Under the pieces are notes generated by a model, which made no database searches, was not told the DNA's origin, and saw only the letters and a program-made list of their open reading frames with translations. This document shows positions 1 through 48,411 of a DNA stretch of 48,411 nucleotides, piece after piece. The stretch covers positions 1 to 48,411 of the forward strand of contig JAICKC010000012.1 of assembly GCA_025928155.1 (NCBI GenBank), read 5' to 3'. Numbering within the stretch: position 1 is the first letter of the stretch; each line of letters opens with the position of its first letter. A program made the translations under genes and the position numbers. Source of the stretch: Candidatus Saccharimonadota bacterium (lineage in GTDB: Bacteria > Patescibacteriota > Saccharimonadia > Saccharimonadales > UBA4665).

Positions 1-165
1 GAGTAGCTATCGTGCGGAATAGATAAGCGCTGAAAGCATATTAAGCGCGAAACTAGCCTCAAGATTAGATTTCCCTATGACCTCCCAGAAAGACGATCTG
101 GTTGATAGGCGCAAGGTGTACGCACAGTAATGTGTTTAGCCGAAGCGTACTAATAGAGGCATTGA
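1..165 (+). rRNA. rrl: 23S ribosomal RNA, 3' end (partial)
   Basis: The first ~165 bases match the conserved 3' terminal part of bacterial 23S rRNA: the GCTGAAAGCAT and AAGCGCGAAACTAGCCTCAAG segments, the CCTATGACCTCCCAG-type hairpin and the terminal GCGTACTAATAGAGGC. The 5' part lies outside the window. The 3' end near 165 is estimated from the usual end just after the TACTAATAG motif and is not exact. Confidence 0.93.
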
Positions 166-450
166 CTTTTTACGTTCTCTAGTCCGTTCACCCCCGTTGG
201 TGAGCAGGCTAGAGAAGTGCATTGACTGGTTATTGGTGTTCGCCAGAACATCGGTACGTTTGTCGCTTTACAGTCTAAGCGTGACCAACGAATACGCACA
301 ATGCGTATGGACACCGATAGTCTCGGCTCAGCAATCGTTATATAACGGGCTGGGAAGAGCAGGAGCGGTTAGGCCAAAGGCCGAATGCGAATTCATTTCG
401 CAAGCTCCGATGAGAAGCCCGCTTGCGAGTGTCTCATAGTGTAGCTCTAT
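166..450 (+). other. 23S-5S internal transcribed spacer
   Basis: No tRNA or credible gene is seen in this ~285-base spacer. It holds a strong hairpin at 175-216 (arms TTCTCTAG and CTAGAGAA with an inner TTCACC/GGTGAG stem), probably a processing stem just after 23S. A second stem at about 414-438 (ATGAGA pairing with TCTCAT) lies just before 5S. The spacer is long for a 23S-5S gap, and the motif GCATTGACT occurs twice (about 158 and 219). Confidence 0.7.
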
Positions 451-564
451 TCGGTGCCCATAGCGAGAGGGAAACACCTGTTCCCATACCGAACACAGAA
501 GTTAAGCCTCTCAGCGGTTACAATACTTGGGGTCCACCCCTGGGAAAATAGCACGGTGCCGTAT
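451..564 (+). rRNA. rrf: 5S ribosomal RNA
   Basis: The block from TCGGTGCCCATAGCGAG to AGCACGGTGCCG has the 5S landmarks. The ends TCGGTGCC and GGTGCCG form helix I, CCCATACCGAACACAGAAG is the conserved loop B/C region, and GTTAAGCCTC followed by a helix IV/V hairpin completes the fold. It is about 114 nt, usual for 5S, and is followed within 10 nt by a terminator. The exact ends are approximate. Confidence 0.93.
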
Positions 565-570
565 TATCAA

Positions 571-599
571 AAGAACCTCCAGAAATGGAGGTTCTTTTG
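571..599 (+). terminator. Intrinsic terminator of the rRNA operon
   Basis: A perfect 10-bp stem (AAGAACCTCC / GGAGGTTCTT) with a short AGAAAT loop ends in a T-run. It lies directly after 5S. From 600 to about 702 nothing further is recognised. Confidence 0.9.
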
Positions 600-702
600 C
601 TGCTCACCAAAAATCACTGCGTAATTTAGACGATTACAAAGCAATCGTCGTACGCTTTGCGTATGTCGCCAACACCTACTCCTTAGAGCAAGCCTTTTCT
701 TC

Positions 703-1244
703 TTAGGCTAATTTCTGAAGCAACCGAGTGATGGTGGCGTAGGTGCGGGTGGTAATGGATTTACCGAACTGCCGTTCGAGATAGGCCATGAGGTCGGTCG
801 CTTTGCCGGTAATTAGTTCGACCACGCAACAGAGTGCGCCATCGACTATGGTGAGAAGCTCGAACGACTTGCCGTCGGGGTGATAGGGTAGCGGGGCAAA
901 TCGACAGGTGGGGTTTTAAAGAACGTCACCGTCAGATAAGTTTTGCCAACGTTTTCGTGCACCATACCCGCAAAAGGGTCGGCATCGGCGATTGCCTGGA
1001 GGTTAGCCTGCGAGCGGATGAGTACATCCCGCCTGAAATCGAGCAGGCGAGGCAGGGCCTCTTCGGCGACAGCCTCGAGCTGGGCCGTATCTATTATGTC
1101 GCTTTCAAATAGCACATTGCCACTGGTTAAGAAGCTGCGCACATTGGCTAGTCGCATTTGCTCAAACGCCCATTTCAGCTTCTCGCCGCGCATATTCGGA
1201 TTCTCGGGCCCAACACCGCGGATCATGGCAACGAATTTCGTCAT
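703..1244 (-). pseudogene. DUF1697 family protein, frameshifted
   Basis: Reading leftward from ATG at 1244, the product begins MTKFVAMIRGVG and continues with the DUF1697 pattern (about residues 25-45 contain NVRSFLTSGNVLFES). After FKTPPVDLP, near 893-896, the frame runs into unrelated residues and a stop at 846. The next frame carries the missing C-terminus, with PYHPDGKSFELL, then a FGKSITTRT motif and TITRLLQKLA before TAA at 703-705. The span is 542 nt; restoring one base gives an uninterrupted 180-codon gene, normal for the family. The break lies in a run of four C (coding sense) where five would restore CCC-CCG. DUF1697 has no settled function. A -10 box TATACT (1251-1256) lies 6 nt before the ATG. 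It is either a genuine pseudogene or a sequencing indel. Confidence 0.85.
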
Positions 1245-1250
1245 ATGGGC

Positions 1251-1256
1251 AGTATA
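1251..1256 (-). promoter_or_regulatory. -10 box for leaderless DUF1697 transcript
   Basis: On the minus strand TATACT is followed by only six bases (GCCCAT) and then the ATG at 1244. Transcription would start at or next to the start codon. No clear -35 hexamer is seen. Confidence 0.55.
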
Positions 1257-1283
1257 CCTAAGGAGTAAAACACAAGAAAGTTG

Positions 1284-1312
1284 TTGACGTAAGCATAATA
1301 AGGTGATATCAT
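1284..1312 (+). promoter_or_regulatory. Promoter for the KGG-repeat gene
   Basis: TTGACG (1284-1289) and TATCAT (1307-1312) are separated by exactly 17 bp. The predicted ~90-nt leader contains a possible stem pairing AAGAG with CTCTT before a T5 run at 1371-1375, and two copies of TGGAGGTGTC (1351-1360 and 1393-1402). The second copy is the ribosome-binding site. Confidence 0.6.
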
Positions 1313-1408
1313 AAGCATAATTCGAAAGGTTAAGAGGGTTTTGACATCGGTGGAGGTGTCGGAGCTCTCTTTTTCGAAGCTGAATAAAATAATGGAGGTG
1401 TCCCCAAA

Positions 1409-1630
1409 ATGGCTGGAACCAAAGCTGGCGGCGAACGCGCTGCTGCAACCAACAAGAAGAAGTACGGTAGCGACTTTTACGCAAAGATCGGTGCCAAAGG
1501 CGGTACCAACGGCCACACTGGCGGTTTTGCTGCTGGTGAAGAGGGTCGCGCCCGCGCCCGCAAGTACGGCGCTATCGGTGGCCGCATTAGTCGCCGCACC
1601 AAGAAGTCTGACCTCGACCTGGCTGCTTAG
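1409..1630 (+). CDS. KGG-motif small stress-type protein
   Basis: A 73-residue basic, glycine-rich protein with tandem KGG-type motifs (IGAKGGTNGHTGGFAAG, then KYGAIGGRISRR). It resembles the stress-induced KGG repeat family (YciG/GsiB-like, Pfam KGG). Members are small, hydrophilic proteins linked to general stress and desiccation, with no known enzymatic activity. A strong GGAGGTG ribosome-binding site lies 8 nt before the ATG, and its own promoter and terminator make it a single-gene unit. An alternative start at 1341 in another frame was rejected because it lacks a ribosome-binding site and family similarity. The family assignment is good; the role is inferred from the family. Confidence 0.85.
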   Translation: MAGTKAGGERAAATNKKKYGSDFYAKIGAKGGTNGHTGGFAAGEEGRARARKYGAIGGRISRRTKKSDLDLAA

Positions 1631-1650
1631 TTAGATTGGCGAAGACTGCG

Positions 1651-1682
1651 AGAAAGAACCTTTTCGGAGGTTCTTTCTTTTT
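1651..1682 (+). terminator. Intrinsic terminator after KGG gene
   Basis: AGAAAGAACC pairs with GGTTCTTTCT around a TTTTCGGA loop and ends in a T-run. It lies about 20 nt after the stop codon. Confidence 0.88.
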
Positions 1683-1706
1683 ACCTCTTAGTCTAATAAT
1701 AAAACG

Positions 1707-1712
1707 TATAAT
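1707..1712 (+). promoter_or_regulatory. -10 box TATAAT before NADAR gene
   Basis: A consensus TATAAT lies 37 nt before the ATG at 1750. The ATG at 1711 overlaps this hexamer and would be upstream of the transcription start, which argues against it as the start codon. Confidence 0.5.
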
Positions 1713-1749
1713 GGAGGCGCCAAGACAATCGTGTGATCCGTTGCTTGCT

Positions 1750-2228
1750 ATGTCAGAAGAAGTTGCAGCGTTTTATCCCCGTGAGTACTATCCATTCGAC
1801 AACTTTGCCGCGTTTCAGGTGGAGTGGCGTGCATGGCTGTGGGCTACAGCCGAACATGCCTATCAGGCGGCACATTTCTTCGACACCTCACCGGAGTCGA
1901 GCGAATTTACACGGCGCTTTCACCGCACGACGCCTACAAACTGGCTAATGCCCACGAAGCCCAGGAAGATCCGTATTGGGCCGATAAAAAATTAGGAATC
2001 ATGGAAGAGATCATTCGCGCAAAAGTCTCACAGCATTACTACGTTCAGCAGCAACTTCTCGAAAGCGGAGACTCAAAAATTATAGAGGACTCACCGAAAG
2101 ATAGCTTCTGGGGCTGGGGTCCAGATCGCCAGGGTCGCAATGAGCTGGGAAAAATCTGGATGAAGCTGCGTAATGAACTGCGTCTGGGCGAGATAGCCCT
2201 GCTTGCGGAACCGTCCTACGAAACCTAG
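1750..2228 (+). pseudogene. NADAR (YbiA-like) protein, frameshifted
   Basis: From ATG 1750 the reading frame gives MSEEVAAFYPREYYPFDNF and then WLWATAEHAYQAAHF, the conserved N-terminal half of the NADAR family (ADP-ribose-derivative N-glycosidases). After DTSPE (GAG at 1894-1896) the frame changes. The second half, VERIYTALSPHDAYKLAN and later PKDSFWGWGPDRQGRN, lies in the next frame and ends at TAG 2226-2228. The span is 479 nt; one inserted base gives 159 codons, the usual family length. Reading GAGGTCGAG in place of GAGTCGAG would repair it, so a single G is missing. Known NADAR proteins remove ADP-ribose-like groups or toxic riboflavin-pathway intermediates. It is convergent with, and overlaps by 3 nt, the next minus-strand gene. 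Confidence 0.85.
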
Positions 2229-2446
2229 CGTTGTTCGCGGTAGATGGTGAAGTAGTAGTATCCGGCCGTAAAAAGGCTAAAAATTATAAAGAAAACGATC
2301 CAGTGATTTTTTGCGACCGGTGGCCAACGGAAACCCACTGGCTCCGTGCTCGGGATGTCATCGTTATGCAGCATGTCGTTGAGCATCCATGCCCAAAAGG
2401 CGACGATGGAAAGACTAATAATGAGCGGAATAAGTACAACTAACAT
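2225..2446 (-). CDS. Small two-TM membrane protein, PLDc_N-like
   Basis: 73 residues with two hydrophobic helices, about residues 2-22 and 48-67, separated by a polar loop containing WMLNDMLHNDDIP. The layout (helix, W-x-x-D loop, K-x-x-W-I-V-x-F helix, short basic tail) resembles the phospholipase D-nuclease N-terminal (PLDc_N) family of small membrane proteins. The similarity is visual only and no catalytic residues exist. A TAAAAT box at 2453-2458 stands 6 nt before the ATG, so the mRNA may be leaderless, with its promoter lying in the 3' end of the upstream gene. Confidence 0.6.
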   Translation of the reverse strand: MLVVLIPLIISLSIVAFWAWMLNDMLHNDDIPSTEPVGFRWPPVAKNHWIVFFIIFSLFTAGYYYFTIYREQR

Positions 2447-2455
2447 ACGTCTATT

Positions 2456-2950
2456 TTACACTGTCTGCAGGCGATAGGGACGACACAGGCGCGATCTTGT
2501 CACTTGCCACTCGGCACCACAGTTAAAGCAGTGGTAGCAGCGCGGCGAGGCCTGCAGGCTGCGTGCGAAACAGGTGGGGCAGGTGGCGCGCAGGTGTAGC
2601 CAATCGCGGTAGGTGTCCAGGCAGTCTTGTATGTAGTCATCGTCAATCATCAGGCTGTAGTTTTCGGCAAGCGCGCGAGCCTTTTCCCAAGCAGTGGCTT
2701 CGATCTGAAGTAGCTCAATATCGTGGTGGTAGTCAGTATGGTCGAGCAGGGCATGGCCTAACTCGTGCAGCAGCGCCCAGGTGCCACGCTCCGTGCTGGC
2801 CGACCTTTTGAACGAGACGTACTTGGTGCTGGCATGCCACGCGAACCGTGTACCTTCCACGAACGAAAAGTCTGGATAGTCGACAGTGATGTGACTGAGG
2901 AGTGTGTCTAAGGTAGTGACTGTGCTGTTTGGCGTGGGGGTTTTAGGCAT
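2456..2950 (-). CDS. Zn metallopeptidase, ImmA/IrrE-like, with Zn ribbon
   Basis: 164 residues. The central motif LLHELGHALLDH (about residues 65-76) is an HExxH gluzincin-type zinc site. Downstream IEATAWEKARAL supplies a possible third ligand in the ExEAxxxA arrangement of ImmA/IrrE-type peptidases. The C-terminal ~45 residues carry two CxxC pairs (CPTC and CFNC), a probable zinc ribbon. There is no signal peptide or membrane helix, so it should be cytoplasmic. Its start overlaps the end of the ROK gene by 8 nt, so the two are probably co-transcribed. ImmA/IrrE peptidases usually cleave a repressor; no partner HTH gene is adjacent, so the substrate is unknown. Confidence 0.7.
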   Translation of the reverse strand: MPKTPTPNSTVTTLDTLLSHITVDYPDFSFVEGTRFAWHASTKYVSFKRSASTERGTWALLHELGHALLDHTDYHHDIELLQIEATAWEKARALAENYSLMIDDDYIQDCLDTYRDWLHLRATCPTCFARSLQASPRCYHCFNCGAEWQVTRSRLCRPYRLQTV

Positions 2951-3755
2951 ATACGCTCCGCGCTAAATCGTAACAGCCATACACCACGGCCTCCTCGGGG
3001 CGTTGCGCCTTGAGGATACGTGGTATGGGTACCATTGGCGACGCATATTTCTCAAGCTCTTCGACTAGCAGGCCGTGGAACTTGTCCAGGTAGTGGCCCA
3101 TACCGCCGCCGATTACCACGACATCGGGTTCGGTTACGGCGAGCAGGTCTATAAAACCGACGCCCAAGTCTTTCACGATGGCCTTCCAGGTCTTTTTGTC
3201 GTTGATATCGGAGGCTTTGCGGCCGTAGCGTTTATAAATGGCTCTGCCGCTGGCGAAGCTTTCCCATTTTACAACTTTATCACCGCGCTGAAGCATTATC
3301 TGACCGCCTTCGCTGTCGGCCATGGCAGGGTCGATTTTCTGATCAACAATAAAGCCGGTACCGATTCCGGTGCTGATAGTGACGTACAGCACTTTCTGAT
3401 GATGTTCTTTTAACAACATTGCTTCGCTCAGACCTGCCAGATTGGCGTCGTTTTCGATGAGCATAGGACAGCCGGCCAGCCACTCAACGTCGTGCTGCAG
3501 CGGCACGTTTTTCCAGTGTAAATTGCCGCCTTGCTCAAACCGGCCGCGCTTCCGGTCAATGGTGCCCGGTGCAGCCACGCAGCCAGCCCGAAAGTCTTCT
3601 ATAGGCATCTCATCGCGTAGCGTGTGCTTGAGTTGCTGCAGGAACTCGTCGTAATCTTTTGGCGTTTCAAAGCGTAGCGAAACCAGTATTTCACCGTGTT
3701 CATTCAGCGCCGCAACTAATGTCTTCGTCCCCCCAATATCGATGCCCAAATACAT
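2943..3755 (-). CDS. ROK-family sugar kinase-like protein
   Basis: 270 residues with the ROK/ASKHA fold. The N-terminus MYLGIDIGGTKT is the phosphate-1 loop. ENDANLAGLSEA (about 113-124) carries the catalytic Asp region, ISTGIGTGFIVD is phosphate-2, and VVIGGGMGHYLD is the adenosine motif near the C-terminus. The usual ROK zinc motif (CxCGxxGCxE) and the E-x-G-H element are absent; the equivalent place reads SEGGQIML, with Gln for His. It would be a zinc-free ROK glucokinase or N-acetylhexosamine kinase, and the substrate cannot be told. TACACT at 3762-3767 lies 6 nt before the ATG, suggesting a leaderless mRNA; GGAGG is too close to the ATG to act as a ribosome-binding site. Confidence 0.85.
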   Translation of the reverse strand: MYLGIDIGGTKTLVAALNEHGEILVSLRFETPKDYDEFLQQLKHTLRDEMPIEDFRAGCVAAPGTIDRKRGRFEQGGNLHWKNVPLQHDVEWLAGCPMLIENDANLAGLSEAMLLKEHHQKVLYVTISTGIGTGFIVDQKIDPAMADSEGGQIMLQRGDKVVKWESFASGRAIYKRYGRKASDINDKKTWKAIVKDLGVGFIDLLAVTEPDVVVIGGGMGHYLDKFHGLLVEELEKYASPMVPIPRILKAQRPEEAVVYGCYDLARSVYA

Positions 3756-3802
3756 GCCTCCAGTGTACCACAGAGCCTACGCCGGCTAGCGGGCGCAGGA
3801 AT

Positions 3803-4269
3803 CTATCGTCCGCTTGACGATGGTTTGTCGTATTCAAAAGTTGCAAAGATAGTGCCTCGCTCTTCGTCGAGTATATGGTCTAGGACTTCTCGGACGGACG
3901 GGAAGAGTTCTTCGGCACGTAACTCATCCGCGTTTAAGAATACCAGCGCGCCTTCGGCATAATCGGCTGAGAAGTGAAAAATCAGCCAGTTGTACGACTC
4001 GCCCGCCTGGGATCGATTTCTAGCAAGACGGCTTCTAAATGTACAATCTTGATAGTCAGCCCCATTTCCTCTTTCGCCTCTCGGGCGGCTGTAAACGGGT
4101 TTTCTCCAAAGTCCACCTTGCCGCCTATCGGATGTACCACGTTGGGCGCGTACTTTTTAAGCGACGAGCGGCGTAGCAGAAGGTATCTGCCGTCTTTGCG
4201 GATAAAAACGTTAGCGCAGATAACTTGTTCGTGAATATCGGGAGCATTGTGTAATAGCCATGCGTGCAC
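3803..4269 (-). pseudogene. NUDIX hydrolase, frameshifted
   Basis: From GTG 4269 (AGAGGCGG ribosome-binding site 8 nt upstream) the product runs through VHPIGGKVDFGENPF and AAREAKEEMGL, the Nudix box. The x7 segment between the first Glu and REAKEE has only six residues, one short of GX5EX7REUXEEXGU. After LLEIDPRR the frame hits a stop at 3982. The next frame continues as GESYNWLIFHFSADY, then LFPSVREVLDHILDEE, to a stop at 3803-3805. The span is 467 nt; one extra G in the GGG run at 4002-4004 (coding sense) restores a 155-codon gene. Nudix enzymes hydrolyse nucleoside-diphosphate derivatives; the substrate is unknown. It may be inactive from both the frameshift and the short box. Confidence 0.8.
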
Positions 4270-4280
4270 GATACCGCCTC

Positions 4281-4309
4281 TTTACCGGAAGCGAAAAAAC
4301 AGATATAAT
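4281..4309 (+). promoter_or_regulatory. rpsA promoter
   Basis: TTTACC (4281-4286), 17-bp spacer, TATAAT (4304-4309). It predicts an ~80-nt leader before rpsA. It overlaps the start region of the divergent NUDIX gene. Confidence 0.7.
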
Positions 4310-4398
4310 GATAAGTAATCTTATGGGCGTTTGAAGGAGTGCTGGTGACAGTGCCCTGAGGCCTACAGGAAATACACTACGAAAGGGGCATTTAGAAC

Positions 4399-5460
4399 AT
4401 GCCAAAATCATCACTAACAATGGACGAACTGCTGGCTGGCAGCGACGTCAAACAACTCGAAACGGGAGACGTTGTCGAGGGAAGTATCAGTGGCGTGCGC
4501 AAGCACCAGGTCTGGATTGACCTCGGGCCGCGTGGCGTCGGCGTGGTTATGCGCCGCGAGGTTGGCCACGGCCAGCAACTCGAAGAGGGGCAGACGGTAA
4601 CGGTCAGCGTTATCGATCCGGAAATGGACGAGGGTTACGCGTTGCTCAGTATGCGGCGCGCCGCCAAAGACCGCGGCTGGGACGAAGTCCAGCGCATTTT
4701 TGACGCTGGAGAGATCGTGGAAATCAGCCCCTATGACGCGAATCGTGGCGGTTTGCTCGTGGAGCTGGAAGGCATCCGTGGCTTCCTGCCGGTGAGCCAA
4801 CTGGCTGCGGGCCACTACCCGCGTGTCAGTGGTGCCGACAAGGACGAAATCTTACAGAAGCTGAATCAGCTGACCGGCAAGCCGATCCGTGTTCGCGTAC
4901 TGGATGTTAGCCGCAAGGACAACAAGCTGATCTTTAGCGAGAAGGAAGCTGTCAAGGACGATATGGCCGCCCGCTTTGCCGAGCTGAAAGTCGGCGATAT
5001 GGTGGAGGGCGTCGTAACCGGCGTAATCGACTTTGGTGCATTCGTGAACGTTGATGGCATCGAGGGCCTGATTCACATCAGCGAAATTAGCTGGGAGCGC
5101 GTCGAAAATCCGCGTGACTACGTCAAGGTCGGCGAGACCGTCAAAGCGAAGATCATCGCCATCGACAAAGACCGCCTTTCCTTAAGCTTAAAGCAAATGA
5201 GCGAAGACCCGTGGCTTAAAGAGGTCAAGGTGTTCAGCAAGGGCGACATTGTGGAGGGTAAAATTACCCGCATTACGCCGTTTGGTGCCTTTGTGCAGCT
5301 AAGCCCAAGCGTGGAAGCGCTAGTGCATGTCAGCGAAATGGGTGATGACGACCACATCGACCCCGAAAAGATTTTCCAGCTCAACGAGAAGAAGAAGTTC
5401 AAGGTGCTTGACATCGACACCGAGGCACGTAAAATCTCGCTGAGCCTCAAGCAAAAATAA
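4399..5460 (+). CDS. rpsA: 30S ribosomal protein S1 (four S1 domains)
   Basis: 353 residues made of four S1 RNA-binding domains: about 22-90, 105-182, 197-266 and 281-352. The third and fourth are the most canonical, with GVVTGVIDFGAFVNVDGIEG and GKITRITPFGAFVQL, each followed by a HISE/HVSE motif. S1 binds mRNA and helps the 30S subunit load it. E. coli S1 has six domains, so this is a shortened form, as in many Gram-positive and CPR bacteria. The start follows GAAAGGGG, about 12 nt upstream. infB follows 51 nt later on the same strand, probably co-transcribed. Confidence 0.93.
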   Translation: MPKSSLTMDELLAGSDVKQLETGDVVEGSISGVRKHQVWIDLGPRGVGVVMRREVGHGQQLEEGQTVTVSVIDPEMDEGYALLSMRRAAKDRGWDEVQRIFDAGEIVEISPYDANRGGLLVELEGIRGFLPVSQLAAGHYPRVSGADKDEILQKLNQLTGKPIRVRVLDVSRKDNKLIFSEKEAVKDDMAARFAELKVGDMVEGVVTGVIDFGAFVNVDGIEGLIHISEISWERVENPRDYVKVGETVKAKIIAIDKDRLSLSLKQMSEDPWLKEVKVFSKGDIVEGKITRITPFGAFVQLSPSVEALVHVSEMGDDDHIDPEKIFQLNEKKKFKVLDIDTEARKISLSLKQK

Positions 5461-5511
5461 TAATGCTGTAACCATCAGCTTAGCCGACCAGGCAGAAAGG
5501 AGGGGCGACGA

Positions 5512-7272
5512 ATGGCAACGACAATCCAAATCGAAGACAACGTTACCGTCGGCTCCCTAGCCGAGCAGCTTAAACTGCCGGTGACCCGCCTCATCGGCGA
5601 GCTGATGAAAAACGGTATTATGGCCACGATTAACGAGCGGCTCGATTTTGAAACGGCGCAGATTATTGTGGGCGAACTAGGTCTCGACATTGAGCTGGAG
5701 CATAAGAAGGTCAGTGCTGAGCCAGTGAAGCGCGAAAAACCAGTGGCTGGCGCCAACGCCGCGCAGCGTCCGCCGGTTATTGCGGTGATGGGCCACGTCG
5801 ACCACGGCAAGACGAGCCTGCTTGATGCCATCCGCGGCGCGCAAGTTGCTAAGGGCGAAGCCGGCGGCATTACGCAGCACATCAGCGCCTATCAAGTTGA
5901 GCATAACGATCGTATGATTACTTTCCTCGATACGCCGGGACACGAAGCGTTCGCGGCAATCCGCGAGCACGGTGCGCATCTGACAGACATCGTGATTATT
6001 GTCGTTGCGGCAGACGATGGGGTGAAGCCGCAAACCATCGAGGCGATTCGCTACGCACGCAATGCTGGTGCCCGCATTGTAGTGGCTATCAATAAAGTCG
6101 ACAAGGAGGGCGCCAACGAAGCGCTCGTCAAACAGCAGCTGGCTGAACAAAACCTGCTGGTGGAAGAGTGGGGCGGCGACATCGTGGCTCTGCCAGTTTC
6201 CGCCAAGACTAAACAGGGGGTTTCGGCACTGCTCGATATGATTCTGCTCGTGGCTGACGTGGAAGACCTGAAGGCTGACGTGGACGTACCCGCGCGCGGG
6301 TTGATCATTGAAGCGCACGTGGAGACCGGCCGTGGGCCGATTGCGCACGCCTTGATCGAAGAGGGAACTTTGAAGCCCGGCCAGTTCGTGGTGGCCGGCG
6401 GCGCGTACGCCAAGGTCCGCAACCTGGAAGACACGGCCGGCAAGGCGATCAAGCAAGCTGGGCCGAGTACGCCGGTGGTTATCAGCGGTTTTAAAACTCT
6501 GCCGGAGTTTGGTGACGAGTTTATGGTACTGGCGGGCGAAAAGGAAGCGCGTACGAAAGCTGCCGCTGTGGCGGTCGAGCGTGCGAGCGGAGCGGCTCGG
6601 GGTGATATGAGCAGCAGCGAGTTGCTACGCATCATTTCTCGTTCTGACAAGTTACAGGAACTGCCGATTATTATTAAAGCGGATGTGCAGGGCTCGCTGA
6701 CGAGCGTGGCCGACAGCCTCAAGAGTGTTGAAACCGACGAAGTTGCAGTGCGTATCGTGGGCAGCGGCGTGGGCGTGGTGAGCGAAAACGACATCCATTT
6801 GGCACACAGCGCCGGGGCAATCATCTACGGCTTCAATATCAGCGCCGCGCCGAACATTCGGCGACTAGCCAGCCGCGATCAAGTCTCCATACGACTCTAC
6901 AACGTCATATATGAGTTAATTGACGATGTTAAACTCGAGCTAAGCAAACTTTTGACGGATGAGATTGTCGAGCGTGAGATGGGTGAGCTGGAAGTGAAAG
7001 GCTTATTTAAGACGACCAAAGCGGAAGTTATCGCCGGCGGTGAAGTGAAGAAGGGTATCCTGAAGGCGCCAGCGTTGGTACGCATATATCGCGGCAAAGA
7101 CCAGGTTGGTGAAGCCGAGCTGGTGGGGCTCAAGCGCGGACCTAACGACGCGACTGACCTGGCCGAGGGCGAGCTTGGCGGTATCAATCTTAAGACCGAA
7201 GGCCGGCTGGCACTTGAGCTGGGGGACCGCGTAGAGTTCTTTACACGCGAGAGGGTGGAGAGAACCCTGTAG
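5512..7272 (+). CDS. infB: Translation initiation factor IF-2
   Basis: 586 residues. An IF2_N domain occupies about residues 3-60, and a short linker replaces the long acidic or basic N-terminal region of most IF-2s. The G domain follows with GHVDHGKT at 94-101, DTPGHE at 140-145 and NKVD at 194-197. Domains II to IV complete the protein, with the fMet-tRNA-binding C-terminal barrel ending [14 protein letters not shown]. coli IF-2 is 890 residues, so this is among the compact forms. A strong AAAGGAGG ribosome-binding site lies before the ATG. IF-2 is the GTPase that brings formyl-Met-tRNA to the 30S subunit, in keeping with fmt, def and map in the same window. Confidence 0.97.
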
Positions 7273-7275
7273 TGC

Positions 7276-7281
7276 TACAAT
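7276..7281 (+). promoter_or_regulatory. -10 box for leaderless DUF5663-like transcript
   Basis: TACAAT lies 9 nt before the ATG at 7291, just after the infB stop. No Shine-Dalgarno sequence is seen between them. Confidence 0.5.
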
Positions 7282-7290
7282 AGTAGTCAT

Positions 7291-7896
7291 ATGTTGAAAC
7301 TCGATAACAATCTGCTGGATGAACTAGGGCTTGGTGGCCTTCCTGAAGAGCAAAAGCGCGCCATGCTCCAGCACATTTACGACACGCTGGAGCTACGTGT
7401 TGGCACGAACCTGGCCAACCAGATGACCGACCAGCAGCTCGACGAATTTGAGCGGTTTATCGATAGCGGAGGTGATGCTAACCAAACGCAAGCGCTGCAG
7501 TGGTTGGAAACCAATCTACCGAACTACAAGCAGGTAGTAAATGACGTGTTTGAGCAGCTCAAAGGCGAAATTAAGCAGATGGCACCACAGATTATGGCTA
7601 CCAGCGCGCCAGCGCAGCAACCTGCGCCTATGCCGTCGATGTCGGCACCGGCGCAACAGCCAGCCGCTCAGGCGATACCGCCAGTACACCAGTCAAATCC
7701 GGCCCCCCAGGCCGTCCCCCAAACTATCCCTCTGAGCCAGCCGGATAATACTAGTTGGCCGGCACCTTCTGGGCCGCCGCAGCCGGCGCCGGGCCAGCAG
7801 GAGGCGCAGGTGTACCAGTTCCCAACCCAGCAGCCGCCAGCGGGGCCGGGCAATTACCAAAACCCGCAGCACCCAGGTGGCCAGCAGGCCGCTTGA
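7291..7896 (+). CDS. DUF5663-like protein with Pro/Gln-rich tail
   Basis: 201 residues in two parts. Residues 1-95 are predicted helical, beginning MLKLDNNLLDELGLGGLPEE, and resemble the DUF5663 domain found mainly in Patescibacteria. Residues 100-201 are low complexity, rich in Pro, Gln and Ala (repeated AQQPAP-type units), and are probably disordered. There is no signal peptide or membrane helix. Function is unknown. The position between infB and a tRNA gene suggests co-expression with translation genes, though a -10 box 9 nt before the ATG could give it its own leaderless mRNA. The DUF assignment is from memory of the family pattern. Confidence 0.75.
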   Translation: MLKLDNNLLDELGLGGLPEEQKRAMLQHIYDTLELRVGTNLANQMTDQQLDEFERFIDSGGDANQTQALQWLETNLPNYKQVVNDVFEQLKGEIKQMAPQIMATSAPAQQPAPMPSMSAPAQQPAAQAIPPVHQSNPAPQAVPQTIPLSQPDNTSWPAPSGPPQPAPGQQEAQVYQFPTQQPPAGPGNYQNPQHPGGQQAA

Positions 7897-7903
7897 GGTA
7901 GAC

Positions 7904-7980
7904 GGGGTATTAGCTCAGTTGACTAGAGCGCGGCATTCGCATTGCCGAGGTCGGGGGTTTGAGTCCCCCATACTCCACCA
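7904..7980 (+). tRNA. tRNA-Ala (anticodon CGC)
   Basis: 77 nt including an encoded 3' CCA. The acceptor arm GGGGTAT / ATACTCC has a G3:U70 pair, the universal alanine identity element. The D arm is GCTC...GAGC. The anticodon stem CGGCA / TGCCG encloses TTCGCAT, with anticodon CGC at 7938-7940. The T arm GGGGG / CCCCC encloses TTTGAGT. It reads GCG codons. Confidence 0.96.
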
Positions 7981-7987
7981 AAGCAAA

Positions 7988-8015
7988 TCATCCATCTTAC
8001 GGGGTGGATGTTTTT
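7988..8015 (+). terminator. Terminator after tRNA-Ala
   Basis: A CATCCA / TGGATG stem with loop TCTTACGGG is followed by a T5 run. It lies 8 nt past the tRNA and abuts the stop codon of the convergent fmt. Confidence 0.75.
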
Positions 8016-8943
8016 ACTTCAAGTCTTTACCGTACCCGTTCAAAAATGCTTGTGCGCTCATTTCGCTTTTGCCGGCTGGCTTGAGGCGTTCCAGCATCAG
8101 TACGCCGCTACCAGTGTAAACGCCCAGATGCTTATCATGGAGCCATAACTCGCCCGGTTCGCCAGCCCCAGCCCCAGCTTCGGCATGGGCTTTAGTGATA
8201 ATCACGGCATGGCTGCCTATGATAGCGCGACTTTTGGGCCACTCGGCGTAGGCACGGATTTCCCGCTCCAACTGTTCGGCGGTCTTAAGCCAGTCGAGTA
8301 TGCTGTCTTCTTTGGTGAGCTTGCGCGAGTAGGTCGGTTCAGACGAGTAACCGACGGCGCGCGCCACGTCGGTTTGTGCTCGGCCACTAACTGTACCTGC
8401 AACGTACTTTGGTAGCACATCTTGGAGTAAGGCATAGCTCAGGCCGATCAGCCTCTGGGTGAGCTCGGGTGTAGTGATGTCGTTTGGCAAGTCGGTTTCG
8501 CCGATTGCCAGCAGCGGGCCCTCATCCATCGCTTCCACGAGCAGCATCAGGCTGACACCGGTCTTGTCTTGGCCGCTCAGAATCGCGAACGTAATGGGGT
8601 CGGCGCCGCGCCACTGTGGCAGTAAGCTGAAATGACTGTTAACAATGCCGAGCGGAAAAGTATCGATAACACTCTGTTCAATAATGATGCCGAAATCTAT
8701 CAGGACGCCTAAGCGACTTTTAAAGCGACCCGACGTCACGGCCGTGGTTACATCTTTTTTACTACCAACTTCCACTATGGGCAGCTCAAGTTTGCCGGCC
8801 GCATCGAGCACCGGTACGTCGCCGCGATGATGTGCTGCTCGTGGTTTGGTGATAACCGCTTCAATTTCAAAATCGCGCGCCAGCAGCTCAAGTGATTCTG
8901 CTGCCACGGGGCCGGCACCGAAAAAGACAATCGGCTCGTCCAT
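8014..8943 (-). CDS. fmt: Methionyl-tRNA formyltransferase
   Basis: 309 residues. The formyltransferase fold starts with IVFFGAGPVAAESLELL. The catalytic region IVNSHFSLLPQWRGADPI holds the N-x-H and SLLP motif (Asn and His of the active site), and EAMDEGPLL carries the conserved Asp. The C-terminal part (about 205-309) is the Fmt C-terminal OB-like domain. It transfers formyl from 10-formyl-tetrahydrofolate to Met-tRNA for initiation. Its ATG directly follows the TAG stop of def (TAGATG), so def and fmt form one operon on the minus strand with priA upstream. Length matches the family. Confidence 0.95.
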   Translation of the reverse strand: MDEPIVFFGAGPVAAESLELLARDFEIEAVITKPRAAHHRGDVPVLDAAGKLELPIVEVGSKKDVTTAVTSGRFKSRLGVLIDFGIIIEQSVIDTFPLGIVNSHFSLLPQWRGADPITFAILSGQDKTGVSLMLLVEAMDEGPLLAIGETDLPNDITTPELTQRLIGLSYALLQDVLPKYVAGTVSGRAQTDVARAVGYSSEPTYSRKLTKEDSILDWLKTAEQLEREIRAYAEWPKSRAIIGSHAVIITKAHAEAGAGAGEPGELWLHDKHLGVYTGSGVLMLERLKPAGKSEMSAQAFLNGYGKDLK

Positions 8944-9519
8944 CTAGTATTCCCACAAAGTTTTGTTATCGGCGATATCTTTTTCGTAGTCTAGTTGCAT
9001 AAGCTCACCGGCGTCGTCGAGTGCATAAAACGCTTCGCGAGCGTCTTTGATATGGTCGATGAAGACTTTGCCGTTAGTGTGATCTATCTCGTGCTGAAAT
9101 ACGCGTGCCAAAAAGCCCTCGGCGCTAAAACGTACTTCTTTGCCACTCAAATCAAGCGCCTTAACGCGCACTTTGTCGTACCGCGGGACTTTGCCGTACA
9201 GATCTTTTACGCTCAGACAGCCTTCGAAGTCTTCAAGCAGCCCCCCCTCGTACTTGGTGATAACAGGATTGATTAGCGCATGGAACGTTTTGTCCGCCTT
9301 GTCGTCGAAATTGTTGCGGATTACGACAATGCGTAGTGGCATGTCCATTTGGATGGCGGCCAGGGCCACGCCGACTTCGTGCTCGCGGCCTTCCTCCCAG
9401 TCGAGGGTAATGTCCTCCATGTGTCTGACGAGCTCGCGGATCTTGTCGTCTATGACACCGACTTTCTTGGAAGTCTGGCGCAGGTGCGGGTTGGGTAGGG
9501 TGATGAGTCGTTTATCCAT
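8944..9519 (-). CDS. def: Peptide deformylase
   Basis: About 191 residues with the three deformylase motifs: GVALAAIQ (variant of GxGLAAxQ), EGCLSV (zinc Cys) and QHEIDHTNGKVF (HExxH). It removes the formyl group from nascent proteins, working with Fmt and Map. I place the start at ATG 9519 (MDKRLITLP). The earlier ATG at 9528 is part of TATAATGG, where TATAAT is itself a perfect -10 box on the minus strand. The next ATG then lies 7 nt downstream, the same spacing seen at other genes here. If 9528 is used, the protein gains three residues (MAV). Confidence 0.95.
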   Translation of the reverse strand: MDKRLITLPNPHLRQTSKKVGVIDDKIRELVRHMEDITLDWEEGREHEVGVALAAIQMDMPLRIVVIRNNFDDKADKTFHALINPVITKYEGGLLEDFEGCLSVKDLYGKVPRYDKVRVKALDLSGKEVRFSAEGFLARVFQHEIDHTNGKVFIDHIKDAREAFYALDDAGELMQLDYEKDIADNKTLWEY

Positions 9520-9525
9520 TACTGC

Positions 9526-9531
9526 CATTAT
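9526..9531 (-). promoter_or_regulatory. -10 box for leaderless def-fmt transcript
   Basis: TATAAT on the minus strand ends 7 nt before the ATG at 9519 and overlaps the upstream ATG at 9528. This decides the start choice for def. Confidence 0.55.
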
Positions 9532-9573
9532 ATCAGAGGTGGCGGGCCAACCATATTCCTTGTTGGCCTCTAC

Positions 9574-11514
9574 TCACAGCAAGTTGATGGGGTCGATATC
9601 GTAACTCCAGCCTGACGGCAGCGCGGTAATAATCCCGACCAACGCGCTGCGACGGGGTGATTTTATCAGCAGCTGCCAGCTGTACTTGCCGCGTTCGCGT
9701 GGGTGGAACGATGGAGCGGGACCTTCTACGGTGACTTCGGGGTGTTGTGTGGCGAGAATCGCGGCGAGTTCGCTCGCTGCCTTTTCAGCAGACTGACTGG
9801 TTGAGCGTAAAACCTGCAGTTTCAGCAAGTACACGAACGGTGGAAACTTAAACGTTTTGCGCTCGCTGAGTTCCGTATCGTAAAACTCCTGCCAACGGTG
9901 GTGAATTGCCGTCTGAATGGTGACGTTTTCGGGGTCGTACGTTTGCACGATCACGCTGCCCGCGCGGTGGCCGCGCCCGACACGTCCGACGACTTGCGCG
10001 AGCAGCTGATAGGTTCGTTCGGCGGCCGTGTAGTCGGGGAGAAGCAGAGAAGAGTCGGCATTTACGACGCCGACGACGGCCAGCTTGGGCAAGTCCAAGC
10101 CTTTGCCCACCATTTGCGTCCCCACGATGATGTCGGCGCTGCCGGCGGCTAGGTCGTCCAAATGTTGCTCCAGCCTCTCAGCCTTTTTGGCATCAGTGTC
10201 GAAACGCTGAATGCGCGCTGACGGAAATAGTTTGGCGAGAGCGCTCGCGATGGCCTTTGTTCCCACACTTTTAAATAAGATTTCGGTATTGCCGCACACC
10301 GGACAATCGCTCGGCAGCGTCGTCCTGAAATCGCAGACGTGGCAGCGCAGCTCGTGCGCGTCGCCGTGATAGGTGAGGGTAAGGTCGCAGTTCGGACAGA
10401 GTGACTGCCAGCCGCACACATTGCACAATACGACGTTGGCTGTGCCGCGGCGGTTTAAATATACCAGCGACTGCTCGCCACCCTGCATGGCCGTGGCGAT
10501 GTGGTCGAGCAGCGTGTTGCTGAGCAGCGGATTGCGGCTGAATTGGTCGGGTTTGCGCAGGTCAACCGTGATGATTTGAATGTCCCTATCGGATTGTTTG
10601 GCGAGCTCGTGCATGGCTACAACCGGCCGGTTTTTGGCAGCCGCCAAGTAATAATCTTCAATGGCCGGTGTTGCTGAGCCGAGCACTAACGTGGCACCAT
10701 GGAGTTCGGCGAGCTTCGCGGCAACGCGGCTGGCTTGGTAGTGAGGGGCTGACTCATTTTTGTACGCCCCGTCATGAGCTTCATCCAGCACAATGAGACC
10801 GAGATTGTGTAGCGGCGAGAACAGCGCCGAGCGCGGACCGATTACAACGCACGGTTTGGGGCTTGCGAGCAGTTCGTAATAAATACTGCGCCGTTCGACT
10901 GTCGTAAGTTGTGAGTGTAGGACGTAGACGCGCTCGCTAAAAATCTGACGGAACGTGGCTGTCAGCTGGGCCGTGAGGCCGATTTCGGGCGTCAGTATCA
11001 ATGCCGATTTGCCACCCGCTAATGTGCGTGCGGCCAGTTCAACGTACACGCGTGACTTGCCGCTGCCAGTTATGCCGTGCAGCAGAAACGTGCCCGGGCT
11101 GCGGATGACCGTAACCGCGTTTGCTTGTTCGGTTGTGAGCGGCGGTAGATAAGTTGGCGCAACTGACAGCGTTGTACTACTTTTAGTTTTGATGCCCGTA
11201 ATTTTTGGTATGACGTCGCTGGGCGGCACAAACAGCCGTACAACAGCGCCGAGCGGTGCTGGGTAATAGGCGTGCAGCCACTTTATAAGCTCCAAGTGCT
11301 GTGGCGGTAAGGAAGACAGCAGTACGGCGGTGATAATCGGCTTTGTCTCAAAGTCTGGCTTAACTACGGCGCGCAATACTAGGCCGAGTACCGATCGCGC
11401 GCGCAATGGAACTTTTACAAGCCCGCCGATATTTAGCTTCGCTTCGCTGCAATAAGTGAGGGCTTCCTGGCCATGGTATGCCTGTGTCGCCACCAACACC
11501 TCATAGTAGTACAT
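9574..11514 (-). CDS. priA: Primosomal protein N' (PriA helicase)
   Basis: 646 residues from ATG 11514 (MYYYEVLVATQAYHG). It has a 3' DNA-binding domain, then a superfamily 2 helicase core with Walker A LLHGITGSGKSRVY and Walker B VLDEAHD. An eight-cysteine zinc-binding insertion follows (CNVCGWQSLCPNCDLTL, then CHVCDF and CPVCGN). The QVVGRVGRGHRAG motif VI carries RVGRG. PriA restarts stalled replication forks. An in-frame extension to 11598 exists, but its 28 residues look unrelated to PriA. A TATACT box at 11522-11527 sits 7 nt before ATG 11514, supporting the later start. def lies 55 nt beyond the stop and probably has its own promoter. Confidence 0.95.
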   Translation of the reverse strand: MYYYEVLVATQAYHGQEALTYCSEAKLNIGGLVKVPLRARSVLGLVLRAVVKPDFETKPIITAVLLSSLPPQHLELIKWLHAYYPAPLGAVVRLFVPPSDVIPKITGIKTKSSTTLSVAPTYLPPLTTEQANAVTVIRSPGTFLLHGITGSGKSRVYVELAARTLAGGKSALILTPEIGLTAQLTATFRQIFSERVYVLHSQLTTVERRSIYYELLASPKPCVVIGPRSALFSPLHNLGLIVLDEAHDGAYKNESAPHYQASRVAAKLAELHGATLVLGSATPAIEDYYLAAAKNRPVVAMHELAKQSDRDIQIITVDLRKPDQFSRNPLLSNTLLDHIATAMQGGEQSLVYLNRRGTANVVLCNVCGWQSLCPNCDLTLTYHGDAHELRCHVCDFRTTLPSDCPVCGNTEILFKSVGTKAIASALAKLFPSARIQRFDTDAKKAERLEQHLDDLAAGSADIIVGTQMVGKGLDLPKLAVVGVVNADSSLLLPDYTAAERTYQLLAQVVGRVGRGHRAGSVIVQTYDPENVTIQTAIHHRWQEFYDTELSERKTFKFPPFVYLLKLQVLRSTSQSAEKAASELAAILATQHPEVTVEGPAPSFHPRERGKYSWQLLIKSPRRSALVGIITALPSGWSYDIDPINLL

Positions 11515-11521
11515 ACTATTA

Positions 11522-11527
11522 AGTATA
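11522..11527 (-). promoter_or_regulatory. -10 box for leaderless priA transcript
   Basis: TATACT on the minus strand stands 7 nt before the ATG at 11514. No convincing -35 hexamer or ribosome-binding site is visible. Confidence 0.5.
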
Positions 11528-11691
11528 GAGTACGTCTGGTATGGAATGTGCCAGACCTCGGGCATCGGTGATCCAATCAAGAATTCTGTTGAAATCATAA
11601 TCAGGGCAGGCTATACTAGGAAGTACGTTGTCGTAAAGACAATAAGTGGAATACAACTTTGGGAAAATTGGGATATACCCGGTGAATTAGT

Positions 11692-11982
11692 ATGTTAGAT
11701 GTTTTTATTACTTCAAGAGTGCGGCGCAAGATTATCGTCATTTACGCCAAATATCCCGATTTTAAAACGCATGTCCGTGGGCTTGCCAAGCTTATCAAAG
11801 AAGATGCGGGTAACATTCAGCGCGAGCTTAAAAGGCTCGAGAAAGCCGGCTTCCTTATCAGCGAAAAGCAGGGCAACACCAAAATGTACCACACCAATAA
11901 ACAGTTTATTATCTTTAAGGAACTCCAGAGCATCGTGCTCAAGAGCCAGCGCACCCAGCAGGCGAAGCGCCACGTATCTTGA
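11692..11982 (+). CDS. Winged-helix transcriptional regulator-like protein
   Basis: 96 residues, basic, with a winged-helix pattern. A first helix (VRRKIIVIYAKYPD) is followed by the helix-turn-helix HVRGLAKLIKEDAGNIQRELK (about residues 27-47). KRLEKAGFLISEKQGNTKMYH then gives the wing, and there is a C-terminal helix. This is the ArsR/MarR-like single-domain type; no metal-binding Cys or His cluster is seen. The inducer and targets are unknown. It lies just upstream of the rpsU promoter. A weak -10-like TATACC is 12 nt before the ATG. Confident as a DNA-binding fold, not as to role. Confidence 0.75.
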   Translation: MLDVFITSRVRRKIIVIYAKYPDFKTHVRGLAKLIKEDAGNIQRELKRLEKAGFLISEKQGNTKMYHTNKQFIIFKELQSIVLKSQRTQQAKRHVS

Positions 11983-11985
11983 ACC

Positions 11986-12014
11986 TTGCGTAATCGCCCC
12001 TGTTACGCTATACT
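11986..12014 (+). promoter_or_regulatory. rpsU promoter
   Basis: TTGCGT (11986-11991), exact 17-bp spacer, TATACT (12009-12014). The ATG of rpsU at 12025 is only 10 nt past the -10 box, so the leader is 0-4 nt. Confidence 0.7.
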
Positions 12015-12024
12015 TGTACCCGAT

Positions 12025-12240
12025 ATGATAGAAGTAACTCGCAAAGACAGCAAAGAATCCGCCGAAAACCTGGTGCGTCGCTTTAACCGCCGCGTCCAGC
12101 AAAGTGGTCTGATTATTGCCGTCAAACAAGGACAGTATTTCGAAAAGCCTATGAGTAAGCGTGACCGCCGCCAAAAGGCGATTGTTCGCACACAGCGCAA
12201 AGCCCTTAAGCTCAAGAAAATTAAGCTCGGCCAAAGATAG
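12025..12240 (+). CDS. rpsU: 30S ribosomal protein S21
   Basis: 71 residues, strongly basic, starting MIEVTRKDSKESAENLVRRF as in the bS21 family and ending in a Lys/Arg-rich tail (RKALKLKKIKLGQR). bS21 sits near the 3' end of 16S rRNA and assists the Shine-Dalgarno interaction. The start is set at the internal ATG because the promoter lies immediately before it; an upstream in-frame ATG at 11986 overlaps the -35 box. yqeY follows 4 nt after the stop, giving the classic rpsU-yqeY pairing. Confidence 0.93.
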   Translation: MIEVTRKDSKESAENLVRRFNRRVQQSGLIIAVKQGQYFEKPMSKRDRRQKAIVRTQRKALKLKKIKLGQR

Positions 12241-12244
12241 CGAA

Positions 12245-12703
12245 ATGGCCATACGTCAGCAACTAGACGACGACGTAAAAGCCGCCCTACTGGCTGGTGA
12301 GTCTATGCGCGTAGAAACGCTGCGTGGACTCAAGAGCGCTATTCTCTATGCTGATGTGGCAGCCAAAAAGCGCGACAGCGGCGGCATTCCGGACCATGAA
12401 GTACTGGCGGTGCTGGCTAAAGAAGCCAAAAAGCGCCAGGAGAGTGCCGACTTGTATGTAAAAGGTGGCCGCCAGGAGCTGGCCGACAAAGAGCTGGCTG
12501 AGAAGGCAATTATCTATAAGTATTTGCCGGAACAGATGAGCGACGAAGCCCTCGGTGCGCTGGTTGACGAGGTTATCAAAGATCAGGGCGCTGAAGGTGT
12601 GCAGGCTATGGGCAAGGTGATCGGCGCAGTAAAGTCCAAAGCCGGCAATACGGCCGACGGGTCCAAGATAGCCCAATTTGTTAAAGAAAGGTTGGGCGCC
12701 TAG
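12245..12703 (+). CDS. yqeY: GatB/YqeY domain protein
   Basis: 152 residues, starting MAIRQQLDDDVKAALLAG. The all-helical YqeY pattern includes VLAVLAKEAKKRQESADLY (about residues 54-72) and a C-terminal GAVKSKAGNTADGSKIAQFV, the tail domain shared with GatB. YqeY proteins are thought to bind tRNA and to modulate amidotransferase-type reactions; the precise role is unknown. It lies 4 nt after rpsU and 1 nt before adk, so it is part of a tight rpsU-yqeY-adk-map operon. Length matches the family. Confidence 0.92.
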   Translation: MAIRQQLDDDVKAALLAGESMRVETLRGLKSAILYADVAAKKRDSGGIPDHEVLAVLAKEAKKRQESADLYVKGGRQELADKELAEKAIIYKYLPEQMSDEALGALVDEVIKDQGAEGVQAMGKVIGAVKSKAGNTADGSKIAQFVKERLGA

Positions 12704-12704
12704 G

Positions 12705-13262
12705 ATGATTCTGCTGATGGGCCCGGCTGGCTCCGGCAAAAGTACGCAAGGCCACCAGCTAGCCGACGAATATGGCTACGCCTATATCTCCACAGGTGAA
12801 ATTTTTCGTGTACTCATCACCGGCCGCCGTCGCAGCGAAATGCTGGAAGGCAAGCTGCTGAGCGATGGCGAGGTTATTCGCGTGGTCGATAAGGTGCTTG
12901 AAATTATCGACACCAAAGAACAGTTTGTGCTCGATGGCTTTCCGCGCACCAAGCCCCAGGTTGATTGGCTACTTGAGCAGGTACAAGCCGGCCGTTTCGA
13001 GCCGCCAGTGGTGGTTGACTTGGAGGTATCGGAAGCAGAAATTCGCGACCGCTTGCAAAAGCGTGGTCGCTTAGATGACAGTGAAGAGGCAATAGCCCAA
13101 CGCTTCCAACAGTACGAAGACGTAACGCGTCCTATTCTTGACTACATGCAGGAAAAGGGGTGGCAAATCAATAGAATCGACGCCGGCCGCCAAGCGCAGG
13201 CAGTCTACCGCGACATTCTACGTGCGCTTGGACATCTCTTTATCACCAACAAGAGCGGATAG
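12705..13262 (+). CDS. adk: Adenylate kinase (short LID form)
   Basis: 185 residues. The P-loop is GPAGSGKSTQ near the N-terminus, then the AMP-binding ISTGEIFR and the DGFPRTKPQ motif (about residues 78-86). RGRLDDSEEAIAQRF matches the R-x-D-D and R-F pattern. The LID is short with no four-Cys zinc site. It interconverts ATP plus AMP and 2 ADP. The start is the ATG in CCTAGGATGATT (12705), directly after the yqeY stop; a longer in-frame start inside yqeY adds residues not typical of Adk. Adk next to map is conserved in many bacteria. Confidence 0.92.
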   Translation: MILLMGPAGSGKSTQGHQLADEYGYAYISTGEIFRVLITGRRRSEMLEGKLLSDGEVIRVVDKVLEIIDTKEQFVLDGFPRTKPQVDWLLEQVQAGRFEPPVVVDLEVSEAEIRDRLQKRGRLDDSEEAIAQRFQQYEDVTRPILDYMQEKGWQINRIDAGRQAQAVYRDILRALGHLFITNKSG

Positions 13263-13265
13263 GCT

Positions 13266-14021
13266 ATGGGGCGGGTGCTCGTGGTGGACGAAATCGCTAA
13301 CATGCGCAAAAGCGGGCGGATACTTGCACTTGTGTTACAAAAAATACAACAGAAAGTGGAAGCTGGCATGACACCCAAGGAGGTGTCAGCACTGGCGGCA
13401 GCCGAACTGAAGCGTTTGGGCGGCAAACCGGCTTTCAAAGGTTTCGAGGGTTATCCGGACATCATCTGTATATCCACGAATAACGAAGTGCAGCACAGTA
13501 TCCCGAACGATCATATATTCCGTAATGGTGATATCGTAAATTTCGATTTCGGGGTGAACTACAATGGCATGATCACCGACGCCGGCATAACCGTCAGTGT
13601 GGGTGGACCGGAAAAGACCGATAAGGCCGGGCGGTGGTTGCTCGAAGGGACAGAGCGAGCATTGTACGCCGGTATTGACAGGGTGCGTGACGGCGCGCGG
13701 ACGGGTGACATTTCTGCTGCGGTCGAAAAGGTACTACGCGGTTACAATCTTGGCATTGTGCGCGAGCTTGTGGGCCACGGCGTGGGTCACGAGCTGCACG
13801 AGGATCCTGAAATCCCGAATTACGGCTATGCTGGTACTGGGCCGGTGCTCAAAGCGGGCCAGGCTATTGCTATTGAACCTATTACCACGCTCGGCTCACC
13901 GCGTATTTTCCAGGCGCACGACGGTTGGACATTGCTGACTGTAGACGGTTCGCGCGCTGCCCAGTTCGAGCATACGGTGCTTGTCACCGAAGACGGCTGC
14001 GAGATTTTGACGCAAGCGTAA
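13266..14021 (+). CDS. map: Methionine aminopeptidase type I
   Basis: 251 residues of the pita-bread fold. Metal ligands are visible in VNFDFGVNYNGMITDAG (two Asp), VGHGVGHELHEDPEIPNYG (His), AIEPITT (Glu) and the final EHTVLVTEDGCEIL (Glu). It removes the initiator Met after Def has acted. The ATG lies 3 nt after the adk stop, so it ends the operon. Length is normal for type I enzymes without an N-terminal extension. Two hairpins follow before ftsA. Confidence 0.95.
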   Translation: MGRVLVVDEIANMRKSGRILALVLQKIQQKVEAGMTPKEVSALAAAELKRLGGKPAFKGFEGYPDIICISTNNEVQHSIPNDHIFRNGDIVNFDFGVNYNGMITDAGITVSVGGPEKTDKAGRWLLEGTERALYAGIDRVRDGARTGDISAAVEKVLRGYNLGIVRELVGHGVGHELHEDPEIPNYGYAGTGPVLKAGQAIAIEPITTLGSPRIFQAHDGWTLLTVDGSRAAQFEHTVLVTEDGCEILTQA

Positions 14022-14027
14022 GCGGTA

Positions 14028-14042
14028 TATCGCTTCGCGATA
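14028..14042. repeat. Inverted repeat between map and ftsA
   Basis: TATCGC, TTC, GCGATA: a perfect 6-bp stem 7 nt past the map stop. There is no T-run, so termination is uncertain. Confidence 0.6.
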
Positions 14043-14057
14043 GAATCACGAGTGGTC

Positions 14058-14088
14058 GATAAGAACATAAGCGTCTTATGTTCTTATC
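14058..14088. promoter_or_regulatory. 14-bp perfect inverted repeat upstream of ftsA
   Basis: GATAAGAACATAAG, CGT, CTTATGTTCTTATC: a 14-bp perfect dyad with a 3-nt centre. It ends 13 nt before the ftsA -10 box and covers the expected -35 position. It lacks a T-run, so it may be an operator for a dimeric repressor rather than a terminator, or both. It is the longest perfect dyad noticed in the window. Confidence 0.6.
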
Positions 14089-14101
14089 TGCGCGCTCGTA
14101 G

Positions 14102-14107
14102 TATACT
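14102..14107 (+). promoter_or_regulatory. -10 box for leaderless ftsA transcript
   Basis: TATACT is followed by GCCTGC and then the ftsA ATG, a 6-nt gap. No Shine-Dalgarno sequence is present. Confidence 0.6.
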
Positions 14108-14113
14108 GCCTGC

Positions 14114-15352
14114 ATGCGCGACAATGCTGCCGCCCCTACTTTTATAGGCCTCGATATCGGTACTTCTGCCGTCCGCTGCGTGGTTGGTACGCGCGATGCG
14201 TCTGATCCGACACTCATTTCAGTTATTGGTCACGGTAGCAGCCCGAATCAGGGTATGCGCAAAGGGGTCGTTATGCATATCGATGATGCCGCTGAAGCAA
14301 TTGTGCAAGCGATAACTGAGGCCGAGCGCATTAGCGGGGTGCAGATCCACCAGGCAACTGTTAATGTGAACGGGGCGCATGTGGCGGGCATCAATAGCCG
14401 CGGCGTTATTGCGATAAGCGGCGTCGATCACGAAATTACGATTGATGACCGTGAGCGGGTGGAAGAGGCAGCAACGATTGTAAAATTGCCGCCGAACCGC
14501 GAAATCGTGCAGGTGTTCGCCAAAAACTACCGGCTTGACGGCCAGGATAACTTAAAAGATCCGGTGGGCATGCGCGGCGTGCGGCTGGAAGTGGATTGTC
14601 ACATTGTGACTGCAGCTAGCCCTAATGTCCGCAACCTAAACCTATCGCTCGAAAAGGCACAGGTGCGTCCGCGTCACCACACGGTGAGTGCTTTGGCGGC
14701 CGCTGAAGCGGTTCTCGACCGCAAGCAAAAGGAAGCAGGAACCTGCGTACTGGATATTGGCGCAGGTACAACCAACCTGAGTGTGATAGAGGACGGCGAG
14801 ATTCAACACGTGGCGGTCATACCCATGGGTGGCACACACATCACGAACGACCTTGCGATTGGACTCAAGACCGACCTGGATGTCGCGGAAGCAGTGAAGG
14901 TAAAGCACGCCCGGCTTGGTGACGACGGTGATAAGCCGGTGCGTGTGGTGGTGGACGAGCATGCTCACAACTTTTCCGGTGGGGAAGTAAATATGATCGT
15001 GGAAGCCCGAGTGGAAGAGCTATTGGAGTTCGTTGATAAAGAGCTGCAGCGCATCCATCGGGCGCGTAAGCTGCCGGGCGGCGTGGTGATTGTGGGCGGT
15101 ACAGCGGCACTGCCGGGGCTAGCCGAGTTTGCGCGTGACAGGCTGCAGCTGCCGGCACGTATTGGTAAGGTGCGCGGCTTAGCAGGTCTGGCCGACACGG
15201 TTGATACGCCCTCGTTTGCGGCTGCGGCAGGGCTTATGCTTCTTGATATACTGCTGACGCCTTATCATAATGACTACGCGGTGACGCATGATTTGGCGGG
15301 CGGGAATCTGCCGGCTATGCTCGGTCACATTCTGGGCAAACTCAAGCCGTAA
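14114..15352 (+). CDS. ftsA: Cell division protein FtsA
   Basis: 412 residues of the actin-like ASKHA fold. The N-terminal phosphate loop is FIGLDIGTSAVRCVVG. The SHS2 1C domain follows. LDIGAGTTNLSVIEDG (phosphate 2) and GGVVIVGGTAALPG (adenosine motif) complete the nucleotide site. FtsA tethers FtsZ to the membrane, usually through a C-terminal amphipathic helix; the last residues (NLPAMLGHILGKLKP) fit such a helix. ftsZ follows 168 nt later with its own promoter. Length is typical. Confidence 0.95.
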   Translation: MRDNAAAPTFIGLDIGTSAVRCVVGTRDASDPTLISVIGHGSSPNQGMRKGVVMHIDDAAEAIVQAITEAERISGVQIHQATVNVNGAHVAGINSRGVIAISGVDHEITIDDRERVEEAATIVKLPPNREIVQVFAKNYRLDGQDNLKDPVGMRGVRLEVDCHIVTAASPNVRNLNLSLEKAQVRPRHHTVSALAAAEAVLDRKQKEAGTCVLDIGAGTTNLSVIEDGEIQHVAVIPMGGTHITNDLAIGLKTDLDVAEAVKVKHARLGDDGDKPVRVVVDEHAHNFSGGEVNMIVEARVEELLEFVDKELQRIHRARKLPGGVVIVGGTAALPGLAEFARDRLQLPARIGKVRGLAGLADTVDTPSFAAAAGLMLLDILLTPYHNDYAVTHDLAGGNLPAMLGHILGKLKP

Positions 15353-15376
15353 AATTAGTATTCATCGGTTTCGGAC

Positions 15377-15394
15377 AATTTTATCTCTAAAATT
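15377..15394. repeat. Inverted repeat after ftsA
   Basis: AATTTTA, TCTC, TAAAATT: a perfect 7-bp AT-rich dyad 25 nt past the ftsA stop. It could be a weak terminator or a protein-binding site upstream of the ftsZ promoter. Confidence 0.45.
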
Positions 15395-15446
15395 CGCCAG
15401 TTGTTCGCCACAAAGTGGTCCAGACAAGATATGTATACACTGAACC

Positions 15447-15476
15447 TTGTACTTCGGTGCAAGCCTACGGTATACT
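15447..15476 (+). promoter_or_regulatory. ftsZ promoter
   Basis: TTGTAC (15447-15452), 18-bp spacer, TATACT (15471-15476). It gives a leader of about 38 nt containing the AGGAGTAAGG ribosome-binding site. Confidence 0.65.
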
Positions 15477-15520
15477 TTAACCAATGATAATCATAGGCAG
15501 GGAGTAGCAGGAGTAAGGTA

Positions 15521-16852
15521 ATGGCACAGGCAGTTGATCCGGCAATCGAGACTTTCGCGCGTATAAAAGTTGTGGGTGTGGGTGGCGCTGGCGGTGCAGC
15601 TATCAACCGCATGGTGGATGCCGGCATCGAAAACGTGGAGTTTGTAGCCATCAACACTGACGCTCAAGCTCTCCAAAACTCCAAGGCGCGCGTCAAAATC
15701 CACATTGGCCGTGACACGACCCGCGGACTCGGCGCGGGCGCCGATCCCTCTGTCGGCCAAACGGCGGCCGAAGAATCGCACGATGAAATCGCCAAAGCAC
15801 TGGAAGGCGCCGACATGGTGTTTATCACTATCGGTGCTGGTGGTGGTACCGGCAGCGGTGCCGGGCATGTGGTAGCTCGGGTCGCCAAGGAACAGGGCTG
15901 TCTCGTAGTGGGATTCGCTACCAAGCCGTTCGCGTTCGAAGGTGAGAAGCGTCGCCGTAACGCCGATGCAGCTATCGAAAATCTGCGCAATTCGGTCGAC
16001 ACACTTATCATCATTCCGAACGATCGGCTACTGCAGACTATTGACCGCGCTACGCCATTACTTGAGGCGTTCAAAGTGGCAGATGACGTGTTACGTCAGG
16101 GTGTACAGGGTATCTCGGACCTTATTACCGTGCATGGACTCATCAACCTCGACTTTGCGGATGTAAAGACCGTCATGAGCAATGCCGGTAGCGCCCTGAT
16201 GGGTATCGGCCGGGCCAGCGGTGAGAACCGCGCCGTGCAGGCCGCGCAGCAGGCTATCGACAGCCCACTGCTGGAAGTCTCTATCGACGGCGCTCGTGGC
16301 ATATTGTTTAACGTCATCGGCGGTAACGACCTCAGCATGCACGAAATCAACACTGCAGCAGAAGTTATTACCGCGGCGGCTGATCCTGACGCTAACATTA
16401 TTTTTGGCGCCACTATCAGCCCTGATCTAGAAGGCGAAATTATTATTACCGTGGTAGCGACCGGCTTCGATGCTTCCTACTTTGCGAAGCGCCAGCAAGT
16501 CGGTGGCAGTGTTAGTATTCCGACAGCTGCAGACATAAGTGACGACGATGATGAACCGTCGGTAATGAAACCTGTACGCGTTTCGTCCGCTCCCGCAGCC
16601 AAGCCAGCTAACCCCGATGTAAACGAGCTCGATGTGGACCTCAAAGACCACAAGCAGGCCGTAAAAGAATTTGCCAAAGACGAACCGATGCCGAGCATTT
16701 GGTCTGTCAAAGAGGAAGAAGAGCAAGAAAAGAAGCCTGAGGAACCGGGTAGTCCGATTGTTTCTTCCACCGAAGAGGTAGACCTGGAACGTCCCTCGTT
16801 CCTGCGTCGTCTGGCTAAGCGCGTCGAACACAAGCCCGACGACAAAAAGTAA
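15521..16852 (+). CDS. ftsZ: Cell division protein FtsZ
   Basis: 443 residues of the tubulin-like GTPase. [13 protein letters not shown] lies near residue 19, the tubulin signature GGGTGSG is at 107-113, and [10 protein letters not shown] and the T7-loop region ([11 protein letters not shown]) are present. Residues from about 325 form an acidic, Lys/Glu-rich disordered linker. The C-terminus ends with a conserved-type peptide, [12 protein letters not shown], before a short charged tail; such peptides bind FtsA. It polymerises into the division ring. AGGAGTAAGG precedes the ATG. The C-terminal linker is longer than in E. coli. Confidence 0.96.
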
Positions 16853-17044
16853 CAGATAAACACCCCTGTTATCGTAATAAAAAACACACCAATATTAGTA
16901 TTGCGCTTGCGCTATTGCTAGGGGTACTATAAGGATGTAAAACGCTATATGTAGTATCCGCCTGGGCGCCGAGAACGGGGCTAAAATTGGCATCGGAACC
17001 ACTAGCCGCACCTTTCAAAATACTAACAATAGGAGGAAGCGCCA
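16853..17044 (+). promoter_or_regulatory. nrdR promoter and possible structured leader
   Basis: TAACAG/CTGTTA flanks the ftsZ stop as a weak hairpin. TTGCGC (16901-16906), 18-bp spacer, TACTAT (16925-16930) forms a plausible promoter. The ~110-nt leader can fold: GGTACTATA pairs imperfectly with TATGTAGTATCC, and GGCTA (around 16980) pairs with TAGCC. The ribosome-binding site AGGAGGAAG lies just before nrdR. No named riboswitch was recognised, and no clear NrdR box was seen. Confidence 0.45.
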
Positions 17045-17524
17045 ATGAAATGTGGCCAATGTGGCAGTGACGACACCAAAGTCATCGAGAGCCGCGATGT
17101 CGATGCTTCCCAGGCGGTCCGCCGCCGCCGCGCCTGCATAGCCTGCGGCTATCGATTTACTACCTATGAGCGAGTGGAGCGTCCACAGCTCGTGGTGGTG
17201 AAAAAGGACGGTACGCGCCAGCTGTTTAACCGCAGTAAGCTGCTAGCTGGCTTATACCAGGCGTGCGAAAAAACACCGGTGACCAGCTTGCAGCTTGAAG
17301 ACTTGGTTAACAGTGTCGAGCAGCAGTTGTATAATTGCGGTGACGCGGAGGTAGCGTCGGGCAAGATTGGCGAGCTGGTCATGGAGCGGCTGCCAGAACT
17401 CAATGAAGTCGCGTATGTGCGCTTTGCGAGCGTCTACCGCCGGTTTAAAGACATCGCCAGTTTCGAACATGAGTTGTCGCAAATACGCGAGCGCCGAGCA
17501 ACGAGTGCGGCCGTGGAGGTCTAG
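17045..17524 (+). CDS. nrdR: Transcriptional repressor NrdR
   Basis: 159 residues. An N-terminal zinc ribbon is MKCGQCGSDDTKVIESR with a second pair CIACGYRF at about residues 31-38, followed by TTYERVE. An ATP-cone domain follows (about 48-138), starting LVVVKKDGTRQLFNRSKLL. NrdR senses ATP and dATP and represses ribonucleotide reductase genes. Its target nrdJ lies directly downstream, as is common. The start is set by AGGAGGAAG. Length is typical. Confidence 0.96.
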   Translation: MKCGQCGSDDTKVIESRDVDASQAVRRRRACIACGYRFTTYERVERPQLVVVKKDGTRQLFNRSKLLAGLYQACEKTPVTSLQLEDLVNSVEQQLYNCGDAEVASGKIGELVMERLPELNEVAYVRFASVYRRFKDIASFEHELSQIRERRATSAAVEV

Positions 17525-17525
17525 T

Positions 17526-17640
17526 ATCTACAACGCGTCGAGCGGGTTACCAGTTGGCTCGCCCCAGAACTTAAGCAAAAGCTTGAGAGTTAGGGAGAGC
17601 TTGCCGAAGACCTGCCGGATATGCGAGAAGGTAGATCGAA
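17526..17640 (+). ncRNA. Possible cobalamin-type riboswitch element before nrdJ
   Basis: GCCGAAGACCTGCC at 17603-17616 closely resembles the B12-box core of cobalamin riboswitches. The flanks ATCTAC (17526-17531) and GTAGAT (17631-17636) can form a closing P1 helix. Between them are two hairpins: CGAGC/GCTCG near 17539-17560, and AACTTAAGC/GCTTGAGAGTT with an AAAA loop near 17568-17592. The domain is only ~110 nt and lacks a clear GCCACTG loop, so a canonical aptamer is not shown. The downstream gene is a B12-dependent enzyme, which makes the match meaningful. A GCCGC/GCGGC stem at 17678-17696 could be the expression platform. Confidence 0.4.
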
Positions 17641-17731
17641 AGGCTGCGAGAGGCTCTAACAAAAACAACCAAAAACGGCCGCTTTGAGGTGGCGGCTAAA
17701 ATAAACTCTGAAGGGAGAGAGGGTAACAACT

Positions 17732-20539
17732 ATGGGGCAAACTATAAATAGCAGTGTGGCTCGGTACTTTACCGACCCTAAGACCAAGGCGTATGACATG
17801 CTAACGTGGGTCAAGCGCGATGCAGCTATCAAAAATCCATTCACGGGGGAAGTGGTGTTCGAGCAGAAGGACGTGGAGATCCCCGAGGCATGGTCTCTTA
17901 ACGCGCTTAACATCGTTGCGCAGAAGTATTTTACGGGCACACCCGGCACCAAAAGCCGCGAAATTAGTCTCAAGAATCTGATTGACCGCGTGGTTGACAC
18001 TGTGGTGCGTCAAGGGCAGCAGGAAGGCTATTTTGATAGTACTGCTGAAGCCGAGACGTTCCGCGAAGAGCTCAAGTATGTGCTCGCCACCCAGCGGGCG
18101 GCATTTAACAGCCCCGTGTGGTTCAACATCGGTGCTGTGGGGCGTACGCAACAGGCCAGCGCCTGCTTTATCTTGGGCGTCGAGGATACTATGCAGTCAA
18201 TTTTGCAGTGGTACACCGACGAAGGCATGATTTTTAAAGGCGGCTCTGGCAGCGGTGTGAACATTAGCTCTATCCGCAGCAGTATTGAAGCGCTTGGCAA
18301 GAGCGCTGGGCGCGCATCGGGTCCGCTTAGCTTTATGCGCGGTGCCGACTCGGTGGCCGGGGCTATCAAGAGTGGTGGTAAAACTCGCCGGGCGGCCAAG
18401 ATGGTGGTATTGAACGTTGACCACCCAGACGTCCAAGAGTTTATTTGGTGTAAGTCTATCGAGGAAGATAAGGCGCGTGTGCTGCAAGAAGCCGGGTTCG
18501 ATATGAGCCTGGATGGCAAAGACATCTTTAGCGTGCAGTACCAGAACGCTAATAACTCGGTGCGCGTGACCGACGAGTTCATGCGTGCTGTCGAAAATGA
18601 CCTGGACTGGGACCTTAAGGCTGTCACGACTGGTAAAGCCGTCAAGACAGTGAAGGCTCGCGACGTCTGGCACCAGATCGCTGAAGCCTCCTGGAAGTGC
18701 GCCGACCCTGGCTTACAGTTCGACACTACTATCAACAAATGGCACACTACGCCGGTTGAGGGCCGCATCAACGGTAGTAACCCGTGCTCCGAATACATGA
18801 GTCTGGACAATAGCGCCTGCAACCTGGCCAGCATTAACCTATTGAAGTACCTGAACGACGATTTCAGTTTCGACATCGAGGCGTTCAAGCACACGGTAGA
18901 GCTGGTATTTACGGCGCAGGAAATTCTGGTCGGCTACAGCGAATACCCCACTCCGCGCATTGCCAAGACGGCCAAAGCCTACCGCCAGCTTGGCATCGGC
19001 TACGCCAATCTCGGTGCCATGCTGATGGCTCAGGGATTGCCGTACGATAGCGATGAGGGGCGTGCTCAGGCCGCTGCAGTGACTGCCCTGATGACCGGCC
19101 ACAGCTACGCTACGAGCGCCAAAATTGCCCGCAAGGTAGGCCCGTTTGCTGGCTACAATAAAGACCGCGAGGGCATGCTGCAGGTGTTACGAATGCACCG
19201 CGAAGCGGTGAATGACATTGATGCCGGCATGGTGGCAGAAGATTTACTGAGTGCTGCCACGCAATCCTGGGACGAGGCGAACGAACTGGCCGAATTGTAC
19301 GGTGTGCGCAATTCGCAGGCCAGCCTGCTGGCGCCGACCGGCACAATAGGTTTCATGATGGACTGCGACACCACCGGCATTGAGCCTGATCTGGGGCTGG
19401 TTAAAGTGAAAAAGCTGGTGGGCGGCGGCATCATGACCATTGTCAACCAGACGGTACCGCGTGCGCTCAAAGCACTGGGTTATACACCAGAGCAGGTCAA
19501 CGACATCGTGGCCTATATCGACACCGAAAAGACCATTCTGGGTGCACCGCATTTGAGCAGTAAGCACGAGCCCGTCTTTGCCTGCAGCATGGGCGACAAC
19601 GCTATCCACTATCTGGGCCACGTCAAGATGATGGCTGCGGTGCAGCCGTTCCTATCGGGCGCCATCAGCAAGACGGTGAACCTGCCTGGTGATGTGACAG
19701 TCGAAGATGTCGAGCAGCTGCACATGGACTCATGGAAAATGGGCCTAAAGGCGGTGGCGATTTACCGTGACAACACCAAGGTTGCGCAGCCGCTCAGCAT
19801 GGCTAAGAAAGAGGGTGTCGCAGAAGACGAAAAGAAGGCGGAGCCGACCGCTCCGGTTACTGTCGCGGCAGCTACTGCCGACCCAACGCTTGATGGCCGT
19901 ATTGTGGTGAAGGGCGCCGTTCGCCGCCGCTTGCCTAAGGTCCGCGCCAGCAAGACGTACAAGTTCCAGATTGCTGACCTCGAAGGCTATTTCACTGTTG
20001 GTGAATACGAAGACGGTACGCCTGGCGAGCTGTTCATGCGTGTGAGCAAGCAGGGTAGTACGCTCAGTGGCCTGCTGGACTCGTTTGCTATTAGCATGAG
20101 CCACGGCCTGCAGTATGGTGTCCCGCTCAAGAGCTACGTGAATACGCTCCGTGGTACCACGTTTGCGCCGAGTGGCATCACCGACGACGCCGATATACGT
20201 ACCGCCAGCTCGGTCACTGACTACATCATGCGTCGCCTGGCCATAGACTACCTAAGCTTTGATGACCGCCTGGAACTGGGCTTGGCAAGCTTTGACGACA
20301 TGCCAGAAGCACAGACCAGCCTACTGGAAGTAAGTGCGCCGCTACAGACTGCTGTAGCCCTGGAAGTGCCGGCGCCAGAACCGGTGAAAGCGGCGCCAGC
20401 CGTTACCGCTCAGCCTGCAAAGCAGGCAGCCGTGCAGGATTCAACCGCGCCGCTGTGCTACAACTGTGGTAACCAAACCCAGCGTGCTGGCAGCTGCTAC
20501 GTGTGCAACTCCTGCGGCTCAACGACCGGTTGTTCGTGA
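17732..20539 (+). CDS. nrdJ: Adenosylcobalamin-dependent (class II) ribonucleotide reductase
   Basis: 935 residues. The catalytic barrel includes GSNPCSEYMSLDNSACNLAS (about residues 348-367), with the NPCSE cysteine and glutamate of the active site. SLLAPTGTIGFMMDCDTTG is typical of class II enzymes. A Pro/Ala-rich linker (about 875-905) leads to a C-terminal cysteine tail, CYNCGNQTQRAGSCYVCNSC, the usual zinc or redox domain of class II enzymes. It makes deoxyribonucleotides without oxygen or a second radical subunit and needs coenzyme B12, which such reduced cells normally import or scavenge. NrdR is immediately upstream. GGGAGAGAGGG precedes the ATG. Confidence 0.93.
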   Translation: MGQTINSSVARYFTDPKTKAYDMLTWVKRDAAIKNPFTGEVVFEQKDVEIPEAWSLNALNIVAQKYFTGTPGTKSREISLKNLIDRVVDTVVRQGQQEGYFDSTAEAETFREELKYVLATQRAAFNSPVWFNIGAVGRTQQASACFILGVEDTMQSILQWYTDEGMIFKGGSGSGVNISSIRSSIEALGKSAGRASGPLSFMRGADSVAGAIKSGGKTRRAAKMVVLNVDHPDVQEFIWCKSIEEDKARVLQEAGFDMSLDGKDIFSVQYQNANNSVRVTDEFMRAVENDLDWDLKAVTTGKAVKTVKARDVWHQIAEASWKCADPGLQFDTTINKWHTTPVEGRINGSNPCSEYMSLDNSACNLASINLLKYLNDDFSFDIEAFKHTVELVFTAQEILVGYSEYPTPRIAKTAKAYRQLGIGYANLGAMLMAQGLPYDSDEGRAQAAAVTALMTGHSYATSAKIARKVGPFAGYNKDREGMLQVLRMHREAVNDIDAGMVAEDLLSAATQSWDEANELAELYGVRNSQASLLAPTGTIGFMMDCDTTGIEPDLGLVKVKKLVGGGIMTIVNQTVPRALKALGYTPEQVNDIVAYIDTEKTILGAPHLSSKHEPVFACSMGDNAIHYLGHVKMMAAVQPFLSGAISKTVNLPGDVTVEDVEQLHMDSWKMGLKAVAIYRDNTKVAQPLSMAKKEGVAEDEKKAEPTAPVTVAAATADPTLDGRIVVKGAVRRRLPKVRASKTYKFQIADLEGYFTVGEYEDGTPGELFMRVSKQGSTLSGLLDSFAISMSHGLQYGVPLKSYVNTLRGTTFAPSGITDDADIRTASSVTDYIMRRLAIDYLSFDDRLELGLASFDDMPEAQTSLLEVSAPLQTAVALEVPAPEPVKAAPAVTAQPAKQAAVQDSTAPLCYNCGNQTQRAGSCYVCNSCGSTTGCS

Positions 20540-20570
20540 CCTACGCACTATTGCTATGCGTCGTTCAGTA

Positions 20571-20600
20571 AGAAAAGCCTCCGAAAGGAGGCTTTTCTTA
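20571..20600 (+). terminator. Terminator after nrdJ
   Basis: A perfect 12-bp stem AGAAAAGCCTCC / GGAGGCTTTTCT closed by a GAAA tetraloop. It overlaps the region just before the -10 box of the next gene. Confidence 0.88.
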
Positions 20601-20603
20601 TGT

Positions 20604-20609
20604 TAGAAT
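20604..20609 (+). promoter_or_regulatory. -10 box for leaderless small gene
   Basis: TAGAAT is followed by GGGGCC and then the ATG at 20616, a 6-nt gap. It lies directly after the nrdJ terminator. Confidence 0.5.
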
Positions 20610-20615
20610 GGGGCC

Positions 20616-20897
20616 ATGAAAGTACTTGTGCTTTATCGGCCGGATTCGGAGTTCTCGCGTCGGGTCGAGGAATTTATGCGTGACCTGAAGCAAGTGCACA
20701 ACCTGGACGACCGTACGCTCAAAGTGCTGAGTTACGACAGCCGCGAAGGTTCGTCTACGGCAAGTATGTACGACATCATGAGCCAGCCGGCTATCCTTAT
20801 TACCAACGACGACGGCAGTTATGTAAAACATTGGGAAGGTAGCGAGTTGCCTTTGCAGGATGAAATAGCAAGCTACATCTACTCCTACGATACTTGA
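20616..20897 (+). CDS. Small thioredoxin-fold-like hypothetical protein
   Basis: 93 residues. The pattern MKVLVLYRPDSEFSRRVEEF, then LKVLSYDSREG, SQPAILITNDDGSYVKHWEG and a C-terminal helix suggests a beta-alpha-beta glutaredoxin or thioredoxin-like fold. There is no CxxC, so no redox activity is expected. The cis-Pro position SQPAIL matches the fold. Function is unknown. It is a single-gene unit with its own -10 box, 76 nt after the class II RNR, so a link to nucleotide reduction is possible but unproven. Confidence 0.65.
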   Translation: MKVLVLYRPDSEFSRRVEEFMRDLKQVHNLDDRTLKVLSYDSREGSSTASMYDIMSQPAILITNDDGSYVKHWEGSELPLQDEIASYIYSYDT

Positions 20898-20933
20898 GGG
20901 CTTTCGTAATATACATATTTTGTGGAAGCCCTG

Positions 20934-20962
20934 TTGAAAAATAGTCGTGTAGGCGGTACCAT
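20934..20962 (+). promoter_or_regulatory. Promoter of the T-box-ileS transcript
   Basis: TTGAAA (20934-20939), exact 17-bp spacer, TACCAT (20957-20962). Transcription would start near 20969 and give a ~270-nt leader, the usual size for a T-box unit. Two perfect TATAAT sequences at 21042 and 21053 are part of a hairpin and lack a -35, but cannot be excluded. Confidence 0.5.
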
Positions 20963-20968
20963 AAAAGG

Positions 20969-21239
20969 GAAATGCATTGTAGTGTTTTTGACACTACGTG
21001 AGCGGCTATCGACCGCGAAGCAGTGGGAAGAACCGGGCTATTATAATGAAATTATAATACGCACCTCAGTAAAACTCGCCGGGACGCCCGTAATAGCGTT
21101 GAACTAAGTGCCGAAAAGAGTGACCTAAAATCACTTCTTTTGGAATCTGGATGGTACCGTCCGCTTTAAAATCAGCGGATTCCAGAGTCTGAAAGAGGTG
21201 ATTTTATTTGTAAACGCAGCGGTAAAGGAAGGATAAATC
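20969..21239 (+). promoter_or_regulatory. T-box riboswitch leader of CYTH-ileS
   Basis: The core is a canonical T-box antiterminator/antisequestrator. Helix A1 is TCTGGA (21146-21151) with TCCAGA (21181-21186). The 7-nt bulge is TGGTACC (21152-21158). Helix A2 is TCCGC (21160-21164) with GCGGA (21175-21179). TGGT would pair with the ACCA end of uncharged tRNA, which suits tRNA-Ile (A73). Upstream stems include GTAGTGT/ACACTAC, GCGG/CCGC, and a hairpin with AGTA on one side (about 21061-21111) that may be a short Stem I. The specifier codon could not be assigned. A second stem, AAAATCACTTCTTT (21127-21140) with AAAGAGGTGATTTT (21192-21205), may act in switching. No clear terminator is seen, so control may be translational. 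Confidence 0.72.
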
Positions 21240-21776
21240 ATGGTAGAACTCGAACGCGAAAAAACCTATCTGCTTAAAGAGCTGCCGGCCGAGTTGGCCA
21301 GTTGTCGGTCTGAACTCATTAGCGATGCTTATATACCTGCTAGCGCGCTGCATCCGATTTTGCGTCTGCGCCACCGGGGCGATCGCTATGAGCTCACTAA
21401 AAAGGAGCAGCTTGACGACGCCGATGCCTCGCGCCAAACCGAACATACTATTCAGCTGACACCTGAAGAGGCTGTTGCATTCGAGGTGGTAAAAGCTAAG
21501 CGGGCGACCAAACGCCGTTACTACTGCACAGTGGACGGTCATCCAGCGGAGCTGGATCTGTACCAGGACGACCTCGTTGGCCTGGTGGTGATAGACTTTG
21601 AATTTGAGAGCGACGAGTCCATGGATGCGCTTGAGATACCGGACATATGCCTCGCCGACGTTACCCAGGATGAGGCGATAGCGGGAGGCGTGCTGGCGGG
21701 CAAAACCTATGCCGACCTGGCGCCGATACTAGAGAAATATCACTACGAACCACTATATTTAGAGGAGGCAGTATGA
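21240..21776 (+). CDS. CYTH-domain (triphosphate tunnel) protein
   Basis: 178 residues of the CYTH/triphosphate tunnel fold. It starts VELEREKTYLLKELP, a variant of the ExExK strand, and has ILRLRHRGDRYELTKK (basic substrate-binding strands). RRYYCTVDGHPAELDLYQDD and GLVVIDFEFESDE supply the acidic metal ligands, and CLADVTQDEAIAGGVLAGKTY ends the domain. Members act on triphosphates such as inorganic triphosphate or thiamine triphosphate; the substrate here is unknown. It lies between the T-box and ileS and overlaps ileS by 4 nt (ATGA), so it shares the tRNA-responsive control. GGAAGGA precedes the ATG. Confidence 0.85.
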   Translation: MVELEREKTYLLKELPAELASCRSELISDAYIPASALHPILRLRHRGDRYELTKKEQLDDADASRQTEHTIQLTPEEAVAFEVVKAKRATKRRYYCTVDGHPAELDLYQDDLVGLVVIDFEFESDESMDALEIPDICLADVTQDEAIAGGVLAGKTYADLAPILEKYHYEPLYLEEAV

Positions 21777-24676
21777 AATTCCAGGCAGGGCAACGCCGCA
21801 AGGCTATCGAGTATGAAAAGGCGCTTGTAAAGCAGTGGAAGCAAAACAAAACTTTTGAGAAGTCGATTGACCAGCGGCCAAAAGACGGTGGCTACGTATT
21901 CTACGACGGCCCGCCGTTCATCACCGGCGTGCCGCACCACGGGACGCTGCTGACGAGCGTAGTAAAAGACGCAGTGCCGCGCTACTGGACCATGCGCGGC
22001 ACGCGGGTGGAACGCCTGTGGGGCTGGGATTGTCACGGTCTGCCGGCGGAAGTGTTTACCGAAAAGAAGCTGGGCGTGCAAGACCGGCGTGACATCGGTA
22101 CCAAGATCAGCCTGGAGGATTACATCGTAACCTGTCGGGACAACATGGTGCAGACTGGTAATCTGTGGGAAGACACTATCGATCGGATCGGTCGCTGGGT
22201 CGACTTCAAAGGCGCCTACAAAACCATGGATAAGAACTACATGGAAAGCGTATGGTGGGCATTTAAGCGCTTGTACGACGAGGGCAAGATTTACGAGGGC
22301 GAAAGGGTATTGCTGTATTGCACGCGCGACGCGACACCGCTCAGCAAGGCCGAAGTCGCCATGGATAATAGCTATCAGGATGACACCGACCCGTCCATCT
22401 ACCTCAAGTTTAAGCTGAAAGACCGCGACGCTTCGCTGCTGGCATGGACTACCGTGCCATGGACCGCGCTCGCAAATACCGCGCTCGCTGTTGATAAGGA
22501 TGCTGATTATAGCGAGGTAGAGTTAGAAGACGGCACTCACGTAGTCTTGGCAACAGAACTGCTGGAGCACGTATTGCAAGACGAGAAACGCAAGGCGGTG
22601 CCCTTTACGTTGGTCAATTCGCTCAAGGGCAGCGAATTAGTTGGCACACGCTATGAGCCATTCTTTAAGGATTATGGTCCTAAAGCGCACGTTGTACATC
22701 ATGCCGATTTTGTGAGCATGGAAGAGGGAACTGGTGTGGTGTCTATCGCGCCAGCATATGGCGAGGAGGATTTTTTACTCGCCAAGAGCGAAGATTTCCC
22801 GGTGGTCTCGGTGGTGGATGACTCCGGCCTGCTCATTGATAGTGACTGGAAAGACCAGCAAATATGGGACGCCAACAAGCAAATTGCCAAAACCTGGCTT
22901 GCCGAAGGCAAGGCTTGGAAGATTGAATACGTTACGCACAGCTATCCGCATTGCTATCGGTGTGGCACCAAGCTTATTTACCGCGCTCATCCCAGCTGGT
23001 TTATGGACATCAACGGCCAGCGGCAGGTCATGCTCGAACAAAACGAGTCGGTGACTTGGCGGCCGGAGCACATCAAACACGGCCGGTCGCAAAAGACCAT
23101 TGAAACTGCTCCGGACTGGAACCTTAGCCGCGACCGCTTTTGGGCCACGGCCATGCCGGTTTGGAAGGGCACGGACAAAGACGGCAAAGAGCAGACTATC
23201 GTAGTCGGCAGCTACGAGGAGCTTAAAACGCTAAGCGGCGTCGAGCTGGATGACTACCATCGTCCGTGGGTTGATAGCATCGAATTTGATACAGATAGTG
23301 TTCACTATACACGCATTGATAAGGTGATGGATTGCTGGTTTGAGAGCGGCAGCATGCCGTTTGCGCAGTTCCATTATCCGTTCGAGAACAAGGAAAAGTT
23401 CGAGACTAATTTCCCCGGCGATTTCATTGTGGAATATATCCCACAGGTGCGTGCCTGGTTCTACTACATGAACGCGGTCAATGTAGGGCTGTTCGGCAAG
23501 GTGCCGTTTAAGACCGCACTGGCGCATGGCACACTGGCGGGTAACGACGGCCGCAAAATGAGCAAGCAGTACGGTAACTACACAGACCCGAATGAGCTGA
23601 TGGATGAATACAGCGCCGATGCTCTGCGCCTTTTATTCCTGACTTCACCTCTCCTGAATGGCGAAGATTTTAGCCTGAAAGACAAAGACGTCCAGGACGT
23701 GCAGCGTAAGCTAGCGATGATATGGAACATGTACGATTTCTTCACTTTATATGCCTCCGTGGATGGCTGGGAGTGGAACGGTTCGATAGATGACCCATCG
23801 GCAGATTTGACTAATCCGCTTGATATCTGGGTGTTGTCGAAACTTCATCAATTACAAATCCACATCAGTAGCCACATGGATATCTATGACATTCCGGGCG
23901 CACTTGATCCGGTATTCGCGTTTGTGGACGACGCCAGCAACTGGTACGTGCGCCGCAGCCGCCGCCGCTTCTGGAAATCGGGCGACGATGCTGACAAAAA
24001 CGATGCCTATCGTACGCTACACTATCTGCTGGTACGCCTCAGTATGATCCTGGCGCCCTTTGTGCCATTCTTGGCCGAGGAGCTGTTCCAGAAACTAACC
24101 GGCGGCGAGACGGGCGAGAGCGTGCACTTGCTGGACTGGCCGGAAGATGGCGCAGTGGACACAGCTGGATTGCAAAAAATGGCCTTCGTGCGTGAGGTAA
24201 TCAACGAAGGCCTGTCACAGCGTGCCGCCGTGGGCATAAAAGTGCGTCAGCCGCTGCAAGAAGTCTTCATCAAAGGTGCGCCGACCTTCTTTGATGATCC
24301 CGAAGAGGCGTATGTGGCAATCCTGCAAGAAGAGCTGAATGTGAAGGGTGTATTTGCTAATACCGCCAAAGTCAAGCAAGTGGAGGTAACACTCAATACG
24401 GAGCTGACCCCAGAGCTCAAGCGCGAGGGCATCATGCGCGAGCTCGTGCGCACCGTCCAGGCAGCTCGCAAGGCTGCTGGCTTGAACGTAGATGACCGGA
24501 TAGTACTGGTTATAGAGGCGGAAGACGAGGAAGTGCAGCAAGCTGTAACAGAGCATTCTAGTACAATCCGGTCGGAAACTCTGGCTACGAGCCTAAACGA
24601 AGGCCGGGTCGACAGCTATGCTGCCGAGGCCACAGTTGACGATTACGCGGTGACCATACGTCTAGCGAGAGCGTAG
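21773..24676 (+). CDS. ileS: Isoleucyl-tRNA synthetase
   Basis: 967 residues, class I. HIGH-type motif PHHGT is at residues 54-58 after YDGPPFITGV, and WDCHGLP follows, a signature of Ile/Val/Leu synthetases. The CP1 editing domain lies about 190-400. The KMSKS-type motif is KMSKQ at 595-599, and the tRNA-binding anticodon domain fills the C-terminus. The WDCHGLPAE and KMSKQYGNY forms fit the IleS2 (eukaryote-like) type, often linked with mupirocin tolerance; that last point is inference. Translational coupling with the CYTH gene is implied by the ATGA overlap. No C-terminal zinc finger is seen. Confidence 0.95.
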   Translation: MKFQAGQRRKAIEYEKALVKQWKQNKTFEKSIDQRPKDGGYVFYDGPPFITGVPHHGTLLTSVVKDAVPRYWTMRGTRVERLWGWDCHGLPAEVFTEKKLGVQDRRDIGTKISLEDYIVTCRDNMVQTGNLWEDTIDRIGRWVDFKGAYKTMDKNYMESVWWAFKRLYDEGKIYEGERVLLYCTRDATPLSKAEVAMDNSYQDDTDPSIYLKFKLKDRDASLLAWTTVPWTALANTALAVDKDADYSEVELEDGTHVVLATELLEHVLQDEKRKAVPFTLVNSLKGSELVGTRYEPFFKDYGPKAHVVHHADFVSMEEGTGVVSIAPAYGEEDFLLAKSEDFPVVSVVDDSGLLIDSDWKDQQIWDANKQIAKTWLAEGKAWKIEYVTHSYPHCYRCGTKLIYRAHPSWFMDINGQRQVMLEQNESVTWRPEHIKHGRSQKTIETAPDWNLSRDRFWATAMPVWKGTDKDGKEQTIVVGSYEELKTLSGVELDDYHRPWVDSIEFDTDSVHYTRIDKVMDCWFESGSMPFAQFHYPFENKEKFETNFPGDFIVEYIPQVRAWFYYMNAVNVGLFGKVPFKTALAHGTLAGNDGRKMSKQYGNYTDPNELMDEYSADALRLLFLTSPLLNGEDFSLKDKDVQDVQRKLAMIWNMYDFFTLYASVDGWEWNGSIDDPSADLTNPLDIWVLSKLHQLQIHISSHMDIYDIPGALDPVFAFVDDASNWYVRRSRRRFWKSGDDADKNDAYRTLHYLLVRLSMILAPFVPFLAEELFQKLTGGETGESVHLLDWPEDGAVDTAGLQKMAFVREVINEGLSQRAAVGIKVRQPLQEVFIKGAPTFFDDPEEAYVAILQEELNVKGVFANTAKVKQVEVTLNTELTPELKREGIMRELVRTVQAARKAAGLNVDDRIVLVIEAEDEEVQQAVTEHSSTIRSETLATSLNEGRVDSYAAEATVDDYAVTIRLARA

Positions 24677-24681
24677 GTATC

Positions 24682-24710
24682 TTTACAGGGGAACCTGTAT
24701 CTGGTAAAAT
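24682..24710 (+). promoter_or_regulatory. rplU promoter
   Basis: TTTACA (24682-24687), 17-bp spacer, TAAAAT (24705-24710). The spacer holds an ACAGG/CCTGT dyad. The leader is about 30 nt with a TAAGGAAG ribosome-binding site. Confidence 0.7.
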
Positions 24711-24746
24711 GTCGGTATCAGTTATTTCTTGTAAGGAAGTAGAGCC

Positions 24747-25058
24747 ATGAAAAAAGCAGTCATCGCCACTGGCGGTAAGCAGTACGTCGTCTCAGAAGGC
24801 GACACCGTCACCGTAGAACGTTTGAAAGACGGTGACCAAAAAAGTGTAAAGTTTGACGCTCTGCTCGTTATCGACGGGGACAAAGTAAGTGTCGGTGCAC
24901 CACTGGTAGGTGGCATCAATGTAAGCGCTAGCGTGGTTGATGCTGAAGCAAAGGCCGAAAAGGTCACTGCTATTCGCTACAAGGCTAAAAAGCGTGTGCA
25001 TAAGCTGCATGGTCACCGCCAGCTCCAGACGGTTCTCAAGATCGACAAGATTGCATAA
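24747..25058 (+). CDS. rplU: 50S ribosomal protein L21
   Basis: 103 residues, matching bL21: MKKAVIATGGKQYVVSEGD at the N-terminus, a central acidic strand region, and KVTAIRYKAKKRVHKLHGHR, the conserved basic C-terminal loop. It binds 23S rRNA. The start has TAAGGAAG upstream and its own promoter. The usual partners rpmA (L27) and obg do not follow; instead a terminator ends the unit, so those genes must be elsewhere or absent. Confidence 0.95.
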   Translation: MKKAVIATGGKQYVVSEGDTVTVERLKDGDQKSVKFDALLVIDGDKVSVGAPLVGGINVSASVVDAEAKAEKVTAIRYKAKKRVHKLHGHRQLQTVLKIDKIA

Positions 25059-25079
25059 GCACCCAAACCAACGATTCTA

Positions 25080-25109
25080 AAAGCTCTGCACCAGGCGCGG
25101 GGCTTTTTT
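25080..25109 (+). terminator. Terminator after rplU
   Basis: AAAGCTCTGC pairs with GCGGGGCTTT (10 bp including G-T pairs) around a short loop and ends in T6. Confidence 0.85.
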
Positions 25110-25435
25110 GATGCCCAAGGAGGTTTGTTCTGTGGAAAACCATAGGAGAGCAGAAAGGTCAAAACTCCTATTGTAGGGTTTTTAACAACGACATTTAAAT
25201 GAGTTTTGTACCAAATCCAACAGAAGTGGATTTAGATCCATACCTGTTGTGAAGCAAAATCGAAGTACAAAAAACAACGAAAACTATGTCACCGGGATAG
25301 TAAATGTGGAGCGGAGCATAAAGATGGAAGTCGAACCGATTAGCCTTGCAACAGATAGGACAAAAGAGGGAAAATAGATGTAGTGTTTTAACACAAAAAA
25401 ACGTGTAAACACAAATCAAAACAACTCAAAACAAA
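25110..25435 (+). other. AT-rich spacer and leader before the giant surface gene
   Basis: No gene longer than 17 codons is seen. A composite hairpin at 25136-25183 (AAAACC plus ATAGGAG pairing with CTCCTAT and GGTTTT, then T-run) may be a second terminator. GTGTTTTAACAC at about 25383 is a small dyad. The last ~35 bases before the ATG are almost free of G and rich in A and C (an unstructured leader), with no clear Shine-Dalgarno sequence. No convincing promoter was found. The base composition differs from the flanking genes. Confidence 0.55.
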
Positions 25436-28400
25436 ATGGTCTACTCAACACCGAAAAAGCGAGTACTCTTCGTGCGCAGGTTCACCCCTGTGTTTATCGC
25501 TGTTTTCGGTGTTTTTTCATTGCTGGCGCTAAACCTACAGTCACCGAAGTTAGCGTATGCTACCGCAAGCGACACCGTGAACTTCCAGGCTCGCTTGCAA
25601 ACCGCCGGTGGCGCCATAGTGGCAGATGGCAGCTACAACATCGAATTCAAGTTGTATAACGCTACCGGTAGCAGCAGCAATCCAGGCTCGTGTACAAGTG
25701 ACTGTGTGTGGTCTGAAGATTACACCGGCGCTAACAAGGTAGCGGTCAAGAATGGCTACCTAAGTGTCCAATTAGGTAGCCAGAACGCCTTGCCGACTAG
25801 CCTAGATTGGAGCCAGCAACTGTACCTCACCATGGATATTGGTGGCACCGGCACGCTCAGCTGGGACGGCGAAATGTTGCCGCGCTTGGCGCTAACTGCC
25901 ACGCCGTACTCATTTTTGAGCCAGCGTGCGCTGACGTCGGATAACGCCGATCAACTTTCTGCCACGAATACTAACGGGACGAACACATTAAGTTTGCAAG
26001 GGCCGGGCTCCGGCGCGGGTGGGCAGAACTTCGTACTGCAAGACCAGGGCGCAACCGGCACGTACTACCTGCTCGCGGAGAATGCGTCGGGCGACGTGTC
26101 GGTGAGCGGTCTGGCTAGCGCCGCGAATATTACTACCGGATCGATCGATAGATCCGGCTCCGGCACGCTCAGTATTGGCGGCACTCACGCTAGTGCTATC
26201 AGCCTTGGCAATACAAGCTCTAACATCGCCACTACTATCAACGGTACGGCCGTAGTGAAGCCCACTAGCGGTAACGACACGACGGGAGTGTTCCAGGTGC
26301 AGGACGCCAGCAGTAACGACTTGATTGACGTAGACAGTAGTACCGAGACCGTCAACCTCGGTGCGGTGTCGGCTGCTATAGCTTCGACGGTCAACGTGGC
26401 GACCAGCACGACAACCGGCCAGACGGTAAATATCGCGTCCGGAATTATTACCAGCGGCACTAACACCGTCAATATTGCCACTGGCGCGTCGAGTACTGGC
26501 AAAGACATTGTCACGATCGGCAGTCTTAATAACGCCAGCTCGACCACGGTTCAGGGCGGTTCGGCTGGCGTCAGCGTGGCGGCGGCCAGCGGCGCGACGA
26601 TCGGGATCGGTACCAGTGCCAATAATGTGGTCACCATTGGCAATAGCACCTCCGGCACTAATGCGGTGACTCTTCAGGCGGAGGGTATTGCACAAACAAT
26701 CACCGGCAGCGCCACCAACCCTACAAGTATTATCCAGACCTCTACGAACTCCACGGCCGCCTTCCAAGTCCAAGATTCTGGCAGCAAAGGCATCCTGACT
26801 GTGGATACGACAAGTGGCGGCACAGTTATAGTTGGTAATAGCACCAATGGTGGTCAGCTGGTGAATTATGGATCCACTCTCAATACCGCCAAGAATATTC
26901 TTGATGTTTCGGGCGGCGGATCTATCGGTAGCGCGGCAACCACGGTTGATATATATACTACCTTCGCCATTAATCAGACTACCCCGGGTCAGACTTTGTC
27001 GCTCGACAACCCAAACAACGCTACCGCAGGTCGTATTGTGTATGTCATCAACACCGGTACTACCTCATTCACCATGGGCGGGGTAGTGATTGGCATAGGC
27101 ACTAATGCAAGCTTTTTGTGGAATGCCTCTACTTGGACAGCTACCGCAGTTAGTACTGGCGTATCAATCGTTGGTAGTTTCGGTGGCTCGCTGACCAATG
27201 GCGCGAGCATCAGCGGTAATACTATTACCTTTGGTGCGGCTGACGGCACCAACCCCGGTATGGTCAGCACCGGTGCCCAGACGTTTGGCGGCGCCAAGAC
27301 CTTCTCCGCCCTCATTACCGGTAGCGCCGGCGCGACGATCGGGGGCGGAGCAATCGCCCTGACGGGTAATAATAACTCCACCTTTACGACCACTAGCGGT
27401 ACGCTGACATTACAGGGTGCCGGCGCGACTACCGTGGGTACCGCTAATGCCGGCGGTGCGACCACCAGCGGCCTTACGCTCAGTACCGGCAATGTTACCA
27501 GCGGCTCGTTTGCCTCGGGCAGCGTCAGTATAGATGTCGGTACCTCTACCGGTACCAGGGGGACAGTCTCTATCGGTACAGCCAACGCCAGCGGCGTTAC
27601 CATCGGCAATACCGGTGGCTCGCTGACACTGGAGGGGTCAAACGCCGGTACTATAGCTATCGGCAATAGCGCCAACGCACACACTATAAATATAGGTGCG
27701 GGCAGTGGCGCCAATAACACTACGGTGGCCATTGGCTCTGGCGTGACCGGGGGCTCCAATACGGCTAGCGTCACCATCGGATCAGCCAACGCGGCCGCGT
27801 CAACGACTACTATTCAAGGTGGTAACGGCAGTGGGGCGGTAAGCATTCAGGCGGCGGCTTCGGGCACTATCTCCATTGGCTCCACTAACGATAATAACCT
27901 GGCACTGGGCACTGCAGCTGTGGGCGGCACTATTACTGTGGGCGGCACGGGCACAACTGCCGCGATAACCATCGGCCAATCCACGGCTACCAACGAAATT
28001 GACCTCGGGAACGCCGTAACGGGCAGCGGTAATACGCAGACGATCAAGATCGGTACAGGGGCGACCGGTACAGGTATAAGCCTGGTAACTATCGGTGCCA
28101 CAAGTTCGGGCAGCCAGACAAAGCTTCAAGGCGGCGCCGCCACCCTGACTGTCACGAATAACGGCGGCGCGGCCATTCAGGGAGCAGGAAGTACGAGCGG
28201 CACGACGGCGTTCAGCGTGAGTAATAGCGGCAGCGCTAACCTCGCGCAGATACTTGATGATGGGTCAATCAATCTAGGTAAAACGACCTCTGGTAGCAGC
28301 GGCAGCTATGGTAACACGGGCATTGGTAACACCCAAGGTACAAATTACTTCAATGGCAGCACCTATCTCATGTCAGCACAGCGCATTACTGCCAGCAGCG

Positions 28401-29644
28401 GTGGTACCGTCAGTTCGCTCTCCACATATGTCTCGACCAGTAGCGTAACATGTACAGGTGGTGCCTTCGGTGGCATTAACAGCTCACCAAACAACCTGTA
28501 CCAGCTAGCTATCTATGCGGACAACGGTAGCGGTACGGGGCCAGGCTCGTATGTAGCATCTACGAGTACGAGCTCGCTGACCGGTGGCTGGAATACGGCT
28601 TCAGTCACTAACGGTACTGCTGCTCTGTCGGCTGGCACTATGTATTGGATTGTCTATTGGACTAATACAAATGGTGTTAATAATTCCAGTAACGGACAGT
28701 GTTTCAACTCTGGCTCCGGAAACTGGGTTGATGGTTTTAACGCTTGGCAATGTAGCTCTAGCTGTACGAACGGTATGCCGAACACCTTCCCGGGCGGCGG
28801 TAGCTCTGGTAGCTTTAACTTTAGTATCTACGCGAGTTATAGCACGAGCGGAGTAACACCGGTGACTATTAACTCAAGCGGTGTCTTCTCGGCGGCTTTG
28901 GGGGCTACGATAGGTGTAGGGTCCAGCGGAGAATCGGGAGGCCAGCTGTTAACACTTGATAGTGATACTGACGCTGCGTACAGCGCGGGGAGCGCCACCG
29001 GCGCGCCTACAGAAGTAAACGGGGCCATGTTCTACAGTTCTACCAGTCACAGCTTTATGTGCGGTGTGGCCGGGGCGTGGGAAACATGTAATGGGTTGCT
29101 GTACTCGAATACGGCCGCTTCGTCGGCGATTAGTACCTGTACGAATACCTGTGCCTCGTTTAGTACCGCAGCTCCTATACCTGCCAACTATTGTCAGGCC
29201 GGACGAGTGATACATATTATAGCTAGAGGTGTCTATAATACTGCAGCTTCAACAACTCCGACTATTGCTATGGGCCTTTACTACGGTACAAATGCTAGTA
29301 CTCGTGGTAGTGACACGCAACTTGGTGTAACCACTCAAACAAGCTCAAACTTATCTAATAGTCTTGTGAACGCAGCATGGCAAGCGGACTTCACAATCAT
29401 TTGTTTCTCTACGAGCGGCGGCTCGTCGACTATCAATGCTCAAGGCTCGGTGGTCCTAGAGTTGGTTAATGGGAGCGGCGCCGCCGCAACGACGGTGAGC
29501 CAGGAAACACTATATGCGCCCACTACCACTAATCAGACGAGCGTGACTACTTCCTCGGCAAACAATCTCTACCTTTTCCCAACATTGGTGAGCAACGCAA
29601 ATAATAATATGACCCTGGAACAACTAATAGTTACCGGTAATTAA
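25436..29644 (+). CDS. Giant secreted repeat protein (putative surface adhesin)
   Basis: 1402 residues. A basic N-terminus and hydrophobic stretch (about 15-40, ending KLAYA) form a likely signal peptide cleaved at AYA. Residues ~45-165 form a domain also seen in tail-fibre-like and CPR surface proteins (VNFQARLQTAGG ... EMLPRLALTATPYSFLSQ). Residues ~190-940 are degenerate glycine/threonine-rich beta repeats with a recurring TIG-x-G and N-x-I-x-G rhythm, like trimeric adhesin or tail-fibre stalks. Residues ~960-1140 contain cysteines and a jelly-roll-like region. The C-terminal ~200 residues resemble a tail-fibre head. No LPxTG, SLH or terminal TM anchor is visible. It probably mediates host or surface attachment; the function is inferred. 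Confidence 0.85.
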   Translation: MVYSTPKKRVLFVRRFTPVFIAVFGVFSLLALNLQSPKLAYATASDTVNFQARLQTAGGAIVADGSYNIEFKLYNATGSSSNPGSCTSDCVWSEDYTGANKVAVKNGYLSVQLGSQNALPTSLDWSQQLYLTMDIGGTGTLSWDGEMLPRLALTATPYSFLSQRALTSDNADQLSATNTNGTNTLSLQGPGSGAGGQNFVLQDQGATGTYYLLAENASGDVSVSGLASAANITTGSIDRSGSGTLSIGGTHASAISLGNTSSNIATTINGTAVVKPTSGNDTTGVFQVQDASSNDLIDVDSSTETVNLGAVSAAIASTVNVATSTTTGQTVNIASGIITSGTNTVNIATGASSTGKDIVTIGSLNNASSTTVQGGSAGVSVAAASGATIGIGTSANNVVTIGNSTSGTNAVTLQAEGIAQTITGSATNPTSIIQTSTNSTAAFQVQDSGSKGILTVDTTSGGTVIVGNSTNGGQLVNYGSTLNTAKNILDVSGGGSIGSAATTVDIYTTFAINQTTPGQTLSLDNPNNATAGRIVYVINTGTTSFTMGGVVIGIGTNASFLWNASTWTATAVSTGVSIVGSFGGSLTNGASISGNTITFGAADGTNPGMVSTGAQTFGGAKTFSALITGSAGATIGGGAIALTGNNNSTFTTTSGTLTLQGAGATTVGTANAGGATTSGLTLSTGNVTSGSFASGSVSIDVGTSTGTRGTVSIGTANASGVTIGNTGGSLTLEGSNAGTIAIGNSANAHTINIGAGSGANNTTVAIGSGVTGGSNTASVTIGSANAAASTTTIQGGNGSGAVSIQAAASGTISIGSTNDNNLALGTAAVGGTITVGGTGTTAAITIGQSTATNEIDLGNAVTGSGNTQTIKIGTGATGTGISLVTIGATSSGSQTKLQGGAATLTVTNNGGAAIQGAGSTSGTTAFSVSNSGSANLAQILDDGSINLGKTTSGSSGSYGNTGIGNTQGTNYFNGSTYLMSAQRITASSGGTVSSLSTYVSTSSVTCTGGAFGGINSSPNNLYQLAIYADNGSGTGPGSYVASTSTSSLTGGWNTASVTNGTAALSAGTMYWIVYWTNTNGVNNSSNGQCFNSGSGNWVDGFNAWQCSSSCTNGMPNTFPGGGSSGSFNFSIYASYSTSGVTPVTINSSGVFSAALGATIGVGSSGESGGQLLTLDSDTDAAYSAGSATGAPTEVNGAMFYSSTSHSFMCGVAGAWETCNGLLYSNTAASSAISTCTNTCASFSTAAPIPANYCQAGRVIHIIARGVYNTAASTTPTIAMGLYYGTNASTRGSDTQLGVTTQTSSNLSNSLVNAAWQADFTIICFSTSGGSSTINAQGSVVLELVNGSGAAATTVSQETLYAPTTTNQTSVTTSSANNLYLFPTLVSNANNNMTLEQLIVTGN

Positions 29645-29669
29645 CGAAAGTGAGAGTTATCGCATTTGA

Positions 29670-30293
29670 GCTTTAAATGTCGGCGGCCTATTATTTAGTA
29701 GCTCAGATTTAACTTCGGCCATAGCTTCGGGAGCCACATTAAGTGGTACGAACTTCCAGGGAGCAAAGTTAACCTCAGTTTTGACCTGTCTGGACGCAAT
29801 TTCTCGGCTTCAAGCTTCAATGGCGTTGATTTTCGAATGGCTAATCTTACTAGTGTGGTCTTTGCGTCGGGTGATATTAGTGAAATGTTCCATGATACAG
29901 CTCTAAACAATACAAGCCTAAGCAATATTAACTTCGAGAGTGTAACGTTTATGGGTGAGAATCTGCGCGGCAGAGATCTAAGTAACAGTGATTTAGCTAG
30001 TGTGACTACCCAGTCAAATAACGACTTTTCAGGAGCAAATCTTTCGGGTACCGTGTCGGACGGCCTCGCTCGTCGATAGCAACTTCACAGGTGCTAACTT
30101 TACCGGCGGCAGTGCTTTTCTAAGCGATAACCTCACTAATGCAAACTTCACCAATACTCATTTTTCGAATGGCTACATCCTTGATCCTAGTAGTAACTAC
30201 ACTGGCGCTATTTTTACGGGCGCAACTCGGGACAATGTGACTTGCCCCGACGGTACGAACAGCAACGATAATACGTATATCGGTCACTTCTAG
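29670..30293 (+). pseudogene. Pentapeptide-repeat protein, two frameshifts, start lost
   Basis: Three consecutive frames together encode A(D/N)Lxx-type pentapeptide repeats. The first (from ~29670) has ATLSGTNFQGAKLTS. After an indel near 29775-29785, the second has RNFSASSFNGVDFRMANLTS and ends at TAG 30077-30079. After an indel near 30050-30065, the third has DSNFTGANFTGG and ends CPDGTNSNDNTYIGHF, with a stop at 30291-30293. The two shifts compensate (624 nt, divisible by 3). Repeat phase suggests that about two bases were lost at each. No clear start codon or ribosome-binding site was found, so the 5' end may be lost. Pentapeptide repeats form a right-handed beta helix. It directly follows the giant surface gene. 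Confidence 0.8.
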
Positions 30294-30302
30294 GAGTAAG
30301 GA

Positions 30303-30866
30303 TTAGTTTCTCCGAAGAGCGCTAAGTACCTGCTTGAGTTGGTCCTGGTTAATATCGTAGGGGGCGGTGAGAATGATCCAGGTGCTCGAGCCATTGGCCG
30401 GTAAACTTACTAGTGTCTCGGTGCCGGTCTTGGTATTGTATGCACCAAGAAGTGCCTGTCCAATTGATGTGTGGTAGGTGATATGCAAAGGGATATAGTT
30501 GGCACTAAAATTCTGCAGCTCGGTAGCAGAAGGTTTTGGCTGTAGAGAAAAAACGAGCTTATGGCCGTTACTGTAGCTTACTGTGTAGTTTACGCCATTC
30601 CGGACTGGTTGCTTGAAAGAATTGAGGTCCAAAGTATAGCCTGCCGGCAGCTTGCTCTGTTCGGGATAGTAAATAGAGAAGCTTACACTACTGGCAATGG
30701 TTTTCGGTACAGGGCTCATTGGGGTTGGACTACTATGTCCCTGCTCTAAAAACCACCATATACCTATAGTACTCGCGATGAGCAGCAGGCCTACGGTACT
30801 GATAAACAGGGTCAACCTTTTTCTCTTTGTGCTACCGGTCGAATACCCTGTAGTTTCTTCATTCAT
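30303..30866 (-). CDS. Membrane-anchored hypothetical protein
   Basis: 187 residues. A short basic cytoplasmic tail (residues 1-18, ending TKRKR), one membrane helix (about 19-41, with LLLIASTIGIWWFL), a Pro/Ser linker, and an extracytoplasmic domain of ~130 residues containing ISFSIYYPEQ-like strands. The domain is mostly beta and faintly resembles DUF4367-type or lipoprotein-like sensor domains. No catalytic motif is seen and the function is unknown. TACAAT at 30875-30880 lies 8 nt before the ATG, suggesting a leaderless mRNA. It is divergent from parA. Confidence 0.7.
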   Translation of the reverse strand: MNEETTGYSTGSTKRKRLTLFISTVGLLLIASTIGIWWFLEQGHSSPTPMSPVPKTIASSVSFSIYYPEQSKLPAGYTLDLNSFKQPVRNGVNYTVSYSNGHKLVFSLQPKPSATELQNFSANYIPLHITYHTSIGQALLGAYNTKTGTETLVSLPANGSSTWIILTAPYDINQDQLKQVLSALRRN

Positions 30867-30874
30867 ATCACCAC

Positions 30875-30880
30875 ATTGTA
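30875..30880 (-). promoter_or_regulatory. -10 box for leaderless membrane-protein gene
   Basis: TACAAT on the minus strand stands 8 nt before the ATG at 30866, with no ribosome-binding site between. Confidence 0.45.
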
Positions 30881-30924
30881 GCAGACGCTCAGCGGGTCCG
30901 ACGGCCAGCGTAAGTAGTTCTCGA

Positions 30925-30953
30925 TTGACTTAAAGCCGGGACATGTTTATGTT
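30925..30953 (+). promoter_or_regulatory. parA promoter
   Basis: TTGACT (30925-30930), 17-bp spacer, TATGTT (30948-30953). It gives a leader of about 37 nt before parA, containing CGAGAGGGT just before the ATG. Confidence 0.65.
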
Positions 30954-30996
30954 TTTCCGGGTTTCTGGTAGGCTGTAGGAAGTAACCGAGAGGGTC

Positions 30997-31758
30997 ATGA
31001 AACACATAATCGCCATAACCAATCAAAAGGGCGGGGTAGGCAAGACTACAACTGCCGTGAACCTGGCGGCGCAGCTGGCAGGTTCAGATCGGCGAGTGGT
31101 GTTGGTGGATATGGATCCGCAGGGTAATGCAACGAGTTCGCTCGGTATAGACAAGGAACGCTTAGACAAAACATTGTACGACGTGCTGGTTGGCGCCGCT
31201 CAGCCGGTGGATATAGTCTTGCCCACCAATGTGCATAACCTGTTTGTGCTGCCGGCCAATAGTTCGCTGGCTCAGGCCGAAGTTGACCTGGTGGGTATGG
31301 AGCGACGCGAATACAAACTGCGCGAAGTCTTGAGCCATGTAGATGCCGAGCTGGTGATAATTGACTGTCCGCCGGCGCTGGGGCTGCTGACGGTCAACGC
31401 ACTTACGGCTGCGAGCGACGTACTCATACCAGTGCAGGCCGAGTACTTTGCGCTGGAAGGTTTGGGCCAGCTGCTGAATACGGTGCAGCTCGTCAAGCAG
31501 GGCCTGAATCCATCGCTCGAAATTCTGGGCGTGGTGATTACCATGTTTAACAGACGAATATCCTTAAGCGAGCAGGTGAAGGCCGAGCTTACCCAGCATT
31601 TTGGCAGCAAGCTCTTCAAAGTAGTTGTACCTCGCAACGTGCGCCTTGCCGAAGCGCCAAGCTACGGCCGCACCATTTTTGAGCATGATAAATGGAGCAA
31701 AGGGGCGCGTGCCTACAAGCATTTGGGCGAGGAAGTTTCCAAACGTCTGAGTGTGTAA
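30997..31758 (+). CDS. parA: Chromosome partitioning ATPase ParA (Soj)
   Basis: 253 residues of the deviant Walker A family. KGGVGKTTTAVNLAAQLA is at about residues 10-27, VLVDMDPQGNATSSLG is the Walker A', and VIIDCPPALGLLTVNAL is Walker B. There is no N-terminal HTH, so it is the short chromosomal (Soj) type. It binds DNA non-specifically and moves ParB-bound origins. It is convergent with parB rather than in one operon, which is unusual. Upstream CGAGAGGGTC gives a weak ribosome-binding site. A chromosomal parAB pair often marks a region near the replication origin. Confidence 0.93.
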   Translation: MKHIIAITNQKGGVGKTTTAVNLAAQLAGSDRRVVLVDMDPQGNATSSLGIDKERLDKTLYDVLVGAAQPVDIVLPTNVHNLFVLPANSSLAQAEVDLVGMERREYKLREVLSHVDAELVIIDCPPALGLLTVNALTAASDVLIPVQAEYFALEGLGQLLNTVQLVKQGLNPSLEILGVVITMFNRRISLSEQVKAELTQHFGSKLFKVVVPRNVRLAEAPSYGRTIFEHDKWSKGARAYKHLGEEVSKRLSV

Positions 31759-31782
31759 ATACGTGACACCACATCTGTTATA

Positions 31783-31805
31783 ACTGAATACAATTTGTAT
31801 TCAGT
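31783..31805. repeat. 11-bp perfect inverted repeat between parA and parB
   Basis: ACTGAATACAA, T, TTGTATTCAGT. It sits in the 49-bp gap between the convergent stop codons. As RNA it could form a 9-bp stem with a 5-nt loop on either strand, so it may be a bidirectional terminator, though no T-run follows. It does not match the parS consensus TGTTTCACGTGAAACA. Confidence 0.7.
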
Positions 31806-31807
31806 CG

Positions 31808-32668
31808 TTAGTTTTCGAGCTGTGAAAGCAGGTCTGCGAGCTGCTCGTCGGAAGCAAATGCAATTTGCACTTGGCCACCGTGCGCGGTGCGATGGATGCG
31901 CACTTTGGTACCAAAGCGCTGACTTAGGCGTTCGGTATCGGGCGTGTCGCCGCTGACACGTTCCTGCGCCTGGGCGGCTTCTTTGACGCCGGCCTTGAGA
32001 GAGCTCACATAGCGCTCAGTTTGGCGTACCGACCAGCCGTTTTGCACAATAAGTCCCAGTAGTTCGGCTTGAGCCTCCGGCGAGTCTTTGAGTGCCAGAA
32101 TCTGCCGGGCATGACCCTCGGTTATTTTATTGCTGGCGAGGGCTGCGCGGGCATCAACCGGTAATTGCAGCAAACGCACCGTGTTATGCACGGTCGTTTC
32201 GGCTTTGCCAAGACGTTTGCCAATTTCGGCGTAGCTAAGGTTGAACTGCTGGTGTAGGCGTTCGACGGATACGGCGGTTTCGAGCGGGCTTAAATCTACC
32301 CGCTGGACGTTTTCCAATATTGCTAGCTCGAGCTTTTCCTGCTGCTCGGCAGTGCGTACAACGGCAGGTACGGTTTTGAGCCCGGCCTTTTGGGCGGCTC
32401 GCCAGCGCCGCTCACCGGCTATGATGTGATAACCGCTACTCGTGGGAGCGACTACGAGGGGCTGCACAATCCCGTATTGCTTTATAGAATCGGCCAACTC
32501 GCCGAGCGCTACTTCGTCGAAAACGGTGCGCGGTTGCTCCGGGTTGGGCTCAAGCGAACCGACGGCCAGCTTGTGAATACGCTCGTTTTCGTCGGTCAGT
32601 AGGCCAGGGTCAAACGTCTGCGGTATCAGCGCGCCGAACCCTCTCCCTAAACCCGTCTGTTTTACCAT
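31808..32668 (-). CDS. parB: Chromosome partitioning protein ParB
   Basis: 286 residues. The N-terminus GLGRGFGALIP is a ParB signature and is expected to interact with ParA. The CTP-binding domain contains NPEQPRTVFDE and the GERRWRAAQKAG box. A helix-turn-helix follows (about 130-170, with YAEIGKRLGKAETTVHNTVR). A short C-terminal dimerisation domain ends in QLADLLSQLEN. ParB spreads from parS sites as a CTP-dependent clamp. TAAAAT at 32675-32680 lies 6 nt before the ATG, so the mRNA is likely leaderless. No parS was found in this window. Confidence 0.93.
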   Translation of the reverse strand: MVKQTGLGRGFGALIPQTFDPGLLTDENERIHKLAVGSLEPNPEQPRTVFDEVALGELADSIKQYGIVQPLVVAPTSSGYHIIAGERRWRAAQKAGLKTVPAVVRTAEQQEKLELAILENVQRVDLSPLETAVSVERLHQQFNLSYAEIGKRLGKAETTVHNTVRLLQLPVDARAALASNKITEGHARQILALKDSPEAQAELLGLIVQNGWSVRQTERYVSSLKAGVKEAAQAQERVSGDTPDTERLSQRFGTKVRIHRTAHGGQVQIAFASDEQLADLLSQLEN

Positions 32669-32674
32669 AGTTCT

Positions 32675-32680
32675 ATTTTA
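32675..32680 (-). promoter_or_regulatory. -10 box for leaderless parB transcript
   Basis: TAAAAT on the minus strand is followed by AGAACT and then the parB ATG at 32668, a 6-nt gap. Confidence 0.5.
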
Positions 32681-32697
32681 TATGTTTTGGCTACGTT

Positions 32698-33357
32698 TTA
32701 AAACTTAGCCGGTGTAGGATAGATGCGAAAAACGAGTTTACCGATGACTTGACTGGTCTTGATGGGGCCAAAGATACGGCTGTCCAGGCTGTCACCGCGG
32801 TTGTCACCGCACACGAATACCTGATCGCTGCCGATAGTGACGTCGAGGTTGTTGTCGGTCTCGGGTATCGCGCCATTGTCGCCGTATGGCAGCGTTTTGT
32901 CAGGGTTGAAGCCATTCGGGTGCGTTTGGTTATAGACGGTGATTGCGCCGTTCTTAATAACGATGTGGTCGCCCGGCAGACCGATGACGCGCTTAACTAA
33001 CTGCTTAGTGTCTTGTACATCGCCGTAGTTGCTGAGGCCTGATTCGGTAAGGATTACGATATCGCCGCGGTTCGGCACGTAGGCGTGGTCGGTAATACGA
33101 GCCAAGGTGCGTGGCAGCTTCCAGACGATGAGCCGGTCGTTGTTGTGCAAAGTGTTTTGCATACTTGGGCCGTCAACCTGGTAACTTTGGAATACGAACG
33201 CGGTCAGCAGTACGGCAATGATCGGCGCCAACAACAACACGCCGATGGTCGAGAAGGTACTGAGGATACGGTGATGGCGCGGACGCGTCGGGGTTGGCGG
33301 CGCGGTGGCTGAATAGTTTCCAGTGGGAGCGGACTGTGGTTGAGTGTCGTTATTCAC
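32698..33357 (-). CDS. lepB: Signal peptidase I
   Basis: 219 residues from GTG 33357. A Pro/Thr-rich cytoplasmic segment is followed by one membrane helix (FSTIGVLLLAPIIAVLLTAF). The catalytic Ser lies in VDGPSMQNTL, the Lys in VKRVIGLPGDHIV, and the box E motif in CGDNRGDSLDSR. It cleaves Sec signal peptides, such as the one on the giant surface protein. Longer starts exist at 33363 (ATG) and 33429. The -10 box TATAGT at 33365-33370, with -35 TTGTGA 16 bp upstream, leaves ATG 33363 upstream of the predicted transcription start, so GTG 33357 is preferred. The two residues at stake do not affect function. Confidence 0.93.
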   Translation of the reverse strand: MNNDTQPQSAPTGNYSATAPPTPTRPRHHRILSTFSTIGVLLLAPIIAVLLTAFVFQSYQVDGPSMQNTLHNNDRLIVWKLPRTLARITDHAYVPNRGDIVILTESGLSNYGDVQDTKQLVKRVIGLPGDHIVIKNGAITVYNQTHPNGFNPDKTLPYGDNGAIPETDNNLDVTIGSDQVFVCGDNRGDSLDSRIFGPIKTSQVIGKLVFRIYPTPAKF

Positions 33358-33364
33358 TGGCATT

Positions 33365-33392
33365 ACTATACGGTACCGCTGGGCTTTCACAA
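33365..33392 (-). promoter_or_regulatory. lepB promoter (leaderless)
   Basis: On the minus strand TTGTGA, 16-bp spacer, TATAGT (33365-33370). The GTG at 33357 lies 7 nt beyond the -10 box. Confidence 0.55.
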
Positions 33393-33452
33393 AGCAGCGT
33401 GGTGCGTTTGTTAGGTATACGTTCAGCAAAGTCGTACTCCTTGTCTACCGGG

Positions 33453-33481
33453 TTTACGCTTATGCTTTTTTAGACTATACT
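33453..33481 (+). promoter_or_regulatory. Promoter of the LCP-HtrA gene group
   Basis: TTTACG (33453-33458), 17-bp spacer, TATACT (33476-33481). The ATG is 17 nt past the -10 box, giving a leader of about 10 nt. Confidence 0.65.
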
Positions 33482-33498
33482 GACACCTGAAGCACCTT

Positions 33499-35097
33499 AT
33501 GGATATAGATGGCATCAAAAGGCCGGCTATTAGCCAGGTAAGACAAACACGCCCAAAAACGAAAATTCCACCGCACTTTAGTGGACGCAGTGTATCGTTA
33601 TCTGTTCAAGGCGCCCCAGAACCAGCAGTAGCTCCAGTCTTTCGGCCACCACAACCGAGCACGATTTTGCAAGCTCCTATGCCGGAACCGCGTGATTTTG
33701 AGCTGCCGGAATACCGCGCCGCAGAGCATCTGCAGCGTATTGTGCGCGGTCGCCGTAAGCTCAAGCGTCGCGTGCGGTGGAGTAAGAAAGGCCTGGTGCT
33801 GCGCGCCGCGGCAATGTGTTTTGTGCTGATGCTGACGCTCGGCGGGCTCCTGGCCTGGAACGGCTACGTCAAAATGCACAAGGTGTTCCGCGGTACGGCG
33901 ACGGTGGCGGCGCTGGCGCCCAAAACAATCAAACCGCAGCTGCTTAATGGCGAGGGTGACGGCCGGGTGAACATCTTGCTGCTCGGTATCGGCGGGCCGG
34001 GGCACGATGGACCGGATCTCACTGACACCATCATGCTGCTGAGTGTCGACCCGGTGAACAATACAGCAACGATGCTGAGCATTCCGCGCGATCTCTGGGT
34101 GCAGCAGCCCATCCCATACTTCGGCAAACAGCAGAAAGTAAACGCAGCTTACGAGAGCGGCAAGTACAGCTACCTTGGTCACAATGACAGCAGTAACGCA
34201 AATGCGGCGGCGGTGCAGGCCGGATTCACTAACCTTGATGCGGTTATTGAAAAGGTGACGGGCGTGACCATCAACTATCACATGCTGGTGAACTTCCAAG
34301 CGTTCCGGCAGGCCATCGACACGGTGGGCGGGGTGGAGGTGAATGTGCCGACCACTCTCGTAGATCCGACTATGGCGTGGGAAAATCACAATAACCCGAT
34401 ACTGGCAGCGGCAGGTGAGCAGCATATGGACGGCGTGCAGGCACTCCTGTACGCCCGCTCGCGCGAAACCAGCAGCGATTTTGCGCGCGGCCAACGGCAG
34501 CGTCAGATTCTGGTGGCGCTCAAGGATGAAGTGCTCACGGCGGGTACGCTCAGCAATCCGGCTAAGATAGATGCGCTCATGAATGCCTTCGGCGATAACG
34601 TGTATTCCGACCTCAGTACCCAAGGCGCTGAGCGGCTCTATAGCATCCTGAAACATATCGGCGATGGCAAAATTAGTTCTATTGGCCTGACTGACGAGCC
34701 TCATAAGCTGGTGCAGACGGACCGCGTCGGCAATATATCGGTCGACCGGCCGGTAGCCGGCTTCGACAACTACAAAGATATTCAAGCCTTCGTTCGCAGT
34801 CAGCTGCCCGACGGTTACATAGTAAAAGAGAACGCTCCTGTGACGGTAGTAGGAGAGACCGCTAACGGCGCAAGTATAACGGCGGAGTTGCTGAAGAGTT
34901 ATGGGTACAATGTTACGGCGACGCTGGCGGCTGGTCAGGTAGTAGATAAACTGACGCTCGTAGACCTCAGTGGCGCTACGGCGCCGTTCACGCTGCACTA
35001 CCTGCAAAACCGCTACGGCGTGAAGGCAGTGGATGAATCACCGGCGGGCGTTTCGGTGCCGTCAGGCAGTGCGAAGTTTGTTATAATAGAGCCTTAG
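33499..35097 (+). CDS. LytR-CpsA-Psr (LCP) family ligase
   Basis: 532 residues. Residues 1-95 are a basic, disordered cytoplasmic part. A membrane helix lies at about 100-120 (AAAMCFVLMLTLGGLLAWNG). The LCP catalytic domain follows: VNILLLGIGGPGHDGPD, then the MLSIPRDLWV motif with the conserved Arg and Asp, KVNAAY, and YARSRETSSDFARGQRQRQ with the conserved arginines. Residues ~440-532 look like a LytR_C domain. LCP enzymes transfer polyprenyl-phosphate-linked glycopolymers to peptidoglycan or proteins, which fits uppS (undecaprenyl carrier) in this window. The next gene starts 2 nt after the stop. Confidence 0.92.
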   Translation: MDIDGIKRPAISQVRQTRPKTKIPPHFSGRSVSLSVQGAPEPAVAPVFRPPQPSTILQAPMPEPRDFELPEYRAAEHLQRIVRGRRKLKRRVRWSKKGLVLRAAAMCFVLMLTLGGLLAWNGYVKMHKVFRGTATVAALAPKTIKPQLLNGEGDGRVNILLLGIGGPGHDGPDLTDTIMLLSVDPVNNTATMLSIPRDLWVQQPIPYFGKQQKVNAAYESGKYSYLGHNDSSNANAAAVQAGFTNLDAVIEKVTGVTINYHMLVNFQAFRQAIDTVGGVEVNVPTTLVDPTMAWENHNNPILAAAGEQHMDGVQALLYARSRETSSDFARGQRQRQILVALKDEVLTAGTLSNPAKIDALMNAFGDNVYSDLSTQGAERLYSILKHIGDGKISSIGLTDEPHKLVQTDRVGNISVDRPVAGFDNYKDIQAFVRSQLPDGYIVKENAPVTVVGETANGASITAELLKSYGYNVTATLAAGQVVDKLTLVDLSGATAPFTLHYLQNRYGVKAVDESPAGVSVPSGSAKFVIIEP

Positions 35098-35099
35098 AG

Positions 35100-35849
35100 A
35101 TGAGGCCCCTGATACAAAAATTCACGCCCAGCCGTGGTTTCGCCCACGCGTTCTATTTTGTGTATAATGCGCTACTGCCATTATTGGTGTTCTTGTTGGT
35201 GCGCATTGGTTTTGTCCAGTTGGCCTTAAGTCTTATCCTGTTAAGTAAATGGCGTATGTTAGCAGTGCGCCCTAGGTTCTGGTTGGCCAACATCCGTGCC
35301 AATGCCATCGACATGATTGTCGGCGTTTCGGTATTGGCCTTTATGACGGCTACCAACAGTGAAGCGTTCCAACTGCTGTGGGTAGTACTGTGGGCTGGCT
35401 GGCTGATTGGCATTAAGCCTAGGGCTGACACGTTGTGGGTGTCAGTGCAGGCTTTTCTGGGCTTTGCCATCGGCATGGTCGCGATGTTCTATACCTGGGA
35501 TCATGAACCGCTGTTTGTGCTGGTAGCGGCCGCTGCCGGTGTGTGCTTTTTCGGAGCGCATCACTTTTTTGACAGCTTTGATGAAAGCTATACGCGATTG
35601 TTGGCGTTGCTGTGGGCGTATTTTGGGGCGGCGCTGACGTGGGTGTTGGGTCACTGGCTGTTGTTTTACGGGCCAATAGCACAGCCGACGCTGCTGCTGA
35701 TAGCGCTGGCGCTCGGTATCGGTACCCTGTATTATCTCGACCACTTTGATAAATTGAGCCTGAATATCAGGCGTCAGGTGGTGTTTATAATGGTCGCGGT
35801 CGTGCTCGTTGTACTCGCGTTTTCTGATTGGGGCGACAAAATCGTATAA
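35100..35849 (+). CDS. Polytopic membrane protein of unknown function
   Basis: 249 residues with about eight or nine hydrophobic helices and short loops. Examples are LLVFLLVRIGFVQLALSLIL near the N-terminus and VVFIMVAVVLVVLAF at the C-terminus. A central HHFFDSFDESYTRLLAL segment holds most of the polar residues. No family was recognised. It is sandwiched 2 nt after the LCP ligase and 11 nt before HtrA, so it is co-transcribed with envelope genes. A role in cell-envelope assembly is only a guess from context. Confidence 0.75.
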   Translation: MRPLIQKFTPSRGFAHAFYFVYNALLPLLVFLLVRIGFVQLALSLILLSKWRMLAVRPRFWLANIRANAIDMIVGVSVLAFMTATNSEAFQLLWVVLWAGWLIGIKPRADTLWVSVQAFLGFAIGMVAMFYTWDHEPLFVLVAAAAGVCFFGAHHFFDSFDESYTRLLALLWAYFGAALTWVLGHWLLFYGPIAQPTLLLIALALGIGTLYYLDHFDKLSLNIRRQVVFIMVAVVLVVLAFSDWGDKIV

Positions 35850-35860
35850 GGGGAGGGGAT

Positions 35861-37228
35861 ATGGCAGATAGCGTGGATAAGCAGAGTGATGAGTGGGAAG
35901 CGCCCGCGCCGGGTACCGAGCAGGTGAAGCGGCTGGACCGGCTCAAGCCGACGCCGCTGGACCGTAACGATTCGACACTGCCGACGTCGGCTACATCGCA
36001 GAGCAAGCCTCGGTCTGTTGCTCCGCCTACGGTCATACCCGCAGTGCGTTTGCCTAAGATGGCAAGCACACTCGAGCGGGTCTTTATCGGCATATTGGTG
36101 CTGGCTATCGGCTTTGGTGGCGGTTGGCTGGGCGCGGCCGCGCATCACGATAACGGTACTACCAACATCACCGAAAACAAGGTACAGCTAAAGGGCGTAG
36201 CTACTATTATTAGCGATATCGCCAAGAACGTCGGGCAGAGCGTGGTGTCGGTAAATGTTACCAGCCAAGCGGCCTCGAGCACCAATCCGTACAATTACTT
36301 CCTTGGCGGCGGATCGAATGGGGGCGCCCAGACACAACAGGACGCCGGTACGGGTATGATACTCACCAGTGACGGCCTGATAATGACCAACCGCCACGTA
36401 ATTCCCACTGGCACGACTAAGGTCAGCGTTACGCTCAGCGACGGCACAGTATACGACAATGTAAAAGTAGTTGGACGCACCGCCGACAGCAGTAGCCTGG
36501 ACGTGGCGTTCCTAAAAATCCAAGACACGCAGGGCAAAAAACTGGTGCCGGTGCGGCTTGGTGACAGTAGCAAGGTGAATGTTGGTGACCAGGTGGTGGC
36601 TATCGGCAACGCGCTTGGGCAATTCCAAAACACCGTGACGAGTGGCATCATCAGCGGCTTCGGACGTAGTGTACAGGCTGGCGCAGAAGACGGCTCTTCG
36701 AGTGAAAACCTGGACGGTTTGTTCCAGACCGATGCTGCCATTAACCCGGGTAACTCGGGCGGTCCGCTCGTGAATCTCGACGGTGAAGTGATTGGCATGA
36801 ATACAGCGGTGGCGAGCGACAGTCAGAACATCGGCTTCGCAATCCCCATTAACGACTTATCCGGGTTAATAACAAGCGTCGAGAAGACCGGCCAGCTGCA
36901 GCAGCCGTATGTAGGCGTGTTGTATGTGCCCATTACAAGTGACTTGGTGAGTCAGTATAACCTCAAGGCTGACCAGGGCGCATACGTGCCGACGGTAGAG
37001 CAGAATGGTGGCCAGGACACGGTCGTGAGCGGCAGTCCGGCCGACAAGGCGGGCATTAAGCCCGGCGATATCATTACCAAGGTGGATGGTGTGGCGATAA
37101 CCCAGAATACTAGCATTACCTCGGTAATAGATAAGCACCAGGTGGGTGATAAGATTCCGCTGACGGTGGTACGTGGCGATAAGACGCTCACTATAAATGT
37201 GACGCTCGGCGCAGCCCCCAATAGTTAG
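35861..37228 (+). CDS. HtrA/DegP-like serine protease with PDZ domain
   Basis: 455 residues from ATG 35861, which follows GGGGAGGGG. A charged cytoplasmic segment, then one membrane helix (about 69-91, VFIGILVLAIGFGGGWLGAA), then a trypsin-like domain. The catalytic triad is His in MTNRHVIP, Asp in SSLDVAFLKI and Ser in NPGNSGGPLV. A PDZ domain fills the last ~100 residues (GIKPGDIITKVDG). It acts outside the membrane in protein quality control. A start at 35828 inside the previous gene lacks a ribosome-binding site. It ends an LCP-membrane protein-HtrA operon, convergent with prmC. Confidence 0.93.
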   Translation: MADSVDKQSDEWEAPAPGTEQVKRLDRLKPTPLDRNDSTLPTSATSQSKPRSVAPPTVIPAVRLPKMASTLERVFIGILVLAIGFGGGWLGAAAHHDNGTTNITENKVQLKGVATIISDIAKNVGQSVVSVNVTSQAASSTNPYNYFLGGGSNGGAQTQQDAGTGMILTSDGLIMTNRHVIPTGTTKVSVTLSDGTVYDNVKVVGRTADSSSLDVAFLKIQDTQGKKLVPVRLGDSSKVNVGDQVVAIGNALGQFQNTVTSGIISGFGRSVQAGAEDGSSSENLDGLFQTDAAINPGNSGGPLVNLDGEVIGMNTAVASDSQNIGFAIPINDLSGLITSVEKTGQLQQPYVGVLYVPITSDLVSQYNLKADQGAYVPTVEQNGGQDTVVSGSPADKAGIKPGDIITKVDGVAITQNTSITSVIDKHQVGDKIPLTVVRGDKTLTINVTLGAAPNS

Positions 37229-37249
37229 ATACTAGGGGTCGGGTGTATT

Positions 37250-38086
37250 TTACGAGCGTTGGAAGAATTGGATGAAATCTTCGGTGCGCTGCAGGGCGTA
37301 ACCGGCGGTGTGAGCGATGGCAGCGAGGACTTCGTGCTGCGGCGGCAGGGCTTCCGTGAAAATATAAAATGGCTTAGCGCCCACACTAGTTGTTTGTTGG
37401 AACATTTCACGGTAGGAGTCGAGACCATCGATGCCGCCGAAGATAGCATGGCGCGGCTCGTGTGTGGCCGCGGTATTGATTTGGAAACTGTCCGGCACAT
37501 AAGGCAGATTGCAGAGCAGCACGCTGAAAGAGGAGTGGGTTTTGGGAAGAGGTTCCAACAGGTTGCCGTGCGCGAAAGTGACGTCGGCACCCAGCATTTT
37601 GGCATTCTGCCGAGCAGTGCGCAGGCAGTTCTCGTCAATATCGATGGCGACGACCTCGGCTTCGGGAAACTCCAGCTTAGCGGTAATAGCTAGCGCGCCT
37701 GAGCCGGTGCCAATATCGGCTATGGCCGCGCCGCCCATCTGTTGCCAATCATCGATAGCGACGCGACGCAGCAGCTCAATCATAATTTCGGTTTCGGGGC
37801 GGGGTACGAGAGTATGCTCATTGACCTTGAACTCGCGTCCATAAAATTCGGCATGGCCGCGAATGTAGGCCAGAGGCACATGCTGCTTTCGGCGATTTAG
37901 TTTAGTATCTAAGCTATTTTTTACTTTGGCGGATAGCTCAAATTCGGGATGCGCGAGCAGCCACGCCCGATTCTTGCCGGTCGCGTCTTCCAGCAGCACC
38001 AAACAATCCAGTCGTGCCGTGGCTATGTCAGCCGCTTCCAGCTTTTGCGTAGAATTCGACAGCCAACCATCAATCTGCATTAACAT
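37250..38086 (-). CDS. prmC: Release factor glutamine methyltransferase PrmC
   Basis: 278 residues. The N-terminal helical domain has YIRGHAEFYGREFKVNEHTL followed by PRPETE, a PrmC hallmark. The SAM-binding motif is IADIGTGSGALAITAK, and the catalytic NPPY motif reads NLPY (in VLLCNLPYVPDS). PrmC methylates the Gln of the GGQ motif in RF1 and RF2. Here it follows prfA, its substrate, with one kinase-like gene between, and overlaps that gene by 17 nt. The NLPY change removes the first Pro of the motif, though the Asn and Tyr that contact Gln remain. ATG 38080 is an alternative start. Confidence 0.9.
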   Translation of the reverse strand: MLMQIDGWLSNSTQKLEAADIATARLDCLVLLEDATGKNRAWLLAHPEFELSAKVKNSLDTKLNRRKQHVPLAYIRGHAEFYGREFKVNEHTLVPRPETEIMIELLRRVAIDDWQQMGGAAIADIGTGSGALAITAKLEFPEAEVVAIDIDENCLRTARQNAKMLGADVTFAHGNLLEPLPKTHSSFSVLLCNLPYVPDSFQINTAATHEPRHAIFGGIDGLDSYREMFQQTTSVGAKPFYIFTEALPPQHEVLAAIAHTAGYALQRTEDFIQFFQRS

Positions 38087-38588
38087 GTTCCAGGATGTTA
38101 TCTACGATTTTTTTGACGGATTGGTTGCCGTCAAGAATAATTGCGCCTTGCTTTGCCCACCATTTGTCACCGCCGGAATGGTCTTTTAAGATATCCGCCA
38201 GCTCGGCCGGATGTTTGCCGAAATCATTATTCGTGCGTGTCATAATGCGATGTTGTAATGTGTCCAGACTGGGGTGTGGCACAAAGACCTCATCGAAAAG
38301 CTGCAGGTTATCAGTCGTATTACTGGCGATGCCGCCGAAGAAGATAGGTCTCTTATCGGCACGGACTATCAGGCGCTTAATTACAGCCACATCCCAGTTC
38401 CAGGCGTAGCGGGTAAAATCGATAGGAGTTGGCGGGGATTTATCCAGTTTCTCGCCGGTCTTCAAGTCGTAGAAACTCGTCATACCGTTCTCGTCGGTTT
38501 CGTGAGCATTTAGCCCGCGCCTTTTGAGCTCATGTATGACGGTTGTCTTGCCGGCTCCCGGGGATCCGGTGATGAGGTAAGCGTGCAT
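38070..38588 (-). CDS. P-loop kinase-like protein
   Basis: 172 residues. It starts MHAYLITGSPGAGKTTVIHEL, a clear Walker A (GSPGAGKT). FFGGIASN and PHPSLDTLQHRIMTRTNN are consistent with a nucleotide-kinase-like AAA_18/AAA_33 fold with a LID-type Arg region. WDVAVIKRLI lies between. The substrate is unknown. It begins one nucleotide after the prfA stop and overlaps prmC, so it is embedded in the prfA-prmC operon; a link with translation termination is a contextual guess. A longer in-frame start at 38642 lies inside prfA and was not chosen. Confidence 0.8.
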   Translation of the reverse strand: MHAYLITGSPGAGKTTVIHELKRRGLNAHETDENGMTSFYDLKTGEKLDKSPPTPIDFTRYAWNWDVAVIKRLIVRADKRPIFFGGIASNTTDNLQLFDEVFVPHPSLDTLQHRIMTRTNNDFGKHPAELADILKDHSGGDKWWAKQGAIILDGNQSVKKIVDNILEHVNAD

Positions 38589-38589
38589 T

Positions 38590-39648
<1,059 letters not shown>

Positions 39649-39672
39649 AGGTCGGTTTGTTCTTCAGGCTTA

Positions 39673-39678
39673 ATTATA
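39673..39678 (-). promoter_or_regulatory. -10 box of the prfA operon
   Basis: TATAAT on the minus strand, 24 nt before the prfA ATG. It lies within the T-rich tail of the rpmE terminator. Confidence 0.5.
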
Positions 39679-39681
39679 TAT

Positions 39682-39718
39682 AAAAACCGCCCCGAAAAAG
39701 AATTCGCGGGCGGCTTTA
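39682..39718 (-). terminator. Terminator after rpmE
   Basis: On the minus strand AAGCCGCCC pairs with GGGGCGGTTT (loop about 14 nt), followed by T-rich TTTTTATATA. It is shared with the prfA promoter region. Confidence 0.8.
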
Positions 39719-39728
39719 AGTACCGTAG

Positions 39729-40076
39729 CTATTCAGCTTTGGCAGTTTTGCTGTCGGCAGATTTAGCGGCCTTGGCCTCAAGGCGGGACTTGGCCTTCTT
39801 GGCAGCGGCGATACGGGCGTCGCGAGCGGCCTGAGCGGCTTCAGCGCGGGCCTTGAACTTGTCGACGCGGCCTTCGATGTCGAGCACGCGCTCTTCACCG
39901 GTGTAAAATGGGTGACTGGAGCCGGTAATGTGGACCTTAACGAGCGGGTATTCGGCGCCGTCCAGCTTGATAGTCTCGCTGGTAGCAACGGTGCTGCGCG
40001 TGAGATAGGTCTGGCTGTTGTTTAGGTCCTGGAAGACGACCAAGCGGTAATTGTCCGGGTGTAGGTTCTTTTTCAT
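39729..40076 (-). CDS. rpmE: 50S ribosomal protein L31 (type B-like) with Ala/Lys tail
   Basis: 115 residues from ATG 40076. The L31 part (1-78) begins MKKNLHPDNYRLVVFQDLNN and includes VKVHITGSSHPFYTGEER, as in the zinc-free type B (RpmE2) form; the zinc cysteines are absent. The last ~37 residues are an Ala/Lys-rich charged extension beyond the usual ~80 residues. bL31 bridges the subunits at the central protuberance. AGAGGAAA precedes the ATG. It has its own promoter, divergent from rpsB. A longer start at 40160 lacks support. Confidence 0.92.
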   Translation of the reverse strand: MKKNLHPDNYRLVVFQDLNNSQTYLTRSTVATSETIKLDGAEYPLVKVHITGSSHPFYTGEERVLDIEGRVDKFKARAEAAQAARDARIAAAKKAKSRLEAKAAKSADSKTAKAE

Positions 40077-40172
40077 AGGATTATTTCCTCTTGCCCTAAA
40101 GTTAATTCCATATGTTGGCGGCCGGTTAGCAGCGGGCGAGCTGCAGTCGGTATATCCCAAACAGTTATCAAC

Positions 40173-40201
40173 ATTATACCACCTCTTGAACGGGCTGTCT
40201 A
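40173..40201 (-). promoter_or_regulatory. rpmE promoter (minus strand)
   Basis: On the minus strand TAGACA, 17-bp spacer, TATAAT (40173-40178). It overlaps the divergent rpsB promoter (40186-40214). The leader before rpmE is ~90 nt. Confidence 0.6.
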
Positions 40202-40214
40202 TATCTGTTAAAAT
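40186..40214 (+). promoter_or_regulatory. rpsB promoter
   Basis: TTGAAC (40186-40191), exact 17-bp spacer, TAAAAT (40209-40214). It faces away from the overlapping rpmE promoter. Confidence 0.7.
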
Positions 40215-40219
40215 AAGCG

Positions 40220-40312
40220 AGTCAACTAATAAAGCAGGTTGGGAACCAATCCTCCCGTGTGAGAGCCGTGCAGGCGCAAGCGGGCACCCAATCGAAGAGA
40301 AAGGACTATCTC
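40220..40312 (+). promoter_or_regulatory. Possible structured rpsB leader
   Basis: The ~90-nt leader can fold: TTGGG (around 40239-40243) pairs with CCCAA (around 40287-40291), enclosing GTGC/GCAC with an inner CGC-AA-GCG tip. It ends with AGAGAAAGGACTA before the ATG. Ribosomal protein S2 leaders are autoregulated in other bacteria; a similar role here is inferred. Confidence 0.4.
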
Positions 40313-41038
40313 ATGGCTACAGAAGTAGACGTTAAACAGTTGCTGGAGGCCGGTGCGCATTTTGGCCACCAGACCAGCCGCTGGCACCCTAAAATGGCGC
40401 AGTACATCCACAGCAAACGTGGTGGCAGCCACATTATTGACCTGACCAAGACGGTCGATAAGCTGGAAGAGGCACTGCAGTTTTTGCAGGACACGGCCGA
40501 AAAGGACCGCCAGATCCTGTTTGTGGGCACCAAGCGCCAGGCGCAGCCGATTGTACACGCACTCGCGACCGACCTTGGTCAGCCGTACGTCACGAACCGT
40601 TGGCTCGGTGGCATGCTGACCAACTGGAACACCATTGGGGCGCAGATCAAGCACCTGGTCGACCTGGAAGGCAAAATGGCTTCCGGCGAATTGGCCGGCA
40701 AGTTTAATAAGCTGGAGGTACAGCGTTTCCAAGAGGAAATCGATAGCCTAAACCACCTATACGGCGGTATTAAGGAACTGAACGCCAAGCCCGGCGCAGT
40801 TGTAATATTTGACATCGTGCACGATATCAACGCTGTTAAGGAAGCTAAGAAGCTCGGGCTGCCCATCGTGGGCATTGTGGACAGCAACGCCGACCCGACG
40901 GGTATCACCTACCCGATCCCGATGAACGACGACGCTATCAAAGCACTGCAGCTGGTTGCCGACTACATGCAAAGCGCCGTTTCCGCTGGTAAGGCTAAGG
41001 CTGCCAAACCCGCCGATAAGACTGAAGAAGCTAAATAA
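40313..41038 (+). CDS. rpsB: 30S ribosomal protein S2
   Basis: 241 residues from ATG 40313, starting MATEVDVKQLLEAGAHFGHQ. The uS2 signature WHPKMAQYIHSKRGGSHIID is near residues 23-42, and GIVDSNADPTGITYPIP is the second signature. A short Lys/Ala tail ends the protein. uS2 joins the 30S late and binds S1. An in-frame start at 40259 lies in the leader and was not used. tsf follows 17 nt later, the conserved rpsB-tsf operon. Confidence 0.96.
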   Translation: MATEVDVKQLLEAGAHFGHQTSRWHPKMAQYIHSKRGGSHIIDLTKTVDKLEEALQFLQDTAEKDRQILFVGTKRQAQPIVHALATDLGQPYVTNRWLGGMLTNWNTIGAQIKHLVDLEGKMASGELAGKFNKLEVQRFQEEIDSLNHLYGGIKELNAKPGAVVIFDIVHDINAVKEAKKLGLPIVGIVDSNADPTGITYPIPMNDDAIKALQLVADYMQSAVSAGKAKAAKPADKTEEAK

Positions 41039-41055
41039 ACAGAGGGAGATACAGG

Positions 41056-41652
41056 ATGGCTATTTCTATTGAGGAAGTAAAGCGGCTGAAGGATCTGACC
41101 GGTGTGGGTCTGACCGACGCTAAAAAGGCGCTCGACGAAGCCGGCGGTGACTTCGACAAAGCGCTTGAAGCCATGCGCAAGAAGGGCATGACCAAGGCCG
41201 AAAAGCGCGGTGAACGCGAAGCCCGTCAGGGGCTTATTGGCACCTACAACCACGACAGCCGCATCGGCGTTATCGTGGAAATCAACTGCGAGACCGACTT
41301 CGTAGCCCGCAACGAAATCTTTACCACCCTGGTGAAGGACGTTGCCATGCACATTGCGGCGAGTGCGCCGGAGTTCGTGAGTGCCGTGGACATCCCGGTC
41401 GACGTACGCGAAGCCAAGAAGCAAGAGCTGCTGGAATCTGATGCGCTCAAGGATAAACCGGCTGATATGGCCGACAAAATCGTCGATGGCCAGCTCAAGA
41501 AGTACTTCGCGGAGCGCTGCCTGCTGGATCAGCCGTTCATCAAGAACCCAGACCAGACTGTCGGTGACTACGTGAAAGAGCACAATGCTCGTTTGGGTGA
41601 GAATATCCTGGTTCGCCGGTTTAGCCGCATGGCCCTCGGCGAGTTAGCTTAA
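41056..41652 (+). CDS. tsf: Elongation factor Ts (short form)
   Basis: 198 residues. The N-terminal UBA-like domain (KRLKDLTGVGLTDAKKALDE) is followed by the core with INCETDFVARNE, the TDFVA element that contacts EF-Tu. One core subdomain and a short C-terminal part remain; E. coli EF-Ts is 283 residues, so a dimerisation or second subdomain is reduced, as in Thermus-type short EF-Ts. It recycles EF-Tu-GDP. AGGGAGA lies before the ATG. Downstream is a structured region and a terminator. Confidence 0.95.
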   Translation: MAISIEEVKRLKDLTGVGLTDAKKALDEAGGDFDKALEAMRKKGMTKAEKRGEREARQGLIGTYNHDSRIGVIVEINCETDFVARNEIFTTLVKDVAMHIAASAPEFVSAVDIPVDVREAKKQELLESDALKDKPADMADKIVDGQLKKYFAERCLLDQPFIKNPDQTVGDYVKEHNARLGENILVRRFSRMALGELA

Positions 41653-41870
41653 GGGTCGAAGCGCGCTTACCTTCCTTCATTTCAGGAAGTCGTACGAGGA
41701 AAGACGCGCAGGCATTTTTCGCCTTTACCTCCTTTGCAACCCCTACGTTCTGAAAAACAAGAGCTCGTTAGTCGTGGCGCTGTATCCGAAAATGTAGTCA
41801 AAGGCCCCCCGAGAGCAGGGCCTTTCTAGGTGTTGAATACAAAAGATGTAAATAAAACATAAGCGGATAC
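41653..41870 (+). other. Structured spacer and terminator after tsf
   Basis: No gene is seen. From 41657 to 41718 a composite stem can form: GCGCG pairs with CGCGC, enclosing CTTCCT/AGGAAG. At 41800-41828 AAAGGCCC pairs with GGGCCTTT and ends in a short T-run, a good terminator for rpsB-tsf. The 60-nt structure could be a 3'-UTR RNA or processing site. Confidence 0.55.
41800..41828 (+). terminator. Terminator of rpsB-tsf
   Basis: AAAGGCCC / GGGCCTTT, 8-bp stem with a CCCGAGAGCA-type loop, followed by TCTAGG. The T-run is short. Confidence 0.75.
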
Positions 41871-41899
41871 TTGCAATTTTAGCAAGCATGGTGTATAGT
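41871..41899 (+). promoter_or_regulatory. Promoter of the 37-codon micro-gene
   Basis: TTGCAA (41871-41876), exact 17-bp spacer, TATAGT (41894-41899). It predicts a ~50-nt leader that is very rich in A and almost lacks G. Confidence 0.7.
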
Positions 41900-41955
41900 A
41901 ATAATCAGTCTAAACAAGACAAAAACAAATAAAAAGACAAAGGGCACCACTTAAA

Positions 41956-42069
41956 ATGAGCAATCTACAACCAATAAAACTGGTCGAGCGTCCTAGCAAC
42001 ACCGCGCTCGAAGCACTTTCCAGCCTCCAGATGGATCACATTAGCGAGTTAGCACTGCAACGGTTCTAA
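41956..42069 (+). CDS. Putative 37-residue small protein
   Basis: An open frame of 37 codons from ATG 41956 to TAA 42067-42069, starting MSNLQPIKLVERPSNTALEA and ending SELALQRF. It has its own promoter with 17-bp spacing, an A-rich unstructured leader with AAAGGG about 12 nt before the ATG, and a strong terminator 47 nt after the stop. The predicted peptide is partly helical (residues 16-36), with no membrane helix or signal peptide. It lies where pyrH is found in many bacteria. It may be a real micro-protein, or the unit may be a small RNA whose coding capacity is chance. No family was recognised. Confidence 0.55.
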   Translation: MSNLQPIKLVERPSNTALEALSSLQMDHISELALQRF

Positions 42070-42115
42070 ACCTCCCCACATACTTTACTTACAAATTTAC
42101 AATCATCCCTGTCTT

Positions 42116-42147
42116 CCCGGCACCCTAAAAGGTGTCGGGTTTCTTTT
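42116..42147 (+). terminator. Terminator of the micro-gene unit
   Basis: CCCGGCACC / GGTGTCGGG, 9-bp stem (one G-T pair) with CTAAAA loop, followed by TTTCTTTT. Confidence 0.87.
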
Positions 42148-42167
42148 GACGAAAGGCGCGGCGGGAC

Positions 42168-42195
42168 TTAGCCCGTAAGACGGGTACTGTATAAT
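42168..42195 (+). promoter_or_regulatory. frr promoter
   Basis: TTAGCC (42168-42173), 16-bp spacer, TATAAT (42190-42195). The spacer contains a CCCGT-AAG-ACGGG dyad. Confidence 0.5.
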
Positions 42196-42215
42196 AGTGT
42201 TCGAATAGGAGACTT

Positions 42216-42779
42216 ATGAACCCAACTCAACTTATCAATGATACAAAGAGTAAGCTGGATGCGGCTGTGGTACATTACGGCGAGCAGCTCAAAAGTTTGC
42301 GCACCGGCCGGGCCAGCGCAGCCATGTTAGACGGTGTGATGGTAGAGGCGTACGGCCAGCCAATACCACTGAACCAGGTGGCGAACGTGACCGCGCCCGA
42401 AGCGCAGCTGCTGCAGATAACGCCGTTTGACCCTGGCAACATCCAGGTGATTGCGGCCGCCATCCGTGACAATCCGTCGCTAGGGCTCAACCCCAGTGAC
42501 GACGGCCGTGTGGTGAGGGTGCCGGTCCCGGCATTGACCGAGGAGCGTCGCCGTGAGATTGTGAAGCAGCTCGGGGCTAAGCAGGAGGACGCTATGATTG
42601 CACTTCGCAATATCCGCCGGGATGCCATGGACGCCATCGATCAGGCCAAAAAGCACAAGGAAATCGGCGAAGACGATGCCAAGCGCTTGGCAAGCCAGGT
42701 GGAAGATGTCACGAAGGCAGCGCAGGGACAGCTCGAGGCAGCATCCAAGGCCAAAGAAACCGAAATAATGACGGTCTAG
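42216..42779 (+). CDS. frr: Ribosome recycling factor
   Basis: 187 residues, the usual length. LKSLRTGRASAAMLDGVMVEA (about residues 25-45) and the domain II region VANVTAPEAQLLQITPFDPG are RRF signatures. A long C-terminal helical hairpin (EERRREIVKQLG onward) completes the three-helix bundle. It splits post-termination ribosomes with EF-G. AGGAGA precedes the ATG. uppS follows 5 nt after the stop, so the two form one operon. Confidence 0.96.
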   Translation: MNPTQLINDTKSKLDAAVVHYGEQLKSLRTGRASAAMLDGVMVEAYGQPIPLNQVANVTAPEAQLLQITPFDPGNIQVIAAAIRDNPSLGLNPSDDGRVVRVPVPALTEERRREIVKQLGAKQEDAMIALRNIRRDAMDAIDQAKKHKEIGEDDAKRLASQVEDVTKAAQGQLEAASKAKETEIMTV

Positions 42780-42784
42780 CTTAC

Positions 42785-43486
42785 ATGAGCGACACTGTGA
42801 TCGGAGAAGTCCCGCGGCATTTGGGCCTGATATTGGATGGCAACCGGCGATGGGCTCGGGAGCACGGCTTGCCACCGATGGAGGGCCACAAAGTGGGATA
42901 TAAGAACATGGAAGTTATCACGCAGGCGGCGTTCGACCGCGGCGTGGAGTGTGTATCTACCTATGTGTTTTCAACTGAAAACTGGAACCGCTCGGCCGAG
43001 GAGGTACGGTACCTGATGCGCTTACTGCTGTGGATACTGAAGCACGAGCTCGGCAACCTCTCACGTCACGGCATCCGTGTGCAAATCCTTGGCAGTAAGC
43101 TGCGGCTCGGTAAGGCACTCGTCAAAGCCATTCACGACGCCGAGGAACAGACCAAAAACAACAAGCGCGGTACGCTGCTGGTTTGTTTAAACTACGGCGG
43201 CCAGCAAGAAATTGTGGACGCCATGAAGCAGCTGGTGGCAGACGGGACACCGGCCTCTGACATCACGGCCGATCTGATCTCGGAGCAGTTAAACGCGAAC
43301 GGCGTGCCGCCGGTCGATCTTATTATCCGTACAAGTGGCGAGCAGCGTCTGAGTAATTTCATGTTGTGGGAAGCGGCCTATAGTGAGTTTATGTTTACGT
43401 CCACCAAGTGGCCGGATTTTTCTGTGGAAGAGTTGAATGGAATGCTCGACGAATATGCAAATCGACACCGCCGCTTTGGAAAGTAG
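42785..43486 (+). CDS. uppS: Isoprenyl (undecaprenyl) diphosphate synthase
   Basis: 233 residues of the cis-prenyltransferase family. LGLILDGNRRWAREHGL holds the catalytic Asp (DGNRRWA). STYVFSTENWNRS and the C-terminal DLIIRTSGEQRLSNFMLW with AYSEFMFTSTKWPDF are family signatures. It makes the lipid carrier for wall glycans, fitting the LCP ligase in the window. The usual downstream cdsA and dxr are missing, so precursors must come from elsewhere. It overlaps no gene; rseP starts 16 nt later with its own -10 box. Confidence 0.95.
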   Translation: MSDTVIGEVPRHLGLILDGNRRWAREHGLPPMEGHKVGYKNMEVITQAAFDRGVECVSTYVFSTENWNRSAEEVRYLMRLLLWILKHELGNLSRHGIRVQILGSKLRLGKALVKAIHDAEEQTKNNKRGTLLVCLNYGGQQEIVDAMKQLVADGTPASDITADLISEQLNANGVPPVDLIIRTSGEQRLSNFMLWEAAYSEFMFTSTKWPDFSVEELNGMLDEYANRHRRFGK

Positions 43487-43488
43487 GC

Positions 43489-43494
43489 TATACT
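43489..43494 (+). promoter_or_regulatory. -10 box for leaderless rseP transcript
   Basis: TATACT overlaps the end of uppS and stands 8 nt before the rseP ATG. There is no Shine-Dalgarno sequence. Confidence 0.5.
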
Positions 43495-43502
43495 AAAAGC
43501 AT

Positions 43503-44693
43503 ATGGGGATTGTATTGCTGATTGTCGGCCTAGTGCTGTTTATAGGCCTTATCATTACGCATGAATTAGGACACTTTTTGTTAGCGCGCCGCAATGGTGT
43601 GACCATAGAAGAATTCGGCATTTTCTTTCCGCCGACGCTCTACCGGCGCAAAACTAAAGGCGGCTGGGACTTTACCTTTAACCTGCTGCCTTTGGGTGGC
43701 TTTGTAAAGCTCAAAGGTGAGCACGATAGCGATACTGCCAGGGGGTCGTTCGGGGCGGCAAGCTTGAAGGCTAAGACTAAGATAATGATTGCCGGTATAG
43801 TGGTGAACCTGGTAACGGCGTTTGTGCTGTTTACACTCCTCGCACTCATAGGTATGCCGCAGCTGGTGGGTAATCAGTTCACAGTGGCGAGTGATGCGCA
43901 CTACGACAGCAGGGCGACGTTGCACACGCAGGTCGTTTCAGTGGAGAAGGGGTCACCGGCGGCTACGGCCGGCCTCAAAAAGGACGACAACGTTGTAGCG
44001 TTGGGCCCTGCGAATGGCCACAGCAGCGATATCTCCATAACGACCGATCTAGCGACGCTCACTAAGCGCTATGCTGGTCAGAAAGTGTTGGTGAAGTATG
44101 TGCGCGGCAAGCAGCACCTGCAAACGACGCTACAGCTGCGCAGCAGCACCGAAGTGACAGCGGCGGCCAACCAGGGAAGGCAAATCGGCTACCTAGGCGT
44201 GGGCACGAGCCCTTGGCAGGATGGTCTGACAGTGGTGCGCTCTACCTGGTCGGCGCCGATCGTGGGGGCAGGCACTATGGGGCAGCTCACCGGTTTAACG
44301 TTCGAAGGACTCGGTAAAGCACTGGCGGGCCTAGGTGGCACCATTGCCGGCGGCGTTACCAACAATAAAGTGGCGCGACAAACGGCGCAAACAGAGGCTA
44401 GCGGTCAGGTTTCGGGCCCGATTGGTATATTCTTTGTACTGAAATACGGTGCGGCACTGGGCGCGCGCTTTATTCTGATGGTGGTGGCGGTGTTGGCGCT
44501 GACCCTCGGTGTCATGAACCTGCTGCCCATCCCGGCGCTTGATGGTGGTCGGCTGTGGCTGATGCTCATTACGCACGCTATTAAAAAGCCTCTCAGCAAG
44601 GAACGGGAAGAGCTGGTAAATGCTACTGGCTTTGCAGTACTGCTGGGTCTAATATTATTAGTGAGCATAGTAGACGTAAAGCGGTTTTTCTAG
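43503..44693 (+). CDS. rseP: RseP-type site-2 metalloprotease with PDZ
   Basis: 396 residues. The zinc motif HELGHFLLAR (HExxH) is at about residues 20-29 in the first membrane helix. A central region of about 120-260 holds one PDZ domain (EKGSPAATAGLKKDDNVVAL). The NLLPIPALDGGRL motif (third zinc ligand Asp) is in a later helix. Four membrane segments are predicted. It cleaves membrane-embedded anti-sigma factors or signal-peptide remnants. The CPBP protease gene begins immediately after its stop. Length is a little under E. coli RseP, which has two PDZ domains. Confidence 0.93.
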   Translation: MGIVLLIVGLVLFIGLIITHELGHFLLARRNGVTIEEFGIFFPPTLYRRKTKGGWDFTFNLLPLGGFVKLKGEHDSDTARGSFGAASLKAKTKIMIAGIVVNLVTAFVLFTLLALIGMPQLVGNQFTVASDAHYDSRATLHTQVVSVEKGSPAATAGLKKDDNVVALGPANGHSSDISITTDLATLTKRYAGQKVLVKYVRGKQHLQTTLQLRSSTEVTAAANQGRQIGYLGVGTSPWQDGLTVVRSTWSAPIVGAGTMGQLTGLTFEGLGKALAGLGGTIAGGVTNNKVARQTAQTEASGQVSGPIGIFFVLKYGAALGARFILMVVAVLALTLGVMNLLPIPALDGGRLWLMLITHAIKKPLSKEREELVNATGFAVLLGLILLVSIVDVKRFF

Positions 44694-45497
44694 GTGGCAA
44701 TCGAAATCCATACCAACTACAGTGCCCCCCCAGTACAGGCAGCTGACCCGGCGGGCAAAGTTCCATGGAACCCAGTGACGGGCGTGTTATATGCCGGGTT
44801 CACATTTGTGGCGGCCCAGGTCTTGGCTAGCGTACTGGTAGCTGTTTATCCGCACCTGCGCGGCTGGGATAGGACGACAGGGCAGAACTGGATGGTGCAT
44901 TCGATAGTAGCCCAATTTTGGTTTGTACTATTTGCCGAGGTGCTGACGTTTGGTGCAGTGTGGTGGTTTGTGCATCTGCGCCGCGCCAGCTTACGGGCCA
45001 TTGGATGGCGGAAGCCACGATGGTGGGACATCGTACTAGCGTTCAACGGCATATTTGTGTACTTTGTGCTGTACTTTGTCGTACTTACGGTGGTACAGAG
45101 CCTTATTCCATCGCTGAATGTGAACCAAAAGCAGGAGCTGGGATTTGATAACGTTTTGGGCGACACCAATCTAGTGCTGACCTTCTTGAGTCTAGTGGTT
45201 TTGCCGCCGGTCGCCGAAGAGACGGTCTTTCGAGGTTTTATCTTCACAGGCCTGCGCAATCGGCTGTCGTGGGTGTGGGCAGCGGTTATCACAAGTCTGT
45301 TGTTTGCGGTGGCACACCTGGAGTTCGGTACCGGCCAGCCACTATTATGGACGGCGGCTATCGATACCTTTATCTTAAGCCTGGTGCTCTGCTATTTGCG
45401 GCAAAAAACCAACAGTTTGTGGCCGGGCATACTGGTACACGCGCTCAAAAACGGCGTAGCCTTTACCGTACTGTACCTCATCCACGCTTCTATTTAA
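44694..45497 (+). CDS. CPBP-family intramembrane protease
   Basis: 267 residues, starting at GTG 44694 directly after the rseP stop. About seven membrane helices. The CPBP (Abi/CAAX protease) motifs are EETVFRGFIFTGLR (EExxxR) at about residues 174-187, VAHLEFG (first His) and LVHALKNG (second His with Asn). Bacterial members function in membrane protein processing or bacteriocin self-immunity; the substrate is unknown. Tail-to-head fusion with rseP suggests translational coupling and a joint role in membrane proteolysis. In other genomes this place holds cdsA, dxr or proS. Confidence 0.9.
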   Translation: MAIEIHTNYSAPPVQAADPAGKVPWNPVTGVLYAGFTFVAAQVLASVLVAVYPHLRGWDRTTGQNWMVHSIVAQFWFVLFAEVLTFGAVWWFVHLRRASLRAIGWRKPRWWDIVLAFNGIFVYFVLYFVVLTVVQSLIPSLNVNQKQELGFDNVLGDTNLVLTFLSLVVLPPVAEETVFRGFIFTGLRNRLSWVWAAVITSLLFAVAHLEFGTGQPLLWTAAIDTFILSLVLCYLRQKTNSLWPGILVHALKNGVAFTVLYLIHASI

Positions 45498-45539
45498 TTG
45501 GGGCGATGTGGACCAATAGCAATACATCTGCTTGTACGG

Positions 45540-45545
45540 TATAAT
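45540..45545 (+). promoter_or_regulatory. -10 box of the proS leader
   Basis: TATAAT, 43 nt after the CPBP stop. Its -35 is weak (TAGCAA at 17 bp). It lies upstream of the hairpin at 45595-45622, so the transcript would carry an attenuator-like leader. Confidence 0.45.
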
Positions 45546-45594
45546 GCAGGCTAATGAGCAAGTTTGGGCAGTATCCCGTGGTTATCCTCTTTCA

Positions 45595-45622
45595 GCTCCC
45601 GCCTCGGCGGTAGCAGTTTTTT
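45595..45622 (+). terminator. Terminator or attenuator before proS
   Basis: GCT-CCGCC...GGCGG-AGC stem ending in T6 (45617-45622), 38 nt before the proS ATG. It may end the rseP-CPBP transcript or attenuate proS, depending on which promoter is used. Confidence 0.7.
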
Positions 45623-45659
45623 GTATTCGATTTTCTAACTAGCTAACGAGGAACCATTC

Positions 45660-47366
45660 ATGCGAGTAAGCAAATTATTTACCAAAACCAGCAAATCGGC
45701 ACCTGCCGACGAGGTAGCCAAAAACGCCCAGCTGCTCATTCGTGCCGGCTATGTGCACAAAGAGATGGCGGGAGTGTACAGCTATTTGCCATTGGGCCTG
45801 CGGGTACTCAATAACATCGCTCAAATCGTCCGTGAAGAAATGGACGCCATCGGCGGCCAGGAACTGCTCATGCCCGCGCTGCAGGTTAAAGAGCGGTACG
45901 AGGCAACCGGTCGGTGGGACGACGCGGTGGTCGATAATTGGTTCAAGACTAAGCTAGCGAACGGTGCTGAACTGGGCTTGGGCTTCTCACACGAGGAAAA
46001 CCTAGTGCCCATCATCAAGCAGCTCGCGACTAGCTACAAAGACTTGCCAATTGCGCCGTATCAGATTCAGACCAAGTTCCGCAATGAGCTGCGCAGCAAG
46101 AGCGGGCTGATGCGTGGCCGTGAATTCATTATGAAAGACATGTACTCGTTTGCGATTACGCAGGCGCAGCATGACGAGTTCTATGCGCTGGTGCAGGCGG
46201 CCTACAAGCGAGTATACGAGCGGCTGGGCTTGGGTGAGCGTACGGTGATGGCCCTGGCCAGTGGTGGGAGTTTCAGCAAATACAGCCACGAATTCCAGAC
46301 GTTTAGCGAAGCTGGCGAAGACCTGCTATTTAAGACTACGGACGGTGTTTGGCATAACCGCGAAATTGCGCCTTCGCAGATAAGCAAGCCAAACGAGTCT
46401 GAGGCGTTGGCTGAATACAAAGATGTGGAAGGGGAAGGTGTCGTGGGGGTACAAGCGCTTCTGGAGCACTTGCAGATTACTATCGAAAAAAGTACCAAGA
46501 CGCTTATATACACTACGGACGCTGGTGAAGCGATTATGGCGGCGGTGCGTTCCGATTACGATGTCAACGAGCTCAAACTCTGCGAAGCGGTCGGATGCAA
46601 AACGGTGTCGCTGGCGAGCGCGGAAACAGTGCGTGAAAAAACTGGGGCCGAGATCGGTTATGCTGGCATCGTAAATGTGCCTGAAGGTGTACGGATTTTT
46701 TTGGATGACTCCCTCAAAGGTCTATGTAACTTTGAAACAGGGGCAAACAAAACCCATTACCACGCGGTGAATGTTAACTTTGGACGCGACATCAAAGCTC
46801 CTGAGCGCTTTTACGATTTTAAGACGGCCCGTGAGGGCGACCTGGATCCCGCTAGTGGCGAGCCGATGGAAGTCCGTAAGGCGATCGAGGTCGGCAATAT
46901 TTTCAGCCTGGGTACAAAGTTCTCGCAGCCTTTTGACTTGCGGGTGCCCGATGAGCACGGCGAAGTGATAACGCTCATTATGGGCTGTTACGGAATTGGG
47001 GTGAGCCGGGCGATGGGCACCATCGCAGAGCTTATGAGCGATGACAAGGGTTTGGTCTGGCACGACAACATTGCCCCGTACCGAGTATATCTCGCGCGGC
47101 TCGGCAGCGATGAAGTAGTAGTGCGGGCAGCTGACGAATTGTATGCTAGCTTACAGGAAGCAGGCGTCAGCGTGCTGTATGATGACCGTGATGCCCGACC
47201 GGGGGATAAGTTCGCTGACGCTGATCTGCTCGGCCTACCACATCGTGTAGTTGTGAGCGCGAAAACGGTAGAACAGGGCGTGTTTGAATATAAAAAGCGC
47301 ACTGAGCAGGAAAGCGCGATGGTCGAAACAGAGAAACTAAAAGATCTCTTGACCGCACAAAAATAA
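45660..47366 (+). CDS. proS: Prolyl-tRNA synthetase (bacterial type)
   Basis: 568 residues, class II. Motif 1 region GLRVLNNIAQIVREEMDAIG is followed by motif 2 FRNELRSKSGLMRGREFIMKD and motif 3 MGCYGIGVSRAMGTIAE. A ~180-residue insertion between motifs 2 and 3 (about 225-400) is the editing INS/YbaK-like domain of bacterial ProRS. The C-terminal anticodon-binding domain includes DDRDARPGDKFADADLLG. The start has AACGAGGAA upstream. The proS position after rseP is conserved among bacteria. Confidence 0.95.
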   Translation: MRVSKLFTKTSKSAPADEVAKNAQLLIRAGYVHKEMAGVYSYLPLGLRVLNNIAQIVREEMDAIGGQELLMPALQVKERYEATGRWDDAVVDNWFKTKLANGAELGLGFSHEENLVPIIKQLATSYKDLPIAPYQIQTKFRNELRSKSGLMRGREFIMKDMYSFAITQAQHDEFYALVQAAYKRVYERLGLGERTVMALASGGSFSKYSHEFQTFSEAGEDLLFKTTDGVWHNREIAPSQISKPNESEALAEYKDVEGEGVVGVQALLEHLQITIEKSTKTLIYTTDAGEAIMAAVRSDYDVNELKLCEAVGCKTVSLASAETVREKTGAEIGYAGIVNVPEGVRIFLDDSLKGLCNFETGANKTHYHAVNVNFGRDIKAPERFYDFKTAREGDLDPASGEPMEVRKAIEVGNIFSLGTKFSQPFDLRVPDEHGEVITLIMGCYGIGVSRAMGTIAELMSDDKGLVWHDNIAPYRVYLARLGSDEVVVRAADELYASLQEAGVSVLYDDRDARPGDKFADADLLGLPHRVVVSAKTVEQGVFEYKKRTEQESAMVETEKLKDLLTAQK

Positions 47367-47377
47367 GGCGCTACTAT
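47349..47377 (+). promoter_or_regulatory. greA promoter
   Basis: TTGACC (47349-47354, inside the 3' end of proS), 17-bp spacer, TACTAT (47372-47377). The ~70-nt leader holds the hairpin at 47386-47417. Confidence 0.6.
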
Positions 47378-47385
47378 AGGTGCCC

Positions 47386-47417
47386 GACCAGGAAACAGTC
47401 TTAAGCTGTACTTGGTC
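47386..47417 (+). repeat. Hairpin between proS and greA
   Basis: GACCA pairs with TGGTC, enclosing ACAG/CTGT. No T-run follows, so it is a leader structure or weak terminator. Confidence 0.5.
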
Positions 47418-47451
47418 TTGACACTCGATATCCATTTATAAGGAGTAACCA

Positions 47452-47913
47452 ATGAAAAAATTGTTCCACCTGACACAAGCAGGCATTGATGACCTAAATG
47501 CTGAGCTGGAGGCGCTTCGGAAAAAGCGCGCCGACACCGCCGAAGCCATCAAGACCGCCCGCGAGTTGGGGGACTTGGCCGAAAACGCCGAGTACCAGTC
47601 GGCCCGCCAGGAGCAGGAGCGCAACGATGCGCGTATCGATGAGATCGAGCACATCCTGGCGAATGTTGAAGTCATCAAAAGCAAAAGCGGCAAAAAACAG
47701 GTTGGCTTGGGGTCTAAAGTGACGCTCAAGAGCCCTAAGGGCAGAGAAATGATACTGCAGGTGGTAGGCACTATCGAAGCTGATCCGCTGGCTCAGAAAA
47801 TCAGCGATGAGTCGCCCATTGGCAAGGCACTGCTGGGCAAAAAGGAGGGCGACGACGTCGAAATCAAGACGCCGGCCGAAACCGCGGTCTACAAAATCGC
47901 CGCAGTCGCCTAG
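47452..47913 (+). CDS. greA: Transcription elongation factor GreA
   Basis: 153 residues. The N-terminal coiled coil (about 1-75) contains LGDLAENAEYQSARQEQERN, with the acidic tip that enters the RNA polymerase secondary channel. The C-terminal FKBP-like domain has DPLAQKISDESPIGKALLG, the GreA signature. It rescues backtracked RNA polymerase by stimulating transcript cleavage. AAGGAG precedes the ATG. Length is normal. Confidence 0.96.
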   Translation: MKKLFHLTQAGIDDLNAELEALRKKRADTAEAIKTARELGDLAENAEYQSARQEQERNDARIDEIEHILANVEVIKSKSGKKQVGLGSKVTLKSPKGREMILQVVGTIEADPLAQKISDESPIGKALLGKKEGDDVEIKTPAETAVYKIAAVA

Positions 47914-47955
47914 TGCTCCATGATTCTACCTCTGGCGTAATCTGTTAAGGTGCGC

Positions 47956-47961
47956 TAAAAT
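47956..47961 (+). promoter_or_regulatory. -10 box for leaderless lysS transcript
   Basis: TAAAAT lies 9 nt before the ATG at 47971. There is no Shine-Dalgarno sequence. Confidence 0.5.
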
Positions 47962-47970
47962 CACAGCTAT

Positions 47971-48411
47971 ATGCAATGGCTGAATACAGTTATTGACGAG
48001 CTTTTGGCGCGTTATCCGGATGGCGATATCATCGTGTCATCTGGCGTGTCGCCGTCTGGCGCATACCATTTGGGTACGCTGCGCGAGGTACTGACAGCGG
48101 AGATTATCCTGCGTGAAGTGCAGCGCCGTGGTCGCAGCGCCCGCCACTTGCACATCTCGGACGACCTTGATGTGTTCCGTAAAGTTCCGGTTGACGTGCC
48201 CCAAGAGTTTGACAAGTACCTCGGCAAGCCGCTGTGTGACGTGCCCGCGCCCGATGGCGGCGACCGCTCCTACGCTGATTACTATTTGGCAGACCTACCC
48301 GAAGCGGCTGCCAAATTACACCTGCAAATGGAGACTATCCGTATGCACGAGCGTTACCGTGAGGGCTACATGGTGCCGGTCGTCGAGCAAGCCCTTCAGC
48401 ACGTCGAAGAC
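47971..48411 (+). CDS. lysS: Class I lysyl-tRNA synthetase (partial, 5' end)
   Basis: 147 residues, running off the window edge. The HIGH region reads IIVSSGVSPSGAYHLGTLRE, followed by LTAEIILREV and HISDDLDVFRKVP. These match class I (archaeal-type) LysRS, which has the S-G-x-x-P-S-G-x-x-H-L-G-N/T form, not class II LysRS. The KMSKS motif and anticodon domain are beyond the window. Class I LysRS is mostly archaeal but is found in some bacteria, including spirochaetes, alphaproteobacteria and CPR lineages. A -10 box 9 nt upstream suggests a leaderless mRNA. Confidence 0.88.
   Translation, partial: MQWLNTVIDELLARYPDGDIIVSSGVSPSGAYHLGTLREVLTAEIILREVQRRGRSARHLHISDDLDVFRKVPVDVPQEFDKYLGKPLCDVPAPDGGDRSYADYYLADLPEAAAKLHLQMETIRMHERYREGYMVPVVEQALQHVED

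Follow-up and report, generated by a model that had tools for sequence, protein, structure and literature searches.

The stretch between a thioredoxin-like gene (20616-20897; weak assignment) and a CYTH–ileS operon carries, at 20973-21209, a leader that comparative sequence analysis confirms as a real isoleucine-specific T-box. Sequence and fold models further suggest, with a probability of roughly three in four, that this T-box has an ultrashort Stem I and would control transcription of the CYTH–ileS operon through an exchange of Stem III. Positions refer to the window, that is, the whole 48,411-nucleotide stretch of DNA analysed; the features are collected in Table 1.

Locus and operon organization

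The first-pass annotation had described an operon encoding IleRS downstream of the leader, and the synthetase is confirmed, with named relatives mostly from Candidatus Saccharibacteria or Saccharimonadales. The CYTH assignment of the operon's first gene keeps a weak match of the product (E 1e-5) to PDB 2fbl/3typ, which we take to be CYTH/TTM proteins, but Pfam and NCBIfam searches with the same product returned nothing. The gene that separates leader and ileS is a CYTH gene in the source genus (L022), and elsewhere it is GNAT-like, cupin-like or missing, names other than CYTH having been assigned by eye. Since the intervening gene varies in this way, the CYTH gene is probably incidental to the switch. 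The arrangement had been called notable: the CYTH gene does lie between leader and ileS in the window, but the element itself is widespread, and in most relatives the T-box stands directly 5′ of ileS with no CYTH gene.

The proposed promoter with a 17-bp spacer exists as a 9/12 match, but shuffled sequences give 0.6 ± 1.1 sites as good, so that it does not rise above chance; transcription from it would start just before the base of Stem I. An inverted repeat, AGGGCTTTC/GGAAGCCCT (20897-20932), lies in the gap between the thioredoxin-like gene and the leader, just 5′ of this possible promoter, and has no T-run.

Table 1. Features of the leader and its operon in the window
Feature	Position	Strand	Basis
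Possible sigma-70-type promoter, TTGAAA-17-TACCAT	20934..20962	+	9/12 matches; not above chance
Stem I domain	20973..21022	+	Sequence; base TGC (20973-20975) with GCA (21020-21022)
Inserted hairpin in Stem I, GTAGTG/CACTAC	20979-20984 / 20992-20997	+	Sequence
GA/GA flanking upper Stem I, K-turn-like	21000-21001 / 21017-21018	+	Sequence
Upper Stem I, GCGG-CUAUCGA-CCGC, ultrashort, specifier in apical loop	21002..21016	+	4/4 pairs with compensatory changes
Specifier codon AUC (isoleucine)	21008..21010	+	Perfect match to anticodon GAU; ATC in 66/66 out-of-seed ileS-labelled matches
Stem II, GTGGG/CTCGC	21023-21027 / 21075-21079	+	5 pairs, all with compensatory changes
Stem II S-turn motif, AAGAA + AGTAAAA	21028-21032 / 21068-21074	+	Alignment
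Stem IIA, CGGG/CCCG, start of IIA/B element	21080..21090	+	Consensus fold, covariation
Stem III hairpin (ON state)	21111..21143	+	Constrained fold
Purine linker GGAA, Stem III to A1	21142..21145	+	GGAA/AGAA conserved in alignment
Antiterminator helix A1	21146-21151 / 21181-21186	+	Sequence, constrained fold, covariation
Antiterminator bulge TGGTACC, 7 nt	21152-21158	+	Sequence, covariance model
Antiterminator helix A2, G-U pair at base	21159-21165 / 21174-21180	+	Sequence, constrained fold, covariation
Competing OFF stem, takes Stem III 3′ strand, encloses A1/A2	21126-21144 / 21188-21206	+	Fold energies, conserved complementarity
U-tract TTTTATTT after OFF stem	21202..21209	+	U-tract conserved among relatives
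Probable ribosome-binding site AAGGAAGG, outside OFF stem	21225..21232	+	Sequence, predicted folds
CYTH-like protein, first gene of operon	21240..21776	+	ORF; weak PDB match; same-position homologue in L022
ileS, isoleucyl-tRNA synthetase	21773..24676	+	IleRS confirmed; start overlaps CYTH stop

Identification of the T-box

The first-pass annotation had looked to the Rfam covariance models for confirmation. RF00230 aligns with the window leader over its full length but weakly, at 19.9 bits against a gathering cut-off of 93, which is a curator's threshold rather than a biological criterion; at this cut-off the Rfam scan reports no T-box in the window. The same model detects the leader in a dozen relatives (E 1e-4 to 1e-9), mostly directly before ileS, and its cut-off is exceeded by 0 of 60 relatives. 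RF00230 is probably dominated by long-Stem-I members. A UGGNACC motif with a paired A1 occurs within 1 kb upstream of 45 of 80 named ileS loci.

The relatives' own model gives the match that Rfam does not. This covariance model, R1, has as its seed a MAFFT alignment of 41 Saccharibacterial ileS leaders, the window leader included, picked by A1 pairing and an AUC hairpin. It scores the window leader at 107.5 bits (E 7e-23), the sole such match in the 1.3-Mb genome; because the seed contains the window leader itself, this score is not independent, but the matches in other genomes are. When the 41 leaders are folded by RNAalifold with no structure given, Stem I, Stem II, Stem IIA, A1 and A2 are recovered with compensatory double changes in 22 of 25 pairs. 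The covariation score is 0.737, compared with 0.260 for shuffled and at most 0.132 for slid alignments, and 96.4% of the pairing cells are filled by pairs (72.3% shuffled, 31-44% slid). Since the seed was selected on A1 and the AUC hairpin, a selection that applies equally to the covariation of upper Stem I, the helices that lend unbiased support are Stem II and A2, all of whose pairs show double changes. The antiterminator core as originally described, with A1, the 7-nt bulge and A2, is thus upheld far beyond chance, and the expected conservation of bulge and helices in relatives' ileS leaders is borne out. That the resemblance arose by chance around a hairpin, a reading favoured by the RF00230 score below its cut-off, is extremely improbable in view of the covariation, the distribution of R1 matches and the uniform AUC specifiers.

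Architecture of the leader

The upper Stem I helix consists of 4 bp and a 7-nt loop, which places it among the ultrashort Stems I of class II, and a long Stem I with an elbow-binding double T-loop motif is absent from the window leader. The GA/GA flanks of the upper helix, found in strict form in 21 of 57 leaders, are suggestive of a K-turn. The extra hairpin at 20979-20997 occupies the site of the Stem I K-turn bulge, and L013 has a different hairpin there. The leader alignment conserves both of the helices Stem II and IIA, together with the GAA...AGUA motif, and the IIA/B pseudoknot is putative.

A 61-codon frame at 20922-21107 reads NEIIIRT, and its translation, with stalling at the Ile-Ile-Ile run, could in principle set the switch as in a peptide-coded attenuator. 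This very improbable candidate was rejected: the Ile run sits in a Stem II insertion that is missing from most aligned relatives, and a leader peptide leaves the bulge, S-turn and specifier of the T-box unexplained.

Specifier codon and discriminator base

The specifier reads an isoleucine codon, as an ileS T-box was expected to do. The window has AUC as its apical-loop codon, as do all 66 out-of-seed R1 matches filed as ileS, a filing made by default; when 71 matches were checked, 59 had an IleRS-type motif downstream, and the other 12 include eight known valS, aspS or lysS loci and one (L277) that is ileS by NCBIfam. The window bulge UGGU fits A73 of tRNA-Ile in 20 relatives, one of them in the source genus. 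Exceptions are four of 57 ileS leaders (L049, L094 and L011/L056), which carry UGGC or UGGA for UGGU.

Leaders of other specificities show the same relation between bulge and tRNA. Thr leaders combine ACC with UGGA before thrS, and the three tRNA-Thr of the source genome have U73; Asp leaders combine GAC with UGGC before a non-discriminating AspRS, and the tRNA-Asp of the source genome has G73; the two His leaders combine CAC with UGGG before hisG, and the tRNA-His of the source genome has C73. Val leaders have GUC before valS, although in one of them (L278) GTC is visible in the sequence and the R1 alignment misplaces the specifier. In the Lys leader L279, AAG is present but outside the usual specifier loop position; L278 and L279 are given no weight in the argument. 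Because the variable base of UGGN tracks the discriminator base for all four letters, tRNA recognition best explains these sequences.

The Asp-type T-boxes L198, L200 and L203 come from another family of the class, and the His-type ones from two Saccharibacteria (L010 in G019, L197 in G016). Outside the window, the source genome has a second T-box (L001; G000:C8:49026-49143) before thrS, with ACC, UGGA and U73 in its own tRNA-Thr; a strong hairpin and TTTTT follow it, and its RF00230 match is also weak. Searches with RF00005, ARAGORN and one pattern recovered no tRNA-Ile(GAU) of the source genome among 47 tRNA matches, in an assembly rated 98% complete. In relatives this tRNA mostly adjoins tRNA-Ala, and the window begins at a 23S end, so the missing gene may belong to an rRNA spacer absent from the assembly.

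A predicted transcription switch based on Stem III

A U-tract follows within 40 nt of the leader in 52 of 58 cases, whereas letter shuffles give 6.1 and control blocks 3 of 62; that of the window is interrupted by one A (UUUUAUUU). The strand preceding the U-tract has its partner in the Stem III region in 29 of the 52 leaders and in the A1 3′ strand in 8, the remaining 15 falling into neither class at the thresholds used. Complementarity between the Stem III region and this strand reaches 7.72 over the 52 unselected leaders versus 5.40 with partners swapped (0/5000), 9.16 versus 5.81 for ten divergent leaders alone and 7.04 versus 5.14 for 61 out-of-seed leaders, the swapping leaving the relatedness of the leaders in place. 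For the window, the calculated energy of the OFF fold (-41.0 kcal/mol) is 13 kcal/mol more stable than that of the ON fold (-28.0 kcal/mol), while Stem III remains favoured in the growing transcript until transcription has reached about 21190. Because in this lineage the Stem III 3′ strand is the partner of the strand before the U-tract, the terminator would enclose an intact antiterminator, an architecture excluded by the loop limit of a simple terminator scan, which found no terminator in the window. The competing stems and the U-tract fit a default-off transcription switch that the tRNA would have to hold open through Stem III.

Two other switches can be weighed against these data. In the textbook T-box switch the A1 3′ strand itself forms the terminator, as it does in eight leaders of gut-type relatives (for example, L054, L079 and L080) and, judged by eye, in the thrS leader of the source genome; such a switch is quite unlikely in the window, where pairing to the strand preceding the U-tract scores 5 for the A1 3′ strand and 16.2 for the Stem III strand. 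Translational control, as in actinobacterial ileS T-boxes, would have the TACCG of the bulge region pair with CGGTA (21220-21224) and hide the ribosome-binding site when uncharged tRNA is lacking. This 5-nt pairing, on which the first-pass annotation had based its hint of translational control, exists in the window, and translational T-boxes are otherwise the ones that typically have an ultrashort Stem I (PMC7583486). The complement (CGGTA/GGTAC/CGGTG), however, occurs near the ileS start in only 1 of 45 relatives, the predicted fold leaves the ribosome-binding site unpaired and the OFF state does not hide it, and the conserved elements are instead the U-tracts and the competing stem. The hint is not sustained, and we regard translational control as unlikely.

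Under the preferred transcriptional reading, we infer tRNA binding, charge sensing and termination as follows. The anticodon of uncharged tRNA-Ile(GAU) would pair with AUC in the loop of Stem I, where the Stem II S-turn and IIA/B would hold it, and the ACCA end of the tRNA would pair with the bulge UGGU. The bound tRNA would make a single locked unit of Stem III, the purine linker and A1/A2, and RNA polymerase would read on. With tRNA-Ile charged or absent, the Stem III 3′ strand would leave its partner and pair with 21188-21206, and the resulting long stem before the U-tract would end transcription. A1/A2 could form in both states, Stem III being the switching part.

Distribution

R1 matches occur in 140 of 195 genomes of the Saccharimonadia class and in 111 of 287 genomes drawn from the phylum, 87 of these 111 belonging to other classes; the E-values are rough. 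All 21 other-class loci inspected lie before IleRS, ValRS or LysRS genes (12 typed with NCBIfam). The T-box is no isolated oddity: most genomes of the class have it, and it is scattered over the phylum. The claim of an ileS T-box in a candidate-phyla genome is supported by the relatives' model, covariation and the specifier.

No report of T-boxes in Saccharibacteria, Patescibacteria, the candidate phyla radiation or Parcubacteria was found in a literature search that covered subscription journals thinly. TBDB applied its class II model to Actinobacteria and to class I matches with a truncated Stem I (PMC7778990), a scope that would explain the candidate-phyla gap. Some of these sequences may already be listed without comment in Rfam or TBDB tables, and R1 provides a means to find members missed by the Rfam cut-off. 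Candidate-phyla bacteria have very reduced genomes, are host-dependent and probably import amino acids, so that a tRNA-charge sensor on their synthetases offers a testable handle on how they track supply.

Relation to known T-box classes

As a member of the T-box family the window leader is ordinary. On balance, we favour the view that candidate-phyla bacteria use a distinct T-box class, in which an ultrashort Stem I comes together with a transcription terminator and the switch exchanges Stem III while A1/A2 persists in both states; no precedent for this combination, or for phylum-wide occurrence, was found in the literature. If true, such a class would mean that a short Stem I need not go with translational control and that a T-box can terminate without dismantling its antiterminator; the reviewed rule by which transcriptional T-boxes generally depend on a long Stem I (PMC7583486) would then have to be revised. 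In a 2008 survey nearly all T-boxes belonged to Firmicutes, the others being a few in Actinobacteria, Chloroflexi, Deinococcus and two Proteobacteria, and the survey did not decide between a late origin and loss elsewhere (PMC2494555), a question on which wide presence in candidate phyla bears directly.

With the class II ileS T-boxes of Actinobacteria, the window leader shares, in a comparison of described features, the ultrashort Stem I, apical-loop specifier, Stem II with an S-turn motif, Stem III and UGGN bulge, together with a putative IIA/B (PMC10651847, PMC7583486), and the position upstream of ileS. It differs from them in phylum and in having a U-tract and terminator-like competing stem downstream in place of a hidden ribosome-binding site. 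With the class I T-boxes of Firmicutes (RF00230) it shares the core antiterminator, the G-U basal pair of A2 (present in the window and in roughly half of the leaders), a terminator-type hairpin with a downstream U-tract (in the window with its one A) and, as predicted, the logic of tRNA-dependent antitermination. However, class I members generally need a long Stem I with an elbow-binding motif, absent here, and they form the terminator with the 3′ strands of A1/A2 (PMC7583486), whereas that of the window would take Stem III and leave A1/A2 intact.
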